Source: Ecdyonurus torrentis (lineage: Eukaryota; Arthropoda; Insecta; Ephemeroptera; Heptageniidae). From it: a DNA stretch of 64,000 nt. The translations under genes were made by a program, and so were the position numbers. Below the pieces are notes generated by a model that saw only the letters and a program-made list of their open reading frames with translations, was not told the origin of the DNA and made no database searches. Shown here piece by piece: positions 1 through 64,000 of the stretch (the stretch's first letter is position 1; the number at the start of each line of letters is the position of its first letter). The stretch spans positions 18,729,298 through 18,793,297 of the forward strand of contig OX439137.1 of the NCBI GenBank assembly GCA_949318235.1. Direction: 5' to 3'.

Positions 1-495
1 AATTACGTAATTTTTTTTTCTTTTTTTCTTTTTTTACTCTTTTTTTCTTTTCTAATTTTTGAAGATGCCAGTATATTTTTTCTGTAGCGGCTCTTTTAAT
101 GTTTTTGTTTTTCTCATAATTTTTATAATTTTTAGCATAAATAAAAAAAATCATTAAAAATACTGAATATATATTTATTTTAGTTTACTATTACTGACTT
201 TTAAAAAAAAATCATTACAAAAAAAACTAAATAAAAAAAAAAAAAAAAAAAAAAAAAAAACGCAGTAATTATTACAAAAATATTTTCCTCAAGCCAAGTC
301 TATGTTTTTGGTATTTCATCCAATTTTTCTTTTTAAATGTGTTACCTTTTATATAAATGTCAAAAAATCTTGGAAAAATAGTTTAAAAATAAAAAATATA
401 TTGATGTGTATAAATATAAAAAAGGTAGAAAATATTGTAAATAATTTCAATCTAAATGAAACTTATAACGTAATAGAAATTTAAAAATTCAGCAT

Positions 496-527
<32 letters not shown>

Positions 528-886
528 TATACTTGAATCAAAAATGTATCGTAATTTTTTCCTTTTTTTTTTAATAATATAATAAATAAAATAAGTAATA
601 ATAGGGATAAGTATGACTTAAATAAAAAATATAATTCTGTGATCAATAAAATTAGTTACATATTGAGGTAATTAAGTACTTGCTAATTAACATTTATAAT
701 TAAATATTTTAACAAAATTATACTATATAGGTATAATGTTTGCTAAAAAAAAAAGTCTGTTTAGAAAATTAAAAAATACTTTTAAATGTATATTTGTATT
801 GACTTTTAAAGGATTTTTTTTTCTATTCTTTTCTATCTTTCGTTGTTTTTTTAAGAATTTTTGAGCAATCTACCTTTTGTTCCAGC
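1..886. other. AT-rich stretch without a gene
   Basis: This stretch holds long A and T runs and no reading frame with coding character. A 60-codon ATG frame at 302-484 is lysine and asparagine rich, as expected from AT-rich noise. I see no repeat family in it. Confidence 0.6.
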
Positions 887-1288
887 CAGGGTTTCAAAAA
901 AAAAACTTTTTTTTAATAAACTGGCGGGTAGTGTTTTTTCTCTTTTTTTTTTTTGGGGGGGGGGGGGGTTATTAAAAAAAAAAACTTTTTGTGGGTTTTA
1001 TTTAAAAAAAAAAAAACAATAAAACCCACTGCTTCTGCTTTTTTTTAAAAAATAGACATGTAAAAGACTTTTTTTAGGCGTTGTTAAAAAAGCAATTTTA
1101 TCTTCAAATATTTTTTCCATTTCAAATAATTCAAATATTACAAATCAAATTTTAAGCTTTATATTTTCTTCAGAAATAGCATTTAGGTTTTTTTTTTTTT
1201 TTTTTTAATGGGTAAAACCAATAACCCCCCCCCCCCACCTTTTTTTTGGGGGGGGGGGGGGGGGGCTGGGGAAAATTCCGAAACCCTG
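887..1288 (+). mobile_element. hAT-type MITE, family A copy 1
   Basis: The ends read CAGGGTTTC and GAAACCCTG, a typical hAT terminal inverted repeat. They are flanked by a perfect 8-bp direct repeat GTTCCAGC at 879-886 and 1289-1296. The interior is homopolymer-rich (long G, A and T runs) and has no open frame. A second copy at 31784-32311 shares the same ends and internal blocks, including an ATAGACATGTAAAAG segment. The 8-bp duplication is the hallmark of hAT transposition. No transposase is encoded, so movement would depend on an element elsewhere. Confidence 0.85.
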
Positions 1289-1892
1289 GTTCCAGCTAAT
1301 ATCATGCTAAATTTTTAGAGTTTTTTTTTTTTATTATTTTTTTTCCCCCTTCAAATTTGAGTTACAATGTTGTTAAATAAAGAAGCTAAATTTAAATTTT
1401 TGGTATACAGTATTTTAGTTTGTGTCAAAAAGAAAAAAAAAAGAAAGAAAAGAAAGAAAAAAGAAGGAAAAAAAAAACTAAATAAAAAAAAAGAAAAAGA
1501 AAAGAAAGAAAGAAAGAAAAACTCAAAATTGTATGTAATAAAATTCAAATATACAATTAAATATTATAAAATAAACTTTTTTTTTTATTATTTAATTTAA
1601 AATAAATAATTACAATCTTAATGTGTTTCAATATAATTAAAAAAAATTGGTATAAATAATTTTAATTTCAAAATATAAATTAATAATTAGGAATATTTTT
1701 ATAAGAATTAAAAAAATGTATTTTATAATTTAAACTAACATTATACATAAAAAAAAAAAACTTCAAATTTCATTATGGGCACCAAAATTGTACTGAATTT
1801 ATTTTAAAAATATATATATTTTTAACAAATAATAATTTTTGGTTAAAAACTAATAAGTGAAAGAAAATTTTGATTAATTGCAGATTCTAAGG
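1289..1892. other. A/G-rich low-complexity and AT-rich spacer
   Basis: An imperfect AAAG/AAAAG tract lies at about 1430-1522 and produces lysine-rich and phenylalanine-rich sham frames on the two strands. The rest is AT-rich with no recognisable element. Confidence 0.55.
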
Positions 1893-2662
1893 TTTAGTGA
1901 TAAAATAAGCAAACTACTAGCTACAACAATACTAACAAAGTGCTAGCAGATGCCTTTGTGTTCCTGTCTACATTTAACATGCTTTCTTATGGGGCAATGA
2001 AGCAGCTATAACTGCAGTTAGAATTTCTTGAAACTGAAATTTTTAGTGTAGCTTATTGAACTTCAAAGCTTTTATTTTCCTGAATTTTAAGCTTAAATCC
2101 CTTGTCAACTTATTTTTTTATCCTTAAGAAATACTAGATTGATAATTACCATACCTTATTATCCATGAATTAGACACCAACACGTTGATTTTGTATTTAT
2201 TTTCATTTTGACTGTTATTTCACGTATCTGACGCCACAATGTGCCGCCGCCAATCACAGTCACCGCTCTGGTCACGTGATAAATTTAAGCCCCTTCAAGT
2301 TCTTTACCACCATGCATGGCCCCATCGGGTACATTGTGACGTCAGATGCGTGAAATAACCGTCAAAATGCAAAATAAATACAAAATCAAGGTGTTGGTGT
2401 CTAATTCATGGATAATAAGGTATGGTAATTACCAATCTAGTATTCTAAATGATAAAAAAGAAAATTGACAAGGGGGCTTCAATAAAGAAAAAATAATTTG
2501 TGACTTGAAATCCAGGAAAACAAAAGCTTTAAGGCTCAGTAAGCTACAGTAAAAATATCAGTATTGATAAATAATTCTAACTGCAGTTATAGCTGCTTCA
2601 TTGCCCCATAAGAAAGGATGTTAAATAGAGACAGCACTTTGTTAGTATTATTGCATCAGTTT
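1893..2662. mobile_element. Palindromic MITE family C copy 1, split by family B
   Basis: The left arm (about 1893-2090) and right arm (about 2480-2662) are inverted copies sharing CAACAATACTAACAAAGTGC, the block around CATGCTTTCTTATGGGGCAA and the block around AAGCTTTTATTTTCC. A second copy at 27173-27650 has the same arms without an insertion. Here the centre is occupied by a separate palindromic element (2099-2475). There is no coding capacity. Confidence 0.75.
2099..2475 (+). mobile_element. Palindromic MITE family B copy 1
   Basis: Terminal inverted repeats CCCTTGTCAACTTA and TTGACAAGGG bound about 377 bp. Long inner arms share CCATACCTTATTATCCATGA and a block ending ACAAAATCAA. The flanks GCTTAAAT and GCTTCAAT form an imperfect 8-bp direct repeat, suggesting hAT-like insertion into the centre of element C. 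The core contains TGACGTCA. The second copy at 26749-27131 lies in the opposite orientation, judged by the asymmetric core. Confidence 0.75.
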
Positions 2663-2984
2663 CTCACAAAATCTTCAAAGATTTCTATTGAATAGTGAAA
2701 AAATACATTAAAAAAAATTGCCATGTAAACCAAAATTGACTTTGATAAAAATGGTGCACTTTCAAATGAAAATGTTCATAAAAAAATGATAAAAGCTCCA
2801 AACTAGTCATAAACCAGCTTTGCTATGAAATAATCACAAATCAATAAGTATATAGGCCTTCCATTGTTATCATAGCTTTTTTATTAAACACAATAATGAT
2901 GTTCTTAACCATGCTTTTTGTGTCTGAATTCTGAAACCACAAAAAAAATGACGATCAACTAATGCTTCTTAAATGGAAGTGCGC

Positions 2985-2985
<1 letters not shown>

Positions 2986-3076
<91 letters not shown>
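2986..3076 (+). repeat. (GT)n microsatellite
   Basis: About 45 uninterrupted GT units. The poly(Cys-Val) frame through it is an artefact. Confidence 0.98.
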
Positions 3077-3077
<1 letters not shown>

Positions 3078-3113
3078 AAGGAAACATGGTTAACACGTCA
3101 TTCCTGTATCATA

Positions 3114-3221
3114 ATGATGTTTGTAAACCCTGTTCTCTGCACCAAAAATGATGATCGTCTATGGTTATTCAAATGGAATGTGCATTTTTTGTTGCAAGAG
3201 AACAGGGTTTACGAACAGCAT
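3114..3221 (+). mobile_element. Short MITE family D copy 1
   Basis: About 108 bp with ends ATGATGTTTGTAAACCCTG and CAGGGTTTACGAACAGCAT and an inner TCAAATGGAATG. Five copies lie in the window (also 3226, 9722, 21680 and 56294). The whole unit can fold into an imperfect hairpin. Confidence 0.85.
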
Positions 3222-3225
3222 TAGT

Positions 3226-3332
3226 GTTATTCGTAAATCCTGTTTTCTTCCACCAAAAAAATGCGCATTCCATATGAATAACTAAAGGCGTTTGTCATTT
3301 TAGGAGCAGAGAACAGGGTTTACGAACAGCAG
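3226..3332 (-). mobile_element. Short MITE family D copy 2
   Basis: This copy is inverted relative to copy 1 and separated from it by only a few bases. Its first end has diverged to ATTCGTAAATCCTG, while its second end ACGAACAGCA is intact. The adjacent pair forms a larger inverted repeat. Confidence 0.8.
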
Positions 3333-3659
3333 GTATGGTGTTATCATGATCCATTCAATGATTCATTTAAGACTTTTTGGCGTAACAAATTTTTACTGTA
3401 TTTAATTTATCTGTGCATTTTTTTTACTATCAAAGTTTTTATTAGTTAAACAAAAAATTAAAATAATAATAATAATCCCTAATAATAATTTGGATCAAAA
3501 ATATACCTAATAATATTTTTTCTTAAAAGTCTCAATTTTATAATATGAACAAAAAAGAAAAAAAAAAGAAAGCTATGACATATTTTAAAAACTTGTGACA
3601 AAGAATTTAACATGTACTGGGTTGTAATTTTAAAAAGTGTTTAAAAAGTATTAGGTTAT

Positions 3660-3910
3660 AAAATTTAGGTCACTAAAAGGTCATGCCCTATATATGGGTC
3701 AAATTTTAACCTAATTTAATCTTGTTTATGGGTCAAATAGCTTAATTGCATTATTTTAAATGTCATCCTATAATATGTGACCTATAGTTTTATGGGTCAT
3801 GACTCTAGCTCATATTTTTGACCCATATGTAATATTATTTCTGGGTCAAATGGTTTAATTGCAATATTTCAAAGTAAGATTTATGTTACCTAATATATGA
3901 CCTAATTATT
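3660..3910. repeat. Imperfect tandem repeat with TGGGTCAAAT
   Basis: TGGGTCAAAT followed by a TTAATTGCA-containing block recurs at about 3718 and 3842, a spacing near 124 bp, with partial copies nearby. The copies are diverged. No function is evident. Confidence 0.4.
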
Positions 3911-4469
3911 TTTAATTACTACCCAATAAAGGCCTATATATATATATAAACAAAACTTAACATATATAAGTACTATATTATTATAGCGACATAATAAATG
4001 CTTAATTATAGCCCTAATTAAATATACATCACTAATTATAATTAAAAGTGGACACTCAAATCGATCTTCCTTTAAAATTGAATATTAAAAATAAGAATAA
4101 AATAATTTATGTACCTGATTTAAGAAAAAAAAAAGCTTATCAGGGGGAAAAATAAAATAAAAAGAAAGAAAACAGAAAAAAAAATAAAAGAAAAGAAAGA
4201 AAATATGGCCTAAAAAAAAAAACTTCAAAAATGAAAACACTTAAATAGCAACTAATGGGAAACTTCCACTGTATTGCAAATTTTTTGTTATTAGTTTATG
4301 TCAATGAAATTGTATCTCTAAAACTGTAAGAAAAAAAAAAAAAAAAAAAAAAAAAAATCACATAATTACTTTTATTTTTTATTTTTTTATTTTATTATTT
4401 TTTTTTTTTTTTTATTTTTTTTTTAGGTGAAGTCAAATTTTTGATTAAATATTTTGCCATAAATATTAA

Positions 4470-4815
4470 AAGCATAGAAAACATGAAACAACATGTTCTT
4501 TAACACAAAATGGGATCTATAAAACTGATGATAATTTTTTACCCTAATGTTAATGTGGCCCCACAAGAGAGCATGAAAAAACTGTAGAGTATGCGATTTG
4601 CGTAAATATTCATGTTTATGACGTCAGAAACATGCAAAAATTAGTATGCAAATGTTGTGCTGGTTGCATAAATAAAAAAATTCTGATCACTGCTACGGGG
4701 CAGTTGGCTACTGTTGGGGTTTGAGACCAATTAATGTTATTTACGTAAGTCCCATCAAGTGTTTTGTGATGTAAATGCTAATGGTTTTATGCTGTCTATG
4801 CCTTTAAGTGTTTCT
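4470..4815 (+). repeat. Dispersed repeat family V copy 1
   Basis: It matches 39040-39395 in the same orientation over about 345 bp. Shared blocks include ATGTTTATGACGTCAGAAAC, TTCTGATCACTGCTACG and CCCATCAAGTGTTTTGTGAT. The ends are unclear and there is no open frame. It carries a TGACGTCA octamer. Confidence 0.75.
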
Positions 4816-5164
4816 AATTTATTACAAAATATTATTTTACAAAATTTTGGGTTAAAAATTATATTGCCCATTAAAAATGTCATTTTTTTTTAATGCCCCA
4901 TTTTGATGAGAATTAGAGTAGTAATAACCCATATATCATTTAACATACCTCAACAACTTATATTTTTAATCATGGATTAACTAAACTCACAACTGAAAAA
5001 GTTTTCATTAATTATGTGATTTTTTTATTTACATTTTTTTTTTAAATATTTTCTTTTTACGTCTTAATATTTGTTACTTAAAAATTGCGCTAATCCGCCA
5101 TGTTTGTGGAGATAAATACATTGTAAACATAGTAAATTATTATATTTTGTTGATTATTATCAGC

Positions 5165-5280
5165 AAGCTAAGTTGCAGAGTTAATTATGTTGTACAGCAA
5201 CATTACTTTGCAGGACTAAGCTGCACTGCAAGCTGACGTGATAGTAAAGCAGTACACGTCAAACATCAACAATATTAAAA
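5165..5280 (+). repeat. Dispersed repeat family W copy 1
   Basis: About 110 bp that matches the reverse complement of 52205-52318, including TAGTAAAGCAGTA and GTCAAACATCAACAATATT. No coding content. Confidence 0.65.
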
Positions 5281-5635
5281 AAAATAATAATAATAAATAA
5301 ATAAAAAATTTAAAAAAAAAATTTAAATTAAAAAAAAATCAACTAGTTTTTCCTATGTTACCCAATGTTAATTTCTCCACAAGGATGGCGCCTAAGGCAA
5401 TTCACTGTTTAAAAACTGCATTGTGTACCTTACTTACTTACAATCTGAAATAATATCACTAGTACTTAATTACATCTAAATGTTCATTAAAAAAATTTAT
5501 TAATTAAAAATAAAAATTTATATAATTATACAAAAAAAAAAAATAAAGTGATAAAAAGATTTACTAATTATAATAAATGTATTTTAAGTGTATTCCTCTT
5601 ACATATTATCTTAAGGTTATGTGTGTTTGAGGCAG
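5281..5635. other. AT-rich spacer
   Basis: A-rich and T-rich low-complexity sequence with no gene or recognised repeat. Confidence 0.5.
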
Positions 5636-5639
5636 TTTT

Positions 5640-5745
5640 TGGACTTTCTACACTTTCCACTGTTGTCGTGAATGGACTATCTACACTGGTTGTGTAGAAC
5701 TAGCATATTTCACCTTTGCAACCAGTGGTACATGTGCATATTATT
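5640..5745 (-). pseudogene. Coding-like relic, inverted partner of 7481-7675
   Basis: On the minus strand this reads a block ending VDSPFTTTVESVESP, with an in-frame stop upstream of it. It resembles DSPLTTTVENVESPN in the plus-strand frame at 7481-7675. Two inverted copies that agree at protein level suggest remnants of one coding sequence. I do not recognise the family. Confidence 0.35.
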
Positions 5746-5879
5746 TATTTTATACCAATGGTGTATCTGCATTTGTCACAATGCTACGAGACTATATTGA
5801 TTTTTAAATTTGATTTATCAAATAATAAATTAAATAAAGATATTGAAGAAAATAAGAATGACACTCCCTTTTCTCTTGT

Positions 5880-6015
5880 AGTTTTGTGCCAAAGATATCC
5901 AATATGTTTATTAAAAATGTGTGTGTGCTAGCAAGATTTGTCACCAAGTTATGGGACTCTCTTTACTATGGTAAAACCAGCGCTGGTTTCTTCCTAGGGC
6001 TTTATATCAATTTTA
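5880..6015 (+). mobile_element. Family E fragment (right half)
   Basis: It matches the right half of the palindromic family E at 18050-18382 and 30830-31170. Shared parts include GTGCTAGCAAGATTTGTCAC, TATGGGACTCTC and a CCAGCGCTGGTTTCTTCCTA end. The left half is missing here. Confidence 0.6.
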
Positions 6016-6461
6016 TCAAGTATTAACGTAAGGCGGTGGGGGACCGACTTGGACCAGAAATCACTAAAAGAAGAACTATATTTTCCCAATATTTTTTTGT
6101 ACATGATATAATTCCAATAAAACAAACACTATAATTTTCAAATAAAATCAAGTTAATTTAAAATATATTTTTTATACCAAAAAAAAAAAAAAAAAAAAAT
6201 TTTAATGATATTTTTAATTGTAAAAAAGTTTCTAATTTCACTAAAATTTCCCGCTCACATTTAAATTTCCACATTAACATATTATCTTTAAAGTGTAATA
6301 ACTTAAATATTTGATTGTGTTTTCACATATTTGACATAACTAAATTTCTTCTTTACTTTGTGTTATTATTATAATTCGCAACCGTCCTAGTTTGCGAGAT
6401 ATCAGTCGGTCACCTATCCCCCTTAAATAACTTAATTTGAGATATTATAAACCATCACGTG

Positions 6462-6535
6462 TGTGCTTTTCTATTCATATGACTGATATGACTGGGACTG
6501 GGATTGGTGTAGCATGGTAATGCAATATGGCAAGC
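6462..6535 (+). mobile_element. SINE-like family Z, 5'-truncated copy
   Basis: Only the 3' end is present: GGGATTGGTGTAGCATGGTA and GGCAAGCAAAAAA. It matches the A-tailed ends at 53325-53525 and 63650-63955 and the reverse-strand copy at 42540-42785. Confidence 0.6.
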
Positions 6536-6546
6536 AAAAAACATAT

Positions 6547-6718
6547 ATATCGTCGCAGGTCCGCTATATTGTCCGATGTCCATTTGACCTTGAAAAATAT
6601 TTTTTTGCTGCAAATGGCCTGAAATGGAAAAATCCAAAATGTGGGGTCGAGCCGATGAAATATATTTTTTCAAGGTCAATTGGACATCAGACATTATTGC
6701 GGACCAACGACGATATAA
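6547..6718. mobile_element. Short inverted-repeat element, family F
   Basis: Inverted arms of about 60 bp begin TATATCGTCGCAGGTCCGC and end GCGGACCAACGACGATATA. Internal arms contain GTCCATTTGACCTTGAAAAA and its complement. The terminal TATATCGTCGTTG is shared with the foldback at 12521-13707, so F may be its short derivative. Confidence 0.7.
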
Positions 6719-7079
6719 ATGATATGATAAGATAATTATAATTTAGAAAATGATAGAAATCAACCAGTGCTGGTTTTACTATAGTAAAAAAATAATAATA
6801 ATAATAAAAAGTTCTTTAGTTTGGTTTAAAAAAATGGTAACACAGATAATTAACACATTAAAGGCTTCAATTAAGTAAGTTGCAACCTCTAGTTAAACCT
6901 TAGTTGTCTTTTTTTTTTGTTTATTGTTGCAACAATCACAATAGCAACTTAACCACTTAACTACAGTTTAGCTAGTGAGCTAGCGGTGCAGGTTATTATT
7001 TTTTTTTTTTTTTCCTAATTTTTTAATTTGATGTTTTAAATACTTGAAGGTAAAGTTAGTAAATCAATAATAAAACCTG

Positions 7080-7112
<33 letters not shown>

Positions 7113-7206
7113 CATGATAATTACAGTAAAATTTTATTTTTATTTATTTTTTTAATTTATTAAACATAATGTGTGTACATCTAAACATTCAATTGATAGA
7201 CCAATA

Positions 7207-7390
7207 GCATATACATGCAGTCCACGCCAGCTAAGGATGTAACCAATAAGAGAGCGCCTAAAACTTCTCCATTTAGTTAACATTACCCCACCACCTCCTG
7301 ACCTTGAGCACTTGAGTGTCTATTGGCTCGTGGCTCGATTTCGATTAATCGCAAACATCCTTAGGTGGCACGGACTGTATATATTATACA
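7207..7390. mobile_element. Inverted-repeat element, family H
   Basis: Ends ATATACATGCAGTCCACGCC and GGCACGGACTGTATATAT, with CTAAGGATGT near one end and ACATCCTTAG near the other, define a unit of about 180 bp. Its interior is higher in GC than the surroundings. It is a single copy in the window. Confidence 0.6.
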
Positions 7391-7480
7391 TACATGCTGA
7401 CCATTGCCCTTGGCATAATAGCCCATAATTATCAATTATCTCACGGACCATTTTTCTAAATATTAACTAAACTTAGATAA

Positions 7481-7675
7481 ATGTTTAAAAATAAATGCTT
7501 TGCAAAAGCTCCACTAGTCACAGTGGTGCCACATGCAGATGTTCCATTTATGAAATACACAGACAGAGCAGATAGTCCACTAACAACAACTGTTGAAAAT
7601 GTAGAAAGTCCTAATTGCCAAAGAGACATAAAAATGTATAAGTGGACAACTTTTTGGTTAAATAAAACAAAATAA
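7481..7675 (+). pseudogene. Small unidentified frame, relic of a duplicated coding sequence
   Basis: A 64-codon frame runs from ATG at 7481 to TAA at 7673. Its amino-acid mix is less biased than AT-rich noise (Pro, Val, Thr and Asp rich), and the segment DSPLTTTVENVESPN recurs in diverged form on the opposite strand at 5640-5745. Start context and splicing are unknown. It could be one exon of a small gene or a degraded transposon frame. The family is not recognised. Confidence 0.35.
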
Positions 7676-7800
7676 AAAAAAAACTAAAATTTTGAAGTTA
7701 TTTTTTATAATCTGCAAATCAGTACAAATAGCTTTATTGTACAAAAATTAAATAATGTAAAAAAAAAGAAAAAAGCTAGTTTGGAACTGTTAAATAAACT

Positions 7801-8108
7801 ATAGGGTGTGTGCGCATGACGTCAATCTGAGTACTTTTCGATGTTCTTCTTGAGCAATGAATTACATTTCTCAGCATAGGACAAACCTAGTTTTTGGCTA
7901 TTTTCTTTGGAAAATTAGCTCTTTTTTTTGTTATTATTTTTCTTGCATACTTGAGATACTAATTAGCATCAATACTACTCTCAAAAAAAAAATTGCGAAG
8001 TATTTTATTTTTAAACTGGCAAAATGTGCCATTTTCCTATACCTGCCAATGTTATTTAGTACGTACTCACTTATGACGTCGACATTAACATGAATGAAAC
8101 CACCCTAT
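7801..8108 (+). mobile_element. MITE family K copy 1
   Basis: The element starts TAGGGTGTGTGCGCATGACG and ends ACCACCCTA. It contains the family landmarks GAGCAATGAAT, AGCATAGGACAAAC, CATACTTGAGATACTAAT, AATGCTCTCAAAAA-like sequence, TTTTCCTAT and GACGTCGAC near the far end. About eight near-complete copies and several fragments are present in this window. TA at both borders suggests Tc1/mariner-type insertion. Confidence 0.8.
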
Positions 8109-8429
8109 TGTTTTGCAAGACCTGCTTAGAGCTTTCAGTTTTCTGTTATTTTCTAACTGACATCCGAGTTTTTAATTATATAAATCACAGTAATATAGTT
8201 TCTCAATTAATTTTAAATAAATTATTCTTCATAATAATTTTAAATTACAAAATAATAATAAAAGTGCAAGTACAAAACTTTTAAACATTTTCGCGCTAAA
8301 TTTGACTCATTGGCTGGATTATTGCGGCAGCCATCTTGAAATAGGCGGAGTCAATTTCTATTGGTTAATACTGGCGCGTCAACATAAAACAATTTAAAAT
8401 TTAAGATTTTTTTTTTTTTTATCATTTGT

Positions 8430-9561
8430 ATAGGGTGGTTTCATACATGTTAAAGTCGACGTCATAAGTGAGTACTAAATAACATTGGCCGGTATAGGAA
8501 AATGGCACATTTTGCCAGTTTAAAAATACTTCGCAATTTTTTTGAGAGCATTGATGCTGCTAACGGGTTGAATCACAGTAGATGATACAGTAGTCCATCT
8601 CCTATACTGGGAATGTCAGATCAAAAAACGCGCCATAATTCCGACTGGGTGAAGCGGGCTGAACTAAAAGTAACTGAAGTAACGTTACGCGTGTAGTTCA
8701 GCCCGCTTCACCCAGTCGGAATTATGGCGCGCATTGATCTGACATTCTCAGTATAGGAGATGGACTACTGTATCATGGATCCGCAAGGCGAGCGTCTGAT
8801 CAGCCATATCGCTAGTGATTGTGTGATCAAATCTTTTCTATTGTGCCGTTAATTACTTCGTCTTTGTCTTTTGTTCTAATTTTCCTTTCTTTCCAAATAC
8901 CTATTCTTCCCTTTCCACTAAAAATCCTGCATCACACAATCTCCATAATCATTATAATCATCCTCAAAAGTAAACCTGGTACAGTGGGCAAGTACCTCCA
9001 TTTTGATTCTCATATCACGTGGTTTGCTTGTCATGACATGTCAAGTAGGCTTCCATCCAAATATTTGTAACGCCTCTTTTCCTTTGTTTTAATGTTTCCT
9101 TCCCTCCTTACTTGACTCCATCAATCATCATCATAAATCGAAACCAATATCAAAGACCTATAGTACCACACATATGACCACAAGGGCGTGGACATTTTTA
9201 ACAAAATCCTAAACCTAAACCTTTTATCCCAATTACCTTACCCAATTAAACAATTATAGAAAACAAAAACAATGCTTCAAATCGATGGTGGCGATGTGAG
9301 CTGCGTTAAAGCTCCACAGCCAAAAATAGGCTAATTAGTTAAATAATTAGCCTCGTACAACCAACCAACTACTGTATCATCTACTGTGGGGTTGAATTAG
9401 TATCTCAAGTATGCAAGAAAAATAATAATGACCAAAAAATAGCTAATTTTCCAAAGAAAATAGCCAAAAACTACGTTTGCCCTATGCTGAGCAATGTTAT
9501 TCATTGCTCAAGAAGAGCATCGAAAAGCACTCAGAATGACGTCATGCGTACACACCCTATA
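8430..9561 (-). mobile_element. MITE family K copy 2, split by element L
   Basis: The two halves of a K element (8430-8573 and 9398-9561) lie in inverted orientation to copy 1. They are separated by an 815-bp insertion flanked by a 9-bp duplication of K sequence. Rejoining the halves gives the usual K order. The right end retains TGACGTCA. Confidence 0.85.
8574..9388. mobile_element. Element L inserted in K, 9-bp target duplication
   Basis: Terminal inverted repeats start CACAGTAGATGATACAGT and match the inverted end at 9368-9388. The flanking direct repeat GGGTTGAAT occurs at 8565-8573 and 9389-9397. A 9-bp duplication is typical of Mutator-like (MULE) elements. The first 205 bp (to about 8778) form a near-perfect hairpin with arms of about 85 bp, and the terminal sequence reappears at about 8766-8778, so the left end looks like a complete small palindrome attached to a longer body. 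The body has no convincing transposase frame; 83 codons at 8819-9070 look random. Confidence 0.85.
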
Positions 9562-9972
9562 CGGTGTATGCGCATGACGTCATATTTAATGCGCTTGGAC
9601 GCCATACTGGAGTAGAGTATAACATTGCTCACCATAGGACAAACTTTATTAAAGCCAATTTTCTTTGAGAAATCAGTTCATTTTTTGTAATTGTTATTTT
9701 TCTCACATACTTGAGATACTAATGCTGTTCGTAAACCCTGTTCTCAATGTCCCGCCTATGGTTATTCAAATGGAATGCGCATTTTTTGGTGCAAGAGAAC
9801 AGGGTTTACGAACAGCATTACTAATTCAACATATTTACAACATTAATATGCTCTCAAAAATATTGCATAGTGTTTTTAAACTGCATGGCAAAATGATTTT
9901 TTTCCTATGCCACCCATGTTATTGAGTTATCTAACATGGCGTCGTCTTTAACATGAATGCATAGACCCTATA
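9560..9972 (+). mobile_element. MITE family K copy 3, carrying a family D insertion
   Basis: It abuts copy 2 head to tail, sharing the terminal TATA. It contains GCGCATGACGTCATATTTAA near the start and CATGAATGCATAGACCCTA at the end. A family D element sits at 9722-9818 between CATACTTGAGATACTAA and CAACATATTTACA, parts that are contiguous in other K copies. Confidence 0.85.
9722..9818 (+). mobile_element. Short MITE family D copy 3
   Basis: Ends TGCTGTTCGTAAACCCTG and CAGGGTTTACGAACAGCA. TACTAA(T) occurs on both sides and appears once in uninterrupted K copies, so this looks like a fresh target duplication of 6-7 bp. Confidence 0.85.
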
Positions 9973-10042
9973 ATAAAAAAAAGAAGTAAAATGACCCTTG
10001 CCCGACATAAGGTGTAATGCAGCATCTAATGGCTCCTGAACC

Positions 10043-11450
10043 GCAAGATTGAAACATATGGATTCTCCGCGCACCTACTTTTTGGCACATATGCAGCCTC
10101 CGCGGCCGCTAATATTGAAACATGTGTAATCTCCGCGGACGCTGCGAATGAAACATATGTACATTCCGCGCGTACGAAAAGTGACACATCTGAATAATTT
10201 GCAGAGTTTTATGATTACAAATTTTAAGCACAAGTTTTTTAATTTCTCTGATGCAAAACTTAACGTTTTAATGATTTAATGATATAAATAAAATTTAAAT
10301 AAGATATAATAGATAATTTTACAATAAAAATATATTATATACCATTACTTTTTTTTAAATTAATATGCTAATAATGTTTTTAAAACGAAGTTTTTATTTA
10401 TTTCAAATGGAAAATACTTTTCAAAGCTCTGATTTTTTTATAAAAGAATTTTCTTGTGATTCATTTTATGAATTTTTAAGCTACCCTACCTCAAGTCAAC
10501 TTATGAATGATCAGCTAGAGTATTTTTCTTATCATACATACACTAATACACTTCAAAGGTCAAAATTGTAAACATCCTGTCTAGTTGACTATTGCCGGTA
10601 AATGTTTCAGTTTTCATTCTGCTTTGTGGAGAGTGTAGTTGTATTTTTAGTTATTCCGTATAAATTTTATGATTGTTTTTTCAAAAAATTAAATTATTTA
10701 ATTTAAATTATAATAATTGCAGTGAATAAAAAAAAAGCAGAGCATTTGTGAAGTGTGTAATTTTATTGTAGTGTTGGTTTTTTGATAAGATTATTTTTTA
10801 TTAAAAAAATTAAAGAAGAGTCTTAAAATTTTAAGGTAGGTTTCTTTATGTGTTATTTTAGGTGATAATTTAAATTCTTTAAGTTTTTAGTAGAGAAGGT
10901 GTTAAAATATTTTGATTCAAATTTTACTGTTAAAAGTATGATTTTATTTCTTTTGAGCATATGCATTTACTTTTCATAACTTGTTTTTTTTTTTATTTTT
11001 TTTTTATTTATTTATTTTTTATTTAGTGATTGATTCATTCATTTACCTATTTATAAATAAATTTATTTATCTATTGCTTCATTTATATATATGATCATTT
11101 ATTTATTAATTATCTGTCTATTTATAATTTAATTTTTAATTAGCTTTTTTTTTTTATTATTAACCTATTAATTTTTTTCAAATACAATTTTAAATTTATT
11201 ATCCGATGATATTATATCATCCTCCATGTAAATTTTATCTGTAAATGCAATTCATATCGGTAGGTATAGCTTTCTTCAGATGTGCCAAAATATAATTCTT
11301 CAGATGTGTCACTTTTCGTACGCGCGGAATGTACATATGTTTCATTTGTAGCGTCCGCGGAGATTACACATGTTTCAATATTAGCGGCCGCGGAGGCTGC
11401 ATACGTGCCAAAAAGTAGGTGCGCGGAGAATCCATATGTTTCAATCTTGC
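10043..11450. mobile_element. Foldback element N with 33-bp GC-rich arm repeats
   Basis: Arms of about 152 bp (10043-10195 and 11299-11450) are inverted copies enclosing about 1.1 kb. Each arm is a run of about four 33-bp units with a GAAACATATG part and a CTCCGCG part, much richer in GC than the loop. A minus-strand frame across the right arm shows an 11-residue period (TYGFSAHLLFG, TYAASAAANIE, TCVISADATNE). The outer left flank shares GGCTCCTGAACCG with family O. Confidence 0.85.
10407..10571 (+). other. 54-codon frame in the foldback loop, unidentified
   Basis: An ATG at 10407 opens a 54-codon frame rich in Phe, Ser and Tyr, with less lysine bias than typical AT-rich noise. It lies inside the loop of element N and could be a transposon remnant. 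No motif is recognised. Confidence 0.2.
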
Positions 11451-11870
11451 GCGCGCGGAGGCTGCACAAGTTCCGAATTGCCGCGTAGCCCTCGACATGC
11501 ATTTTTTTTTTCTAACCAGAATAAAACCTACAAAAAAAAACTACATTATTATGTTGTACACTCACGTCAGCATAATATTAATGCTATGGAAACATAGTTA
11601 TTTAAGTATAAGTAATGCATAGGTAGTGCTGTATGTATTGAACAAATTGGGCTAGCTTATAATTATTATGTTTTTATTTTTATACTTGTATTTTTGCCAT
11701 ATAACTTTAAAAATTTAAGTGTGGAATTGTAGCTCAATAATTAAATATATCCAGCGGATAAATAATAAAGCACATTTTTTTAACGTTTATTACTCAAAAA
11801 TGTCCAGCACTATAATTAAAAGTTTTTTTTTTTTTGTTATTATTATTTTTTTTTTTCACTTCTCAATATG
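11451..11870. other. AT-rich spacer
   Basis: T-rich and A-rich runs; no gene or recognised repeat apart from the border of element O. Confidence 0.5.
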
Positions 11871-11879
11871 GTTCATATA

Positions 11880-12365
11880 TGTAATTATTCAGTTACATTC
11901 TTATGGTCAGGCTATAATAGTCTTGCGAGACTTCCTGTACACGAAGGTGGATCATTAACGGAATAGGGGGGGGGGGGCAATTTAACATAAGCTCCATTTG
12001 CATGATGAAATGGCTCCTGAACCGTCGTAATCTGTTATAAACGTGTGTTAAATATAGCACAACATGTACTTTTTATAACTTAGATTAAATAACAGATAAC
12101 ATTTAGACGGTGTATAAATACAATAATGGTATAATTTTTTTATATCTGTAATGTATAATATGTTGTCTATTATATGCCTTTAATCTAATAAAAAAAATAT
12201 GATACGTGTTAATTGTGATATTTATTTAACACACATATTTATACAAACAGATTACAAAAGGGTTTGGGAGTCCATCACAAGTGGATTATAAGTTAAATAG
12301 CTATAACTATTCCAAATAATCTACCTTCGCATGTACAGAAAGCCATGCAAGACTAAAAGCAGCTT
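11880..12365. mobile_element. Family O palindrome copy 1
   Basis: The left arm has TCAGGCTATAATAGTCTTGC, TGTACACGAAGGTGGATCAT and GGCTCCTGAACCGTCGTAAT. The right arm (about 12227-12360) carries diverged inverse versions. The centre is an AT-rich spacer of about 200 bp. A poly(G) tract interrupts the left arm. Confidence 0.65.
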
Positions 12366-12520
12366 GAATTAAAGAGATTTTTTTTTTTTTTGAAAATTGA
12401 AATGTTTACTACAGCGTACTGAGCATTTTGTAGTCCTGAGCTTCAGGCTTAAATTAAATGTTAAATTGCTATTAAAATTCAGTTTTTTTTTTTTTTTTTT
12501 TTTTTTTTAATACTGTATTA

Positions 12521-13707
12521 TATATCGTCGTTGTTGCGGCGAGAGGAAACATCTCTCTGTTGCGAAAATTAAAAATAAAATTATCTCTTTGTTGCAAAAA
12601 TTTTAAAAAATCACATCTGTCTGTTACAAAAATTTAAAAAAAAATCATCTCGTTGTTGCAAGAATTTTAAAAAATCACATCTCTCTGTTGTGAAAAGTTT
12701 CATTGCGGTAGCTTATTTAGGTAAAAATCTAAAACAAAAAACAAAAAAAAAATATCAAAAATATATAAACCATGTAAAGCGGCGCAAGCACGGCAGATTT
12801 ACAGTACGTTACAGCATTACTTTTATCACAACACTTTTATTTAAAATTATAAATTCCTTTTTTCATTAAATTAAAAATGCCTTCATAATCTTCTACGTGT
12901 TCAAAGACTGCCAAGAATTAATATTTTCCACTTAATAATGTTATTCAATGGTGCTAAAATTTCATGTATAGCTGCTGCGACTTTAAAACCAAAGTTTAAA
13001 CAAAATTATTTAATCAGTCTTGCATTTCGTGTCAAATAAATAATAAAAATATATATTGCACAAAAATTCCCATCAAAAAATATTTTTATTTGAAAAATAA
13101 GAAAGGGGGTACCCTTTCTTCACCCCCTGGTAATTTTTCATTTTAGCTATTAAAGTAATAAAATCGTAAGTAATGACTTATATAAAGTTATCAAAGTATA
13201 TAGAGTAATAAGTAGAGTAATTTTGACCCATATTAAATTTTTTTAAAAAAATTTGTTCCCCAGTAGTGAGAAAAAACTGAAAAAAATATACCTATTTTGG
13301 AAACCTATTTTCCCCTAGAAAAAAATATCCGATTCAAACACTAAAAGCGAAAGAATGTGTAAAATATAGTTTGCTTTAAAATATTTGCTGGCGTCAACTT
13401 TCTATCTCGAATATTTTACGAGTTATACATCGTTTTTTAAAAAAAGTTAAAAAAAAATACTCGTTTTCTGCAGCATTATAACAAGAGTAAACAAGAGATA
13501 TGCCTTTTTGCGCAACAGAGAGATATGCCTTTTTGCAAAACAAAGAGATGTGTTGTTTTTAAATTCTCGCAACAATGAGATGTTACTTTTGAAAATTCTC
13601 GCAACACCGAGATGATTTTTTTTCAAATTTTCACAACAGAGAGATGTGATTTTTTAAAATTTTTGCAACAAAGAGATATGCTATCTCGCCGCAACAACGA
13701 CGATATA
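12521..13707. mobile_element. Foldback element G with tandem-repeat arms
   Basis: Ends TATATCGTCGTTGTTGCGGC and GCCGCAACAACGACGATATA bound 1187 bp. Each arm is about five units of roughly 30-33 bp built on CATCTCTCTGTTGCGAAAAT (left, 12540-12710) and its complement (right, about 13493-13690). The loop has no long frame. Tandem subterminal repeats in inverted arms resemble FB-like or Galileo-like foldback transposons. Element F at 6547-6718 has the same terminal 13 bp. Confidence 0.85.
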
Positions 13708-13914
13708 TATTGAGTAATACTCGATATTTTTTTTCTTTTTCTTACAGCCCTATAATATCTTAAAGCTTTAGACAATTAATATAAAATAATCTTAAAAGAA
13801 ATGAAAATCAATATTGATTTGATATACTCATTGATTTCTTATATATTTTAATTTAAAAGACACATGATGCGACTCTGGAAAACAATCAATATGTTATGAT
13901 TTGTTAGCAAGCAC

Positions 13915-13990
13915 GAGAAATACTGTATGTATCCACATACAAAACTGTGGAGGTCTATCCGGGCCTATCACTGGGTCAGGCTAATACAAA
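13915..13990 (+). mobile_element. Possible RTE-type LINE 3' scrap
   Basis: ACTGTATGT followed by TGTGGAGGTCTATC and CTATCACTGGGTCA resembles the end of the LINE fragment at 29980-30040. It is too short to classify alone. Confidence 0.35.
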
Positions 13991-14214
13991 TACCTTAGGT
14001 CAGGCTAAAAACATCTGTGCATTGTTGGCTTCTTACAAAAATTACATCCTATGTAAGTATGTTAGTTGGTTTAAGATATATTTTATTCTCTTCCATTAGA
14101 CAATTTATATTTTAAATGTTGTGTATTATATATGATATATGAGTTTAGTTCCAATAGGATATATTATTATAAAAAATATATGTGCTATAGATTTAAAACA
14201 CACACATATATATA

Positions 14215-14645
14215 GCAGATTACGACGGTTCAGGAATCATTCCATCACAAGTGGAGTATATGTTAAATGGCCTACCAATTCCGAATGATCCACCTTCGTG
14301 TACAGGAAGTCTCGCTGAGCAAGACTATGATAGCCTGACCATAAGAATGTAACTGATTAATTAATGGATCATATTGAGAAGTGAAGTCTGGAAATCAATG
14401 TACGATCCCTACAAGAGCCGACAGCTTCACCCGGCTTCTAGAGGCATCCGGAGCTCATTACCTCTTCAATTTTCATTGTACAGCACCAAGTATGCCGTGC
14501 ATCACGCATACTTGGCAAGAATGTGAAACCTTAGCAGTTGGCTGCTTTTTATACCCAAGAACACCATGTCCCATCTGCAAAGGTCATTAGCTAAGGTTTT
14601 GTATTTAGGTTTTTAGCACGCCGTAAGGGCAAGGGTCATACATAC
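14215..14645 (+). mobile_element. Family O half-element copy 2
   Basis: It reads CAGATTACGACGGTTCAGGA, CACCTTCGTGTACAGGAAGT, AGTGAAGTCTGGAAATCAAT, GCCGACAGCTTCACCCGGCT and ends GGGCAAGGGTCAT. An internal hairpin CCAAGTATGC/GCATACTTGG lies at about 14488-14518. It is the inverse counterpart of 21825-22262. The 69-codon frame inside has no recognisable product. Confidence 0.7.
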
Positions 14646-14649
14646 ACTG

Positions 14650-14929
14650 GGAAATAGACTTTCTTGTGCATTGTACAATTTATTTATATGTTCCATAATT
14701 TACTTATTTAGCAATATTTTTATATCATTAGTAAAATTTTTGAGGATTTATTCAATATTATTCTATTGTATTATATTATTATACACAAAATACATACATT
14801 TTTGTATATTAAATTTTTTAAACTTTTAGTGAAAAATTTTTAATTTCAACTATAAAAAAATGAGAAATGTGAATTGAAATTTTTGTGTTGAGTTTATGAT
14901 ATTTTTGGAAAGCAAGCTTTAAAAAAATT
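14650..14929. other. AT-rich spacer
   Basis: No gene or recognised repeat. Confidence 0.5.
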
Positions 14930-15250
14930 TGAGGCGTTATTTTTTCTTAGGACGATTGGAGCATGCGAAGTATTTTTGATTAATTTTTGAAAATTGGCCT
15001 AAAAGCCTGTGACATCATCATTCCACTTTTTTCTCGGCAAATACTAATTGTTCGAGGTTTAGTAACCAGTTTAATGAAATCAGCTCGTCCTCAGGATTTC
15101 AAAAAACTGGCTATTTAATCTTCTACGGTCAATACTTTCTGAAATAAATGCCCGATTGATGACTTCACATGATTTTAAGATTGATTTTCAAAAATTAAAT
15201 AAAAATACTTTCCATGCTCCAATCGTTCTAAGAAAAAAAAAGCGCCTCAA
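14930..15250. mobile_element. Palindromic element P
   Basis: Inverted arms at 14932-14995 and 15183-15250 share TGAGGCG, TTCTTAGGACGATTGGAGCA and an AAAAATACTT-type block. The single copy has no frame. Its form matches a diverged MITE. Confidence 0.65.
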
Positions 15251-15601
15251 TTTTTTTTAACTTTTTGATTTTTTGATTTGCAATTTTGTAAATCCGTTCA
15301 ACTCGCCCGCACATTATGACTCGCCCAATTATATAAACACCTAATCAAGTGTAATTTTAAATCTTAATATTTTCATTGCGTAAGTGGAATGAAAATACAT
15401 ATATTTTGAATTTTAATTTATTATAAAATCACAATCCAAAATTGTTATAAATATAACTAATTAAATATATAATCAACCGCTATATTAATTATTAATTTTC
15501 ATATATATTTTTTTCTCGAAATTTTAAACATTTTCTATTGATATAATAAAAATTGAAGAGTGACTGCTTATGTACATGTTTACTCAAAATAAGGAAAATT
15601 A

Positions 15602-15724
15602 GGAAGTATCGGAAAAGGAAACCACGTGACGGTAAAAGTGGGAGGTAGCTCAAGCCTAGCTTGCTGCTGGCACCAACTTTTCTCCCACTTTTACCGTCAC
15701 GTGGTTTCCTTTTCCGGCACTTCC
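15602..15724. mobile_element. Hairpin element Q
   Basis: Arms of 43 bp (15602-15644 and 15682-15724) differ at about two positions. They contain GGAAACCACGTGACGGTAAA and enclose a 37-bp loop. The arms include the E-box CACGTG. It is probably a small MITE. Confidence 0.8.
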
Positions 15725-15834
15725 TTTTCCGTTTTTTAGAGTAAACAGACGCACTCAGTCTAATACAGTCTTAAAAAGTTGTCTTTTTTTATTATTTTTT
15801 TTTTTTAACTTAATTTCATAGCGGTATTTACAGG

Positions 15835-16110
15835 TATTTATAGGTGCCACGAAAAAATAAAAATAACCTCAAAAAAGAAGCAACATAGAACACAAAAATA
15901 ATCTAAAGTGAAATACTTAACATGTCATTACTATACAGAAACATACAATTAATATTATTACAATTACTCTACAACTGCAATAATTATATATATATATTTA
16001 TGATGGTATAAAAACGCCTGCAGAAAGAACAGCTTATGCAACCAGTTGCACCAAAAAGCAACAAAAGTTGCATAACTTGCAGGCGCTCTGCTCACCAAAT
16101 ATTAAGTGCA
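15835..16110 (+). repeat. Dispersed repeat family J copy 1
   Basis: It matches 24380-24605: AATAACCTCAAAAAAGAAGC, a GAACACAAAAATAA block, and a hairpin CGCCTGCAG...GTTGCATAACTTGCAGGCG. A similar hairpin without the rest is at 36056-36125. No coding frame. Confidence 0.75.
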
Positions 16111-16198
16111 GCCAATAACGGTGATCTCTGCAACTATTTTATTTTTCACAGCTCATAGCTGTGCGTGTAAACTTAAGATAAAAAAAAAAAAAAAAAAA

Positions 16199-16702
16199 AT
16201 TAGATCAGTGCAAGATGGCGAGATTTGCAAAGGAACCTAAGCCGGTGCCTGTAAACTTTCCTATTGTGCAGGTATTTCTTGTTTTTCCGTATTCCTTTTA
16301 ACCACTTTTCCTTTTGAAACTTATTGTCTTGTTTTTCCTCTAATTGTTTACTACCAGGCACCGGCCTCATAGTCATTACATCCATCTTCATAATCGTTCA
16401 CCACGTGGAGTGCGCGCAGAGGCGAGGAAATTTTGGATGGATCTTGCTGGATCTTGGATGTGGACGTCTTCGGCTCGGACTTCTTCATAATCGATTTTGC
16501 TGTTCCGCCCAGAAAGACGGAACGGTTTACATCTCGAGGAGGTCAATCCTCGACTGGTCAAATTGTTTTGCTAAAAGGCAGGCCGTGACTGGATTACATT
16601 CATGTGCATATGTGACCCCCACGTTCCACGGCGGCCACGGCACATGAAAGCGTTGGCTGCCAGTAAAAGATGTTATCATTAAATCAAAAAAAAAAAAAAA
16701 AA
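16199..16702. other. GC-richer island ending in an A-run, unidentified
   Basis: This 500-bp block is clearly richer in GC than its surroundings, has an A-run on each side (16182-16199 and 16686-16702), and contains the inverted pair CCTAAGCCGGTGCCTGTAAA / TTTACTACCAGGCACCGGCC around a T-rich 100-bp segment. The longest frame (16324-16647, 107 codons) and frames on the other strand have no recognisable domain. It could be a retroposed transcript or an exon region of an unknown gene. Confidence 0.35.
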
Positions 16703-17230
16703 TTAAAAAAATCTAGATTTTTTTATTTTTGTGGCATAATTTTGTGTTTCTCTGCGTTAATTGAATGTTCGATTGTTTGGGAAGGAGACCGAACTATATA
16801 AGCGTATTCTTCCCGATTGTTTTTTAACGGCTTTTTGTATGTATAATATAAGGCAAATAAGAGTTTATAATCAATATTAATGAAAGTAAATTATGTATAG
16901 AAATTTAAAAGTATACAGTATTATAGCCCCGCATAAGAAATTTCTATCATTTTTCTTCATTTTGCCGAGAGGTCATACGATTTTGCTATTCAAATGCAAA
17001 TTATTTGAGTGAGTTTTTTAACAATAGATAATGCCGATCAGAGTACTTTGCTACTTGCTAGGTATTTTATATATGATATTTTTATAATCATATTATTTTA
17101 AAATTAAAAAGTCGTTATAGCTTTTAAAAAATTCTTACGTACGCCAATATTGTTTTTGTTTGTTTGTTTGTTTTGTCTTTATTATTTGTTAATTTAATTT
17201 GTCTCATATTTTATTTCTGATTAATTAAAG
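16703..17230. other. AT-rich spacer
   Basis: No gene is seen. ACTATATAAGCG at about 16793 resembles a TATA box without other support, and a TTTG microsatellite is at about 17155-17176. Confidence 0.4.
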
Positions 17231-17231
17231 A

Positions 17232-17550
17232 ATGGATAATTCTTCAAAATAAAAACAGAACCAAATAGATACTGAGAACCACATTGAAGAACAAGACGAA
17301 GCAGAGTTTGAAAACGTAGAAATCAGTTGTGAAATAGAACCACAATTTTGTCTTTTAGAAACGACAATAATAAAAATTATCGAGTATGAAAAGTCAATAA
17401 CACAAAGATTAAATGTCAATGCAAGGTAAAAACAAGTACAAATTTGAATTTGAACGTCAAGGAAAAAGTTACAGGAACTTTAAATTAAAAATTCAAACCA
17501 AAAACAAAAAGAAAAAAGGAAGTTTTATTAATAGTTCTAAAAAGCGGTGA
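17232..17550 (+). pseudogene. Degraded coding sequence, acidic then lysine-rich, family unknown
   Basis: One frame (17253-17426) reads 58 residues with strong coding character and many Glu (for example EEQDEAEFENVEISCEIEPQ). It is preceded by ATG at 17232 and one in-frame TAA at 17250. At 17419 a second frame in another phase continues as 43 residues rich in basic and aromatic residues (KNKYKFEFERQGKSYRNF) to TGA at 17548. The abrupt phase change with coding character on both sides suggests a frameshifted relic. Alternatively, AG|GTAAAA at the junction is a splice donor. No family is recognised. Confidence 0.4.
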
Positions 17551-17754
17551 AGTTATTTAAACTGGAATGATCTCGATCCTTTTCTGGGATTCAAATCAAG
17601 TTATATAAGAATAAAATTTAATATTACATTCATCACCTGTTAAATTTTAGTGTTTATTTGAGGAACATTGGTTGAGAAAAATATGGGGAGCATCCCGCAG
17701 GAAAAAACACACACATTTTAATTGTTTATCGGACATGTTTATCGACATGTTTAT

Positions 17755-17957
17755 CGGATTTGTATTGTATACAAGTTACCAGTGACAAGCTGATTTACAT
17801 TGAACTGGCTATTAAAGCTGCTAACATCAATCAATATTGATTTGTATACAAATTAGCAGCTTCAGTAGTGCAATGTAATCCTGGTGACGAGCTGATTACA
17901 TTGAACTGGCTACTGAAGCTGTTAACATCAATCAATATTGATTTGTATACTATAATA
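17755..17957. mobile_element. Family R, one and a half copies
   Basis: The palindromic unit with TATTGATTTGTATACAA, AGCAGCTTCAGTAG and ACTGGCTACTGAAGCTG occurs as a degenerate half (17755-17836) followed by a fuller copy (to 17957). A cleaner copy with TTAA flanks is at 34719-34831. Confidence 0.7.
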
Positions 17958-18049
17958 AATCTTAAAATAAACTAAGAGGGGAAAAAAAAAACAAAAAAAA
18001 AAAACATCGTGGTTATTAGGTATGATAAATTTGAAAGACAAAGCTATGA

Positions 18050-18382
18050 GAAAGCATACCCTAGCTGGTCTTACCATAGTGAAGAGAGTCCCATAGTTTG
18101 GTGACTGCAAATCTTGCTAGCACAGATATATAGAACTAACACATTGTAAATATTTTGTCAATAACTTCAAGAAGAGATGAATTGTGTTCATCAGTCATTA
18201 CAGACGCAATCCCAGTTTCTCTCCAAGTCTGTATAATGACTGATGAAGACACTCCATCCTCCATCTCTCTTGTAGTTTATTGCTGAAATATTTCCAATGT
18301 GTTATTTTTTTATATCTGTGCTAGCAAGATTTGTTATCAAACTATGGGACTCTCTTCACTATGGTAAGACCAGGGTATGTAT
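18050..18382. mobile_element. Palindromic MITE family E copy 1
   Basis: Arms share GCTGGTCTTACCATAGTGAA, GAGTCCCATAGTTTGGTGAC and GCTAGCACAGATAT. The inner arms share TTCATCAGTCATTACAGAC and its complement around a short loop. About 330 bp; no frame. Confidence 0.8.
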
Positions 18383-18514
18383 AAGTTTTTGCAATCTCAA
18401 AATTGCAATGGAAAAAATTTGAGGAAAATAATGGTAAACTTGATGTGCAATTGTGCAAAGGAATTTTTTAACATTGAGCAGGAAAAGTTCCTAAATATCT
18501 CAAAAGGTACGCAC

Positions 18515-18984
18515 TAGTTCTGTCGAAAAAAAAAACGGATAAAAAATTATCCGTTATCTGAATTTCTATACGGATCACGCGATCCGGATAATTTTTATCC
18601 GGATCGTGATCCGGATCTCAATCCGGATAATTTTGATCCGGATTGCAATACGGATAATTTTGATCCGGATTATATTCGGATAATATTGATCCGGGTAATT
18701 TGATCAAGATCGTGATCCGTTTAAATTTTTTCCACATTAATGACCCAGATCACGATTTCATGTAATTACCAAAAAAAATAAGCGAAAAAAAATCCGGATT
18801 TCGAAATTATCTGTTATCCGATTTTCTATCCGGATCACGATCCGGATCGTGATCCAGATTTTAAACGGATCAGTGAATCCGTGGATCAGTGAAGATCTGT
18901 CCGCCAAATCCGGATCAATCGATCCGGATAACTTTCTATCCGAAATCCGGATTTTAATTTTATCCGGATTTCGACAGCGCTATA
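18515..18984. mobile_element. Ac-like hAT MITE T packed with ATCCGGAT palindromes
   Basis: The 470-bp element has ends TAGTTCTGTCGAAA and TTTCGACAGCGCTA and a perfect 8-bp direct repeat GTACGCAC at 18507-18514 and 18985-18992, the hAT signature. TAG-CTGTCGAAA ends resemble Ac-type hAT termini. The interior holds 13 perfect ATCCGGAT palindromes plus many CGGAT/ATCCG half-sites in both orientations, a strong candidate for subterminal transposase-binding sites. There is no frame. Confidence 0.88.
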
Positions 18985-18992
18985 GTACGCAC

Positions 18993-19131
18993 AAAGTAAT
19001 TGATATATGTAAGGAGACGTAATGTTTTTTTTTGTATATTTGTTGATATGTTCTATTGTAGTTTTTGCATGCTGTTTATGTGACAAGATCTATATTACTA
19101 TGTAATCTTCTGATCAATAAATTTATTTATT

Positions 19132-19194
<63 letters not shown>

Positions 19195-19198
19195 TTTC
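18993..19198 (+). mobile_element. LINE 3' tail ending in (TTTA)n
   Basis: The segment AGATCTATATTACTATGTAATCTTCTGATCAATAAA matches in pattern the 3' end of the LINE fragment at 29570-29630. It runs into about 22 TTTA units (19103-19198). This is a 5'-truncated non-LTR insertion whose tail has expanded into a microsatellite. Confidence 0.75.
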
Positions 19199-19606
19199 AT
19201 GCTTTCTTGCTCCTATATATTGCATTGCATATTATTATACCTAACCACGGTGGTTTAATTTAATTAAATACAGTATATATATATTATATCATGGTTAAAA
19301 AACAATATAATGCAATATAATTGTGATATATATTCTATTTATATACTTATCAAATTACTGATAATGCTACTTGTTTACACTAAAAATAACTAGACTAAAT
19401 TTTTTACCTTTAAATAATTTACAAATAGTGGAAAAACAAAATTGTAAAGTTTAAAAAAAAAAATAATAATAATAAAAATTAATAATAGGCCTATAGTAAT
19501 AATAAATATATTATCTTTACTTTCTTATTTCTTATTTTTTACTTATATCAATTTAAGGAAAAAAAAAACATCACAGTTAGGATAAATAATAAAGAAAAAG
19601 ATAGAA
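19199..19606. other. AT-rich spacer
   Basis: No gene or recognised repeat. Confidence 0.5.
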
Positions 19607-19629
19607 TTAGCAGCGCTATGGCCTTACTT

Positions 19630-19955
19630 TTAGCACAGTAGAAGTTGTATGGAGAGGTCGAGGTGTCACGTGGCACAGTGTTTAGTTATAATGTTTATAT
19701 ATATAACTGAGAGCTTTTGTCATATGTTATATAATGACATTATCAATCAAAGAAGAGATTTACTTGAGCACATCACTGAGCAGTGTGTAGTCTTATTGTA
19801 CTGTACTGTGAAGTGCTCAAGTAAATCTCTTCTTTGATTGATAATGTCATTAACATATATGACAAAAGCTCTCAGTTATGATATAAACATGTTTATAATA
19901 AAGCACTGTGCCACGTGAGACCTCGACCTCTCCATACAACTTCTACTGTAGCAAA
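19630..19955. mobile_element. Long palindromic MITE family S copy 1
   Basis: Near-symmetrical arms share CAGTAGAAGTTGTATGGAGA, CACGTGGCACAGTG, GACATTATCAATCAAAGAAG and ATTTACTTGAGCACATCAC. The two halves meet at about 19795, so a transcript could form a hairpin of about 320 nt. The second copy at 34510-35035 is expanded. Confidence 0.82.
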
Positions 19956-20500
19956 CTAGCAAAGCCTTTATTGGTAATTCTGTCCTTTTCTTTATTATTG
20001 TTGTTAATTATGATAAATTTTTTGCATTATTTTTTACTTATTTTTCTTTTTTAGTTGAAAATATATAATTGTGAATTTTAATCTAGTTTTTGACTGCTAC
20101 AATATGTTGTTCTGTGTAATCTTGTTATATACTGTAAAAATTATTTCTATTAGAGATTAGAGCCGCTTATTATATGGCCATACATTCAGATGAAGATTTC
20201 AAGTGAAGAACAACTGCATTGAAATTTGCACACGTTATTTCCATATATATATATGTGAATAGAAAGCATTTTATTGTAAGTCAAAAGTCTGGCTCTCTCC
20301 TGACAGAATTTTAAGAGCAGATGATTTTGTCAAAAATAAAGTAATCTACGTACAGCACACATGGTCTAATAAGTGCATGAAATAGTTGTATATTACTACA
20401 TACCAATACCAGAATATAAGTTAAATATAATATATATATATATATATTATAAAAAAATGATAAATCATTATCCAAATAATAATTTTCGTATCTCTCTTGC
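19956..20500. other. AT-rich spacer
   Basis: No supported gene. Short TA runs occur at about 20431-20447. Nothing else is recognised. Confidence 0.45.
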
Positions 20501-20504
20501 AAGG

Positions 20505-20545
20505 CAGTGAAAAAGGGGGGGGGGGGAAGTACTTTATTGGCCTTA
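20505..20545 (-). mobile_element. Possible retroelement 3' end (minus strand)
   Basis: On the minus strand GGCCAATAAAGTACTT is followed by a C run, a poly(A)-signal-like end then low complexity. The same GCCAATAAAGTACTT precedes the (TC)n tract at 38661-38675. The shared end suggests 3' termini of one retroelement family. Confidence 0.4.
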
Positions 20546-21100
20546 TGGTATATTTACCCCAGACCATTTAACCCCAACTAGGGGTAGTTAACAAACAAAG
20601 TAATCTAGAGTTACTGTGCATCAACATTAAAGAACTGAAACTACTGCAACTTTGCTTCTCTGCTCGCTCCTCTGTTTTGCTGTGCTGTACGCTGTGCTGT
20701 GGTTTTCAATTTTTTTCCCTTCTCACAACAAAAAAACAGTAGACATTAAACAACAAAATAAATTATGTGGTCTACTAATCCTGGTATACAAGTGCATAAT
20801 TTTGTTGGTCATTAATAATTTTTATTTAATTGTGACTCTTTAATGTAATATGTATATATTATGTATTTTGTTAAATACATATAAAACTTCTTTTTAATTT
20901 ACTGATCTTTAATACACAAGACTGAAAAATAAAATAAACTGCTTAAATATAATTAATGTGTATTGATAATTATAATTAATGTTTGCCAAAATAAGGAAGA
21001 GTACCTTCCCCCCCCCCCTCTCCAAAGTCCTAAATTGATTGATAATCAAACTTTTAATTTTGTAGTTAATTAAGTATTTTTATTTAATTTTTATAAATAT
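20546..21100. other. Spacer without a gene
   Basis: A mildly GC-richer patch at 20550-20700 gives way to AT-rich sequence. No domain or repeat is recognised. Confidence 0.45.
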
Positions 21101-21104
21101 TAGT

Positions 21105-21260
21105 TTATTTATTAAACACAATACACAACATACATCTATAAATATTCAATATATTAAAAATACATGTATACTATAAACATTACATATAATAATATCAAAA
21201 TCAAATAATAGCATTACATGCTGATCATTGCCCTTGGCATAATAGCACATAATTAAATGT
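21105..21260 (+). repeat. Repeat shared with 7140-7445
   Basis: Both loci have a TTTATTTATTAAACA-like start and ACATGCTGATCATTGCCCTT followed by GGCATAATAGC (ACCATT in the first copy). It is probably a dispersed element. In the first locus element H is inserted within it. Confidence 0.5.
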
Positions 21261-21679
21261 CTCCTCTAGTACATGCCATCATTTGTAAATTCTCATATAG
21301 GCATATTAAAAAGTTACCGACTGTGGTGACATTTTATATGTTCCAAAAGTTAAAATATAATAATAATTAAACTCAATAATTATTTTAGGGTGTCAGCAGA
21401 GAGTTATAAGGGGTACTGTTTGACCTTTTAGCGGTGACCTTTATATCTTTAAAAAAATATATACAAATTTAGGTGAATTAATTCAATAGCTGCAATGCAG
21501 CAGGAAAAAAAAAAGTGGAATCATATTTAAAAATCTCTAATTTTTGTGCATTTTATCTTATTTTTAAACTGCTTGATGTACCTAAATTTAAAAAACTTTT
21601 TAAAGAATTGCAAGATTTATTTTTATTTTTTTTTTTAAGTTTTGACACAATAGTAGAAAAAAATAATAGGTGATTGATA

Positions 21680-21787
21680 ATGCTGTTCGTAAACCCTGTT
21701 CTTTGCTCCTAAAATGACGATCAGCAATGGTTAATCAAATGGAATGCGCATTTTTTGGTGCAAGAAAACAGGGTTTACGAACAGCAT
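21680..21787 (+). mobile_element. Short MITE family D copy 4
   Basis: Ends ATGCTGTTCGTAAACCCTG and CAGGGTTTACGAACAGCAT are flanked by TA on both sides. The inner sequence TCAAATGGAATGCGCATTTT matches the other copies. Confidence 0.88.
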
Positions 21788-21824
21788 TATCGTGTTTTTA
21801 TGAACACGTCGTTGGTTACATATT

Positions 21825-22262
21825 GGTAAAATGACCCTTGCTCTTACTGCGTGCTAAAAACCTAAATATAAAAACTTAGCTCATGACCTTTGCAGTTAGG
21901 ATATGGTGTTCCTGTGTCTAAAAAGCAGCAATGCTAAGGTTTCGCATTCTTGTCAAGTAATGCGTGTTATTTGCACGGTATACTTTGTGCTGTAGAATGA
22001 AAGAATTAAGAGGCGATTTAACCCGGGATGCCTCGAGAAGCCGGGTGAAGCTGTCGGCTCTTGTAGGGATCGTACATTGATTTCCAGACTTCACCTCTAA
22101 ATATGATCCATTAATTACTCAATTACTTCTTATGGTCAGGCTATAATAGTCTTGCATAGCGAGACTTATTCCTGTACACGAAGGTGGATCATCAGGGAAT
22201 AGTATGGCATTTTCACATTAAATAGTAAGGTAATGGCTCCTGAACCGTCGTAATCTGTTGCA
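21825..22262 (-). mobile_element. Family O copy 3
   Basis: It begins AAAATGACCCTTGC and ends GGCTCCTGAACCGTCGTAAT, the inverse order of 14215-14645, and is the most complete half-element. It contains AGCCGGGTGAAGCTGTCGGC and TCAGGCTATAATAGTCTTGC. No frame is recognised. Confidence 0.72.
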
Positions 22263-22644
22263 TATATGTGTGTTACATCTAGCATGTGTATTTTTTTAAG
22301 ATGGGGAATCAGCTACTATGGGACATATGACTTATAAATTGTTTAAGAAAAAATTCTGAAATTTTGCATATTTAAATATAATAAGTTTAAAAAAAAAATT
22401 TTTTAGATAATAGTTGATAGAGATTAGAGCACGTTGAATTGAAAATTAATAAAACGCGAAAATTCTCTAATTTAAATAGTAAATTGGGACTAGGGATCAA
22501 ATATTCTAGCTTGAGCTAGTTAAAAAGTAGACGTTAAAAGGATGGAGGTATAGTGTCAAAATAAAATACGATGTGCCTAGCATCTCACGTTCTCACACTA
22601 CGTCAAAGACACAACATTATAAAACAGCATCAGACTTACTCTTT

Positions 22645-22689
22645 GCCTTAGACCGGTTTCGTCCTTTACCTAGGACTCATCAGTAAGGC
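22645..22689 (-). ncRNA. Type I hammerhead ribozyme with minimal helix III
   Basis: Read on the minus strand: helix I 5' GCCUUA, core CUGAUGA, helix II GUCC, loop UAGGUAAA, GGAC, core GAAA, then CCGGUC and helix I 3' UAAGGC. Helix I is 6 of 6 paired and helix II is 4 of 4. All core positions match the hammerhead consensus and the cleavage triplet is GUC, so the predicted cut is between 22651 and 22650. Helix III is only ACC:GGU with no loop. As ACCGGU is self-complementary, activity is likelier as a dimer, as described for short-helix-III hammerheads of animal retroelements. Confidence 0.9.
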
Positions 22690-22739
22690 TCGGCAGAGAG
22701 CTCTGTACAGCTAGAGATGGCTCACACCACATCTGCTAA

Positions 22740-22782
22740 CTGACTGAGCTGAGGAAGCAAGTGGCAGTCGCGTTTTTATACG
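22740..22782 (-). promoter_or_regulatory. TATA/Inr-like promoter upstream of the hammerhead
   Basis: On the minus strand TATAAAAA (22773-22780) is followed about 30 nt later by TCAGCT and TCAGTC Inr-like motifs (A at 22750 or 22745), in GC-richer sequence. Transcription would start about 55-60 nt before the ribozyme, placing it in a 5' leader. The prediction rests on motif spacing only. Confidence 0.45.
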
Positions 22783-22976
22783 CGATGCCCCCGCAGCTGC
22801 ACGCGCTGATTGGTTAAAATCGCGCGCGCAAACTCGGCTTGCTGTTTAAAACCTCTCATCCTCACACTGTAATATAAAATCGTGTCTAAGAGGGGTGTAA
22901 GACAGGCAGCCAGCAAGCAATATGTGTCCTCCCTCACTTCCCAGAGTTCCCCAACTCTAGAAAGATCGCGAGAGCA

Positions 22977-23294
22977 CTACGCCTACCGACTGCACAGTAT
23001 CGTGATTCACGCTAGTTACATCGCTTTATATGTTGACACTGGGGTAGGAAAAGCAAAAAGATGATAGAGTAGGAGAGATAGAATAAATATTATGCGCTTT
23101 GGCATATAGTTTAATTAATTTAGTACGTGCTCTTATTGACGTTGGCAAGTAAAAGGGCCGAATAAAATAAAAATGAAAGAATATTATTTACAAAAGCTTA
23201 AAATTAAAACAAAAAGATCGACTTGGCGATAATATGCGTATTAGGAAAAAACCATCGCGGTTAGTATTAATAAGTTAAAAAAATATATATTTAG
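22977..23294 (+). repeat. Left arm of long inverted repeat
   Basis: It pairs with 23392-23710. Reading both arms through, I find a single one-base length difference in about 318 bp, at an A/T run. The loop is 97 bp. Such near identity implies a recent duplication or gene conversion. Confidence 0.92.
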
Positions 23295-23391
23295 TATTTT
23301 TAGTATTAAAAATATTTACTATTTAAATTAGAGAATTTTCGCGTTTTATTAATTTTCAATTCAACGTGCTCTAATCTCTACCAACTATTTT

Positions 23392-23710
23392 CTAAATATA
23401 TATTTTTTTAAACTTATTAATACTAACCGCGATGGTTTTTTCCTAATACGCATATTATCGCCAAGTCGATCTTTTTGTTTTAATTTTAAGCTTTTGTAAA
23501 TAATATTCTTTCATTTTTATTTTATTCGGCCCTTTTACTTGCCAACGTCAATAAGAGCACGTACTAAATTAATTAAACTATATGCCAAAGCGCATAATAT
23601 TTATTCTATCTCTCCTACTCTATCATCTTTTTGCTTTTCCTACCCCAGTGTCAACATATAAAGCGATGTAACTAGCGTGAATCACGATACTGTGCAGTCG
23701 GTAGGCGTAG
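23392..23710 (-). repeat. Right arm of long inverted repeat
   Basis: Inverse of 22977-23294. It starts at CTAAATATATAT and ends at GTAGGCGTAG, after which the flanks diverge. Confidence 0.92.
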
Positions 23711-24240
23711 AGTCAGTGTGCGAGAGAGAAAAACCCACCCTAGTAGTAGTAGTTTGTTTGGTTTAGCAACTTAATGCTATTTAGTTTTCTTTTTGATTAA
23801 TTTTGTCTTTTTCTTTTCTTCTTTCTCTTCTTTGTTCAATTTTTGATTCTTTTGTTTTATACTTAAACTTGCTTTCTTTTTATTCTTCTTAACATTTCTT
23901 TTCTGAATGACTTGAGAGGAGTTTATTCTTCTAACGATTTAGCCATATTTGATTATACAATTTGAGACCGTTTACAAAGATAGATATCTTTATATAAAAA
24001 AAAACTAAGCAACTAGAAGCTTTGCTTTTATCTAGAGCTTCAAAAATTAACACAGAGGATTCCCCTAACTATAATATATACTTATACTATGGCAATATTA
24101 AAGCGGGGGTTGTTTCTATAATGGTGCACTTTTTTTTTTCTTTTTTTACCTGTGCGCACTGCCAAAGACCTGGTCTTGGCACTGCGCAGTAAAATAATTA
24201 TTCCCACTTAAAACAATGCTATTTAACAATTATATTTATA
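23711..24240. other. Spacer with a short hairpin
   Basis: T-rich and C-rich tracts fill most of this. TGCGCACTGCCAAAGACC and GGTCTTGGCACTGCGCA form an 18-bp hairpin at 24152-24188. No gene is seen. Confidence 0.45.
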
Positions 24241-24244
24241 TATA

Positions 24245-24248
<4 letters not shown>

Positions 24249-24315
<67 letters not shown>
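24249..24315. repeat. (TA)n microsatellite
   Basis: About 33 TA units. Confidence 0.97.
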
Positions 24316-24318
<3 letters not shown>

Positions 24319-24379
24319 ACTAATTAAATTTACACTCAATCAATTATTAATTTTCTTTTTTTTTTTCCAAATTTTCTCT

Positions 24380-24605
24380 GTGTTGCCACGTAAAAATAAA
24401 AATAACCTCAAATAAGAAGCAACATAATATGGAACACAAAAATAAGCTAAACTGAAATACTTAATTTTTAACATATCATTATTATACAGAAATGATATTA
24501 TATAATATGATATTAAAAACGCCTGCAGCTATAACAGCTTATGCAACTAGTTGCACCAAAAAGCAACAAAAGTTGCATAACTTGCAGGCGCTGAGCTCAC
24601 AATAA
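24380..24605 (+). repeat. Dispersed repeat family J copy 2
   Basis: It matches 15835-16110, including AATAACCTCAAATAAGAAGC and the hairpin AACGCCTGCAG...TTGCATAACTTGCAGGCG. It lies about 340 bp upstream of the start codon of the zinc-finger gene, so it may lie in or near that promoter. Confidence 0.75.
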
Positions 24606-24944
24606 GGGCTGAACTGTTAGACCTCTGAAATTAAAAATAAATAAATGCCTAGTCGTAACCAAAGAATGCCGCTTCTGCTAGAGCGACTCAATCCATAAGC
24701 CAGGCATACACACACAACGGCAACGTACACAGAATAAAATCTTTTTAGCGCTTTTTAGTAAAATTCATCTAAATATAAAAAGTTGGTAGCCCTGATTTTA
24801 CAACAGCTGTACGAAAAAGTAAACAAAAACATAAAAAAGTGCTTTGTAGAAATGAAATTATCAATTGTTTAACTAATTAAGTGTTAAAATTGTGATTAAA
24901 TTAATTAAAAATCATTATTAATTGCCTAATAAACAATTATAAAA

Positions 24945-26678
24945 ATGTGTATCAGTTCTGATAGCTGTTTAGGACAAACTATAGAATGTTGTATCGTCAC
25001 TCTAAAAAAATTTAATTTCAATCAAATTTTGATACGTGATAAATTAGAAATAATTAGAATTGGTAGACCCAAATGTGAATTAAATCAAGATTTTTCAAAT
25101 CAAAGTTTAAATGTTAATTTATATGAACAAGTTATGTGGTTAACAGGTTGTTCAAAATTAAATAAATTATTTTGTTGGGCGTGTTTGCTGTTCAATAACT
25201 GTGATACAAATCAATGGACTAGTGATGGTTTTAACGGTTCTGAAAGTCAGTTGAACGATCAAATACAAATGCATGAATCAGATGAGAAACACATATTTGC
25301 TTTACAGCAATTAGAAGAAATGAAAATTGATATTCATAGAAATGATGACGATGATGATGATTTTATGAATTCAAAATTTGATGATAGTTTAACAAATTTT
25401 TTAACTTATACAAATTCAGATATTACTCAAGAATTATTTGAAAATACTTCAGGAATAATTTTAAATACAGATTTTGCAAGTATATATGAAGAAAATATTG
25501 AAAATACTAGTGACATTCTTTCACATTTACAAGAAAGTGCTACTGAAATCGTTCCAAATTTACATCAAAACTTTGAAAATACTCCTGAAATTATTTCAAA
25601 TTTACATCAAAACATTGAAAATGTTCCTGAAACCATTTCAAATTTAAATGAAAATATTGAAAATGCTTCTGAAATCGTTTCAAATTTGCATCAAAACCTT
25701 GAAAATGCTTCTGAAATGGTTCCTAATTTACATCAAAAATTTGATAATATTTCTGAAATGGTGTCAAATTTACGAGAAAGCATTGAAACCGCTTCTGAAA
25801 TAGTTCCAAATTTTCAAGAAAATATCTCACAAGCTTCTGAAATCGTTCCACACTTGCTAGAAAACATTGAAAACGCTTCTGAAACAGAGTCAAATTTTCA
25901 AGAAAACTTTGAAAACGTTTCTCAAATAGTTTCAAATTTTCAAGAAAACTTTGAAAATGTCCCTGAAATCGTTTCAAATTTCGTATTAAACATTGAAAAC
26001 ACCCCTGAAATAATTTTAAATTTACAAGAAAATATGATAGAAAATTCCCCTAAAATCATTTCAAATTACGTAGTAAATCTTGAAAATGCTTCTGAACTGA
26101 TTTCACAATTAATAGGAAACATTGAAAATGCTTCTAAAATTGTTTCAAATCTACAAGAAACACCTGAAAATACTTCTGAAATAATTTCAGATTTAGAAAT
26201 TACAACTCCAATCATAGAAAATATTGAGAATAATACAATTCCTGAAGTACCAGTAACTGATAATTTAATTCAAAAATTAGTAAAACATCGTACTGAAAAC
26301 ACAGAGTTCACTTTAGATCATATATCTACATTTTTACTGGAGATACAAAAGATTTTACAGTTTGGTAAACCTAAACCTGTTCTCAACACCATGAAAAAGT
26401 TATTTCGTGAAAACCCGACGATATTATACGACAGAGTTACGTGGTTAACAGGATGTGATATCACCAAGAAACTTTTCTGTTTGCCGTGTCTGTTCTTCAA
26501 CCCTCTAGCCATCCCTCTCAATACCATAGGCTATGATCTTGTATTTCTATTAAGCCAAGTTAAATATCATTCCAATGACGAGCAACATTTGGCGGCTGTC
26601 AAGAAAATGGAAGAAATGTATCAGAAAATTTTAGAATTAGAATCTGCATCGGAGGCGAATCTTAATGTTATTTATATG
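24945..26678 (+). CDS. Exon 1: TTF modules 1 and 2 and coiled-coil repeats
   Basis: ATG at 24945 follows an in-frame TAA 15 bases upstream, so it is the first possible start. Module 1 has WLTGC at residue 65 and CWAC at 77-80. An acidic DDDDDD patch near residue 135 precedes 14-residue repeats (about 182-420). Module 2 has WLTGC at 500 and CLPC at 512-515. The exon is very AT-rich, unlike exons 3-5. The donor ATG|GTAATA at 26678/26679 leaves phase 0. If unspliced, the frame would continue 19 more codons to a stop at 26736. Confidence 0.85.
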
Positions 26679-29600
26679 GTAATAAGTTTGAAGTATAATA
26701 CAGTAAACTATCATGTTTGTGAAATTACAAAGGAATAAGAAAGTATAGCCCTTGTCAACTTACTTTTTTATCATTTAGAAATACTAGATTGATAGTTACC
26801 ATACCTTATTATCCATGAATTAGACACCAACACGTTGATTTTGTATTTATTTTTATTTTGAAGGTTATTTCACGCATCTGGGATCACAATGTACCAATGG
26901 GGTCGTGAGGGGGGGGGGGGGCAAAGAACTTGAGGGAAGGGCTTTAATGTATCACGTGACCAGAGCGGTGACTGTGATTGGCAGTGGTACATTGTGACGT
27001 CAGATATGTGAAATAATCGTCGAAATGAAAATAAATACAAAATCAACATGTTGGTGTCTAATTTATGGATAATAAGGTATGGTAATTATCAGTCTAATAT
27101 TCTAAATGATAAAAATGTAAGTTGACAAGGGATTTAACATTGGTATGCTTACATTGAAGTCTGCTGCTGAACCAATAGCAGACGTTGTAAAAGTGTGATC
27201 AGTGATAAAATAAACAAACTGACAGCTCAACAATACTAACAAAGTGCTAGCAGACGACTTTGTGTTCCTGTCTACATTTAACATGCTTTCTTATGAGGCA
27301 ATGAAGCAGCTATTACTTAAATTAAAATCATTTCTTGGAGCTAAAATTTTTATTGAAGCTTACTGAGCCTCAAGGCTTTGTTTTCTTGGATTTTAATTCA
27401 ACTGGATGATTTGTAACCAAATGGATTGTAATTTAAGAAAACAAAAGCTTTTAGGCTTAGCAAGCTACAGTAAAAATTTCAGCTCTGAGAAATAGGTGTA
27501 ACTCCAGTTATAGCTGCTTAATTACCCCATAAGAAAGCATGTTAAATGTAGACAGGAACACAAAGTCGTCTGCTAGCACTTTGTTAGTATTGTTGAGCTG
27601 TCAGTTTGTTTATTTTATCACTAAACCTACTTTTGCAACGTCTGCTATTGCACATATTTTGAAGTAAAAGAACTGCTAATAAATGATAAATGCTAAACTT
27701 TAGTTGTATTTACAGGACAGCACTGAACAATCAGAAATTGTAGAACTACTCGTTGACAACCCAGAAAACATCGTACAAATCCTAACGACACACTCACCTG
27801 ACATCGATGCTAAAATTGATATCGTGCTGAAGGGAAGACCAGGCTACGACAGTATACTAAACCCCAAGCATGAACATAGCTACAATCTGACCTCCTGGCT
27901 TACTGAGTGTTCTGTCACTAAGAAACTCTACTGCTGGCCTTGTCTCTTGTTCAATAGCGATAGATCTAAGTGGAATAGCGAGGGGTTCAGTAACGTTAGC
28001 GTGGCGTACCAGGCAGCATTCCACTCTGAGTGTGAGAGACATAAGAATGCAGTGAGAGAACATTACGCGTGTGTCAGAGATACTGGGGTGTATAATGAAC
28101 TGTTGGACAAGCATGGGGACTCAGAGGAGAGAGATTGGTTGCTTTGTAAGCTGGGGATTGATTATGATGTTATTACTGATGATGTCGTGCAGCGAGAGAA
28201 ATTTGCTGTGAGTATCATGCAGGGAGAAATACTATTTTTACATGCTTTTTTTTTTCTTCTTTTCTTTCACAAAATGGCAAGCTGGCAATTTTTATTTTTA
28301 TATTATATTTAAAACACATAGATTACATACATATTCATTTCATATGGTCGTATATGATCATAGCTTCAGACAGCACAGCTCGTGTTGAAGCAAATCATAA
28401 AAAAATATATAAATATATATACAGTATACATAATAATAATAATAATAAAGAAAGATACATTTAAGCAATTGTGCAAGGTGGAATATTAGAGCTGTCAATC
28501 TCTAGAAAAAAAAATAATTAATTGTATATAAACATAACAAATGCAAATAAATTGAAACTCCAACCATGTGCAAGCTTTCACTTTTCCCTATCTCTCTAGA
28601 CACAGAGCACTTCTGAAAGCAGCTCTGTGATTGGCTTTCAATTTCACGTGAATCGTTTTGCCCATATACCTAGTTAACATTGCTGTTACCGAAACGCATG
28701 ACGTCACAGCAGCTAGTGAGCTCCCCTTGACTATGAGTTACATACTATGTATTTTGTATTAAAAAAAAGTAATGAAGTGAGAGTACTTGGTATTTACTAG
28801 TGACTTTAGCTAACATGAGCTTGTGTACCTTGCAGCAACGTATGAGACTCCACCCGTCTCCCTCGTGTCACTCAGATAGCGTGGACCAACTTCTGCAGCT
28901 GTCGTCACAACCCCCTGAGAGCAGTGATAAAGTACACCTGCTTCACCAAGGACGTCCCACCCCCGCACTGCCAGGCTTCGACCTACTCCAGCTCAAGTCA
29001 ACGGACTTCACTGATAAGTCCGTCAACTTGTACTTCTATGTGTATAGGAAGTTCTATAGTAAATACAAGTGGTTGACTGGATGTGTACTGAGAAATAGGT
29101 TTGTATTTTTTATATTAGATAGAGATGAGTTTTCTTAGAAGGATGTATGTGTGGTAAAATAAGATTAGATAGGGTAAGGAATACTTGGAAAACCATGGCT
29201 TGCAAGCTCACTGCTTGAGTGAGATGATATACACCTAATTATATTTTGTCTAGCCTCCTCTACTCTATACCACTTTCAGGGTATTGTCAATCAAAATGAC
29301 AGATATTTTAGTTTGTTGGGTGTTATTAGTTAGTTTGTGGTATTTCCTATGGATATAGTCACCTCAAATTTAGTATTATCTATTGGGGAAAATCAGAAAG
29401 TTTGGATGATGTTTTTGTTATGCAAAAACGTGCAGTAAGAACTATCGTTGGTAATTATCCCCCAATGTCATGATAATATAAAACTGATGTTTGTTTAAGT
29501 AATGTTAGTTGTAAAGGAGGGGCTATTTGTATAGATTTTGTAAATATTTATTGTGTGTGTTTTCTTTGTTTTTTTCTTGGACCAGATCTATATTACTTGT

Positions 29601-31742
29601 ATGTAATCCTCTGATTAATAAACTTGTTTATGAATTTGAGTTTTCTGAGAAGTATGTGTGGTAAAACAAGATTAGATAGGGTAAGGAATACTTGGGTGAT
29701 GGAGAAATGTGGAGTAAAAGAAACTGTGACTGAGAAGTATGAGAGCAGTGTGTTATGTAAGGTGGTTTGGTCATGTTGAGAGAATGGGTGATGAAAGAAT
29801 AGCAAAACAGGTACATATTCCATAGCTGAGTGGATGGAAGGAGAGATAGAGGCAGCTTGCCTAAAACATCATGGTCTGAGGTGGTTGGAAGATGTTTGAA
29901 AAATAAGAATGTACGCTGCAGTATGAGATGCAAAAGGAAATGTATGAAACAAGGTATGAGACTGGAGGAAGCAAGTGAAGTACTGTATGTCAGGATAGGA
30001 AGTTGTGGAGGTCTATCACTGGGTCACTACCACGAAAGGGATTATAGCATCATGATATGTATGTGTTTATGTATATTAAATAGTTTTTGTTTTCCCCCGT
30101 GTTTTATGTTATTTACAAGATCTACAGTATACAGAGTGTATAAGTATACAGAATGCACTTTGATGCCATACTGAAGCAATAAACAACATTGCTCAGCATA
30201 GGACAAACATCGTTTTATTCAATTTTCTTTGAAAAATTAGTTTGTTTGTTTTATTAATATTTGTTTGTTTAACAGGTTATACTGCTGGGCCTGCTTGTTT
30301 TACAACACCAAAAACCAGACGTGGGCTTGTGATGGGTTCAATCACTTCCATTCAGAGCCTGATATTCTGTCAGCCTTGGAGGAGCATGGAGAGTGCGAGG
30401 AACACCGTGCAGCGGTGGAGAGACTGGCCAGTGTGGCGGAGGTGCAGGAGGTGGAGGTGCAGGAGAACCTCGTCAGTTCTTCAGAGAACATTGCGGCAAG
30501 TCTAGAGGAACCTACTGAAGTACCCATGGACATCAGCTTGGTTAGTATTATTATATTCAACTTGCATAGAAAACAATACACATACATTTTTAGTGGTTTT
30601 TATTATGTTAGTGCGTCTCAGTATTGCTGGAATAATTATCAATGTTCATTGTTATGAAACTTCTTCATTGATTAAGGCAGGAAATTGACTACCGCAAAAT
30701 TTAACTAAAAAGTTGTAAGAAAAGAAAAAATCTGAAATTTTGCACAGTGATACAATAGGATGAAGTATCTTCACAAATTTAAAAAGTAATAATAATAAGG
30801 ATAAATACTAAAGAAAATTTTGAAATGCAATGCTAGGAGAAAGCATACACTGGTCTTACCATAGTGAAGAGAGTCCCATAGTTTGGTGACAATTCTTGCT
30901 AGCACAGATATAAAAACTAGCATATTGCAAATATTTTGGTACGTAATAAACTACAAGAGAGATGGAGTGTTTTCATCAGTCATTACAGACTTGGAGAGAA
31001 TTAATAGTTTCTCTCCAAGTCTGTAATGACTGATGAAGACACTCCATCTCTCTTGTAGTTTATTGCTGAAATATTTCCAATATTTTATATCTGTGCTAGC
31101 AAGATTTGTCACCAAACTATGGGACTCTCTTCACTATGGTAAGACCAGTGCTGGTTTCTCCTAGCATTTACTTTCAATTTTATCATATTTATCAACTTGG
31201 CCTATCCTATAAATTTATTATGTATTCTTGCCCTTTCAAATGTTTTGTAATAAAAATTACGTATTTAGATAATTTGTATATTTACAATTTTCTTATTCTT
31301 GTTGCAGCCCACATCTAGTCCCCCCACTCTTGCACCCCAAGTGGACCTCACCTCCTCTGTTGCACCACCACTGTACAACACGACAGCTACACAAGATATC
31401 ATAGACAAAATACTGATGATTCCACTCAAAGAACGTCCCAGTTCCTCCGTAGTGAAATATTACGCTGCATTACCTAAGCCGACGCCTTTGTTAGTCAGAC
31501 AGCAACGTGAGACTGACGTCACCCTCACGTGCAATCTATACGTCAAGTACGACTGGATCACAGGGAGTATCGTACATCAGAAACTGTACTGTTGGCCGTG
31601 CCTATTGTGCAATGTATCCAAGGGTAATTGGAGTTGTAGCGGGTATGGTAAGATGATAGATAATAAGATTGCATCACATGTTAATAGCTTGAGTCATAAG
31701 TTAGCTGTAATACAGTTGGTCTCATTGCAAGTCAAATCTTAG
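24945..31742 (+). CDS. Five-exon gene for a tandem TTF/BED-like zinc-finger protein (about 1062 aa)
   Basis: Exons: 24945-26678, 27716-28207, 28836-29098, 30276-30540 and 31308-31742. All introns are GT-AG with compatible phases (0, 0, 2, 0). The product has five modules of about 100 residues. Each has a (G/E)(R/K)P element, W(L/I)T(G/E)(C/S), K-L-(F/Y)-C-x2-C-L and Hx5H; the predicted zinc ligands are C77/C80/H110/H116, C512/C515/H542/H548, C651/C654/H681/H687, C833/C836/H867/H873 and C1013/C1016/H1042/H1048. This is the TTF-type finger of hAT transposases and ZMYM1-like proteins. No DDE or hAT dimerisation region follows. A heptad-repeat block (about 182-420) separates modules 1 and 2. DNA binding and dimerisation are inferred; cellular role unknown. 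Confidence 0.82.
25483..26206 (+). repeat. 42-bp tandem repeat encoding 14-residue double heptads
   Basis: About 17 units of 42 bp encode variants of N-L-x-E-N-I-E-N-A-S-E-I-V-S. Hydrophobic residues fall at spacings 4-3-4-3 (L, I, A/V, V/I), the pattern of a continuous amphipathic helix or coiled coil exactly two heptads per unit. Units differ by several substitutions while length stays at 42 bp apart from occasional small in-frame changes, suggesting selection on the reading frame. The opposite strand shows a sham Phe/Gln-rich frame. Confidence 0.85.
26749..27131 (-). mobile_element. Palindromic MITE family B copy 2
   Basis: Ends CCCTTGTCAACTTA and AGTTGACAAGGG. The core has TATCACGTGACCAGAGCGGT and TGACGTCA, in the opposite order to copy 1. 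A 12-base G run interrupts it. No clear target duplication is visible. Confidence 0.8.
27173..27650. mobile_element. Palindromic MITE family C copy 2 (uninterrupted)
   Basis: Arms run from CAATAGCAGACGTTG to CAACGTCTGCTATTG with inner CAACAATACTAACAAAGTGC and GTGTTCCTGTCTACATTTAA. The unfilled centre shows what copy 1 (1893-2662) looked like before element B entered it. Confidence 0.82.
27716..28207 (+). CDS. Exon 2: TTF module 3
   Basis: Acceptor TATTTACAG|GAC, phase 0. It encodes 164 residues with GRP at about 618-620, WLTEC at 639, CWPC at 651-654 and Hx5H at 681/687, then a charged tail. The donor GCT|GTGAGTAT at 28207/28208 matches the consensus well and leaves phase 0. Without splicing the frame runs into phenylalanine-rich non-coding sequence. 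Confidence 0.85.
28208..28835 (+). other. Intron 2 with a CRE/CCAAT-containing patch
   Basis: AT-rich with TA and AAT runs. 28590-28720 is GC-richer and carries TGATTGGC (inverted CCAAT), CACGTG-like sequence and TGACGTCA. No MITE end was recognised, but the CRE context CGCATGACGTCA is that of family K. Confidence 0.55.
28836..29098 (+). CDS. Exon 3: N-terminal part of TTF module 4
   Basis: Acceptor CTTGCAG|CAA, phase 0. It encodes 87 residues plus two bases, with a Ser/Pro/Gln-rich linker, GRP, and WLTGC near residue 821. The donor AATAG|GTTTGT splits an Arg codon (AG|G). GC content is near half, unlike exon 1. Confidence 0.85.
29127..29187 (+). mobile_element. Left piece of an RTE-type LINE, duplicated at 29637
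   Basis: About 60 bp from GAGTTTTCTTAGAAGGATGT to AAGGAATACTTGG is repeated in diverged form at 29637-29697, where the element continues. The two flank the repeat I and LINE block, like a long target duplication. Confidence 0.7.
29189..29322 (+). repeat. Dispersed repeat family I copy 1
   Basis: It matches 33180-33310 with GCTTGAGTGAGATGATATAC and CTAGCCTCCTCTACTCTAT. No frame is seen. It may be part of a LINE body, as a LINE 3' end follows directly. Confidence 0.6.
29323..29636 (+). mobile_element. Jockey/CR1-type LINE 3' fragment
   Basis: One frame at 29350-29460 reads YGYSHLKFSIIYWGKS followed by VFVMQKRAVRTIVGNY, the conserved C-terminal region of Jockey- and CR1-group reverse transcriptases (SHLxYxIxxWG...LQKRAxRxIxG). 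After it comes a short 3' UTR ending CTGATTAATAAACTTGTTTA. It is strongly 5'-truncated and inactive. Confidence 0.85.
29637..30115 (+). mobile_element. RTE-type LINE 3' fragment with frameshifts
   Basis: Frames read TRLDRVRNTWVMEKCGVKE, then after a shift WFGHVERMGDERIAKQ, then after another shift DGRRDRGSLPKTSWSEVVGR. These are the C-terminal motifs (GHVERM, GRP-K-W) of endonuclease-reverse transcriptases of RTE and related LINEs. Broken reading frame; no activity expected. Confidence 0.8.
30149..30243 (+). mobile_element. MITE family K fragment next to a splice acceptor
   Basis: GAATGCACTTTGATGCCATACT, CATTGCTCAGCATAGGACAA and a TCTTTGAAAAATTAG block match K elements. The fragment ends beside the T-rich tract that serves as polypyrimidine tract for exon 4. 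Confidence 0.7.
30276..30540 (+). CDS. Exon 4: C-terminal part of TTF module 4
   Basis: The acceptor TTTAACAG|G completes the Arg codon from exon 3, so the spliced frame reads WLTGCVLRNRLYCWACLFYN without a break, strong evidence for the junction. Hx5H lies at 867/873, followed by an acidic Val/Glu-rich tail. The donor TTG|GTTAGT leaves phase 0. Confidence 0.88.
30670..30775 (+). repeat. Dispersed repeat EE
   Basis: It shares AATCTGAAATTTTGCACAGT and the following GATACA...GTATCTTC with 33510-33620, and a shorter match at 22300-22375. Confidence 0.55.
30830..31170. mobile_element. Palindromic MITE family E copy 2
   Basis: The ends are AATGCTAGGAGAAAGC and CTGGTTTCTCCTAGCATT, with inner arms as in copy 1 and the inverted ATTACAGACTTGGAGAGAA / TTCTCTCCAAGTCTGTAAT core. 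It is more symmetrical than copy 1. Confidence 0.85.
31308..31742 (+). CDS. Exon 5: TTF module 5 and stop
   Basis: Acceptor TTGTTGCAG|CCC, phase 0. It encodes 144 residues: a Pro/Thr/Ser-rich linker, ERP, WITGS at 1001-1005 (Ser replaces the Cys of other modules), CWPC at 1013-1016, Hx5H at 1042/1048 and a short tail to TAG. The Cys-to-Ser change argues that the WLTGC cysteine is not a zinc ligand. Confidence 0.85.
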   Translation, partial: PTSSPPTLAPQVDLTSSVAPPLYNTTATQDIIDKILMIPLKERPSSSVVKYYAALPKPTPLLVRQQRETDVTLTCNLYVKYDWITGSIVHQKLYCWPCLLCNVSKGNWSCSGYGKMIDNKIASHVNSLSHKLAVIQLVSLQVKS

Positions 31743-31756
31743 GGTGGGAATATTGG

Positions 31757-32176
31757 GTACAGTCAACCGGGGTAACGTTGAACGAGGGTTTCAAAAACAA
31801 TTTTTTTTTTTTTAAATAAAACCCATGGATAGTGTTTTTTTTTGGGGGGGGGGGTATTAAAAAAATTGCAGGCTTCATTGTTGTTTTTTTTAAGCCCAAT
31901 AAAACCCGCTACAGTACTTATGTTGTTGTTGTTTTTTTTTTTTTTTTAAATAGACATGTAAAAGCATTTTTTTCAAGTGTTGTTAAAAAAGCAATTATAT
32001 TTTTTCTTTCAAATATGTTTTCTATTTATATTTTGTATGAAATTAAAAATAAATAAGACCTTAAATTTAAATAAATTTTAACATAAAAGAAACATCAAAT
32101 TAATGAACGGGTAAAAGAAAAAACTTAGTATGTTTCAAATCATATTTTAAGCTTTATATTATATTCTTCAGAAATA

Positions 32177-32215
<39 letters not shown>

Positions 32216-32479
32216 CAGATGGGTTTTTTAAGTGGGTAAACCAAAAAAAAGGTTTTTTTTCTGTTTTTTTTTGGGGGGGGGGGGGGGGCTGGGGAAAATT
32301 CCGAAACCCTGCTTTGAACACCCATGTATCTCTAATTTGAGCACTCATTTGAAAATTTTGAAACATGCCATTAAGATCAAAAACAAATTTGAACAATAGG
32401 AAATTCTTCAAATTTCTAAAATGAGGCCCCAAGGGATAATAGGGTGTTCAGTGTTCAAAGTCACCCCAGTTGACTGTAC
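31757..32479. mobile_element. MITE DD with 26-bp inverted ends, carrying family A
   Basis: Ends GTACAGTCAACCGGGGTAAC and TCACCCCAGTTGACTGTAC are inverted repeats. TA-CAGT borders suggest Tc1/mariner type. A hAT MITE (31784-32311) is inserted just inside the left end. The element starts 15 bp after the stop codon of the zinc-finger gene and so probably lies in its 3' UTR. Confidence 0.8.
31784..32311 (+). mobile_element. hAT-type MITE, family A copy 2
   Basis: Ends GAGGGTTTC and GAAACCCTG, flanked by CGTTGAAC and CTTTGAAC, an 8-bp duplication with one mismatch. The interior shares blocks with 887-1288, including TAGACATGTAAAAG and poly(G)/poly(A) runs. The minus-strand frame at 32154-32432 is an artefact of these runs. 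Confidence 0.82.
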
Positions 32480-32486
32480 ATTCAAT

Positions 32487-32777
32487 ATAGACCCATTGCA
32501 TATCCTTGCATTTTTGTTGCCATGTTTGTGGTGCCTAATACATTGTCCAGCATAGAGGAAACTTCATTTTATCTCATTTGTCACAAAAATAAATGTTTTG
32601 TTTGACTTTAAGAATTTGTCTCATGTTCTTCTAGCTTATTAAGAGCTACAAATAAGGCTTAGATTGAGGTTTTGAAACTTTGTTATTATAAAAATAATGT
32701 TTTTCCTATGCTGGCCTATGTATTTCTGATCAACAAAATGGCAGCTCTTAAATATGTGTGGAAACTGGTCTATAGGC
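32487..32777 (+). mobile_element. MITE family M copy 1
   Basis: It starts TATAGACCCATTGCATATCC and ends AACTGGTCTATA, with GTATTGTCCAGCATAG-like and TTCCTATGCTGGCCTATGTA blocks. Also at 40790-41085 and, inverted, 59000-59320. Terminal TATAGAC resembles the TATAGGG of family K, so the two may share a transposase type. Confidence 0.8.
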
Positions 32778-33179
32778 AATGAGGAAGACTGCAAAAAAAA
32801 AAAAAGTAATTTTATTTTATATTAAATCTACAAGAAGACATTGTGGCCTGAATGAATTGATGTAATCTGACCAACGCACTAAAGTGCAGGTACAAAAAAA
32901 GTAGTTTTAAGATGCAGCCATGCTTGCAAAACAAAGAGAGACAACACATCTGCAGCTTTTTCTTGGTTTGCAAAATTTACATTTCATGATAAAATTTAAG
33001 AATGACACGTTTTTAACTTTTAATCATAATAATAAGTTTCTGCAAGAATTTAGTCTTTAATTTTCATATATTTCTAATTATTATAAGTACCTCTTTATCT
33101 AATTGTTATACATTGATGGCTAGTGACACCACGCCAAACTATACTTTTTGAATGTGACAGCTAGGTATCAAAGTTAACT

Positions 33180-33310
33180 TATTGATGGCTTGCAAGCTAC
33201 CTGCTTGAGTGAGATGATATACACCTACTTATATTTTGTCTAGCCTCCTCTACTCTATTCCACTTTCAGGATATTGTCAATCAAAATTACATATATTTTA
33301 GTTCGTTGGT
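33180..33310 (+). repeat. Dispersed repeat family I copy 2
   Basis: It matches 29189-29322 with few differences. No LINE tail follows here. Confidence 0.6.
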
Positions 33311-33509
33311 CACAATGTGAATTTCTAATTTTTTAGTTCATTTATTATTTTTATATAAATTTTGAAAATTAAAAATTGACATCACATGCATAGATGTGGG
33401 CATAGGAAAAAGTTGCCGACAGTGCCGTCATTTCTCAACTTTAAAATTTAATTGAACCAACAAAAAAATTATAAATTCACATATCTATAAATTCAGAACA
33501 ATTTCTTCT

Positions 33510-33620
33510 TTTAATGAGGCAAATCAGCTACTGTGGGATTTCACTAAAAAGTCATAAAAAAAGAAAAATCTGAAATTTTGCACAGTGATACATTAAAATA
33601 AGGTATCTTCAAAAAATAAA
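33510..33620 (+). repeat. Dispersed repeat EE, second copy
   Basis: CAGCTACTGTGGGATTTCAC and AAATCTGAAATTTTGCACAG match 22300-22375 and 30670-30775. Confidence 0.55.
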
Positions 33621-33704
33621 TAAATAAAAAATAATAATAAAAGGAGTCACCATGCTAGATATTAAATATGATTTTTGAAGTTTTAGTCCGATAAGAGCCC
33701 ATGT

Positions 33705-33850
33705 TAATTTAAATAATTATTTTCTCTCTTATCTGATATTCACGGGTTGATGAAAATTGTATCATAGGTAGCTGTTACTGTTAACTTTCAAATGTCATCA
33801 TAAAGATTGCAAGTTTTATTTTTAGATTTTGAAATACAAGCTACCTGAAT
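33705..33850 (+). repeat. Dispersed repeat BB copy 1
   Basis: TTATTTTCTCTCTTATCT followed by CACGGGT, TCATAGGTA and TTAACTTTCAAATG matches 53990-54130 in order and orientation. Confidence 0.5.
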
Positions 33851-33964
33851 ACAACCCTTAAAATATGCAATAAAATTACTTAACTCCTAAATTTTTTTAC
33901 TCTTCCTCATTGTCTAATGTATTGTATTGAAAATGTGAATGTGAAATATAATGGAAGGAGAAAC

Positions 33965-34038
33965 AATACACTGGTCTTACCATAGTGAAGAGATATAGTC
34001 CCATAGTTTGGTGACAAATCTTGCTAGCACAGATATAG
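33965..34038. mobile_element. Family E left-arm fragment
   Basis: CACTGGTCTTACCATAGTGA, CCCATAGTTTGGTGACAAAT and GCTAGCACAGATATA are present; the right half is absent and a family K end follows at once. Confidence 0.65.
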
Positions 34039-34085
34039 TGTGTGTACGCATGACGTCATTCTGAGTGCTTTTTGATGCTCTTCTT
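34039..34085 (+). mobile_element. Family K end fragment
   Basis: GTGTGTACGCATGACGTCAT and GAGTGCTTTTTGATGCTCTT match the start of K copy 1. Confidence 0.6.
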
Positions 34086-34509
34086 CCTCTTTTGTGAATT
34101 CATAAAATCGAGTTTTTACTGTATTTGTGTAAGTTGTGTCATTAAGACTTTCGCCAAGCTATGGTCTTCATCGTGGTAAGGCACTGCTTATTGGTTTCTT
34201 CCATCCTTTTCTTGATTACATGTTTAATTTTAAACTTTCCTAATTAATTATACATAATGTATAAGACTTGTTTCAAATCTCAAATTTAACTTGTAGTATC
34301 GTGGCTAAAAATAGGTTTAATGAGTGTTTTAAAAATGGACCATTATTATTTTTTTTTCCCCCCCCAAGAAAGAGGGTGACAATTTTTTGGTTCCAAGTCA
34401 GAAATGTGATTTTACTTTGTATATAACTAATGTTTTATTAAAACAATAATAAATTAAATAAGTGTCTTTATTCAAAAAAATAAAGAAAAGGCTAGATATA
34501 CCAGCACTC

Positions 34510-35035
34510 TGGCCTTACTTAGCACAGTAGAAGTTGTATGGAGAGGTGGAGGTCTCACGTTGCACAGTGTTTTGTTGTAAAAAAAGGTTATTTTATAACT
34601 GAGAGTTTTCGTCATATGTTAATGGCATTATCAATCAAAGAAGAGATTTACTTGAGCACATCACAGTACAGTACAAGACTACACACTGCTCAGTGATGTG
34701 CTCAAGTAAATATCTTAATATTGAATTGTATACAAGTTAGCAGCTTCAGTAGCTAGTTCAATGTAATCAGCTTGTCACCAGGATTACATTAAACTGGCTA
34801 CTGAAGCTGCTAACTTGTATACAAATCAATATTAAAGAGATTTACTTGAGCACATCACAGTACAGTACAAGACTACACACTGCTCAGTGATGTTCTCAAG
34901 TAAATCTCCTCTTTGATTGATAATGTCATTAATATATGACGAAAGCTCTAAGTTATATAAACATTATAACAAAACACTGTGCCACGTGACACCTCGACCT
35001 CTCCATGCAACTTCTACTGTGGTAAGTAAGGCCAG
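34510..35035. mobile_element. Family S copy 2, expanded by a family R insertion
   Basis: Outer arms match 19630-19955. The centre hairpin (ATTTACTTGAGCACATCAC ... GTGATGTGCTCAAGTAAAT) is present twice, on either side of an R element. Either R transposed into a dimeric centre or the insertion was accompanied by a duplication of about 80 bp. Confidence 0.8.
34719..34831. mobile_element. Palindromic element R with TTAA flanks
   Basis: The 113-bp palindrome TATTGAATTGTATACAAG...CTTGTATACAAATCAATA is flanked by TTAA at 34715-34718 and 34832-34835, the target duplication of piggyBac-type elements. Confidence 0.75.
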
Positions 35036-35039
35036 TGCT

Positions 35040-35104
35040 GCTAATTATATAATTTTTTCTTAATTATTGATCCGAATTGCATGGTTTTTTCCTTAAATTC
35101 AAAA

Positions 35105-35138
<34 letters not shown>

Positions 35139-35585
35139 GAAAGAAAAAAAAATTAAATGGCTTTATGGCAAAAGTGGAAAATGCTGCATGGAAAAAAAAT
35201 GAACTCTTTTTTATTTAAATACTACAAGTGATGCTGTTTAGCATTATGTATATATTGTGCATAATCATTTTTAAATTTTGAGACTGTCTTAGAATTTCTT
35301 AATCTACATGGCAGAGTATTCCAAAGACGAGCTGATGTTATTGTGTATAAATTTTTAAATGCCATAAGCAGGTGTTATATGAAGGCAGTTTTAATATGTT
35401 GTAATTTTAGCACATCTAGATTTTAATTGTAATATTTTGTTGAAGAAATTTTACTAAAATAATATTATTCACAATTTGCAGTAATCATCAATTTCATTTA
35501 CAGCATCCATTAGTAATTAGTTTTGTAAATAACAAAAATTTATTGATATAGTGAATTGTTTTAGATTGTGAAATCGCGTTTTTTT
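35040..35585. other. AT-rich spacer
   Basis: An AAT microsatellite lies at about 35105-35140. No gene or known repeat is recognised in the remainder. Confidence 0.45.
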
Positions 35586-36032
35586 AAGCCTCTTCTTAGT
35601 GTGTTTGTGAGAAAACTACTGCACTGAGGTCACAAATATTTAAATGTGGAATACTAGACATACTTTTACGTGTTTTAAGACTGTAAAATGCACTAATTTA
35701 ACATTATAGAAGCCTCTTGTTAGTGTGTTTGTGAGAAAACTACTGCACTGAGGTCACAAATATTTAAATGTGGAATACTAGACATACTTTTACGTGTTTT
35801 AAGACTGTAAAATGCACTAATTTAACATTGTAGAAGCCTCTTGTTAGTGTGTTTGTGAGAAAACTACTGCACTGAGGTCACAAATATTTAAATGTGGAAT
35901 ACTAGACATACTTTTACGTGTTTAAAGACTGTAAAATGCACTAATTTAACATTGTAGAAGCCTCTTGTTAGAGTATTTGTGAGAAAACTACTGCACTGAT
36001 TGTGAGGTCACAAATATTTAAATGTGGAATAT
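35586..36032 (+). repeat. 124-bp satellite X, 3.6 copies
   Basis: Units start AAGCCTCTTSTTAG at 35586, 35710, 35834 and 35958, exactly 124 bp apart, and are nearly identical. Each has ACTACTGCACTGAGGTCACA and ACATACTTTTACGTGTTT. Further blocks are at 60264-60440 and 61150-61470. Confidence 0.95.
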
Positions 36033-36055
36033 ATACCGTGTTTTCCGCAAACTTC

Positions 36056-36125
36056 AGAGCGCCTGTAAATTAGGCAACCCTTGCTGCACATAAGTAATAC
36101 AAGTTGCGTTTGCGATTTGCAGGCG
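36056..36125. repeat. Hairpin resembling the family J terminus
   Basis: GCGCCTGTAAATTAGGCAAC and GTTGCGTTTGCGATTTGCAGGCG are imperfect inverted repeats like the J hairpins at about 16016-16085 and 24522-24592. Confidence 0.5.
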
Positions 36126-36129
36126 GTTA

Positions 36130-36940
36130 TTAAAAAAAATATTCTTCTGCTCTAACTAAGATATTTATTTATCAATCATGGTGGAAGTGTGTAAAATTAT
36201 ATAAATGACCACCTCATACAAGCGCAATATGATCGAAAACTTTTTTTTGTTTTATAATATTACAATATTTTTATAGCCAATAAATAAATATAAATAAATT
36301 AGCCAATAATATTGTGTTGTGCGAGGAAACAAAAAATTATACATGAAAAAGAATAAAATATAAAATAATACATAATTTATGCTGCAATTATGTCACTATA
36401 GCATAAACAATGATAAAAATTAGAATAACCCAAATAATTATGCTGTACAATGGTATACTTTATTATTCTTTACATAAAGATAAATTAGAGCATAGATTAA
36501 ACAAATTGCCATTGAACAAATCGTGTTATGAAAATGTGCTACAGTCGTTATTTTTTACGTAAAAACAAAACTGAATGGACAACTTGCAATAAAGGAACTT
36601 TTTAAAATAATTTGAAATATTCTTAATGTATTTCTTATGGAAAAATTGTTTTCACTTACTGGTTGGTCCATTATTACAACTTTTGAGTAAAATTAATGAA
36701 ATTTTAAAATATCTCATCTGCATGAGCATATAACAAATATGACACAAAAACAAGAACAGATTAACATAACTTTTACTTCTTTTTACTTAGAGAGAGCGGT
36801 TATACATACAATTACGCAACATGTATGCTCTATAACACACGGAAAAAATATATTACGTAATTTATGCTGTATTTATGTCATTATAGCTTATACTAAATTA
36901 GAGCTACATAAATAATTATGCTCTTCAAAAATAGCATTTA
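36130..36940. other. AT-rich stretch with GCATAA words
   Basis: No gene. Words such as TTTATGCTG and ATAGCATAA recur, as in satellite Y further on. Confidence 0.45.
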
Positions 36941-36942
36941 TG

Positions 36943-37062
<120 letters not shown>

Positions 37063-37090
37063 CATAGTTAAATTATGAATTATAGGCCTA

Positions 37091-37395
37091 TATATATGCA
37101 TTCATGTTAAAGTCGACGCCAATGTTGGATAACTCAATAACATGGGTGGCATAGGAAAATAACTCATTTTGCTAGTTTAAAAACCGTATACAATAATTTT
37201 GAGAGCATTGATGCTGTAAATAGTTTAAATTATAGTATCTTAAGTATGTGAGAAAAATAACAATAACAAAAAATTAACCGATTCCCCAAAGAAATTTGCC
37301 TAAAACCAAATTTGTCCTATGCTGAGCAATGTTATTCACTACTCCAGTATGGCTTCCAAGCGCATTAAATATGACGTCATCCGCATACACCCTAT
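37091..37395 (-). mobile_element. MITE family K copy 4
   Basis: It runs from GCATTCATGTTAAAGTCGAC to ATATGACGTCATCCGCATAC and ACCCTATA; all family landmarks are present in inverse order. Confidence 0.85.
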
Positions 37396-37514
37396 AGCGT
37401 AGATTATGCTGTATTGAATAAATTGGGCTGAAAATAAGCTAGCATATTTATTACTTATTTATATTTTCCACGTGTGCATAAAAGACGCTAAAATAAAATT
37501 GTATTCACATGTAT

Positions 37515-37605
37515 AGTGTTCAGTGTATGCACATTGCATCATATAATGAATGCGCTTTGACGCCATACTGAAGCAATGAACAATAATATAATATATTTTT
37601 CAAAA
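37515..37605 (+). mobile_element. Family K 5' fragment
   Basis: GTGTATGCACATTGCATCAT, AATGCGCTTTGACGCCATAC and GAAGCAATGAACAA match the K start; the CRE has mutated here. Confidence 0.6.
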
Positions 37606-37617
37606 TAGGCTGAACTT

Positions 37618-37666
<49 letters not shown>

Positions 37667-38428
37667 ACTTTATTTGGATAATTATTTCAAAAAAAATCTC
37701 TCCCACACTTGAAAACCTACTTTTCAACTTATAGTTACAGCATATCATGCAATACTCTCAAAATTATTGCTATAAAAATATGCAGGGTGTTTATTTAAAT
37801 TTTTACTTTTTCAGATGCTTTTTTTAATTTGAAGTTTATTGATAAACTAGACTTATTAAACATCAAATTAAAGCTTAAGTTTTGACATTTTCTTTTCTGT
37901 TTTAAAATATGTGCTTTTGTCGATTTTTCTTCTGACTATATAGCGATGCAAAACAATACGAAGTGCGATTTCTTCGAAAACCAGACATTGGTAAACAGCG
38001 TTTTCAATGAAAAATATAATAATAATGATAATAAAAATTTTATATTAAAATTAATAAAATACAGTAAAAATTGTCTATCAAAAAGTTATTCAAACATATA
38101 CATCCTGTATTTCGCCCTCATCATCTGCTTTGCTCTTACTGCGGTACTAAAATATTTGAGAGAGTCAAGGTCTTTGCTGCTTTACCTGTCTACCTACCTA
38201 CCTTTTCTCTCTCTCTCTCACTGCCGTCATTCTACTCTCAGGTTACTGAGTTACGCTTACTAAAGGATAAATCATTAACACACACAAAAAACTTCATTCT
38301 CTTCTCTCTATGCAGTCCAACCAACCTCTACACTGGGTAAAATTTATATCATAAAAAATTAACCTATAAAATGTTTTAACACTTTTTTTTATTGCTTTTT
38401 TTTCTGTCTACATATATGCGATACATGC

Positions 38429-38430
<2 letters not shown>
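37606..38430. other. Spacer, no supported gene
   Basis: It includes a poly(T) tract (37620-37663). Overlapping frames at 37946-38340 contain one CSYCG motif but no splice or family support. Nothing else is recognised. Confidence 0.4.

Positions 38431-38504
<74 letters not shown>
38431..38504. repeat. (TA)n microsatellite
   Basis: About 37 TA units. Confidence 0.97.
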
Positions 38505-38507
<3 letters not shown>

Positions 38508-38584
38508 GTATGCCAAAAATCTAATTAGCAATAAAAATTAACATCCCTTTGTTCTCTAATTTGTGAGATAATGGAAAAAGGCGG

Positions 38585-38588
<4 letters not shown>

Positions 38589-38661
<73 letters not shown>

Positions 38662-38675
38662 GTACTTTATTGGCT
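38589..38675 (-). repeat. (GA)n tract with a retroelement-like end
   Basis: About 35 GA units with one AA interruption, followed by AAGTACTTTATTGGC. On the minus strand this is GCCAATAAAGTACTT then (TC)n, like 20505-20545. Confidence 0.75.
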
Positions 38676-39039
38676 ACAGAAAATACTATGCGCGATTACA
38701 ATATATTACGTAATTTATATGCTGCTATATTAATTTTATAGCATAAATGTTGCTATTTTTAAATTACACGTGAATTTTTTTAGCTAGATAACTTTTTTAT
38801 TTTTGTGCATAAAACTCATAAAATAGCATAAATAATGTTGTTTTGAATAAAACATTGCTTAAATCAAAAGCTAGCATATTTATTAAGATTTTTTAAAAAT
38901 TTTCAGACGAATAAAGTAATGCTAAATTAGAAGATACTCAAAAAAAAAAAAAAAAAAAAAAAGTTGCATTATACTTCAGTTACGAATCCTTACTTATTTG
39001 AGATAAACACTTTTAAGTTATTATGCTAAAATAATTAAA

Positions 39040-39395
39040 GCCATAGACCACATAAAACAACATGTACTTTTTAATGATGAAACACGAAAGGGGATCTTCA
39101 AAACTGATGACAATTTTTAACAAAATGTTATTTTAGCCCTACGAGAGAGCGTAAAAAAAACTGTAAAGTATGCAATTTGCGTGAAAATTCATGTTTATGA
39201 CGTCAGAAACATGCAAAAATTAGTATGAAAATGTTGTGCGTGTTGCATAAATCGAATTTTCTGATCACTGCTACGTGGCTACTGTTGGGTCTTGAGAAAA
39301 ACTAATGTTATTTATGAAAATCCCATCAAGTGTTTTGTGATATACATGCTTATGTTTTTCTCCGGTCTATTCCTTTAATGCTTTAACAAATTATT
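39040..39395 (+). repeat. Dispersed repeat family V copy 2
   Basis: It matches 4470-4815 throughout, including TGTTTATGACGTCAGAAACA and TCCCATCAAGTGTTTTGTGA. Confidence 0.75.
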
Positions 39396-39684
39396 AACTA
39401 TATAAAACTATTTTAACTTAAAATTTTCTCCACTTATGGCGTCGCGCGACTTTAACATATGAATGAAACCACCTTATTAATGTTTTTATTGATTTGTTAC
39501 TGATAACTTATATAATCTATTATTTTATCTACTTACTTATCTATTTATTTATTTAGCCTAAAAAAAACTGAAAACAACTTTAATAGCTATTGTTAATAAT
39601 TTGCATGCATTAATTTAGCTGCTCATAATAATTCAAAAGTGTTTATATTACTTATAAATATAAAAGTAAGAATTCGCAATGAAC

Positions 39685-40053
<369 letters not shown>

Positions 40054-40601
40054 GAGTTAGTAATTATGCTGCATAATATTATTATGCATTTTGTTCATAG
40101 TTTATTATGCATAAGTATTGCATGTGCTAAAAACTTGCTAGCAGAATTATTAGGTGTTTATATTAGTCTGTGTATAGCATAAATTATGATGAAAAATGTT
40201 GCTAAAAGGATCAGCTACCATAATTATTACGTATTTTTGTTCTTATGGAATTTTATTTTATACCGTCGAATAAAAAAATAACTAACAACTCACTTTACTT
40301 TAATTGTTGTAAAATAAATTGTCGAAACGTGAGAAAAATGTGAGTTGTTTTTTAATTATAGCCGGAGAGGTGTTTTAACTTAAACTAATAGTGTCATTTT
40401 TATGCTGACAATGAGTTGCGTGCTACACTGAAAGAAAGAGATTTGTTAATTGTTATGTCGTGGTCTTCAATTATAAACGTTCTTCGGGATGCCTTACGCC
40501 TTTTCTGATTTTGAGGTTGCGCTTCGACGCCATGAGTGAGTAGAAAATAACATTGATAATTATGACAATAATAAAGAAGAAGAAGGAAAAAAAAAAACTT
40601 C

Positions 40602-40640
<39 letters not shown>

Positions 40641-40785
40641 TAAATTAAAACATGTAAAAGTTTGTATATCTACAATATTTAAAAATTTATTTCTTTTATT
40701 TCTCCGCGGACTTTGTTGCTGTTACGTATAATATTTGAAAAAAAAAATCCGCGCAATGCTATAATTGATAGGATATTATAATTAA
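40054..40785. other. AT-rich stretch without a gene
   Basis: GCATAA palindromes at 40060-40180 and a poly(T) at 40605-40637. Nothing else is recognised. Confidence 0.45.
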
Positions 40786-40789
40786 AGAG

Positions 40790-41085
40790 CGACTCTTGCA
40801 CATCCTTGCGCTTTTTCGCCATGTTAGTGGTGCCTAATGTATTGTCCAGCATAGGGGAAACATCTTTTCTCCTACTTTGTCACATAAAAAGAGTTTATTT
40901 TAACTGAACGAATTTTTCTCATATTCTTCAAGCTTATTAGGAGCTAGAAATAAAGTTTTGATTGAGGTTTGAAACTTCTTTTGAGTAAAAAAAATAAAAA
41001 TGACGTTTTTCCTATGCTGGCCTATGTATTCCTGAGCACCAAAATGGCGGCTCTTAAATATGAATGCAACCGCTCTATAATATAA
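40790..41085 (+). mobile_element. MITE family M copy 2
   Basis: It shares ACATCCTTGCGCTTTTTCGC, GTATTGTCCAGCATAGGGGA, TTCCTATGCTGGCCTATGTA and ATGGCGGCTCTTAAATATG with copies 1 and 3. Confidence 0.8.
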
Positions 41086-41445
41086 TAATAACAGTTCAGA
41101 TGGTTTATACTATGCAGTATAGCATAAATTACAGAATAAATATTGCTGGAAAATGATGTATAGCATAAATATTACTTGTTTTTTTTTTTTTTTTTTTGTA
41201 TGTTTTTTCTTCTTTTTCTTACTCCTTGTATATGGGTAATATGCAAAATTTTCTACCCCCGCACGGCTATTTTAGCCCAGATTTTACATTTTGCTCTCGT
41301 CGCAAACATTTTAAGGTGTATAGAATAAGTAACCAACATAGAGTATAAAATTTTATACACATAGCCTTACTTTATCATATAGTTGCGTATGGAAATGTAA
41401 CATAATACAAACATGGCGCTAGAGCGCAATATGATACAACCATCC

Positions 41446-41753
41446 TATAGGGTGTATCCACATGACGTCATATTTAATGCGCTTGGAGGCCATACTGGAG
41501 TAGTGAATAACATTGCTCAGCATAGGACAAACTTCGTTAGGCCAATTTTCTTTGGGAAATCGGTTATTTCTTTAATTGTTATTTTTTCACATACTTAAGA
41601 TACTAATTCAACATAATATTAACAGTATCAATGCTCTCAAAAAAATTGCATAGTATTTTTAAGCTATAGCAAAATGAGTTATTTTCCTATGCCACCCATG
41701 TTATTGAGTGATCCAACATGGCGTCGACTTTAACATGAATGCATACACCCTAT
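41446..41753 (+). mobile_element. MITE family K copy 5
   Basis: A full-length copy: TATAGGGTGTATCCACATGA at one end and CATGAATGCATACACCCTATA at the other, with TGACGTCATATTTAATGCGC inside. A good family reference. Confidence 0.88.
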
Positions 41754-41874
41754 ATAATATATATATAAAAGTTGCACGCGCGACATCAATAATAAACGCT
41801 GTATATTGTGTGTATTTTGTTTTGTCTTTCCAAATAACTTTGCCTTATGCTATATAGCTATAGTCGCCAGACAG

Positions 41875-41905
<31 letters not shown>

Positions 41906-42200
41906 AAGAAGCAAGAAAGTGGTTTGTACTTTCATGACTTGTTTCTTAGAACTCCACATCATACATACATGTACTTGCAAAGTGCGGTCCGTGCGCCAAC
42001 CACGGCTGCCGCTTTAACAGACGAGATCGCTTGCACGTATCTCCTTAAAAATATCAAGTGAATTTATTCATCGCGTATTATATATATACAGTTAAAAAAA
42101 AAATCTGAAATGAAATGAAAGCATTCTCTTATTTTGAGACAAGTGTGTTTTTACATGTCTCCTTTTTAGTATATATTATTTTATACTAAAAGAATATTGA

Positions 42201-42227
42201 CCTCTCTCTCTCTCTCTCTCTCTCTCG
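42201..42227. repeat. (CT)n microsatellite
   Basis: About 13 CT units. Confidence 0.9.
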
Positions 42228-42539
42228 TGCGCACAATCGCCATCTTTGTGGCACTGTACAGGACAAACAACATTTTTTTTTGTCCTCATTTATTTTATAA
42301 AGACCTTTTTTTTTTTTTTAAAGATTGCATCTGTATAATTTTCTTTAACTATAGTTGTATTATCCAATAGTTTTAATATTGTGCCTCACGCCATGATATT
42401 TGACTAAATAATATAATTGCTTACTGCTTAGCCTATATAGGACAAGCGTCATTTTAAACCTTCTTATTTCTCATATGAAAATGTATATTTTTTCTATGAT
42501 ATTTTTATTTATTTATTTATTTATTTATTTATTTTTTTT

Positions 42540-42785
42540 TTTTTTGCTTGCCATATTTTGTTATCGTGCTACACTGCTACACCAATCCCAGTCCCAGTCA
42601 AGACATTGTCTTAATTATCAACAGTTAAGGACTTTCCAATCAATGGAAGCACACACGGGCCAGCCATGGCCTTAAATACACAACCCGGCATTTGCTATGA
42701 CAGTCTAGAGAAACCGTGGAAACGTCTAAGCAAGCTGGTCGGTGCAATCACATCGATCATATAATGCAACTTATAAACAAAAAAT
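42540..42785 (-). mobile_element. SINE-like family Z copy 2 (minus strand)
   Basis: Read on the minus strand it ends CAATATGGCAAGC-type sequence into poly(A) (the T run at 42531-42545). Inner blocks GGTTTCTCTAGACTGTCATA and AAGGACTTTCC (complement) match 53325-53525 and 63650-63955. Confidence 0.75.
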
Positions 42786-42808
42786 TTGATATCACATTTT
42801 TTTTAATA

Positions 42809-42842
<34 letters not shown>

Positions 42843-42844
42843 AT

Positions 42845-43035
42845 GCACGAAAGAACAACAACTTAATTTATGCTGCATTGAACACTTCCTATATTGTAGA
42901 GCACAAATGTTGCTATTTTTGTAATATAAGTATATTTGTGCTGAACATGTTAACTATTATGTTACGTGGTATAATCGCTATAGATATATATTTATAATAG
43001 TATAAAATATGTTGCTGCATTGAGCTAATAAATAA
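42845..43035 (+). repeat. Satellite Y-like monomer
   Basis: GAACACTTCCTATATTGTAG, GTGCTGAACATGTTAACTAT and TTGCTGCATTGAGCTAATAA match 58220-58380 and 61836-62155. Confidence 0.65.
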
Positions 43036-43039
43036 TTTA

Positions 43040-43645
43040 TTACGTTTTTATTTGTGTATACGTGTATACGTTTTTTAGCCTAATTTCTCATATAATATGG
43101 AGGGGGGGGGGGGATATCTATGATTTATACTTACTCCTACAAAAATAATTATAAATCAGGACTTATTTTTTGTTACATGCACAATTAGCAAAATATTATA
43201 TTTTCTCTGGTTAATTTTTTATATTGCTCTAATATGGCGGTGAACCGCAAGCTCAAATTAATATGAATGCGGTCGTATATATATGTGCTGCAATAATGCA
43301 GTTTCTTTTACTTTCATTTTTAACGTTTATATTTATTTCTTTATTTTTGCAAAGGAAAAAAAAGTCACAAAATACTATTATTTCTTTTTATTCTCTGGGG
43401 GAAAAAAAAAATTAAGTACAAATGTAATTTCAATAATTTGATCATCTGACACTTAAATCTTATATTTACAGCTAATTATATTATAAAATTGTGTTAAATA
43501 TTTTTTTTTACATGTATATTAACAATTATTAAAGCTGTAAAACAATGCTAAAAATTGTATGTTTATGTTAAAAAAATGTATATTACTAATGTGATCGTGA
43601 TCATGTTTATTTAAAATAGGGCTGTGCTGTCAAGCCCTCACAATG
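43040..43645. other. AT-rich spacer
   Basis: No gene and no recognised repeat. A CCATATTAG-like MITE edge at about 43214-43270 (ATGGCGGTGAAC...GAATGCGG) may be a family K/M scrap. Confidence 0.4.
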
Positions 43646-43649
43646 CCTT

Positions 43650-43965
43650 ATAGGCGTAGAATACCTTGAACAAAAAACTTGCCTAATATCCTAAAATATC
43701 CAAATATCAACATTATTTTGGCCGGAGTCATTGATTTCTAATTTATTTTCCATTTACAAAATGTCAGTTGCGGGTTTGCTACGTCACAGCTCGCCTGTTT
43801 CAGCACGCGTGGACCAGGCGAGCTGTGACGTATAGTAAACCCGCAACTGACATTTTGTAAATGGAAAATAAATTAGAAATCAATGACTCCGGCCAAAATA
43901 ATGTTGATATTTGGGTATGTTAGGATATTAGTCACGTTTTTTTGTTCAAGGTGTTCTACGCCTTA
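43650..43965. mobile_element. Near-perfect 316-bp hairpin AA
   Basis: Arms of about 145 bp run from TAGGCGTAGAATACCTTGAA to TTCAAGGTGTTCTACGCCT around a loop with CTCGCCTG...CAGGCGAG at its base. The inner 95 bp of each arm are essentially identical. No frame. It is probably a recently moved palindromic MITE, single copy here. Confidence 0.85.
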
Positions 43966-44061
43966 TTATTAATTTTATTATTATTATTGCATTAATTGCT
44001 ATTGCTATAGCTGCAAGGTAACTTTAACCATCAATATGGCGTCTCTGAAACATGCAGGGTT

Positions 44062-44379
44062 TATAGGGCGGTTCCAGTTGCATTCATATAAAGGTTGGCG
44101 CTATTACGCGAGCACTAAATAAAATGTGGGCCGGTATAGAAAAATGATGTATTTTGCAATCTTAATAAATATAAATATTTTATTTTATATTTTTTGAGAG
44201 CATGCTGCTCAATGCATTTTATGCTGCTCACAGGTTGAATTAGGCTTTCAAATAAGCGAGAAAAATAATTATAACAAAATATTTAAATTAAAGAAAATAG
44301 CCAAAAACGACTTATAATTCATTGCTCCAGTATGGCGTCGAAGCGCATTCAGTATAACGTCATATGCATACAACCTATA
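44062..44379 (-). mobile_element. MITE family K copy 6
   Basis: A diverged copy in inverse orientation, from TATAGGGCGGTTCCAGTTGC to CATATGCATACAACCTATA. The CRE is mutated to AACGTCATATG. Confidence 0.8.
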
Positions 44380-44667
44380 GGGTGTATGCGCATGACGTCA
44401 TAATAAATGCATTCCTATGCTATACTTGAGCAACGAATATCATTGCTCAGCAGGGCATATGTGGTTTTTGGCTATTTTCTTTGGGAAATTAGTTAATTTT
44501 GTGGTATATAAATATTTTTCTCACATAATTGAAATACTATTTCAACCTATCAACAGAATCAATGCTCTAAAATATATTGCTTAGTATTTTGTACTATAGA
44601 AAAAAGAGTTACTTTCCAATGCTGTACATTTTATTTATTGATCCAACATGGCGTCGACATTAACATG

Positions 44668-44672
<5 letters not shown>
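44376..44672 (+). mobile_element. MITE family K copy 7
   Basis: It abuts copy 6, sharing TATAG, starts GGGTGTATGCGCATGACGTC, and its far end after GGCGTCGACATTAACATGTA runs into an AC microsatellite. Confidence 0.83.

Positions 44673-44752
<80 letters not shown>
44671..44752. repeat. (AC)n microsatellite between two K elements
   Basis: About 41 AC units lie exactly between the TATACAC end of copy 7 and the TATAGGG end of copy 8, so expansion seems to have started from the MITE terminus. Confidence 0.95.
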
Positions 44753-44754
<2 letters not shown>

Positions 44755-45094
44755 TAGGGTCTATGCATTCATGTTAAAGTCAACGCCATGTTGTATTACT
44801 CAATAACATGGGCGGCATATGAAAATAAATCATTAATTGCCAGTTTAAAAACACTATATATTTAATATTTTTGGGAGCATTGATGCTGTAAATATGTTGA
44901 ATTAGTATCTCAATTATGTGAGAAAAATAACAATAACAAAAAATTAACCGATTTCCCAAAGAAAATTGGCTGAAATGAAGTTATTGTCCTATACTCAGCA
45001 ATGTTATGCAGTACTCCAGTATGGCTTCCAAGCGCATCAAAAATGACGTCATCAGCATACACACACCCTATATAACGTCATGCGCATACACCCT
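44753..45094 (-). mobile_element. MITE family K copy 8
   Basis: It runs from TATAGGGTCTATGCATTCAT to AAATGACGTCATCAGCATAC; a 25-bp second K end (CGTCATGCGCATACACCCTA) follows at once. Confidence 0.85.
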
Positions 45095-45521
45095 ATATAT
45101 ATATATATACACAGTGATAAAAATAAATAAATAAATACAGCTTGGAACAATGATACTAATAAATAAATTTGAAAGTATAAGATATATAATAATAAAGTCC
45201 ATAACCTTAATTATAATATATATATTATAAGTTCTCCTCTCCTCTCTCTTTTTTTTTTTATATACGTTGAAAAACGTTCATAATTTTCCTTGTTGCAATT
45301 TTAAGTGTCTCGCTGTTGTATTATAATAGCGCAATTATTTTACCATTACATTTAGATTAAACTAGTTTGCTCATGCATAAATATACTTTACAATAAGTTT
45401 TACATCGTATTGTTAAAATGTTTTTTTTAGAGAGAATTTTTTAAATTTGAAATAATTATATTTTGTAAACAAATTTAGAAAAACAAATAATTAAAACAAT
45501 TATTTGTATTTACCGAAGAGA

Positions 45522-45564
<43 letters not shown>

Positions 45565-45657
45565 ATAAAAATTAGTAAAGTATAGTTTATTTTACAACGT
45601 CTAAAATTATCATAGAATGTTAATTATTTTTTCCGTAAAAAATAAATACGCAAAAAC

Positions 45658-45694
<37 letters not shown>

Positions 45695-46349
45695 TAATCG
45701 ATCTAAAAAACATATAATTATAATAATTTCAGCAGCAAATAATTATCATAAAAATTCCACAATGTCACAGTATTACACTGTTAAAAAAAATATGGGTACT
45801 CACAGATGTGATGAACTTTCTTTTTATAAACTAATAGAGAAATTATTAATTAAAAGTTAATTTATTTGGAATGTATAAAGACCATGGTATAAGACACTTA
45901 TAAAAATAATTATATTGCATAGCGTTTTTTTTTTTTTTTTTTTTTTGCTGAACACTGAAAAATGAGGAGCACCTCCAATGCTTTATTGATCATAATAGCA
46001 ATTGGTATACACAGGTATACATATTATATAATATGTAATCATTAATCAATATTGATTACAAAAATATAAAGGAATGATACAATATTATTTATTTTTATTT
46101 ATTGATTTATTATTAAATGGTTTCAGTCATTTTATTATTATTATTTTAATTATATGCATATATATTCTTATAGTTTTTTTTATAAAATTCATCATATCAT
46201 AACATGGGTTCCATAAACAATTAATTAAAACATATCAGAGAAACTAATAATTAACAAAGTTAATTGTCTTTCTTTGCATATTTAATATGAACCTGTGCGT
46301 CTGATAAATGATGAATACATTGTATATTTACTGTGTATGGCATTGGCAT

Positions 46350-46388
<39 letters not shown>

Positions 46389-46500
46389 TTCTGAATTCAT
46401 AGCTTATTATTTTTAGTTATTTTTTACATAGAAAAAAATAAGAAATTAAAAAACCAAAATGCAAATTTTAATATACCCGGCCAATGCTGTACGTCTTATA
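45095..46500. other. AT-rich stretch with microsatellites, no gene
   Basis: (TG)n/(AG)n lie at 45523-45561, poly(A) at 45661-45692, and poly(T) at 45926-45948 and 46352-46382. No frame or repeat family is recognised. Confidence 0.45.
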
Positions 46501-46529
46501 CAATTTTTATATACCATCTATTAGAGTGA

Positions 46530-46530
<1 letters not shown>

Positions 46531-46614
<84 letters not shown>
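46531..46614. repeat. (TC)n microsatellite
   Basis: About 42 TC units. Confidence 0.97.
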
Positions 46615-46617
<3 letters not shown>

Positions 46618-46794
46618 TGTTGGAATAATTATATTTTCTAAATTTCTCTAATAGAGGTTTATCAGTTTAAAAAATTGTAAAAATTTTCTATTGCTAAACA
46701 CGTAAAAGTATGTCTAGCATTTCTCATTAAAATTTCTCCAAAGTGGAGTAGTTTTCTCAAAAAATCACAAAAAAAAAAAAAAAAAAAAAAAAAA

Positions 46795-46885
46795 TCGTGT
46801 TTTCTCCCCATAAGGCGTAATGTTAAATTAGGGGACCCTTAAGCTTTCCCCGAGTCTCCCCGCGTGCTAAACCGATAATCTCTAA
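46795..46885 (+). repeat. Short repeat CC copy 1
   Basis: TTCTCCCC, then ATGTTAAATTAGGGGAC and CGCGTGCTA match 48085-48165 in order. Confidence 0.45.
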
Positions 46886-46899
46886 TCACAAATTATAAT

Positions 46900-48080
46900 T
46901 TAGAGACAGCTAGGAGAATGATCTATATTCTATGATTAATATCTTGATATCATTTTTTTTTTTTTTTTTTTTTTTTGCTATGATACTGTATGTATTAGCC
47001 ACCATCAATATGGCGTCTCTTAATTTAAGATAATATATTTTTTTCCGTGTAAAAAGGTTTTTGTGGTCATTGAAATTTCCAATTCTGCAGGTGGTTTAAA
47101 ATCAAGTTTTTAGTACAGTTCTCTACCACACTCAGACGAGGGCGTCACTGTAAGTGAGGGGAGGAAAAGTCTCAGACCAGACATTGCCAACATTACAAAG
47201 ATGAAATTCTTTAACAACCTGTTGCTAAAATTATGTCTTTCTTTATAAGTTTTTTTATTTGATTAAAATTCGATTAACTATAACAAAAAAATACTGAGAT
47301 AAACGACTACATCATTACGTTTTCAACAATCAAATTTTTGCGATGAAAATCGTTCAATAACCTTATTTAAAAAAATATAATAAAAAAAAAAGTTTCATTC
47401 ATATTTTTTTATAAAAATCAACTTTTTATAGCAATTTTATACATTTAATCAAATTTTGAAGTATTTGATTATAAATTTTTTAAATAATTTTTTTAAAAAT
47501 ATTAAAAATTCATTAAAATTTTAATAAAAGCTGCTAAATTAACAGAAAAATAAGTTGCTATAAAATTAATTAAAACTTTTATTAATATTTGAAATCATAA
47601 AAACCTTAAAATTACAGTAAAAAAGAACCAGAAACCTCTGAAAACCCTCGAATTTTAGTTTAAATTAATAATAATAAAATTTTAGTATAATTTTTATAAA
47701 AATGGTATTACTGTGCCCCTTACTACTGAATTTATAAAAGTAGCGTAGCATAGTAGCAAGGTAAAAGAGGGGGAAAAGAGAGGAGACAATAGTCACTTTC
47801 AGTGTTGCCAATGCAAACAGAATCATACTAGATCTAGTAGAATTGAAAAAATGAGAGAAAAATGAAATATAATGATATCGCGCAGTATTAAAAAATCATG
47901 TTATTTCAAAATTAGCACTAAATCCTTCAAAATAGCCTAAATATTTGTTAATGAAATTGGTTTAAAAAGTTCTTTAAAAAATTCTGCCTAGACGCAAAAG
48001 TATCCGTCATTTAAATATCTCTGGAATCGGGCATCGCCAGATTTTCTAAAATCGCAAAAAAAAAATAATAAATAAAAAAA
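46900..48080. other. Low-repeat AT-rich region
   Basis: No MITE was recognised. GC-richer patches at 47090-47210 and 47750-47830 share GGGGA-rich sequence followed by TTGCCAA, without an open frame. Confidence 0.4.
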
Positions 48081-48429
48081 AAAAAGGTTTCTCCCCGCTT
48101 AATATTAAATTAGGGGACACTTTGCATTATCCGCGCGCTATAAATATACCAATTAGCTCCATTAAAAGAATGAAAAAAAATATATATACTTCAACGCGAT
48201 CTCGCAACAGTAGTAATTTTGTATTCTAAAAAAAAGTGTCTTCTTTTTTTCTTTCTTTTTTAAAACATTGCCTGGCATTAAAAAAAAAATTTAAAAAAAT
48301 CACAAAATATTCGTGAAATATTTTTTTTTTTAATTCAAGAAAAAAAAAGTTGTAGCACTAGTACATAGTTTTAGTGAAAATTTCCATTGTGTTGGTAAAA
48401 CTGCTCTGTTCATTCTCTCTTCTCTCTTC

Positions 48430-48720
48430 CTCCTGTTACTAAGGACGCGTTGTAGAGTTTGAGTAGAACGCAAAGAGATATCTTTGCATAAATTTTACGC
48501 GTGATTTTGCGCTATTTTAGCGCTGAAAATTACTTAAAAGTGTATTAATTAATATTATTAATGACTTAATAAGTAAAAACAAGTGGAATAAGTGTGAAAA
48601 AAAACAAGAACTTGAATTATAAGAGTGCAACAAAGACGCCATTAGAGGAATAAAACTTCTTTTTTTTTAAAAAACAAAAAGCTTCTATTTATTAATGATT
48701 TAAGGACAATATTTATAAAA
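48430..48720 (+). promoter_or_regulatory. Candidate non-coding first exon or promoter region
   Basis: A GC-richer C/T-rich segment (48415-48480) is followed by repeat-free sequence and a consensus donor AAAA|GTAAGT at 48720/48721. There is no long frame, so a 5' UTR exon is possible. The evidence is only composition plus one donor motif. Confidence 0.22.
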
Positions 48721-49098
48721 GTAAGTTAATTTTTTTAATTATACATATATTTAATTTAATTATATTATAGAAAACATGACTGAAGCACGTTATTATGTTA
48801 TTTTTAGGAGATCTTTAAGGAATGCTAAAGTCCCGTAATTCATGACTCGATCTTTCGCTTCCATCCTTTTTTCTCATAAAATATCCATTTTATTTAACTT
48901 TTAAAGTTGGTAAATAGTGTTTTTGGTATTTATAGCCCCTAAGGTATATAATTTTAATAAATATTATAATTTTTGAATGTATAATTCATATTAATTTTAT
49001 TTTATTTTTAACTGGAGGCAATTTTCATCGGTGTTGAATGAAACCTTATTTTTCTAATTGGGTTTTTCACCTTATTTTTGTTATTCGTTGAATATGAA

Positions 49099-49305
49099 AT
49101 ATTCCGGTAAATATAATTGTTTACTACATATATCATACCGGTAATAATAAATGTACCGGAGATTTATTATTTTAAATGCTTTTATGACCGGTAGATAATT
49201 TTTATGTTTTCCATTATTTTGATCTTAATTTTCTATTGGATTGAGACTTATTCCAGAAGCAAATTCGCTACCGGAACGTAACAATTTTTTTACCGGTAAA
49301 TTAGA
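49099..49305. promoter_or_regulatory. Cluster of ACCGG motifs
   Basis: TCCGGTAAA, ACCGGTAA, ACCGGAG, ACCGGTAG, ACCGGAA and ACCGGTAAA occur within about 210 bp of otherwise AT-rich, non-repetitive sequence. ACCGGT resembles Grainyhead/CP2-type sites. It could be an enhancer or a degraded repeat. Confidence 0.3.
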
Positions 49306-49309
49306 TTTT

Positions 49310-51070
49310 ATATATATTTTAAACAAAACTGAAACTTAAAAATAAATAAAATTGAATCATTTTAACAACTAACTTTTTTCCAATTTTTAAAGGGAAAAAA
49401 ATCAATTTCAAAGTCTGATTTTTATGCTACATATATGGTTTTAATTAATAATTTTGGAGTTTTCTTCTATCAATTTCCTAAATGAAGAGGCTGAAAATTT
49501 GTATATATTGTTCAATGCTATTTTAAGTGATGTAATTTTCATGTTAATTGCATTTTGTTGGCGATTTTTGAGGAATTTTATCCGTATGCGTTTTTATTAT
49601 GGAATTTTTAAATTATATTTGAAATTAAATGTGTATACATTTGGTACACGGTTCTATTTATACGCAAGGCAATTTTAAATGTAAAATTAATTTATGTCAG
49701 TTAAAAGTTATAAAAAAAATTGCATGCAATGAATAATATTATTGCACAAAGCAATTATTGCATCATTCGAACTGATCGTTGCATTTTTGATAAAATTGTT
49801 TTTATTGCTTTGAGTTTTAACATTTCAATCTGTTATTCTTATTATTAATAATTGGATATATGTGAAATTGTGCAAATATTTATGATTTTTATTATTATTC
49901 CACAAAAATAATGTGCACCAAGCTAAAAATTTCTACTATTTTGTAACTATGATTTTATTTACGTGTATTAAAATTGGTGATATATTTTTCTATAGTATGC
50001 ATATAGAATATTTGATTTTTTTTTTTTTGAAGCTGCGTTGCAAGATGGTAATTTATTTTGTATTAACCCTTGCGTATGGTCACCATATGTGTACCTGGTG
50101 GTAAAAAAAAATTAAAAAAAAAAATCTTGTCCTTATTTCCAAGAATTGACCATATTTGTCGAGACAACTAACTCAGTTTGAATTTTTTTTTTTTTTACAT
50201 TATATATATTTTTGCTCCTGATATTAGCTTATGTTATCTTTACCGTCAAGATGGCGGCTCTGAAATAAGAGTATAGGTGGTCTAAGGTGGTTGAAATTGA
50301 TATTTCGCACTATCGCCATGTTTGAGCAGATATTACAAACATCCTTTTTTACATCGTTTTTTATTTTTTTTTATGTACCTTTTTTATCATACAAAACAAT
50401 TTGCTGCTTGTATCATTTCATTGTTTTTTCTCAGGTTTTCAAAATATATATTTATTTCTAGTTTTCCAGTCTCCTTCAATCAAAATGCAATAAAATTACA
50501 CTTGTTTGGCCCATAATGGAATTGTCAGTTTATATACGAACTAACTAGATATACTTACTAAAAATAAAAAATATAAAAATTATATAACATATTATTATTA
50601 TTATTTTCAGGTTTTAACGATTTATGTTTGAACTTTAAGAAAATAACGTAAGTTGATAACTAATATTTTGCAAAATAATAATAAAATCTTTACAGTCTAA
50701 TGTCATTTACTTCGAAGCGCAATCATAAATCACCCAGTTTAGATATTTTTTTTTAAATTTATTATTATTTCAAATTACATCTATTATACGGGTACGTTTA
50801 TTTATTTTTCATATTTTTTCCTTTTATTATTATTTGTTATCCCAATTGTATTTACTTAGCTTTATGGCGTATATTTAAACGTCTTTTTAAAGAATTTGTT
50901 GAGCAAATATTTGCTATGTATATATTGCAAAATCATTGAAATTCAATTATTGATAATATTGACTTAAGATAAGCCAGTGATGTCAGTGCATTGATAATAC
51001 ACGTTTGATCGACACCTCTTAATATTTATCACTTAAAATATTTTAATCTCGAAATATCTTAATTTGCCTA
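49310..51070. other. AT-rich stretch without a supported gene
   Basis: Frames of 63-74 codons at 49454, 49913 and 50322 are Phe/Ile/Tyr-rich and look random. AAGATGGCGGCTCTGAAATA at about 50250 is a scrap of family K/M type. Confidence 0.45.
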
Positions 51071-51071
51071 G

Positions 51072-51272
51072 TATAGGGTGTATCCGCATGACGTCATATT
51101 TAATGCGCTTGCCATAATGGAGAAGTGAATAACATTGCTAAGCATAGGACAAACTTCGTTTTTGGATATTTTTGAAAAATCGGTTAATTTTTTGTTATTA
51201 TCTTTCCCACATACTTGAGATACTAATTCAACATAATTATATATTTACAGCATCAATGCTCTCAAAAAAATA
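51072..51272 (+). mobile_element. MITE family K copy 9, truncated
   Basis: It starts TATAGGGTGTATCCGCATGA and runs to AATGCTCTCAAAAAAATAA; the distal third is missing. Confidence 0.8.
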
Positions 51273-52200
51273 AGATTTTCTTTGAAAAATAATTACTGTA
51301 ATTACAGTGTTATTTTTTGTAGTATTAAATAGACGCAAGATTCAATTAAGGAAAAAAATTAATAAAAAAAATTAACCGCGTTTTTGTATCAAAAGATTTA
51401 ATATTTTGCCTCGTTTTGGGCGAGAATGGATCACTAGCAACCATTTAAAATATATTCGAACATTAAATTTATAATTCATATAGAAAAATAATTTTCACTT
51501 ATATATGTTGCAACAAAAACATTCTATTGCAAGTGGTCCATTTCGTTTATATATTTTTTATAATAACTGAACTTACAGAACTTATATTATTTATTGATTA
51601 TATAAAAAATGAACGAGACGTTTCTATTACTTAAATATGCAGGGGTGGAAATAAAAAGAGAGAGAGAGAGAGAAATGAAGAAAGAAAGTAAAAAAAAAAA
51701 AAAAACTCCAGACTAAACCTAAACACTATTTATAACATAAAACTGAAAGAAGGAAAAACAAATTTATATAATAATATAGTGTGAAAGTGTTTAATATTTT
51801 TTACTACGATGTCACATAGAAAGAAGCTTTGTTTATTTTTGCTTCGCTGTTTTTTTTTTTTTTTTTTTTCCTTCCACGTGTTGTTTTCTCTTTGTTTATA
51901 AACAATTTCTCTAACACCGGCATAACATGAGCTCTAACACATATTATGCGCTAAATAACAAAATACGTAATAATTATGCTATCGTGATTTTAGCATCATT
52001 CATAATAACATAATTTATGCTATATTAAATAGTAATTATGTTGCATAACATTATCGTATTCTGAAATTTATTTATGCAGTACCAAATTATCTATTTTTAT
52101 GCTATATATGTTCATAAATATAGCGTAGAATTACGTTATTTATTTTCATTATGCACTTTAAAAGCTGTTTTGTGGCAGATTATGTTGCATGGTTATTGAG
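51273..52200. other. AT-rich stretch with GCATAA words
   Basis: It includes (GA)n at 51655-51674 and a poly(T) at 51851-51869. ATAGCATAA/TTATGCTAT words cluster at 51940-52160. No gene. Confidence 0.45.
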
Positions 52201-52204
52201 GCTG

Positions 52205-52318
52205 TACGCTGTAATATTGTTGATGTTTGACGTCTACTGCTTTACTATCATGTCAAATATAGTCAGCTTGCACTGCAGCTTACAAACTAACTTTGCGGTA
52301 CAACATAGTTAGCTCTGC
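52205..52318 (-). repeat. Dispersed repeat family W copy 2
   Basis: Inverse of 5165-5280: AATATTGTTGATGTTTGACG, CTGCTTTACTATCA and AGCTTGCACTGCAGCTTA. Confidence 0.65.
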
Positions 52319-52319
52319 T

Positions 52320-53310
52320 TTTTTTTTTTTTTTTTTTTTTTTCTTTTTTTTTTCTTGCTTTCGCTAAATATTATCTTTTACTTTTACGACAAATTTTATG
52401 TGGTTTATGATTATTGTTATTGTCTTTTATTATTATTATTATTATTTATCTATTTTTGACCCACCCGTGGGTTACGATGACTATTTATTTCACTTAACGT
52501 TAGTTTTTTTATTAATTAAAAAAGTTTTCAGGCATTTAAATCTTCTGTTATTATTTTTATAAGGTAAATTTTAATGCACGGTTTTAGCAAGGGGATTTTA
52601 ATACGTGAATTTTAAACAAATCTTTGGTAGAAATAGTTTTGTTTTTTGTAATAATAGAATTTAGTAAAGTTTCTAAAAATATGAATAATTATATTTATAG
52701 TTTATTATTATTCTAGCGATTCTCTCTCTCTCTCTCTCTCTCGTTGATTTATTACTATTCTGATTCATTTGAATTAAAATATATTCTTTAAAAATAGTTT
52801 CGTTGAAGTGTCGTAAGAATTAGTTTTAAAATACTCTAAAAATCTAATATATTTCCATGCACTAGTTTAAAATTTGTAAAAAAATAATAATAATAATAAT
52901 AAAATAAAAACGTTAATAAATAAAAATCATAGAGAACTTCAAGAATGTTAAAAAATAACAATTGTTTATAATATATTGTTAAATTTTATTAAAACAGTAA
53001 TATTTATATAATATGAATTTTATATTATAAAATATGACAATTTTTCTGTCACGAAATAAAATAACTCTATTTTTCCAAGCAGTGCCCAATAGGCGTCAGA
53101 TACCGTTAGCTTTTTATTTATTTGTTTATTTATTTATTTAAATTTCTTTCTTTTATAGCTTTAAACCTGTAAAAATGACTCATTTAAATAAAAAAAAAAA
53201 TAAAAAAAAAAAAAAATCAAAATCGGTGTTGAAAATTCCTTAAAATAATAATAAATATAAAAAGAAACGAAAAAACATGGTGCAAAAATTTTAGTTTAGT
53301 TGGAAAATTT
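52320..53310. other. AT-rich stretch with microsatellites
   Basis: T runs, (TC)n at 52722-52742 and A runs. No gene or family is recognised. Confidence 0.45.
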
Positions 53311-53324
53311 TTAATGGAAATTCA

Positions 53325-53525
53325 TCATTCGACCAGCCTGCTTAGATGTTTCCACGGTTTTCTCTAAGCTGTCATGGTGAATACCGGGCTGTGTACTTGG
53401 CCATGGCAGGCCCGTGTGTTCTTTTCCATTAATTGCAAAGTCCTTACCTGTCGCTAAGACAATGTCTTTACTGGGACGGGTGTAGCACGATAACACAATA
53501 TGACAAGCAAAAAAAAAAAAAAATA
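53325..53525 (+). mobile_element. SINE-like family Z copy 3
   Basis: GACCAGCCTGCTTAGATGTT, CATGGTGAATACCGGGCTGT and GACGGGTGTAGCACGATAAC are followed by ACAAGC and poly(A). The copy is truncated upstream of CGACCAGCC relative to 63650-63955. Confidence 0.75.
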
Positions 53526-53989
53526 TTTAGGTATAGTTTGTCTTACAAGAAACATTATTTTCTTAACAGTGTTTGCATTTGTATAAATCAAGAATATAAA
53601 CAGTAAATATTTTGATTTTGATTAAGAAATAAGTGAGATATATTGCGTAATATGCAGCTTGCTAACGAGCGGTGAATGAACCTGGCGGTCAGATTCTTGA
53701 CATTTTCTTTACATATGCACGTGTCAGCGTCAATAACTGATATTGATTGATTATTACCTAAATGAATTTATCAATTATTTATAACACGTAGCAAAATTTA
53801 TGTTTGAATGTGAAGTATTTTTGTAGCAAAAATGTGAATAATCGACGATTTAATTTTATATGTCATAACTGAAGGTCATTTTTTTTTTTTTTTTTTTTTT
53901 ATTAAACGATGAAAAATGGCAAATATGTTAGGGGGCACCAATGCAAGAATAGTGTATTTTTGAAATTAACTGCCATATAAGTCATTCTG

Positions 53990-54130
53990 TTAATTAGGTT
54001 ATTTTTATTATTTTCTCTCTTATCTATTAGTCACGGGTCATGAAAGTGTTGTCATAGGTATTGTTCTTACCATTGACTTTCAAATGACGTCACAAAGTAG
54101 AGGGTCAACTTTTTGAACTCCAGAAATATG
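53990..54130 (+). repeat. Dispersed repeat BB copy 2
   Basis: TATTTTCTCTCTTATCTATT, GTCACGGGTCATGAAAGTGT and TTGACTTTCAAATGACGTCA match 33705-33850. This copy has a CRE octamer where the other has ATGTCATCA. Confidence 0.5.
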
Positions 54131-54632
54131 GATTGCAAATCTAATTTTATACATCTTGATTTTAAAATGAGATTTTTTTTTTTTTTTAGTGTTTATTTTA
54201 TTATGTTTTTATGTAATATAAATTTTATGTGATAGTTTATTATCATAAATATCAGGACTATTTATTTACATTATAAATAAATGATCAGTAAACACTAGAC
54301 TTTATAAATTGGACCATTAATTGGTCCCGACCAATAGGATTATGGTTTTCAAAACGGCCTTTTTAATTTTCAAACCTTTTCGATTTTGTGAAATGATTTA
54401 TCAGAAGTAAAAAACTCGCGATGTTTTGGGGAGGGGGGGAACGCACTATTATAAGATTGTTATATCTCTTGGGGGGGGGGGGGGGGCACTGTTAACCAAA
54501 TTTATAATATTGAAAATTTGTGCAAAGAAATTCATTCATTAGTATAAGTAAGTTATAATTATACTGAAAGGGGTTTGGCTTTCGTGTTACACCGTGTTAT
54601 ATAAGCAGTAAACTGACATTGTAAAGGAATTC

Positions 54633-54703
54633 GGCTCGACCGGGACTCGAACCCGGATCTTTGGTTTCCCAGACCACTGCGTTAACCATTACGCTACCGA
54701 GAC
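54633..54703 (-). tRNA. tRNA-like gene, anticodon GGG (Pro), likely pseudogene or SINE head
   Basis: The 71-nt minus-strand unit folds as a cloverleaf. The acceptor stem has one mismatch (T2-C) and one G-T pair, the D stem GCG/CGC and T stem CCGGG/CCCGG are perfect, and the anticodon stem has four pairs. The loop CTGGGAA gives GGG. A box TAGCGTAATGG and B box GGTTCGAGTCC are perfect Pol III promoters. No T4 terminator follows for at least 60 nt and no CCA is encoded. GGG-Pro is unusual in animals, which normally use AGG. A tRNA-derived repeat or decayed copy is therefore more likely than a working gene. Confidence 0.75.
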
Positions 54704-55220
54704 TCCTTCCTCTCCAACATCATTCACTGCTCATATAAATATAGTCCGCTTTCGCTGCTTGCATGATATAATTATAGTATTTTTTAAAAAATTAATTTAA
54801 AATTTACGAACGCAGCGATAGAAAATTGTGATTCTGAAAGTAAAATGCATAACATATAAACATATTTATTATTTTATATTTTATTGTATGTTAATTGCGA
54901 GTATTTAACCAAAGTGTATTTAAAAATAGCCAGCAATGACAATTGTTATGCTGAAGTGCAAACATGTTATGTTAATATATAAATGTAATATGTACGTCGC
55001 AATGTAAAATTTGTATGCTTAGTTCAATTTCCAACACGTGCATCTTGTGCGCAATAGAAACAGGAGTGACGGCTTGGGGGGGAGGAGGAGGAGGGGGGGA
55101 TACTGGAGCGGAGATCAGAAGTATCAATTCTCTTCTCAAGTTTTATCTTAATTAAAAAAACAATTGTTCTTATCGGCGAAGAGTTATTATTACTTATAAA
55201 CACGTAAAATTGTGTTCAGT
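54704..55220. other. Spacer with a GC-rich patch
   Basis: 55030-55130 contains a GGA-rich run. No frame or repeat is recognised. Confidence 0.4.
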
Positions 55221-55224
55221 ATTC

Positions 55225-55300
55225 CTGATTTAAATATTTGTGACCTCAGTGCAGTAGTTTTCTCACAAACTCACTAACAAGAGGCTTCTACAATGTTAAA
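55225..55300 (-). repeat. Single satellite X unit (inverse)
   Basis: ATTTGTGACCTCAGTGCAGT, TTTTCTCACAAACTCACTAA and GAGGCTTCTACAATG are the complement of the 124-bp unit. Confidence 0.8.
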
Positions 55301-55757
55301 AGGTTGGGAAATTGTGTAGCTGCTGTGATTGGCTGGCACGCTACACTGGTAACATTCATTTGTTTTAGGCACAAATTAGTCATATTATATTTTTGACATT
55401 TTCTGAGTTTGAATTTTATATTACACATTTAAAAAAAAAATTCTCTATTATATGTTTATTTTATCAAAATTGATCTCATTTTTAATCTTTGTGTCACAGA
55501 TTAAGATTTCAGCTCACCATCGAAACAAAGATAATTTTCACATCGTGAAGATTTAACGTTGTGTTTAATGCGGGTTAAAAATTTAATGCTCATTGGACTT
55601 ACGTAATAAAACTGAATTATTCTATAATTATATTGTAAGGCGATTTTATTTCTGTGCACCCTTTTAAAATTGAACTATGAATGCATAACGTGCTTTTAAA
55701 TAAAATTTGTATTTGTATTATTTTATTTTTTTTTGTATTTTTTTTTTCCCATTGCAG

Positions 55758-55829
55758 TTGTTTTTACATGAAACCAATGAGAAGAGCTCTAAAAAACAGT
55801 AGTGAACTTTTAATTTGCTATTTAATAAA
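55758..55829 (+). other. Candidate terminal exon with a poly(A) signal
   Basis: A strong acceptor (T-rich tract, CCCATTGCAG at 55757) is followed by a 14-codon frame (LFLHETNEKSSKKQ, TAG at 55800) and AATAAA at 55824. No upstream coding exon was found, so this may be chance. Confidence 0.2.
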
Positions 55830-56293
55830 CCATGTTAGGACTTAGATTTGAAGTTAATTTAGTTAACGAATATTAACATTTAAATGAAGAATTAATGATA
55901 GATAAAAAGTGTTTAAATATTATTTGCGCGACCAAAGTGTAAAACGCAGTAGATTTTGTACATTATTGCATCATTTTTGTACATAGAATGAACCAGAGAG
56001 AAAAGGGGGAGAAAATTGTTTAGGGGAGAGATTGCATGGTAGTGTAGGGTAGGGCAGGGTAGTCGCTAGGGGAGCAGAGAGAGAGAAAGAGGCAGCCATA
56101 TTGCACATGTGAACCCTAGCACGCGCGCCACTGGAGTTTAGGGGTGTGTCTCAAGTACACTTAAAAAAATATATATATATTGTATAGTTTGAAAACTATT
56201 GTAGTAATACACAGAACGTACTGAATTAGCTTTATTTTTGTCGTTCTTTCAGTTATTAAATTAATTATCTAAACCATTGATTAAACAAGATAA
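55830..56293. other. Spacer with a purine-rich patch
   Basis: 55980-56160 is G/A-rich and contains ACGCGCGCCACTGG. No frame is seen. Confidence 0.4.
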
Positions 56294-56392
56294 TACTGTC
56301 CGTTAACCTTGTTCCTAAAATGACGATCAACTTTGGTTATTCAAATGGAATGCGCATTTTTTGATGCAAGAAAATGAGGTTTACGAACAATG
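56294..56392 (+). mobile_element. Short MITE family D copy 5
   Basis: A diverged copy: ACTGTCCGTTAACCTTGTTC at one end, TTTACGAACAATGCT at the other, with TTCAAATGGAATGCGCATTT intact. Confidence 0.75.
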
Positions 56393-56427
56393 CTGAAGAG
56401 AGGTTATACTACAACCTCTCTATATTC

Positions 56428-56732
56428 TATAGGGTGTATGCATTCATGTTAAAGTCAACGCCATGTTGGTTCACTCAATAACATGGGTGGCATAGGAAAA
56501 TGAATAATTTTGCCAGTTTAAAAACACAATGCAATATTTTTGAGAGCATTGATGCTGTAAATATGTTGAATTAGTACCTCAAGTATGTGAGAAAAATAAC
56601 AATAACAAAAAGTTAACAGATTTCCTGAAGAAAATTGGCAACGAAGTTTGTCCTATGCTGAGCAATGTTATTCATTACTCCAGTATGGCCTCCAAGCGTT
56701 TTAAATATGACGTCATGCGGATACACCCTTAT
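56428..56732 (-). mobile_element. MITE family K copy 10
   Basis: It runs from TATAGGGTGTATGCATTCAT to ATGACGTCATGCGGATACAC. The copy is full length and well conserved. Confidence 0.87.
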
Positions 56733-56734
56733 AA

Positions 56735-58215
56735 CAAAAATTTAACACGTATTAACCACAATATAACATTGATTACCTGTTCAAATTTTAGTGTTTATCT
56801 GGGAACAAATTGCTTATAAGAAAAAAGAAGGTAGTAAAAATCTCTGATCATATTTTGGCTAAGGGTTAAAAAGAATTTTCTACGAAATATGAATAGTAGG
56901 GAATAAAATAATAATAAAATAAATCATATATGATTTATTTTATTATTCTAAATTCTAAAATTTAGTATATTAGTGCTAACTCAAATATACTAGGGGTGAG
57001 TTTGCAAGCCCACCTCACCTGAGTCTATTTCTCCTGGCCGACAGGTATGCTATACTGCGCGCAGGTAGGAGCGGGTCTAGCATACCGCCCTACTAATTCT
57101 CAGTTAGGACTGTCTCTATTGCAAAACACAGCATTTTAATACTAGCTTTTTGCTTAATTTAAGTATATTTTATTTTCCGTGAATTATGTTTTCTCCATTT
57201 ATGCATAACAACATAATTAATGCTATAAAGTCTACATGTTTCTTATAGCATAAACGTATAAGCATATTATACAAAAGTATAAAATAGTAAAATTTATGCT
57301 ATTATTGTTATATATAATAATTATATTATAGACTAATTTACGTGATTTTTTTCTTTATATGTATGTAATCTATAAATTTTTATTTTATATTTTGACCTCT
57401 AGCAAGGTTACATAAAAAATGTTTTGAAAGAAATGGATTTGATTAAAAATATTGATAAACAGATTTAGATTCGAATATGTAAAATACTTAATTAGCTTTT
57501 ACGTATTTAGATGTAATGTTAAAAAATGCGGAGACTGCTAATGTAGTATTGAAGTGGAATGTTACGGTATATTACACAAATTTAATAAATTAATTAATAG
57601 AAATAAATATATGAATGAGAAGTCTTTATAGCGTCTTGTTATAAAGTTATGTCGAAGATAGAAATGTGTTTCTCTCTCTCTCTCTCTCTGAGGGGGTGCG
57701 TCTATGTCTGTACTATTTTTAGACATTTTAGGAGGGAAACAAGAAGTCTTAATTATGGAGTTTGTGATTAGTGGAATATACTGGAAGTTAGGGAGAGAAT
57801 TCTAAATTTACTGTTTCTTTCGTCTGTGTTATAATTTGATTCTATAAAATTGTTCGATTGTCAAATTGAAATAAACACAATTAATTTTTATCGCAATCTT
57901 TTTTTATTCTTTTTGTTTTATAAATTTATTTGAAGCCATTTTCTAGAATGTTATAAACATTTTTGTAGTATTGTATCTTTAAAAATTACAATCAAATTCG
58001 CCCTATTAAAAAAAAGAATGGTATAAAATTGGAGACAAAAAGAAAGATTCACAATATTTTTTACTATGAAATGTAAAAGTTGATAAATAATCAATAATAA
58101 AAATATCGTTTAAACTATATAATACAATTTGCTTTAAATTCTATTTGACATAATATTGCTCCATTCATAGTTTCATTTTTTTTTTTTTTTTTTTTTTTTT
58201 TACTGTAGTAGTATT
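56735..58215. other. AT-rich stretch without a gene
   Basis: A small hairpin GGTATGCTA/TAGCATACC lies in a GC-richer patch at 57047-57092, with (TC)n at 57669-57688. Otherwise AT-rich with GCATAA words at 57190-57310. Confidence 0.45.
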
Positions 58216-58219
58216 TTTT

Positions 58220-58380
58220 TTTTAAACACTTGCTATATTGTAGAGCACTTAATGTTGTTATTTTGTAATAACATAAGTAATTATGCTGAACATGTTAACT
58301 ATTATTTTATGTAGTATAATCACTGTACAATATAGCATACATTATGTTGCTACATTGAGCTAGCATAATACTTATATTTA
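58220..58380 (+). repeat. Satellite Y monomer
   Basis: TATTGTAGAGCACTTAATGT, ATTATGCTGAACATGTTAAC and TGTTGCTACATTGAGCTAGC match the tandem units at 61836-62155. Confidence 0.75.
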
Positions 58381-58679
58381 TTTTTGCAGTCTCTTTCATC
58401 AAAAATTGAATTCTAGAATTCTATTGGTTTTATGGCCATGCAATGCAATCAGATAATAGGTTTAGGTCGATTTTAGGTGCATAATGTTCATAGAAATCAA
58501 TTTTTTTGTGACAGAAAATGTTCATAACGTGTAGTCGAGTACGTTCTTAGAAAGTGCCGGCCATGATTACGTGCATACGTAATAAATGTACTTCTCCTTC
58601 AATTGTTTATTTATTTGTTTTATTTACTCGGAATTGATATTTCAATAATTATTCCATTCCAAGTCAAAATTTCCTTATG

Positions 58680-58885
58680 CAGTGTGAGAACTCGATCGTG
58701 TTATTTCTTGTATAGGGCAGGATGTGCATTATGATAATATATTGTTTGTGACTCGCTTACTGCGTGGGGGAGCCTCCTCATCAACTATTTTCATGTATGC
58801 CGCGGCCCAGCTCCTGTCGTAAAGTATGCTCCGTATAGCCGCTCCTCGGCATCGTTCGTAAGTGAGCTCCGGGTGTTAATGTAAT
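58680..58885. other. GC-richer unidentified patch
   Basis: This block around GCCGCGGCCCAGCTCCTGTC is far above local GC. No frame over about 60 codons, no splice pair and no repeat partner in the window were found. Confidence 0.3.
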
Positions 58886-58999
58886 TATAAGTATAAGCTG
58901 AAAATATGTGATTTATATCATACAGCATAAGTATTGCTATCTTGGAATTGTATACATTGTATAATCGATATATTGTAGCGAAAAATACGTGTTATTCGA

Positions 59000-59320
59000 G
59001 CGATATAGACCGGTTACACTGATATTTAAGAGCCGCCATTTTGTTGGTCAGGAATACATAGGCCAGCATAAAAAAAACGTCATTTTTATTTTTTTTTTAA
59101 TAGCAAAAGAAACTTCAAAGCTCAATCAGAGCCTTATTTCTAGCTCCTAATAAGCTCGAAGAATATAAGAAAAATGTGTTCAGTTGAAATAAACTGTTTT
59201 TAGGTTAAAGGGTAGAAAAAATTATGTTTCCCCTATGCTGGACAATGTATTAGACACCACAAACATGGCGACAAAGCGCAAGGATGTGAAAGGGGTCTAT
59301 TTGGGGTCTATGTAGTTCTA
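59000..59320 (-). mobile_element. MITE family M copy 3
   Basis: It runs from TATAGACCGGTTACACTGAT to GTGAAAGGGGTCTATTTGG. Contains AAGAGCCGCCATTTTG, AATACATAGGCCAGCATAAA and CCCCTATGCTGGACAATGTA. Confidence 0.8.
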
Positions 59321-59329
59321 AAATGTATA

Positions 59330-59670
59330 ATAAATTCTCAAATAACATGTATCAATATAAAAATATTCTCAAACTATTTTATTCCATTGTTACTATAAGA
59401 AAAATTTCAAGTATAAATATATTCTCAACTATATGAAAGGAAACTTAAACTAAATTTAAAATTCTGGTTATTAAATTAACTAATTGTAATTAAAAATTCT
59501 CAAAAATATTATTGATATAATTTTGACGCTATTTGTTAATGTTTTACTAACAAAAATTGTAAGTGACTGTTACTGTTAAACAGTTGGGTTAAATTGAGAG
59601 GCTGTACGCCTGATTTCGGCCAATAAAAAGCCGTTAAATATTTTTATTTATCTGGGTTTTTGTCAGGACA

Positions 59671-59708
<38 letters not shown>

Positions 59709-60255
59709 AGAGTGATAGGTAAGATAAGCGCACTACTTATATATACAAAAAGAAAATATTAAAAAATAAAATTCACTATTCATTTTAAATTGACCAATTA
59801 TTGGAATTGATACAACATTAAAAAAAAAACTATAATACCGTTTGAGTAATTTTGTCTGTTTCTCTAGTTCTCTCACACCCTAGATATTAAATTTGAGTTA
59901 AGGAAACAATTTGAGCACTAATTTTACAACAGTAGAAAAAATATTTAATTTAATTTTGTAAGTTATCGGTAGTGTATGCTATGTCACCCAATCATAGTCG
60001 ATTACTCGGAGAAGTAAATGAACCCATAATGTTTTATACTTATATTCGTTGTTTATAGGGAGTTTTGTGCTGCACTTAAGTTATAATATTTTAATGAGAA
60101 ATACTATAGACTCACTTTTACGTGTTTTAAAATGGTAAAATACATTACAAAGCAATTTTTGCCTTTTAAAGTATAATTTTGAGTAATTGCTTCGATGTTT
60201 GTAACTTTGACTTTTCTATAATTTTATTGCTTGGTAAATCTTTATTATTATTTGA
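59330..60255. other. AT-rich stretch without a gene
   Basis: A T-run lies at 59670-59706. A short satellite X scrap (CACTTTTACGTGTTTTAA) is at about 60113-60130. Confidence 0.45.
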
Positions 60256-60258
60256 TAT

Positions 60259-60440
60259 TGTAGAAGCCTCTTGTTAGTGTGTTTGTGAGAAAACTACTGC
60301 ACTGAGGTCACAAATATTTAAAAGTGGAATACTAGACATAATTTTACATGTTTTAAGACAAAAAAATACACTATTTTAACATTGTAGAAGCCTCTTCTTA
60401 GCGTGCTTTTATGAGAAAACTAGGCACACTTTTACGATGA
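60259..60440 (+). repeat. Satellite X block, about 1.4 units
   Basis: Unit starts AAGCCTCTT at 60264 and 60388 are 124 bp apart, as in the 35.6-kb block. Confidence 0.9.
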
Positions 60441-60444
60441 TAAA

Positions 60445-61145
60445 ATAAAAACTTGAAGAGGTTTTTATCAACAGTATAACACCCATTGTTAAATAAAAGG
60501 TAACGGTAATTTTTTTGTTTAAAGTTATCTAAAAAGAAAGTAAACCATATGCAATTCTAAAAATAATTATGCTTATCTTTTTTTTTAAGACCCCCATATA
60601 CATAATAGATATAAATACACATAGCATAATATATTATATCAGTTACTTTAACAATGTTTAGCTCTTTATCTTTTAACAATGGTAAAAAGATAACAATACT
60701 TAGGCGCCAACAGGAAGTGTTATAGTAAACCACTTATGTATGAATGTATGTGTATTATGCCTTAGCAGCCTTAGCTGAAAGTTTGCTATTTTACTGCATG
60801 CCGAGAGAGAGAATACAGGAATTTAGTTTTCTACATTTTTTTAAACGAGTATACAATTTGTTTTTAGCAAATCAGAGGCTATATCGGTGATACACAGTAG
60901 AAATTGTTTTTTGAAATTTTGTAGAATCCTCTTGTTAGTGTGTTTTTGAGAAAACTAAGGTATTTCTATAGATAGGTAATCCAAAGAGAATATCGTTATT
61001 CAATTTTCTGTTGCCTTTCAATTTATTTTATCCTGGAAGTTATATTTTGTTGCCCATTTGATCAATGTAATTTTGACCCGCAATACACGTCTCCAGCTGA
61101 CCAGTACTTTTCAGCGGGAATCCTCTCTGGATTACATGAGTTATC
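60445..61145. other. AT-rich stretch without a gene
   Basis: A 30-bp satellite X scrap (CTCTTGTTAGTGTGTTTTTG) lies at about 60930. No gene is seen. Confidence 0.45.
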
Positions 61146-61149
61146 TACT

Positions 61150-61470
61150 TACATTAGAGAAAACTACTGCACTGAGGTCACGAATATTTAAATGTGGAAT
61201 ACTAGTACTAGACATACTTTTACATTTCTTAAGACAGTAAAATACACTAATTTAACATTGTAGAAGCCTCTTGTTTGTGTGTTTTTGAGAAAACTACTGC
61301 ACTGAGGTCACAAATATTTAAATGTGGAATACTAGACATACTTATACATTTCTTAAGACAGTAAAATATACTAATTTAACATTGTAGAAGCCTCTTGTTA
61401 GTGTTTTTTTGATAAAACTACTGCACTGAGGTCACAAATATTTAAATGTGGCATACTACATAGACATACT
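61150..61470 (+). repeat. Satellite X block, about 2.6 units
   Basis: Units with AAGCCTCTTG at 61264 and 61388, again 124 bp apart, plus a partial unit before them. Slightly more diverged than the 35.6-kb block. Confidence 0.92.
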
Positions 61471-61835
61471 TTGACAAGGCGTTGTCAAGTGTTACAAATT
61501 TCAATATTTTTGGCCTCAGTGCAGTTGTTTTCATGTGTTAGTATTAAAGTATTATTGTGACAAAATATGTATCAATTATATTTTACAAAATGTGCAATAT
61601 AAAGATTGTTAGTATACGAACAGTTTGGTATCAAAGATTGCTGTACTTCCTTATGGAAATAACGTGGTGATTTCCGTTGTCAAAGACAATTCAATGTTAG
61701 ATTATAATTAGAGCTGTGGTAAGAAGGGGGGAGGGGGGGGGGAGAAGAAAAAAGAACAATCGATTTAAAAAATTATATATTTATACTTATATACTTTGTA
61801 AGGCCTTTTTTTACAGAAAAATAAATTATTTTATT

Positions 61836-62155
61836 GATGCTACATTGAACACTTACTTGCTATATTGTAGAGCACAAATGTTGTTATTTTGTAATAACAT
61901 AAGTAATTATGCTGAACATGTTAACTATTATGTTATGCAGTATAAACACTGTACAGTATAGCATACATTATGTTGCTACATTGAACACTTACTTGCTATA
62001 TTGTAGAGCACAATTAATGTTGTTATTTTGTAATAACATAAGTAATTATTCTGAACATGTTAACTATTATGTTATGTAGTATAATCACTGTACAATATAG
62101 CATACATTATGTTGTTATGCATAAATAATGCTACATTGAGCTAGCATACTTATTA
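61836..62155 (+). repeat. Satellite Y, two tandem units of about 140 bp
   Basis: TGAACACTTACTTGCTATAT recurs at about 61846 and 61982; each unit includes GAGCACAA, TTATTTTGTAATAACATAAG and GAACATGTTAACTATTATGT. Units are nearly identical, implying recent tandem duplication. Confidence 0.88.
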
Positions 62156-62159
62156 AATT

Positions 62160-63640
62160 TTTTTTTGTCTGTGTTATTAGTATTTGACAATTTCTAAAAA
62201 TAAAAAAAGTTTTAACATTACAAAAAAAAAAAAAAAAAAAAAAAAAAATCAGGGTTTCTTCGTTTCCTTGATTACTGTTTGTTTTGCCACAGTCATTGGC
62301 TCATTAGTTAATTAATTTTATCAATGTTGTTTTTTTCCTACTATTTCTTAAGCTTAGTTATATTATATAGAATTTAATTGTACACATATATATTAGTTTA
62401 GTCAATTAGTAGTCTTGTATAACCTAATAACGCAACCATTTATGTATACATTGAACTTTTTGTAATTGGAATTGTTAATTATTTGATCAAAATATCTTAT
62501 GAAGCTCACTTTACAATTCCAAAGTATCCTGCGTACGTGGAAATATACGTAATAATTATGCTAGCACAATTTGTTCAACATAGCATAATTTATGCTATGC
62601 TGCATAATAACTATGTTACATATTATGTAAAATATAAATTTAAGAAATTAGTCAGTTCCATAGATGTAACTCTTCAGTACAAACCAATAATTTGGTTGAC
62701 AAAACTTTAAACAGTAACGTGTTTATAGTATAAAAAACGTAATTTCTTTCGTGGTAAATAGTTAGCTCTGCATATCTTAAAAAAAAAAAAAAATGAACGA
62801 ACGAACGAACGAGCAAAATTTATAAAAAAATGTCCTTACTAGTAACTCTTTGGTTACTTTTTTACGTGTAAATGCTATATTATAGAGCATAATTATTTAT
62901 CTTGGTCTTTTTTTAGCATTATTTATGCTATATTGACATACATTCAGCATAAATTACGTTATTTATTCTCCGTGATGCTTGATGTAAACGGTGTGAATTA
63001 ATTGTACGAGTTATGATTAATCATATTTTAATGTAAGTGCATGCATGCATATATGTATGTAATTTTAAATTGTAATGAACTATTTAATTATAATGTACTA
63101 ACAATGCATCGGTCGCGAGCCTGTGGTTTTGATTGACATTAATTAAATTATTTTGTTCAAATTACTTTTAAGCGTAGCAATTATATGAGAAAAAAAAATA
63201 ATTAAATACCTAATTTTAAAGTCACGAATATATTTAGAAAAAATAATTGCTAAAATTATTAGTTGCAATTTTATGTGGCGGGATAAAAAATAGAAGAAAA
63301 AAAAGTTATTTTTTAATTTTCTTCAAATTAATTTCAAGTGTTTCAGATTTATTAGGGGGAATAAAAATCAAATAAATATTTTTAAATTTGCAAATTTATT
63401 TAGAAACAAAAGTTTAAAAAGCATAAAAAAAGTTGAAATTTTACTGTAAGAAAAATTATATTTATTTCAATACTTTTAACTGTAGCAAATTTATAGAAAG
63501 AAAAAGTAATAAATTGAGTTTAAAAACTTTGAAGAAAAAAAATACGAGGATAAAAAAGTTATTAAATTTGTATAGATGCTTTTAAAAATCGTGAATTCAC
63601 AGGACAAAAAATTGACCCTGCAAAAACAATAAGTGATATA
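62160..63640. other. AT-rich stretch without a gene
   Basis: Poly(A) at 62221-62248, a short GAAC repeat at 62796-62811, and GCATAA words at 62555-62600 and 62870-62960. A 75-codon frame at 62483 is not convincing. Confidence 0.45.
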
Positions 63641-63649
63641 ATATTAAAT

Positions 63650-63924
63650 CACTGCCCCAAGTGAAGTGTTAGAGCACAACACGCGATGCATGTTTAAATG
63701 CATTCCATAACAACGCACAGCATTCGGGAGGTGCATGATTGATGTGATTGCATCTACCAGCCTGCCTAGACGTTTCCACGGTTTCTCTAGGCTGTCATGG
63801 CAAATGCCGGGCTGTGTATTTAGGCTGTGGCTGGCTCGTGTGTCCATTTATTGGAAAGTCCTTAGCTGTCTATAAGACAATGTATTGATTGGGATTGGTG
63901 TAGCACTATAACACAATATGACAC

Positions 63925-63955
<31 letters not shown>
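63650..63955 (+). mobile_element. SINE-like family Z copy 4, longest copy
   Basis: About 275 bp plus a 26-nt poly(A) tail. Blocks in order: CACTGCCCCAAGTGAAG, TACCAGCCTGCCTAGACGTT, GGTTTCTCTAGGCTGTCATG, GATTGGTGTAGCACTATAAC and ATGACACGC then A's. The 5' part has no A/B box that I can see, so the Pol III origin is unproven. On the complementary strand the copies preserve a coding-like stretch (HDSLEKPWKRL), so it could be a piece of a larger retroelement or retroposed mRNA. Confidence 0.75.
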
Positions 63956-63959
<4 letters not shown>

Positions 63960-64000
63960 ATGCGATGGAGAGCAGACGTATGTTAATAATACTAATGCCA

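What the first reader, a model, noticed from the sequence alone, without database searches (positions are those of the whole stretch)
22645..22689. Complete hammerhead ribozyme core in an animal retroelement fragment
The minus strand contains CUGAUGA, a 4-bp helix II, GAAA, the GUC cleavage triplet and a perfectly paired 6-bp helix I in the right order and spacing. Chance occurrence of all these together is very unlikely. Helix III is only ACC:GGU with no loop, so the motif should work best as a dimer.
Basis: partly seen in the sequence, partly recalled or inferred. Interest (0 to 1): 0.92.

Follow-up and report, generated by a model that had tools for sequence, protein, structure and literature searches.

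The report
Ribozyme-bearing hitchhiker of a Penelope retrotransposon
The window holds a real hammerhead (self-cutting RNA) sequence, one of about a thousand copies with an identical core in this animal's genome, inside a small non-coding mobile element that seems to be moved by a Penelope-like retrotransposon in the same genome, which makes the open question of how such ribozyme elements move directly testable.

Summary
Minus strand 22689-22645 carries a complete type I hammerhead core; Rfam RF00163 gives 30.0 bits, E 1.3e-5, but below the 34-bit gathering cut-off. The 33-nt core occurs exactly 1018 times in the window's own genome, reversed-pattern control 0. It lies in an 884-bp non-coding unit found in tandem arrays and inverted inserts: among 34 close neighbour pairs in the 100 copies listed, 22 are head-to-head, 12 tandem, 0 tail-to-tail. 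Three inserts show target duplications of about 10-17 bp and an extra tail at one end, as reported for Penelope-like elements (PLEs). The tail shares a 22-nt block with a young autonomous PLE there, which has an intact 1003-aa frame and no detectable hammerhead. Two further hammerhead families share the layout, TATA box 97-104 nt before the core. Helix III (ACCGGU) is self-complementary; two short copies cofold as a double hammerhead. Best reading: a non-autonomous, promoter-bearing, retrozyme-like element moved in trans by a PLE, whose dimeric ribozyme cuts multimeric transcripts into 884-nt units. Cleavage and circles were not tested.

The parts
22645..22689 (-). Type I hammerhead ribozyme, helix I to helix I; predicted cut between 22651 and 22650
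   Evidence: Sequence; RF00163 30.0 bits, E 1.3e-5, below gathering 34; simulation; 1018 exact genomic copies of its 33-nt core
22652..22657 (-). ACCGGU, self-complementary helix III; A-U pair with CCGG tetraloop in a monomer, 6-bp duplex in a dimer
   Evidence: Sequence; duplex -8.3 kcal/mol and cofold of two 45-mers as a double hammerhead
22774..22780 (-). TATA box (TATAAAA), 97 nt before the ribozyme core
   Evidence: Sequence; TATA-to-core spacing 97/97/104 nt in families A/B/C. Promoter activity inferred
22809..22813 (-). CCAAT motif 33 nt before the TATA box (also in family C, not in B)
22739..22747 (-). Initiator-like TCAGTCAGT, candidate transcription start about 35 nt after TATA
   Evidence: CAGT at +34/+38 from TATA in A; +17/+21/+33 in B; +10/+37 in C
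22379..23289 (-). Complete unit of the A element (u1-u911; about 884 bp as tandem period), non-coding
   Evidence: Aligned to L009, L013, L027 and L029-L031; longest stop-free frame 70 codons in the L029 unit
23314..23419 (+). Inverted partial copy, 3' region u806-u911 (head-to-head partner)
   Evidence: 94.3% identity
23397..23710 (+). Continuation of the inverted copy into the next unit (u1-u313)
   Evidence: 99.7% identity to the minus copy; homology ends at 23710
23243..23264 (-). PLE-type tail motif CTAACCGCGATGGTTTTTTCCT, identical in the autonomous PLE P1
   Evidence: 22-nt identity to P1; wider P1 match at 23211-23283, 78%
23423..23444 (+). The same tail motif in the inverted copy
   Evidence: Sequence; P1 match at 23416-23476

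Best explanation
The hammerhead is the processing ribozyme of a young, non-autonomous retroelement ('A', 884-bp unit) that behaves like a retrozyme but inserts like a Penelope-like element. Inferred cycle: (1) a TATA/initiator promoter in one unit starts transcription about 60 nt upstream of that unit's hammerhead and reads through the next tandem unit. (2) Two hammerheads in the same or neighbouring RNAs pair through ACCGGU into a double hammerhead and cut after GUC, releasing 884-nt units with 5'-OH and cyclic-phosphate ends. (3) A host ligase may close them into circles. (4) The reverse transcriptase/nuclease of an autonomous PLE in the same genome (P1) recognises the shared tail motif (CTAACCGCGATGGTTTTTTCCT), nicks target DNA and starts cDNA in that tail. 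Going round a circle or along a multimer gives tandem units; priming from both target strands gives the head-to-head inserts with outward 3' ends and duplications of about 10-17 bp. Shown here by sequence: ribozyme architecture, copy number, unit, tandem and head-to-head structure, duplications in three inserts, tail and its sharing with P1, similar TATA-to-ribozyme spacing in three families. Inferred: transcription, cleavage, circularisation, mobilisation by P1.
For: Hammerhead and dimer. 1018 exact cores. A 301-nt promoter-ribozyme query gave 41 genomic matches, each over 301 of 301 bases and printed as 100% (40 at the top score, one slightly lower; only 40 of 1601 candidates scored), on C1, C4, C8, C10, C11. 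Six + copies 884-885 bp apart plus one inverted copy on C10 (ends of this array read in L029 and L030). 22 head-to-head, 12 tandem (886-904 bp), 0 tail-to-tail in 34 neighbour pairs under 3 kb, from the 100 places listed of 1018. Target duplications: a shared 17-nt word at L029/L030, of which about 10 nt lie clear of the aligned ends; 13 nt at L031; about 10 nt at L009, read by eye. Extra tail at one outer end: to u57 (L030), u54 (L031), u61 (L013), in L009 by BLAST to u92 but by the duplication to about u54; the other end near u881-u911. P1: RT at E 1.2e-5, 1003-aa intact frame; 150 scored nuclease-domain matches of 645 candidates at 98-100% identity; 46 of 48 opposite-strand neighbour pairs under 10 kb head-to-head. 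Tail: 22 nt identical P1/A, AACCGCGATGGTTTTTTCCT also in C, TTTTTTCCT in B. Papers, passages only: PLE head-to-head pLTRs, tails, TATA/Inr (PMC3846280); internal RT start with both target strands cut and extended by a lizard PLE (PMC11167929).
Against: Rfam score below the gathering threshold. In 73 nt of context a different single-strand fold is favoured. No RNA data: transcription, cleavage and circles are unshown. P1 itself has no detectable hammerhead, although a review says all available PLE sequences carry one (PMC6155905, passages); so the ribozyme is not needed by the presumed helper, and an unseen hammerhead-bearing PLE could be the true helper, since only P1-like nuclease sequences were scored. 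The 22-nt tail identity is short, although it sits at the insertion end; B shares less. The nuclease domain of P1 was not confirmed by any profile or model. The window's own copy has no recognisable target duplication and its inverted half ends at u313: an atypical or damaged insert. Cleavage by the lizard PLE ribozyme was not needed for insertion in vitro (PMC11167929). Selection on the ribozyme was not fairly tested: the 12 copies aligned were chosen by having it, and the mismatch count did not complete.
Confidence: 0.7

Rival explanations
1. The A unit is simply the pLTR of an autonomous, hammerhead-bearing PLE; the 884-bp tandem arrays are pLTR-only derivatives of it, and P1 is a separate element that happens to share a tail.
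For: Reviews state that known PLEs carry minimal type I hammerheads in their pLTRs (PMC6155905, PMC7761336, passages). Only the best 150 of 645 nuclease candidates were scored, all at 98% or more to P1's nuclease end, so other PLEs may be unseen.
Against: tblastn of the P1 ORF against the window and L009-L031 hit only L025, which finds P1-like frames only; inserts L029-L031 contain A units only as far as fetched (the middle of the L029/L030 array was not fetched).
Confidence: 0.15
2. Insertion works as proposed, but the ribozyme's job is not to make circles: it trims the capped leader or read-through host sequence from linear RNA, or acts only when the PLE protein is bound.
For: The hammerhead sits about 60 nt after the candidate start in three families (start inferred); the lizard PLE hammerhead cut only with its protein present (PMC11167929, passages).
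Against: Tandem 884-bp arrays of six units fit reverse transcription of a circle or a multimer, and axolotl retrozymes with similarly weak helix III are found as circles (PMC7229834, passages).
Confidence: 0.25
3. A dead relic: the motif is carried along in a satellite spread by recombination or segmental duplication and has no activity.
For: Four copies are spaced at about 40 kb on C4, which suggests local duplication; Rfam score below threshold.
Against: Identical copies on five contigs among the scored matches, target-site duplications, head-to-head inserts, 1018 copies with core, helix II and helix III unchanged.
Confidence: 0.06
4. Chance resemblance to a hammerhead.
For: Score below Rfam's gathering threshold.
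Against: Simulation, double-hammerhead cofold, two further hammerhead families with the same layout.
Confidence: 0.01

Closest known systems
Minimal type I hammerheads of Penelope-like elements (Cervera and de la Pena 2014; Lunse et al. 2017; neither paper seen, known here only through citing papers)
   Same: Type I core with very short helix III, reported to act as dimers, in PLE-type repeats
   Different: Here the carrier is a short non-coding unit; the autonomous PLE found in the same genome lacks a detectable hammerhead
Metazoan non-LTR retrozymes (PMC7229834, passages)
   Same: Non-coding tandem units, one type I hammerhead each, GC 39% (below 50%), duplications longer than 4 bp; the ACCGGU helix III resembles the axolotl form of one pair plus a palindromic tetraloop
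   Different: Unit 884 bp (B about 656 bp) against about 170-400 nt; a TATA/Inr promoter-like module, whereas a review says retrozymes seem to lack promoters (PMC7761336, passages; a plant retrozyme LTR promoter is reported in the abstract start of PMC9695139, listing only); PLE insertion marks
Penelope elements of Adineta vaga (PMC3846280, passages)
   Same: Head-to-head inverted pLTRs, optional 31-bp tail at one end, TATA plus initiator, duplications of 8-10 bp
   Different: A carries no reverse transcriptase or nuclease; hammerheads are not described in the passages I read
Poseidon PLE of Anolis (PAc, PMC11167929, passages)
   Same: Reverse transcription starts inside the RNA and both target strands are cut and extended; a hammerhead is present
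   Different: PAc is autonomous and its ORF begins at stem II of its hammerhead

Membership tests
Type I hammerhead ribozyme (RF00163) | Conserved core CUGANGA...GAAA...NUH with helices I and II and open helix I | tested here: met
Type I hammerhead ribozyme (RF00163) | Score at or above Rfam gathering score | tested here: not met
   30.0 against 34 bits; 27 of 32 other matches in the genome pass. I call it a hammerhead by core and structure, not by Rfam threshold
Type I hammerhead ribozyme (RF00163) | Self-cleavage after NUH | not testable with these tools
   Needs in vitro transcription
Dimeric (double) hammerhead | Self-complementary helix III allowing two copies to share it | tested here: met
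   ACCGGU; two 45-mers cofold as the double hammerhead; prediction only
Penelope-like element, insertion structure | Head-to-head inverted and partial tandem copies | tested here: met
   22 head-to-head, 12 tandem, 0 tail-to-tail of 34 pairs, from 100 listed of 1018 copies
Penelope-like element, insertion structure | Short tail at one outer end only, variable target duplication | tested here: met
   Three inserts: L029/L030, L031, L009; duplication not found for the window copy itself
Penelope-like element, autonomous | ORF with reverse transcriptase and GIY-YIG nuclease in the unit | tested here: not met
   Longest stop-free frame in the 884-bp unit is 70 codons: A is not an autonomous PLE
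P1 as an autonomous PLE | Reverse transcriptase domain | tested here: met
   RVT_1 E 1.2e-5, 25.6 bits, though below Pfam's cut-off of 29.6
P1 as an autonomous PLE | GIY-YIG nuclease domain | tested here: inconclusive
   Pfam did not recognise it, no meaningful PDB sequence match, 3 unnamed homologues, model of one of them with pLDDT 44; the motif VIY...FYIG...R..GHR is read by eye from recalled knowledge; a genome search with the Pfam family did not complete
Metazoan non-LTR retrozyme | Non-coding tandem units with one type I hammerhead each | tested here: met
Metazoan non-LTR retrozyme | Unit of about 170-400 nt | tested here: not met
   884 bp; B about 656 bp
Metazoan non-LTR retrozyme | Expressed as circular RNA | not testable with these tools
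   No RNA data held

The most novel reading that the evidence does not exclude
Hammerheads here mark a class of parasites of a PLE: three sequence-divergent non-coding families with nearly the same promoter-to-ribozyme spacing and a 3' tail resembling that of an autonomous PLE that has itself no ribozyme. That would make PLEs the engine that moves animal retrozymes, and make ribozyme-made circular RNA, rather than the helper's own linear RNA, the parasite's template, with head-to-head inserts arising from cDNA primed on both target strands.
Probability: 0.4. Interest if true: 0.8.

Novelty: new variant of a known kind. Interest (0 to 1): 0.6.

Why it matters
How animal retrozymes move is open: published work names PLEs as a strong candidate, on coexistence, shared hammerheads and tandem copies (PMC7229834, PMC7761336, PMC8969392, passages). 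This genome offers a concrete pair: a ribozyme element with about a thousand identical cores and an apparently intact PLE that share the terminal tail and the way of inserting. That turns the question into one in vitro priming assay and one RNA-seq check. It also offers a natural contrast between a helper without a detectable ribozyme and passengers with one.

Tried and rejected
Gathering-level Rfam scan of the window: only a tRNA. Relaxed descriptor hit at window 1099 (minus): long, weak helix II region and only 4-bp helix I, rejected. Window ORFs near the element as its own coding part: the three frames given to Pfam (24933-26735, 27704-28309, 31269-31739) show no reverse transcriptase, and P1's ORF does not match the window. 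Structure model of the nuclease relative P0001: pLDDT 44, not used and not searched. P1 against PDB sequences: two matches at E 0.5, taken as chance. Rfam matches in P1 loci at E <= 5 (23 rows) are microRNA, snoRNA and sRNA models, most on the head-to-head palindrome; taken as artefacts. Conservation of the hammerhead across 12 copies: biased by how the copies were picked and by junctions upstream, not used. Counts of near-identical cores, of a control 33-mer and of the family B core: requests did not complete (between). Papers not held: Cervera and de la Pena 2014, Craig et al. 2021. Literature searches: 'non-autonomous Penelope', 0 papers; 'nonautonomous' + 'Penelope-like elements' + 'hammerhead', 3 papers, listing only; three of 'retrozyme/Penelope/tandem/head-to-head', 14 papers, listing. 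These do not prove absence from print. The species was not identified.

Full report
Observation. The minus strand from 22689 to 22645 reads as a complete type I hammerhead: 6-bp helix I, CUGAUGA, helix II closed by AGGUAA, GAAA, ACCGGU, cut site GUC|U. Rfam's RF00163 covers it end to end at 30.0 bits, E 1.3e-5 in a 351-base search, but the gathering score is 34, so a threshold scan misses it. Simulated sequence of the window's composition met a loose descriptor 3 times in 1200 windows, and the next stricter one (helix I at least 5, helix II at least 4, helix III at least 1) never; the window's motif has 6, 5 and 2 by that count.

The same motif genome-wide. The window lies in a 503-Mb, 117-contig genome of an animal (an exon in locus L020 best matches PTPN3/PTPN4; species not identified). 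RF00163 gives 32 matches at E <= 1e-3 there, 27 above cut-off, with only 74 of 32802 candidates scored; the window's own place is not among the 32. Most of those that I read belong to a second family, B; one (L027, 32.4 bits) is an A copy with one extra loop base. The window's exact 33-nt core occurs 1018 times (510 forward, 508 reverse, reversed-pattern control 0). A 301-nt promoter-ribozyme query gave 41 matches, each full length and printed as 100%, 40 at the top score, from 40 scored of 1601 candidates: a lower bound, and a sign of recent spread.

The unit and its inserts. Alignments define a unit of 911 aligned bases whose ends overlap, giving a tandem period of 884-885 bp on C10 (six + copies and one inverted copy). 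It is non-coding (longest stop-free frame 70 codons, GC 39%). Among the first 100 listed core copies, 34 neighbour pairs lie within 3 kb: 22 head-to-head, 12 tandem (886-904 bp), none tail-to-tail. Duplications flank the three inserts that I examined, other than the window's: a 17-nt shared word at L029/L030 (about 10 nt of it clear of the aligned ends), 13 nt at L031, about 10 nt at L009 by eye. One outer end carries an extra stretch (to u57 in L030, u54 in L031, u61 in L013; u92 by BLAST in L009, where the duplication puts the end near u54), the other stops near u881-u911. The window's copy is a complete minus-strand unit (22379-23289) and a partial inverted copy (23314-23710) with neither promoter nor ribozyme; no target duplication was found for it. 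Family B repeats the pattern with a period of about 656 bp (b-494 equals b162) and a one-sided tail, for example in L021, L022 and L023.

The likely helper. A frame in L025 resembles the nuclease end of PLE proteins; 150 of 645 candidates in this genome were scored, at 98-100% identity, with open frames up to 1027 codons. One copy (P1, L036) has an intact 1003-aa ATG-to-stop frame with a reverse transcriptase match (E 1.2e-5, below Pfam's cut-off). The nuclease assignment rests on a motif read by eye; Pfam, PDB, three unnamed homologues and a low-confidence model did not confirm it. Of 48 opposite-strand neighbour pairs within 10 kb among those 150, 46 are head-to-head and 2 tail-to-tail. P1's non-coding region from the stop codon to the next start was read in L034, L033 and L035: no CUGANGA in L033 or L035, and the one CTGATGA in L034 is antisense and lies past the end of P1 homology; Rfam at E <= 5 finds no hammerhead in L033-L036. 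Its tail shares CTAACCGCGATGGTTTTTTCCT (22 nt) with A; C has AACCGCGATGGTTTTTTCCT, B only TTTTTTCCT of it. A's u7-u79 is 78% identical to the P1 tail and start of its 5' leader.

Promoter and ribozyme. A, B and C (C seen once, L027) have a TATA box 97, 97 and 104 nt before the core and a CAGT initiator-like word 34, 33 and 37 nt after TATA; B and C have further CAGT words at other offsets, A a second one at 38; A and C also have a CCAAT word 33 nt before TATA. This is sequence evidence only, and A and C are related in this stretch (74% identity), so they are not independent.

How it probably works. The loopless ACCGGU cannot form a stable hairpin in one molecule: the 45-nt monomer's best fold mispairs the core (-14.7), while two 45-mers cofold into the double hammerhead at -31.9 kcal/mol, a modest gain over two monomers (-29.4); with 73 nt of context a different single-strand fold is favoured (-21.4 against -15.2). 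Amphibian retrozymes with an equally weak helix III cut poorly as monomers and better as dimers (PMC7229834, passages). I infer read-through transcription of tandem units, dimeric cleavage to 884-nt RNA, possible circularisation, and reverse transcription by P1 from the shared tail. A lizard PLE starts cDNA inside its RNA and cuts and extends both target strands (PMC11167929, passages), which would explain head-to-head inserts; the A. vaga authors prefer self-priming on antisense RNA (PMC3846280, passages).

Known or new. Minimal, dimer-acting hammerheads in PLEs and hammerhead retrozymes in animals are known, and PLEs have been proposed as retrozyme movers (PMC7229834, PMC7761336, PMC8969392, PMC11722881, passages). 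New here, as far as the searches reach, is the combination: a long promoter-bearing non-coding unit, PLE insertion marks, and a tail shared with an autonomous PLE without detectable hammerhead in the same genome. I file it as a new variant of a known kind. It works like a retrozyme and inserts like a PLE; it is not an autonomous PLE (no ORF) and departs from described retrozymes in size.

Limits. No RNA evidence. Counts are lower bounds or from listed subsets. The requests to count near-identical cores, a control 33-mer and family B did not complete (between), so purifying selection on the ribozyme is untested.

Noticed in passing
window 19543-20000 and 34480-35099: Two inverted pairs of stretches about 77-81% like the 3' UTR and tail of P1 (one short piece 85%), i.e. 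further PLE-derived inserts in the window.
   Followed up: partly
window 24933-26738, 27704-28312, 28776-29138, 30241-30657, 31269-31742 (+): Five open frames repeat a Cys-containing module like 'WLTGC..KLFCWPCLLFN' (complete in some, partial in others, by eye), possibly exons of a duplicated zinc-finger or transposase-derived gene; the first also holds 14-aa coding repeats (42-bp tandem array 25533-26195) (Pfam weak or none for the three frames given).
   Followed up: partly
window 35586-36031 and 61157-61501: Two arrays of what looks like the same 124-bp satellite, 25 kb apart.
   Followed up: no
L027:1983-2483 (+): Third hammerhead family C, seen once: promoter related to A, different ribozyme sequence, helix III core ACGU, same tail motif.
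   Followed up: partly
window 22630-22702 (-): Beyond helix I an internal loop and a second CUCU:AGAG stem are possible, as in canonical type I hammerheads with loop contacts (recalled); family B has similar CUCU/AGAG words by eye.
   Followed up: partly
G000:C4:38438330, 38478640, 38518950, 38558994: Four A matches at the top score spaced about 40 kb, suggesting a local segmental duplication.
   Followed up: no
window 54632-54703 (-): A tRNA-like gene, 58.8 bits; anticodon not determined by tool.
   Followed up: no
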